Notes under the pieces: model-generated
Seen by the model: the letters and a program-made list of their open reading frames with translations, nothing else
Database searches by the model: none
Told to the model about the DNA's origin: nothing
From: Giesbergeria sp.
GTDB lineage: Bacteria; Pseudomonadota; Gammaproteobacteria; Burkholderiales; Burkholderiaceae_C
Direction: 5' to 3'
Assembly: GCA_017987055.1 (NCBI GenBank)
Contig: JAGNUJ010000085.1
Span: 1 to 6,660 of the forward strand
Length of the DNA: 6,660 bases
In this document: piece by piece, positions 1-6,660 of the stretch
How positions within the stretch are numbered: position 1 is the stretch's first letter
How the letters are laid out: each line of letters begins with the position of its first letter
Position numbers and translations under genes: made by a program

Positions 1-642
1 TGGGTTGGCAGCGGCGAGCGCGCGCAAGAGGTGCTGCTGCAAGAGACGTTTGACATCGCCGTGGTCGATATTGGCCTACCGGGCATGGATGGGCTTGAAC
101 TCTTGCGCCGCCTGCGCCGCCCCGACATGGCCAGCGCCGCTATGCCGGTGCTGATGCTGACCGCGCGCGACGCACTGCAAGACCGCGTGCAGGGGCTGGA
201 CTTGGGCGCCGACGACTACATGCTCAAGCCGTTTGAGCTGCCTGAACTGCTGGCGCGCTTGCGCGCGCTCTTGCGCCGCTCGCAAGCGGCCACCACAGCG
301 GTGCTGACCTTTGGCCCGCTGGAGCTGGACACTGCCAACCACTGCGCCGGTATCCGCAGTGAGGACGGTGACGGCGAGGCCAGCTTGTCGCGTTGGCAGC
401 CGATTGAGCTAGGGCCGCGCGAATGGACGGTGCTCGAATATTTGCTAATCCACGCCCCCAAACCCGCCAGCAAAGACAAGCTGCTGCAAGCGCTGACCGG
501 TTGGGACAAAGAAATCACACCCAATGCGGTCGAGGTCTATGTCTCGCGCCTGCGCGGCAAGCTTGAACCCCACGGCGTAGCGCTGCGCTCGATTCGCGGC
601 TTTGGCTATCGGCTGGAGTTGCAAGCTGGCACCCCGCCATGA
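1..642 (+). CDS. OmpR-family response regulator, N-terminus outside the window
   Basis: DNA-binding response regulator of a two-component system. The frame is open from base 1, so 213 residues are visible and the start, with the acidic pair of the receiver domain, lies upstream. Visible residue 23 (Asp, codon 67-69, in VVDIGLPGMDG) is the expected phosphoacceptor. MLTARD supplies the conserved Thr, and LKPFE (Lys codon 226-228) the conserved Lys. The receiver ends near visible residue 92. A C-terminal winged helix follows, with GPREWTVLEYLL, a recognition helix around NAVEVYVSRLRGKL and the wing motif RSIRGFGYRL typical of QseB/TctD/PmrA regulators. The segment between the LELD strand and GPRE is about a dozen residues longer than usual and acidic (EDGDGE). 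The gene stops 18 bp before the kinase and is surely co-transcribed with it. Subfamily and target genes cannot be fixed from sequence alone. Confidence 0.95.
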   Translation, partial: WVGSGERAQEVLLQETFDIAVVDIGLPGMDGLELLRRLRRPDMASAAMPVLMLTARDALQDRVQGLDLGADDYMLKPFELPELLARLRALLRRSQAATTAVLTFGPLELDTANHCAGIRSEDGDGEASLSRWQPIELGPREWTVLEYLLIHAPKPASKDKLLQALTGWDKEITPNAVEVYVSRLRGKLEPHGVALRSIRGFGYRLELQAGTPP

Positions 643-660
643 ACTGCAGCCCAGCAAGCT

Positions 661-2130
661 ATGACCTCAAACCTGCGCAATCGGCTGCTGCTGCTGTTGG
701 TGCTGCCGCTGTGCGCGCTGGTGCTGGTGGGCGCGTGGATGGATTGGCGCTCGGCGGCTGAGGCGGCCGCCCAACACGACCAGCGCCTGTCGCGCCTGCT
801 GCCGGTGCTGGCCGATTCGGTGCTGGCACCGCCGCAAGAAGGCGAAGAGCCGCTGCTGCTTTTGGCTCCTATGGTCAGCGAATTTTTGCGCCACAAAGGC
901 GGCCATGCCACGTACACCGGCTACAGCGTACAAGACGGCAATGGGCGCCTGTTGCTGGGCGATGCTTGGGTTGCTGGCGCACTGCCCAGCACGTATGCCC
1001 CCGAATTTTTGAGCAAAGAAGTCGGTGGTATCGCCTACCGAATCGCTGTGCAGCGCATCTATGCTGGCCCTGTCATGGGCGAGTTGATCGTAGCGCTCGC
1101 CGATGGCTCTGACCCACGCCAGCAATGGGTGCAGCAACTGCTGTGGCGGGTGCTGCTGCCCAATTTGATATTGGTGGCTGGCGCGGCGCTGGCGATTCAC
1201 TGGGCGGTGCGCCGCGCCTTCAAGCCGCTGCTGGCGCTGGCCGAGATGGTCGAGCACCGCTCGCCGCGCGACCTGAGCGCGATTGACGAGAGCGCTTCGC
1301 CGCAAGAAGTGCGCCCGTTGGTGCGTTCGCTGAACCGCTTGTTTGCGCTGGTCAACGCGCAGGCCGAGAGCCAGCGCCGCTTTGTCGCCGACGCTGCCCA
1401 CCAGTTGCGCACGCCGCTGGCCGGCCTGCAAGCGCAAGTTGAAGCCTGGGCGCTGATGGCGCGCGCTGCTGCCCAGCCCGCCGCTGCCGACACAGAATAC
1501 AAGCCAAATCAGCCTCTAGCCAAACAAACACGTGCGCCAGCAGCTATTACTTTAGGAGTCGATGAGATTGAAAAACTGCGCGCCGCCACGCGCCGTACCT
1601 CGCAGCTGGCGCACCAGCTGCTGGCGCTGTCACGCGCCGATGCGCGCAGCCTGCAAGCGCAGTCGCCCGAGCGCGTCGATTTGCAAGACTTGTGCGAAAT
1701 TTTGCTAGAGCAGTTTCTCGATGCCGCCACGGCCAAAAGTATCGACTTGGGGTTGGAAGCTGCGCCCGCCCACGTCAGCGGCCACGGCTGGCTGCTGCGC
1801 GAGTTGCTGTCGAACTTGATCGATAACGCCATCCAATACACCCCGCCGGGCGCCAGCGTGACGATTCGCTGCGGCCAGCAAGGCGAAGGCACGGGGCCGG
1901 TCTTTTTGCAGGTCGAAGATAACGGTCCTGGCGTGCCGGTGGCCGAACAAACACAGGTGCTGCAGCGCTTTTATCGCCTACCCAGCAGCGGCGGCGAAGG
2001 CACCGGCTTGGGGCTGGCGATTGCCGATGAAATCGCCCGCGCGCACGGCGCGGTGTTGGTGCTGGGCAGTCCTGATCAAGGCAGCGGCCTGCGCGTGACG
2101 GTGGTGTTTATCGACAATGTGATTGGCTGA
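661..2130 (+). CDS. TctE/QseC-like membrane sensor histidine kinase with an internal insertion
   Basis: Inner-membrane sensor kinase, 489 residues, partner of the preceding regulator. TM1 is about residues 8-26. The periplasmic domain (about 27-160) resembles the 2CSK_N domain of TctE-type kinases (DGNGRLLLGD, then an LP segment). TM2 is about 164-183, followed by a HAMP-like linker to about 235. The DHp motif FVADAAHQLRTPL places the phosphorylated His at 247. The ATPase domain has an N box (ELLSNLIDNA, 381-390), G1 (EDNGPGVP, 419-426), FYRL (437-440) and G2 (GTGLGLAI, 447-454), so all catalytic motifs are intact. The ATG at 661 is the only in-frame start after the regulator's stop; no good Shine-Dalgarno site is visible, which suggests translational coupling. 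The spacing from His247 to LLALSR is about 27 residues longer than I expect for the family, and most of the excess is encoded by a short DNA repeat. The ligand is unknown. Confidence 0.95.
   Translation: MTSNLRNRLLLLLVLPLCALVLVGAWMDWRSAAEAAAQHDQRLSRLLPVLADSVLAPPQEGEEPLLLLAPMVSEFLRHKGGHATYTGYSVQDGNGRLLLGDAWVAGALPSTYAPEFLSKEVGGIAYRIAVQRIYAGPVMGELIVALADGSDPRQQWVQQLLWRVLLPNLILVAGAALAIHWAVRRAFKPLLALAEMVEHRSPRDLSAIDESASPQEVRPLVRSLNRLFALVNAQAESQRRFVADAAHQLRTPLAGLQAQVEAWALMARAAAQPAAADTEYKPNQPLAKQTRAPAAITLGVDEIEKLRAATRRTSQLAHQLLALSRADARSLQAQSPERVDLQDLCEILLEQFLDAATAKSIDLGLEAAPAHVSGHGWLLRELLSNLIDNAIQYTPPGASVTIRCGQQGEGTGPVFLQVEDNGPGVPVAEQTQVLQRFYRLPSSGGEGTGLGLAIADEIARAHGAVLVLGSPDQGSGLRVTVVFIDNVIG
1501..1554 (+). 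repeat. Short dispersed repeat, copy A, inside the kinase gene
   Basis: This segment matches the reverse complement of 2137-2190 at 45 of 54 positions without gaps (hand count), including the identical run cagcctctagc. It is visibly more AT-rich than the coding DNA around it. The two arms, agcctctagc and gccagcagct, form a degenerate inverted repeat. It is read in frame from kinase residue 281 (KPNQPLAKQT...) to about residue 298. At the position where copy B has the stop codon TAA, this copy has CAA, so the kinase frame stays open. Confidence 0.8.
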
Positions 2131-2136
2131 TTTGAA

Positions 2137-2190
2137 TAAATTGATAGCTGCTAGCGCAGGTATTTATTGGGCTAGAGGCTGTTTTTGCTT
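2137..2190 (-). repeat. Short dispersed repeat, copy B, between convergent genes
   Basis: This is the reverse-orientation partner of the copy at 1501-1554. It begins just after the kinase stop codon and runs into the 3' end of the deacetylase gene. Read on the minus strand it encodes the last eight deacetylase residues (KQKQPLAQ) and the stop codon TAA. Its inverted-repeat arms are better preserved than those of copy A. The pattern resembles a small palindromic intergenic repeat that I recall as common in Comamonadaceae genomes; that family assignment is from memory and untested. Confidence 0.8.
2146..2186 (+). terminator. Probable intrinsic terminator of the two-component operon
   Basis: The arms at 2146-2155 (agctgctagc) and 2171-2180 (gctagaggct) can form nine base pairs, one a G-U wobble, with a single G-A mismatch, around a 15-nt AT-rich loop. 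A run of five T follows at 2182-2186. The hairpin begins 16 bp after the kinase stop. It is part of repeat copy B and overlaps the end of the deacetylase gene. On the minus strand the tract after the stem is only moderately T-rich, so termination of the opposing operon here is less certain. Confidence 0.5.
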
Positions 2191-3009
2191 GAAATTAGTC
2201 GCTGCGCCTTGCACTAAAACGGCTTGGCTGCGCTGCAGCAACTCTGCAAACGCTGGCGATGCCACATAAGCAAACTCCACCATCCGCTGGGCGCTGATGG
2301 TGTCGCCGGGCACGGCGGCGCTGGCCGGGTGGCACATCAGCAGCGTGCCGCTGGGGGCGCTGTGCAGCCATGCGGCCATGTGCGCGCCGTAGGCCTCGGG
2401 CGTAGCGGCGTCAAAGCCATAGACGCCGGCAAATTGCCGGTTGTGGCGCACCCCGGCTTTGCCCAGCATTTGGTGCAGGCGGTAGCCGCCCAGCAGCGCC
2501 AGCAGCGCCGCTTTGTTGATGCCCCACTGCGCTGGCAGCGTCGAGCGCACCCACGGCGTTTGGCTGGTGTCAGCGCCGTAGCGCTGGCGCAGCACTTGCA
2601 GCAGCGCTTGGCGCAGGCCGGGCAGTTGGTGGATGTGCTGGTGGCCGTCGATGAAATCGGGCGGCGTGCCGGTGTGCTGCTCAAAGGCGTCGAGTTGGCG
2701 CTGCAGGCTCTCGGCGGCGGCGCTGGGGTCGATGCGTCCGCTGTAGGCACGCGCCAGCACTTGCAAAAGGCTCTGCGCCGATTGGCCGTGGCCTTCGGTC
2801 AGGTTCCAGTGCAGACCCACTTGCAGCGCCGGGCGCAGCGGCGCCAGCAGCTGCGCCGCTTGCGGCCAGCGCGCGGCGGTGGTCATGCAGCTGGTGGCGC
2901 TCAGGCGGCCCGCTTTCGCCAAGGCGACAACGGCGGCGTCCACCGCCGGGTGCAGTGCAAAGTCGTCGGCGCACAGGGTGATTTGCTTTATGGGCGTGGT
3001 GCTTGTCAT
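2164..3009 (-). CDS. YdjC/ChbG-fold carbohydrate deacetylase (NaxD/HpnK-like)
   Basis: Predicted cytoplasmic metal-dependent deacetylase of N-acetylated sugars, 281 residues, near the usual family length. Family motifs in order: LCADDFALHPAVDAA with Asp15-Asp16, GLHWNLTEG with His67, FIDGHQHIHQLPGL with His123/125/127, and LLMCHP with His227. Asp16, His67 and a His of the HxHxH cluster are the likely metal ligands. The start ATG overlaps the stop of the GtrA-like gene by 4 nt (ATGA), making this the last gene of the operon. Next to a polyprenyl-phosphate GT2 and an ArnT-like transferase, the best comparison is NaxD of Francisella or LgmC of Bordetella, which deacetylate undecaprenyl-phosphate N-acetylhexosamine. 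HpnK (hopanoid pathway) and ChbG (chitooligosaccharide) belong to the same fold but fit the neighbours less well. The last eight residues and the stop codon come from repeat copy B. Confidence 0.9.
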   Translation of the reverse strand: MTSTTPIKQITLCADDFALHPAVDAAVVALAKAGRLSATSCMTTAARWPQAAQLLAPLRPALQVGLHWNLTEGHGQSAQSLLQVLARAYSGRIDPSAAAESLQRQLDAFEQHTGTPPDFIDGHQHIHQLPGLRQALLQVLRQRYGADTSQTPWVRSTLPAQWGINKAALLALLGGYRLHQMLGKAGVRHNRQFAGVYGFDAATPEAYGAHMAAWLHSAPSGTLLMCHPASAAVPGDTISAQRMVEFAYVASPAFAELLQRSQAVLVQGAATNFKQKQPLAQ

Positions 3010-3413
3010 GCGGCAGGTTGGGCAAAGGCCCAGAGTTTGCTGCTGACAAACGTGCCCACCGCGACGATCACCAGCACCGCCATCAAGCTGACCAAGTAAT
3101 GCCAGCCCAGCCAGCGCAGAGCGAGCAAATACAGCAGCTCATTGGCCACAAAGCCACCGCAGGCGACGACAAAAAAACGCGGCAGCGCTTGGCGGTGTGC
3201 CGCGCCAACGTTGGCAAAAGTCAGCAAAAAATGACCGCCGTAGCTGACCCAAAACGCCAGCAAAAAAGCCGCGACATTCGCCCCCAGCGGCGGCCAGTGC
3301 AGGCCTTGCACCAGCGTCCAAACCACCAGCAGGTGCGTGGCCGCAGCACTAGCGCCGACGGCGATAAAGCGCAGCCCCGGCGGCAGGCGGTGCAGAAAAT
3401 GCAGCAGGCTCAC
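3006..3413 (-). CDS. GtrA-like four-helix membrane protein
   Basis: Small inner-membrane protein of the GtrA family, 135 residues. Four hydrophobic segments lie at about residues 14-35, 43-65, 79-100 and 104-128, with the family-typical ending TFVSSKLWAF. GtrA proteins are proposed to help move polyprenyl-phosphate-linked sugars across the inner membrane, or to assist the linked glycosyltransferases; the exact role is not settled. The start is GTG, overlapping the upstream glycosyltransferase stop by 4 nt (GTGA), and its own stop overlaps the deacetylase start (ATGA). This is tight translational coupling on both sides. It would correspond to the small membrane protein of the Bordetella lgm locus. 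Confidence 0.9.
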   Translation of the reverse strand: MSLLHFLHRLPPGLRFIAVGASAAATHLLVVWTLVQGLHWPPLGANVAAFLLAFWVSYGGHFLLTFANVGAAHRQALPRFFVVACGGFVANELLYLLALRWLGWHYLVSLMAVLVIVAVGTFVSSKLWAFAQPAA

Positions 3414-4438
3414 GGCGCGGGCGCTTCGTCAGAGGCTTGGGTCGGCTTACCGCCCTGCGCCAGTGGGCTGTGGTCTTCGTCTTGCGCCAGCAGGTACACC
3501 GGGCGGCCTTTGACTTCTTCGTAGATGCGGCCGATGTATTCGCCCAAAATGCCAATCGACAGCAGCTGAATCCCCGAAAACAGCAGCACGCTGGCCGCCA
3601 GCGTCGGCCAGCCGCTGAGCGGGTTGCCAAACAGCAGTGTTTCCAGCGCAATCCACAGGCCATAAACAATCGCCAGCACCGACAAACACGCCCCGGCCAC
3701 GCCCCAAAAGCGCAGCGGCAGTGTGGTGAACGACGTCATACCCAGCAGCGCCAGCGAGCCCAGGCGGCGCAGGTTAAAGCTCGATTGGCCGCTGTGGCGG
3801 TCCGCTGGCACAAACGGCAGCGCCACGGTTTGAAAGCCGACCCACGCATACAAACCCTTCATAAAGCGGTTGCGCTCGGGCAGGGCTTTGAGCGCTTGCA
3901 CCACTTTGCGGTCCATCAGCCGAAAGTCGCCGGCGTTGCGCGGGATGTGGATGTCTGAGCCAAAGCCCATCAGCCGGTAAAAAACGTCGGTGCCTAGGCG
4001 CTTGAGGCCGCTTTCGGCGGCGCGGTCGGTGATGACGCCATACACCATGTCGTAGCCCGAGCGCCACAAATCGACCATGCGCGGCACCAGCTCCAGCGGG
4101 TGCTGAAAGTCCGAGTCAATCAACAAAATGGCGTTGCCGCGCGCGTGGTCGATGCCCGCTGACAGCGCCGCTTCTTTGCCAAAGTTGCGCGAAAACTCCA
4201 GATAGCGCACGCCCAATTTTTCAGCCTGTGCCAAAGTGACTTCGCGGGTGTTGTCGCGGCTGCCGTCGTTGACCACCAAGATTTCAAAGTCGGGCGTCAA
4301 GGCGCTGGCGCAGGCGTGCAGGGCTTGCAAAAACTCGGCCAAGTGACCGGCTTCGTTGTAGGCCGGCACCACGCAGCTCAGGCGCAGCAGCGGGCGCGGG
4401 TGCAAGGGGTGGGGCGGGGAGGTCGGTTGGGGTGTCAT
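3410..4438 (-). CDS. Polyprenyl-phosphate GT2 glycosyltransferase (GtrB/ArnC/DPM1-like)
   Basis: Membrane-anchored GT2 enzyme, 342 residues, predicted to transfer a sugar from a nucleotide sugar to undecaprenyl phosphate on the cytoplasmic face. The GT-A core starts at CVVPAYNEAGHL (22-33), followed by VVNDGSRDNT (55-64), SRNFGKEAALSAGI (83-96), the metal/donor motif IDSDFQHP (107-114) and NAGDFRLMDRKVVQAL (168-183). The last is typical of the GtrB-like branch. Two C-terminal membrane segments (about 240-270 and 277-302) end in GEYIGRIYEEVKGRPVYL, also typical. I place the start at the ATG 4 nt after the upstream stop. An in-frame extension to 4558 adds only 40 low-complexity residues that overlap the upstream gene and lack family similarity. 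The N-terminal 18 residues are Pro/His-rich. Context suggests the sugar is an N-acetylhexosamine later deacetylated; the sequence does not identify it. Confidence 0.93.
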   Translation of the reverse strand: MTPQPTSPPHPLHPRPLLRLSCVVPAYNEAGHLAEFLQALHACASALTPDFEILVVNDGSRDNTREVTLAQAEKLGVRYLEFSRNFGKEAALSAGIDHARGNAILLIDSDFQHPLELVPRMVDLWRSGYDMVYGVITDRAAESGLKRLGTDVFYRLMGFGSDIHIPRNAGDFRLMDRKVVQALKALPERNRFMKGLYAWVGFQTVALPFVPADRHSGQSSFNLRRLGSLALLGMTSFTTLPLRFWGVAGACLSVLAIVYGLWIALETLLFGNPLSGWPTLAASVLLFSGIQLLSIGILGEYIGRIYEEVKGRPVYLLAQDEDHSPLAQGGKPTQASDEAPAP

Positions 4439-4442
4439 GGCG

Positions 4443-6005
4443 TCATGGAGTGCGAGGGGCGGCGGCTGGGGCGGCAGGGGCAAGCGGCAAGGCGTCAAAG
4501 ACGGCGTAAACAAACGGGTACGGGCGGGGAAAGCGCCAACCGTGGCGCTGCACTTCAATCAGGTGCGCCGTGGTGCTTTGGCCGCGCTGCGCCAGCCAGT
4601 GCTGCGCGGCGGTTTCGCATTGGGTTGCAGTGGAGGCCAGCGGCCCCCGTGGCCCGCGCGGGCACAGCAGCAGGCCGGCTTGCCCGGTCCACGCCGGGTA
4701 TGGATTGAACCGCGCTGGGTAGGCGTCGGGCAGGCCGGGCAAGGTGCGCACGTGCGCCAGCGCATAAAAAGCCAGCAGGGCATTTTCTGCCCAGTCGCCG
4801 CCGACCCAGCGCAGTGGCTGGTCGGGGTGGCGCGCTTGCCAATCGGCGGCAATGGCTTGCGCCGCCTCGGCGCTGGGGCGGTAGTAGCCTTCTTTGCCGC
4901 TGCGGGCGTTGAACACGCCCAGCCCCACGCCGACCAGCACGATAGCCGCCAGCACCGGCAAAAATGCCCGCTGCAGCGCGGCCTGCGCGCGCGCCGTGGC
5001 ATCGGGTGCAGCGGCGTGCAGGTTGCGCAGCCACAGCAGCGAAAACGCAAAACCAATCGGAATTGCCCAAGGCGAAGACAGCTCGGCGATGCCGACAACG
5101 CCAAACATCAGCGTCAGCGCCCACGGCATCAACGCTAGCCAAAACAGCGTGTCGTCCCAGCCGCTCGGGCACCAACTGCGCAGCGCTAAGCGCACTGACA
5201 GCGGCCAGAATTTGCCAGCGGGTGCGGTTTTGGCCTGCAGCCAGCCAAACACCGCCACGCAGGCCAGCCAGCCCGGCAGCCAATAAAACAGCGGTGCCAA
5301 CGCAAAGCGCAGCACATAGCCCCAGACGGTGCTGCCATCGCCTTGCTCCATCGCGTAGCCTAGCGTTACCCAATCGTGCCGGGCAATCCAAACGATATGC
5401 GGTGCCAGCGCGGCGGCAAACACCGCCAGCGCGATGTAAGGGCGCGGCGACAGCAGCCACTGCCGTCCGTCTTTGGTCAGCAGTGTGGGCAGCAAAAAGC
5501 CGGCCAAAAATACGCCGCTGTAGTACTTGCTCAACATACTGGCCGCCGCCAGCAGGCCGAGCGCTGCACTGTAGGCCGCGCCGCGCCAGCCGCGCTCTTG
5601 CCAGCTGGCCAGCAACAGCGCCGCCGTCCACGGCCACAGCGACAGCAACTGGCTGTTGGCGTTGAACTTGGCGGCCAAGTTGGTGTACGGAAAGCTCCAC
5701 AGCAGCAGCAGCATCGCCGTCGGTGCCAGCGCGCCCAGTCCCAAGCGCCGCCCCAAGTGCAACACGCCCCACAGAGCGACGGCGACGTTGGCATACGACA
5801 GCAGTCGATAGGCCAAATCCGTCTGCGGAAACAACGCAAACCACACCCCCACCGTCCACGCAAAAAACGGCGGATGCTTGTGGGTGCCCCAGTCCCACAT
5901 TTGGCTCCATGCATAGTTCTCCAGCATGTCGTGGTAGCCGTCCAAGTTAGCTTGGGTCAGCCACTGCAGCAGCGCCCAAACGACGCAAGCGAGCACTACC
6001 AGCAT
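4443..6005 (-). CDS. GT-C glycosyltransferase, family 39/ArnT-like (PMT_2 type)
   Basis: Polytopic inner-membrane glycosyltransferase, 520 residues from the ATG at 6005. Such enzymes use polyprenyl-phosphate sugars on the periplasmic side. After a hydrophobic helix at residues 1-16, the first periplasmic loop holds NLDGYHDMLENYAW (20-33), with Asp22, Asp26 and Glu29 as candidates for the acidic catalytic pair. THKHPPFFAW (41-50) matches the HPP motif after TM1 in this superfamily. AKFNANSQLL and LSKYYSG follow, then a series of hydrophobic segments and a soluble periplasmic C-terminal domain (about 367-507) ending in an Ala/Pro tail. It is first in the operon. By context it would be the LgmB/FlmK-like transferase that delivers an amino sugar to lipid A or another glycan. 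The start is uncertain: ATG 6005 leaves almost nothing before TM1, and in-frame TTG codons at 6038 and 6080 would add 11 or 25 residues. None has a clear ribosome-binding site. Confidence 0.88.
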   Translation of the reverse strand: MLVVLACVVWALLQWLTQANLDGYHDMLENYAWSQMWDWGTHKHPPFFAWTVGVWFALFPQTDLAYRLLSYANVAVALWGVLHLGRRLGLGALAPTAMLLLLWSFPYTNLAAKFNANSQLLSLWPWTAALLLASWQERGWRGAAYSAALGLLAAASMLSKYYSGVFLAGFLLPTLLTKDGRQWLLSPRPYIALAVFAAALAPHIVWIARHDWVTLGYAMEQGDGSTVWGYVLRFALAPLFYWLPGWLACVAVFGWLQAKTAPAGKFWPLSVRLALRSWCPSGWDDTLFWLALMPWALTLMFGVVGIAELSSPWAIPIGFAFSLLWLRNLHAAAPDATARAQAALQRAFLPVLAAIVLVGVGLGVFNARSGKEGYYRPSAEAAQAIAADWQARHPDQPLRWVGGDWAENALLAFYALAHVRTLPGLPDAYPARFNPYPAWTGQAGLLLCPRGPRGPLASTATQCETAAQHWLAQRGQSTTAHLIEVQRHGWRFPRPYPFVYAVFDALPLAPAAPAAAPRTP

Positions 6006-6176
6006 GCTGACGCTGGGTGCGCTGGCGGAGATGGCCAAGGTGCGCTGGGAGCTGCAGGCGGCAGGAGTGGTGATATTCAAGATGGAAAAAAAGCAGTCGG
6101 GCGAGAAGAACGAGGATTCTAGGAGGCTGCCAGCAACACGCCAGACTCGGGCGAGTAATGCCGCAAAATCTGCGCC
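6006..6176. other. Divergent intergenic region between the glycosyltransferase operon and the thioesterase gene
   Basis: This 171-bp spacer should hold both divergent promoters, and part of it may be coding if the glycosyltransferase starts at one of the upstream TTG codons. No convincing -35/-10 pair is visible in either direction. A TAGAAT hexamer on the minus strand (6116-6121) matches the -10 consensus at five of six positions but lacks a good -35. A small inverted repeat, actcg-gg-cgagt, lies at 6145-6156. A Shine-Dalgarno-like taggagg at 6120-6126 is not followed by a start codon at usable distance. Confidence 0.5.
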
Positions 6177-6659
6177 ATGACTAAAAAATCTGCATCCGTT
6201 GTCGTTTTCGAGCCAGAATTTATTGAAGGCTTGCGCGATATCTTTGAAGAAAAAATTGTTTTTAACCAGATGCTGGGGCTGAAGATCGTCTCGGTGCGCC
6301 CTGAAATCGTCGAGGCGCGCATCGACATGAAGCCCGAGCTGATTGGCCACTACGCCCACCAGCGCCTGCACGGCGGCGTTATCAGCGCTGGGCTGGACGC
6401 GATGGGCGCGCTGGCGGTGATGGCCGCCATTGGCGCGCGCCACATGCACGAGTCGCCCGAGCAGCGCCTGCACCGCTTTGGCAAGCTGGGCACGATTGAT
6501 TTGCGGGTGGACTATTTGCGCCCCGGCATTGGCAAACACTTCACGCTGCGCGCACAGGTGCTGCGCCTTGGCTCGCGCGTGGCCAGCACGCGCATGGAGT
6601 TTTTCGGTGCCGATGGGCAGTTGATGTCCAGCGCAGCGGCTGCTTATATCGTGTCTTGA
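6177..6659 (+). CDS. yigI: YigI-like hotdog-fold acyl-CoA thioesterase
   Basis: Complete 160-residue cytoplasmic thioesterase of the PaaI/YigI hotdog type, predicted to hydrolyse medium- or long-chain acyl-CoA. Recognisable features are FNQMLGLKI (29-37), the hotdog helix motif LHGGVISAGLDAMG (64-77) with Asp74 as likely catalytic acid, and LGTIDLRVDYLRPG (104-117), almost the same as the corresponding stretch of E. coli YigI as I recall it. The length also matches E. coli YigI. An in-frame TAA at 6156 precedes the ATG at 6177, and no other in-frame start lies between them, so the start is firm although the ribosome-binding site is weak. It is transcribed away from the glycosyltransferase operon, and nothing links it functionally to that operon. 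The stop codon lies one base before the window end. Confidence 0.92.
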   Translation: MTKKSASVVVFEPEFIEGLRDIFEEKIVFNQMLGLKIVSVRPEIVEARIDMKPELIGHYAHQRLHGGVISAGLDAMGALAVMAAIGARHMHESPEQRLHRFGKLGTIDLRVDYLRPGIGKHFTLRAQVLRLGSRVASTRMEFFGADGQLMSSAAAAYIVS

Positions 6660-6660
6660 T

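Follow-up and report, generated by a model that had tools for sequence, protein, structure and literature searches.

In-frame palindromic repeats have so far mostly been described as insertions and are best known from Rickettsia, where the Rickettsia palindromic elements (RPE), specific to this genus and 105-146 bp long, are described as lying in frame in conserved protein genes (PMC2229807). GTAG- and CGTC-tagged REPs are short high-copy palindromes that are often located at gene ends, where they supply stop codons, and some are reported inside ORFs, including those of repair genes (PMC3733652); in the main text of that paper, Acidovorax, Comamonas, Delftia and Variovorax have 0 occurrences. 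The BRE described for Betaproteobacteria, including Comamonadaceae, are dispersed and often in tandem, up to ~90 bp long, with a mean GC content of 69% in Bordetella and at most 29 copies per genome, some of them in coding sequences (PMC3110155). Coding palindromes are also described for the mitochondria of Nematomorpha as long perfect inverted repeats (PMC6649704).

A palindromic repeat in the coding sequence of a TctE-like kinase

The DNA stretch studied here (the window) is one 6,660-base contig (C24) of a 1.68-Mb, 61% complete genome (G000). Named relatives of its kinase include Simplicispira, Giesbergeria and Acidovorax, and judged by these names the host of the repeat is an Acidovorax-group bacterium. 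The window starts with the end of a gene for a TctD-like response regulator (1-642, + strand, 5' end cut by the window), the probable partner of the TctE-like sensor histidine kinase of 489 aa encoded at 661-2130 (+ strand); further genes encode YdjC-like and GtrA-like proteins, a glycosyltransferase, and mannosyltransferase-like and thioesterase-like proteins. The kinase was assigned by the names of the sources of its homologues and by its 2CSK_N, HisKA and HATPase_c domains, all over the Pfam cut-offs, with the HisKA alignment confined to residues 238-263. Its putative phospho-acceptor His247 (codon 1399-1401, + strand) is suggested by the motif AAHQLRTP, which is invariant across the 37 proteins compared. 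An AlphaFold2 model of the protein was weak (mean pLDDT 61); it contains helices at residues 215-271 and 300-333, with pLDDT below 50 for residues 272-296, and predicts a loop between DHp helices 1 and 2 at residues 272-299 (1474-1557, + strand). When this weak model was used in Foldseek, the matches listed were histidine-kinase-type structures, as expected.

The first-pass annotation of this DNA had proposed that a dispersed palindromic repeat was turned into protein in the DHp hairpin loop, and its description of the locus proved largely accurate. When 1501-1554 is compared with the reverse complement of 2137-2190, 45 of 54 positions are identical; in 200 base-shuffled windows no ungapped match exceeded 29/54, and no inverted repeat longer than this pair (55 nt, 84%) is listed for the window. 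Base 1501 opens codon 281 and base 1554 closes codon 298 (KPNQPLAKQTRAPAAITL), and in the weak AlphaFold2 model the repeat indeed sits in frame in the predicted hairpin loop. The extent of 1501-1554 is real, yet somewhat short, as alignment to the family consensus gave a copy of ~1496-1559 (- strand, antisense to the consensus direction). The distance from His247 to LLALSR is 73 residues, compared to 43-51 in nine diverged kinases (of the twelve used, L027-L038, the script did not place L029, L032 and L034), and against these nine the claimed excess of ~27 residues is real. The 33-nt core of the copy (1512-1544, - strand) consists of two 11-nt arms and an 11-nt centre of a derived subfamily, with 20/22 arm positions matched and 8/11 arm pairs. 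The copy agrees with the present consensus at 45/53 bases and was recognized by an own-genome repeat profile trained without it with 35.0 bits (E 6.8e-10, over 55 kinase genes).

The second copy (2137-2190, + strand; 50/53 to the consensus) lies between and at the ends of the convergent kinase and YdjC-like genes and is a strong predicted hairpin (z -3.6). The YdjC-like gene ends within it: positions 2164-2190 (- strand) provide the residues KQKQPLAQ and the stop codon (...FKQKQPLAQ*), in the same frame as in the kinase. As RNA, the kinase copy is not folded more stably than shuffled sequences (z +1.8, coding strand), and the idea of an RNA hairpin function in the kinase mRNA was dropped as unsupported by this value. 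The GC content of the two copies is 41-46%.

The repeat family and its copies inside genes

The core of the family is GCTGCTNGCGC-11 nt-GSGCTANAGGC, that is, two 11-nt arms around an 11-nt centre, in an element of ~45-65 bp; the consensus was built from 46 copies in 40 fetched stretches, the kinase copy being one of the 46. When G000 was searched with the intergenic copy, 40 of the 250 first-look candidates were scored and all 40 matched. With iterated profiles, 61 copies were found in the 241 kb of G000 that were sampled, confirming that the kinase stretch belongs to a dispersed palindromic repeat; the samples from relatives had 35 copies in 180 kb (G006), 36 in 104 kb (G009) and 2 in 17 kb (G011), and G004 gave 86 matches in 400 kb, some counted on both strands. 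The non-overlapping copies amount to 188 in 920,654 sampled bases (G000, 61; G006, 34; G004, 62; G009, 31). Of 250 genomes of the window's family, 38 contained the arm pattern, searched with a gap of 6 to 20, and it was absent from all 24 genomes of other families (control with the pattern reversed: 4 matches). Among the matches listed it is 33 bases long, which corresponds to a gap of 11. A literature search, whose coverage many subscription papers lie outside, found no description of this repeat family or of in-gene rewriting.

A gene for a protein like the REP tyrosine transposases (RAYT; 73-79 bits in the four proteins scanned, below the NCBIfam cut-off of 80) occurs in 46 of 60 relatives and also in those that lack a pattern match, namely G002, G005 and G008; none was found in the incomplete G000. 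A repeat copy stands at the 3' end of this gene, in the same orientation, in five of the eight readable loci (L333, L334, L337, L338 and L347; two of the matches are weak). Since the gene occurs in nearly all family members searched, even in those without the repeat pattern, RAYT as a proven mobiliser was dropped.

The copies are not confined to intergenic DNA: 44 of the 188 lie in predicted genes, in sequence that is 88-91% coding, so that genes are avoided but often entered. The genes were called by a simple codon-usage script, which is crude, and copies near predicted N termini may precede the true starts. All 30 host proteins scanned (of 42; mostly those with higher repeat scores) belong to Pfam families, among them MutL, MoeA, DnaX, MurD, AroE, FolP, Fmt and CobU as well as PepN-like, TrpF, Cca, SelO, GlmU and AnmK. 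Other genes with in-frame copies (e.g. those for MoeA, MutL, Fmt and FolP) were thus found on search, and the comparison with the Rickettsia RPE made in the first-pass annotation is apt. Thirty-three of the 44 in-gene copies use two of the six codon phases; this bias was rejected as a sign of selection, since stops are frequent in the remaining frames of the copies and selection is unneeded. In the AnmK of G009 (L252:862-1977), in-frame copies are predicted twice, at residues 28-48 and at 274-293, yet the protein matches its Pfam profile over almost the whole length.

Comparison with orthologues revealed different situations at different sites. MoeA has ~29 extra residues in nine rows of the genus, which are absent in 15 rows of other families or paralogues (four of these 15 have a few extra residues). 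In MutL the copy lies in a variable linker in the same frame as in the kinase (NQPLA...AQAAI) and was undetectable in G002 and G005, both genomes without a pattern match. The G000 MutL frame (L267:11238-12755) stops at 506 aa, most open frames of its orthologues being ~650 aa; truncation, frameshift or assembly error are all possible for it. FolP (L277:19360-19998) and Fmt (L281:2357-3328) contain repeat-like DNA over native, length-conserved coding sequence, with no insertion: their length is the same as in G002, G005 and G008, with two extra residues in one FolP row. In G010 (L353, L375), which has no exact pattern match, Fmt still contains a segment resembling the repeat (25.1 bits) and MutL a faint one (9.1 bits), which suggests that the repeat family has decayed and that relics persist in genes.

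Age and subfamily of the kinase copy

A close orthologue of the kinase was found in 16 of 25 same-genus genomes (9/25 were without one) and in G028, which belongs to another genus. All 17 have the long loop, with 67-73 residues from His to LLALSR and exactly 73 in 12 of them, as do the 120 best protein matches listed (the first being the window's own protein), down to the end of that list at ~66% identity. The lineage-specific insertion implied by the first-pass annotation is at odds with this distribution, and the loop is not recent. Among 37 wider-family orthologues, 25 have at least 60 residues and 11 have at most 56, and L174 lacks the motif as searched. Repeat similarity in the loop (E<=1e-3, best of four repeat profiles, over 55 genes) was detected in 14 of the 17 close orthologues (all but L018, L020 and L023) and in 5 of the 37 wider ones; the matches in the orthologues are antisense and at the same place as in the window kinase. 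A search with the loop peptide returned the 10 kinases plus 17 low-scoring extras. The first-pass annotation had counted the same loop outside the repeat family as evidence against its reading, and this was found in part: G028 and G072 have the long loop without an exact pattern match, the G072 loop (L148) being still repeat-like (E 3.7e-4) and the G028 loop (L018) no longer (E 0.9). Loop-bearing and loop-less kinases are interspersed in the wider-family tree, so that one insertion with losses is indistinguishable from several insertions at one site. Among the 25 long-loop orthologues of the wider family, L179 and L180 have very long loops (104 and 155 residues) without repeat similarity, which shows that the loop tolerates large inserts. 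In the seven orthologues compared, the identity to the window was 14-55% in the loop (residues 268-293) versus 70-88% in the flanks; by this comparison, the kinase loop is a fast-evolving segment.

To assign the copies to subfamilies, we used log-odds scores from position-specific models of 13 centre columns (G000 versus G004), built from copies outside predicted genes only. Such copies have a median score of +20.8 in G000 (n = 40; 95% above zero) and of -23.7 in G004 (n = 34), and are mixed in G006 (n = 21; 62% above zero) and G009 (n = 19; 32%). The kinase copy of the window scores +26.5, whereas the close orthologues are below zero in 17/17 cases, with a safe count of 15/15 (the core is not truly located in L023 and L024, and several others match the arms at only 14-16/22). 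Its nearest orthologues score -26.9 (G009), -22.4 (G011) and -32.8 (G006), and of the seven wider-family loops tabled only L176 is positive (+1.9). The profiles agree: the window copy reaches 35.0 bits with its own-genome profile versus 17.5 with the G004 profile, and for the copies of G009, G011 and G006 another profile fits better than that of G000 (the training set of the G009 profile included G009's kinase contig). Judged from sequence, the window's kinase copy is thus of a newer repeat type than the copies of its relatives, a type with the centre ACGTRTTTRTT. The window, G009 and G006 agree in the loop length of 73, the frame is unchanged, and so are the conserved residues around the loop compared to the orthologues. 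Since length and frame are unchanged, the kinase copy was probably overwritten.

In a tree calculated without the loop, the window protein forms a clade with P0002-P0007 (support 0.993), nested in a larger group without RA at the loop end. Six of the seven clade proteins, compared as protein only for P0002-P0007, end the loop with ...RA(P/L)xAI, as the new repeat type would encode; P0005 has SPALAAI. The loops of P0008 and P0022 are identical to that of the window, at an overall identity of 86% and 77%, respectively. P0008 is on a separate long branch of the loop-free tree and looks chimeric, and P0022 was left out of the tree; both are probably chimeric or frameshifted metagenome proteins.

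The other sites were compared in the same way. MutL shows a switch like that of the kinase, with +20.4 in G000 versus -18 to -40 in G009, G006, G003 and G004 (-40.3 in G004). Fmt scores +18.8 in G000 and -27.6 in G004, and that of G006 shares the new type (+17.7). FolP scores +15.2 in G000 and -23.5 in G004, but also +5.4 in G009 and +5.8 in G011, values similar to that of an unrelated repeat-free FolP (G036, +5.6). With positive FolP scores in G009 and G011 and the new type in the Fmt of G006, these two are weaker support sites. Of three profiles, that of the own genome fitted the Fmt copies of G000, G004 and G009 best (36.4, 40.9 and 40.2 bits); the training of the G000 bit-score profile had included its own Fmt, MutL, FolP and MoeA copies, unlike that of the log-odds models. 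Altogether, for 19 in-gene copies at five sites in four genomes the own-genome model was best in 12 (p 0.0002), and none of 20,000 label shuffles reached the summed own-genome excess. All sites but the kinase, four of five, had been picked because their G000 copy scored well, which biases the G000 part; with G000 left out, the own-genome model was best in 9 of 14 (p 0.0098), with p 0.014 for the excess (rounded scores). Because the G004 type looks ancestral, the own-genome fit of G004 can be plain inheritance.

Origin of the in-gene copies and comparison with known repeats

The kinase stretch is a member of the repeat family, its position, frame and orientation are shared with orthologues, and its subfamily differs from theirs. 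As a fairly probable explanation, we propose an old entry of the repeat into the DHp loop and a later overwriting by the genome's current subfamily in the window's lineage. The repeat would have entered before the Acidovorax-Simplicispira-Giesbergeria group diversified, the shared loop deriving from this one old insertion; later, a different copy free of stops would have replaced it through gene conversion (or through excision and re-insertion), with frame and length preserved. Replacement at constant length is what one would expect from gene conversion between short repeats or from short-patch illegitimate recombination; our literature search found no short-patch event of such a kind. In-gene copies would survive where their frame is stop-free, and the loop is probably a tolerated flexible linker between two helices rather than a selected function. 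Of the 40 G000 copies sampled outside genes, only one is free of stops in the kinase frame across the core, so that a random donor would usually bring a stop, and this scarcity of stop-free donors weighs against conversion. The donor would then have been one of the rarer stop-free copies (one is visible in the alignment of copies, L086), or only part of the core would have been copied. The MoeA copy of G000, not updated to the new type (-2.3), also speaks against the overwriting picture. The broader proposal that a homogenising process of the dispersed repeat also rewrites in-gene copies (kinase, MutL and perhaps Fmt and FolP) to the current subfamily, overlaying native FolP and Fmt coding sequence at unchanged length, is in our judgement possible but not quite probable.

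The same centre change could also result from loss of the old loop and insertion of a fresh copy at the same site, that is, from re-insertion instead of conversion. This would explain why the centre changed all at once, and many genomic copies could serve as donors; nevertheless, it is unlikely, given that the window, G009 and G006 have loops of equal length and that the conserved residues on either side have not changed. The rarity of frame-open donors counts against it too, and equally against conversion of the whole core. The similarity of the window copy to the present consensus and its derived centre would also fit the recent arrival of a mobile repeat in a DHp loop that until then was short in this species. 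This is contradicted by the loop at the same place in all 17 close orthologues and its repeat similarity in 14, and would require the exact deletion of the old loop beforehand, making it very unlikely. 

The repeat-like segments of FolP and Fmt, which do not differ in length from repeat-free relatives, would instead be expected if the motif were a functional site at the DNA level (e.g. for a nucleoid protein, or a terminator) built and maintained by selection, also inside genes. The mean arm pairing is alike in and outside genes in three of the four genomes (it is lower inside genes in G006, n = 3, and in G004). Yet the kinase and MoeA copies are length additions, the MutL copy lies in a variable linker, the kinase copy as RNA folds no better than shuffles, and several orthologous copies have decayed; we regard such a site as quite unlikely. 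Beyond the shortness of the element, nothing speaks for a chance similarity or a spurious frame in a GC-rich genome, which is hardly conceivable in view of the 45/54 match against a maximum of 29 in shuffled windows, the profile E value and the kinase domains on both sides of the repeat.

The family is large, almost a quarter of the sampled copies lie in (crudely) predicted genes, many of them for core enzymes by Pfam, and its orthologous in-gene copies can be compared across species, allowing a direct test of ongoing rewriting, its route and its effects on proteins. A functioning protein may thus be open to repeated rewriting by a DNA sequence that spreads in the genome; if this is true, conversion driven by repeats would continually supply clustered amino-acid changes across an entire bacterial family.

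Like the RPE, the present element is a dispersed palindromic repeat that lies in frame in conserved genes and is tolerated there; unlike them, it is only ~45-65 bp long, is found in Betaproteobacteria of the Acidovorax group, and within genes tends to match the subfamily of the genome that carries it. With the GTAG/CGTC REPs it shares the small size, the high copy number, the location at gene ends and the supply of stop codons, as well as an occurrence in a repair gene, here that for MutL; by eye, no GTAG or CGTC tag was seen at the ends of the consensus. The BRE are likewise dispersed betaproteobacterial repeats with some copies in coding sequences, but the present element differs from them in its length (~60 bp), in the lower GC content of the two window copies and in its abundance (188 copies in 920,654 bases of four genomes). 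The Nematomorpha palindromes are also inverted repeats inside protein-coding genes, but they are mitochondrial and do not form a dispersed bacterial family. To summarize, in-frame repeats were already known from RPE and REPs, and what appears new here is the tendency of the in-gene copies to follow the subfamily of their own genome.
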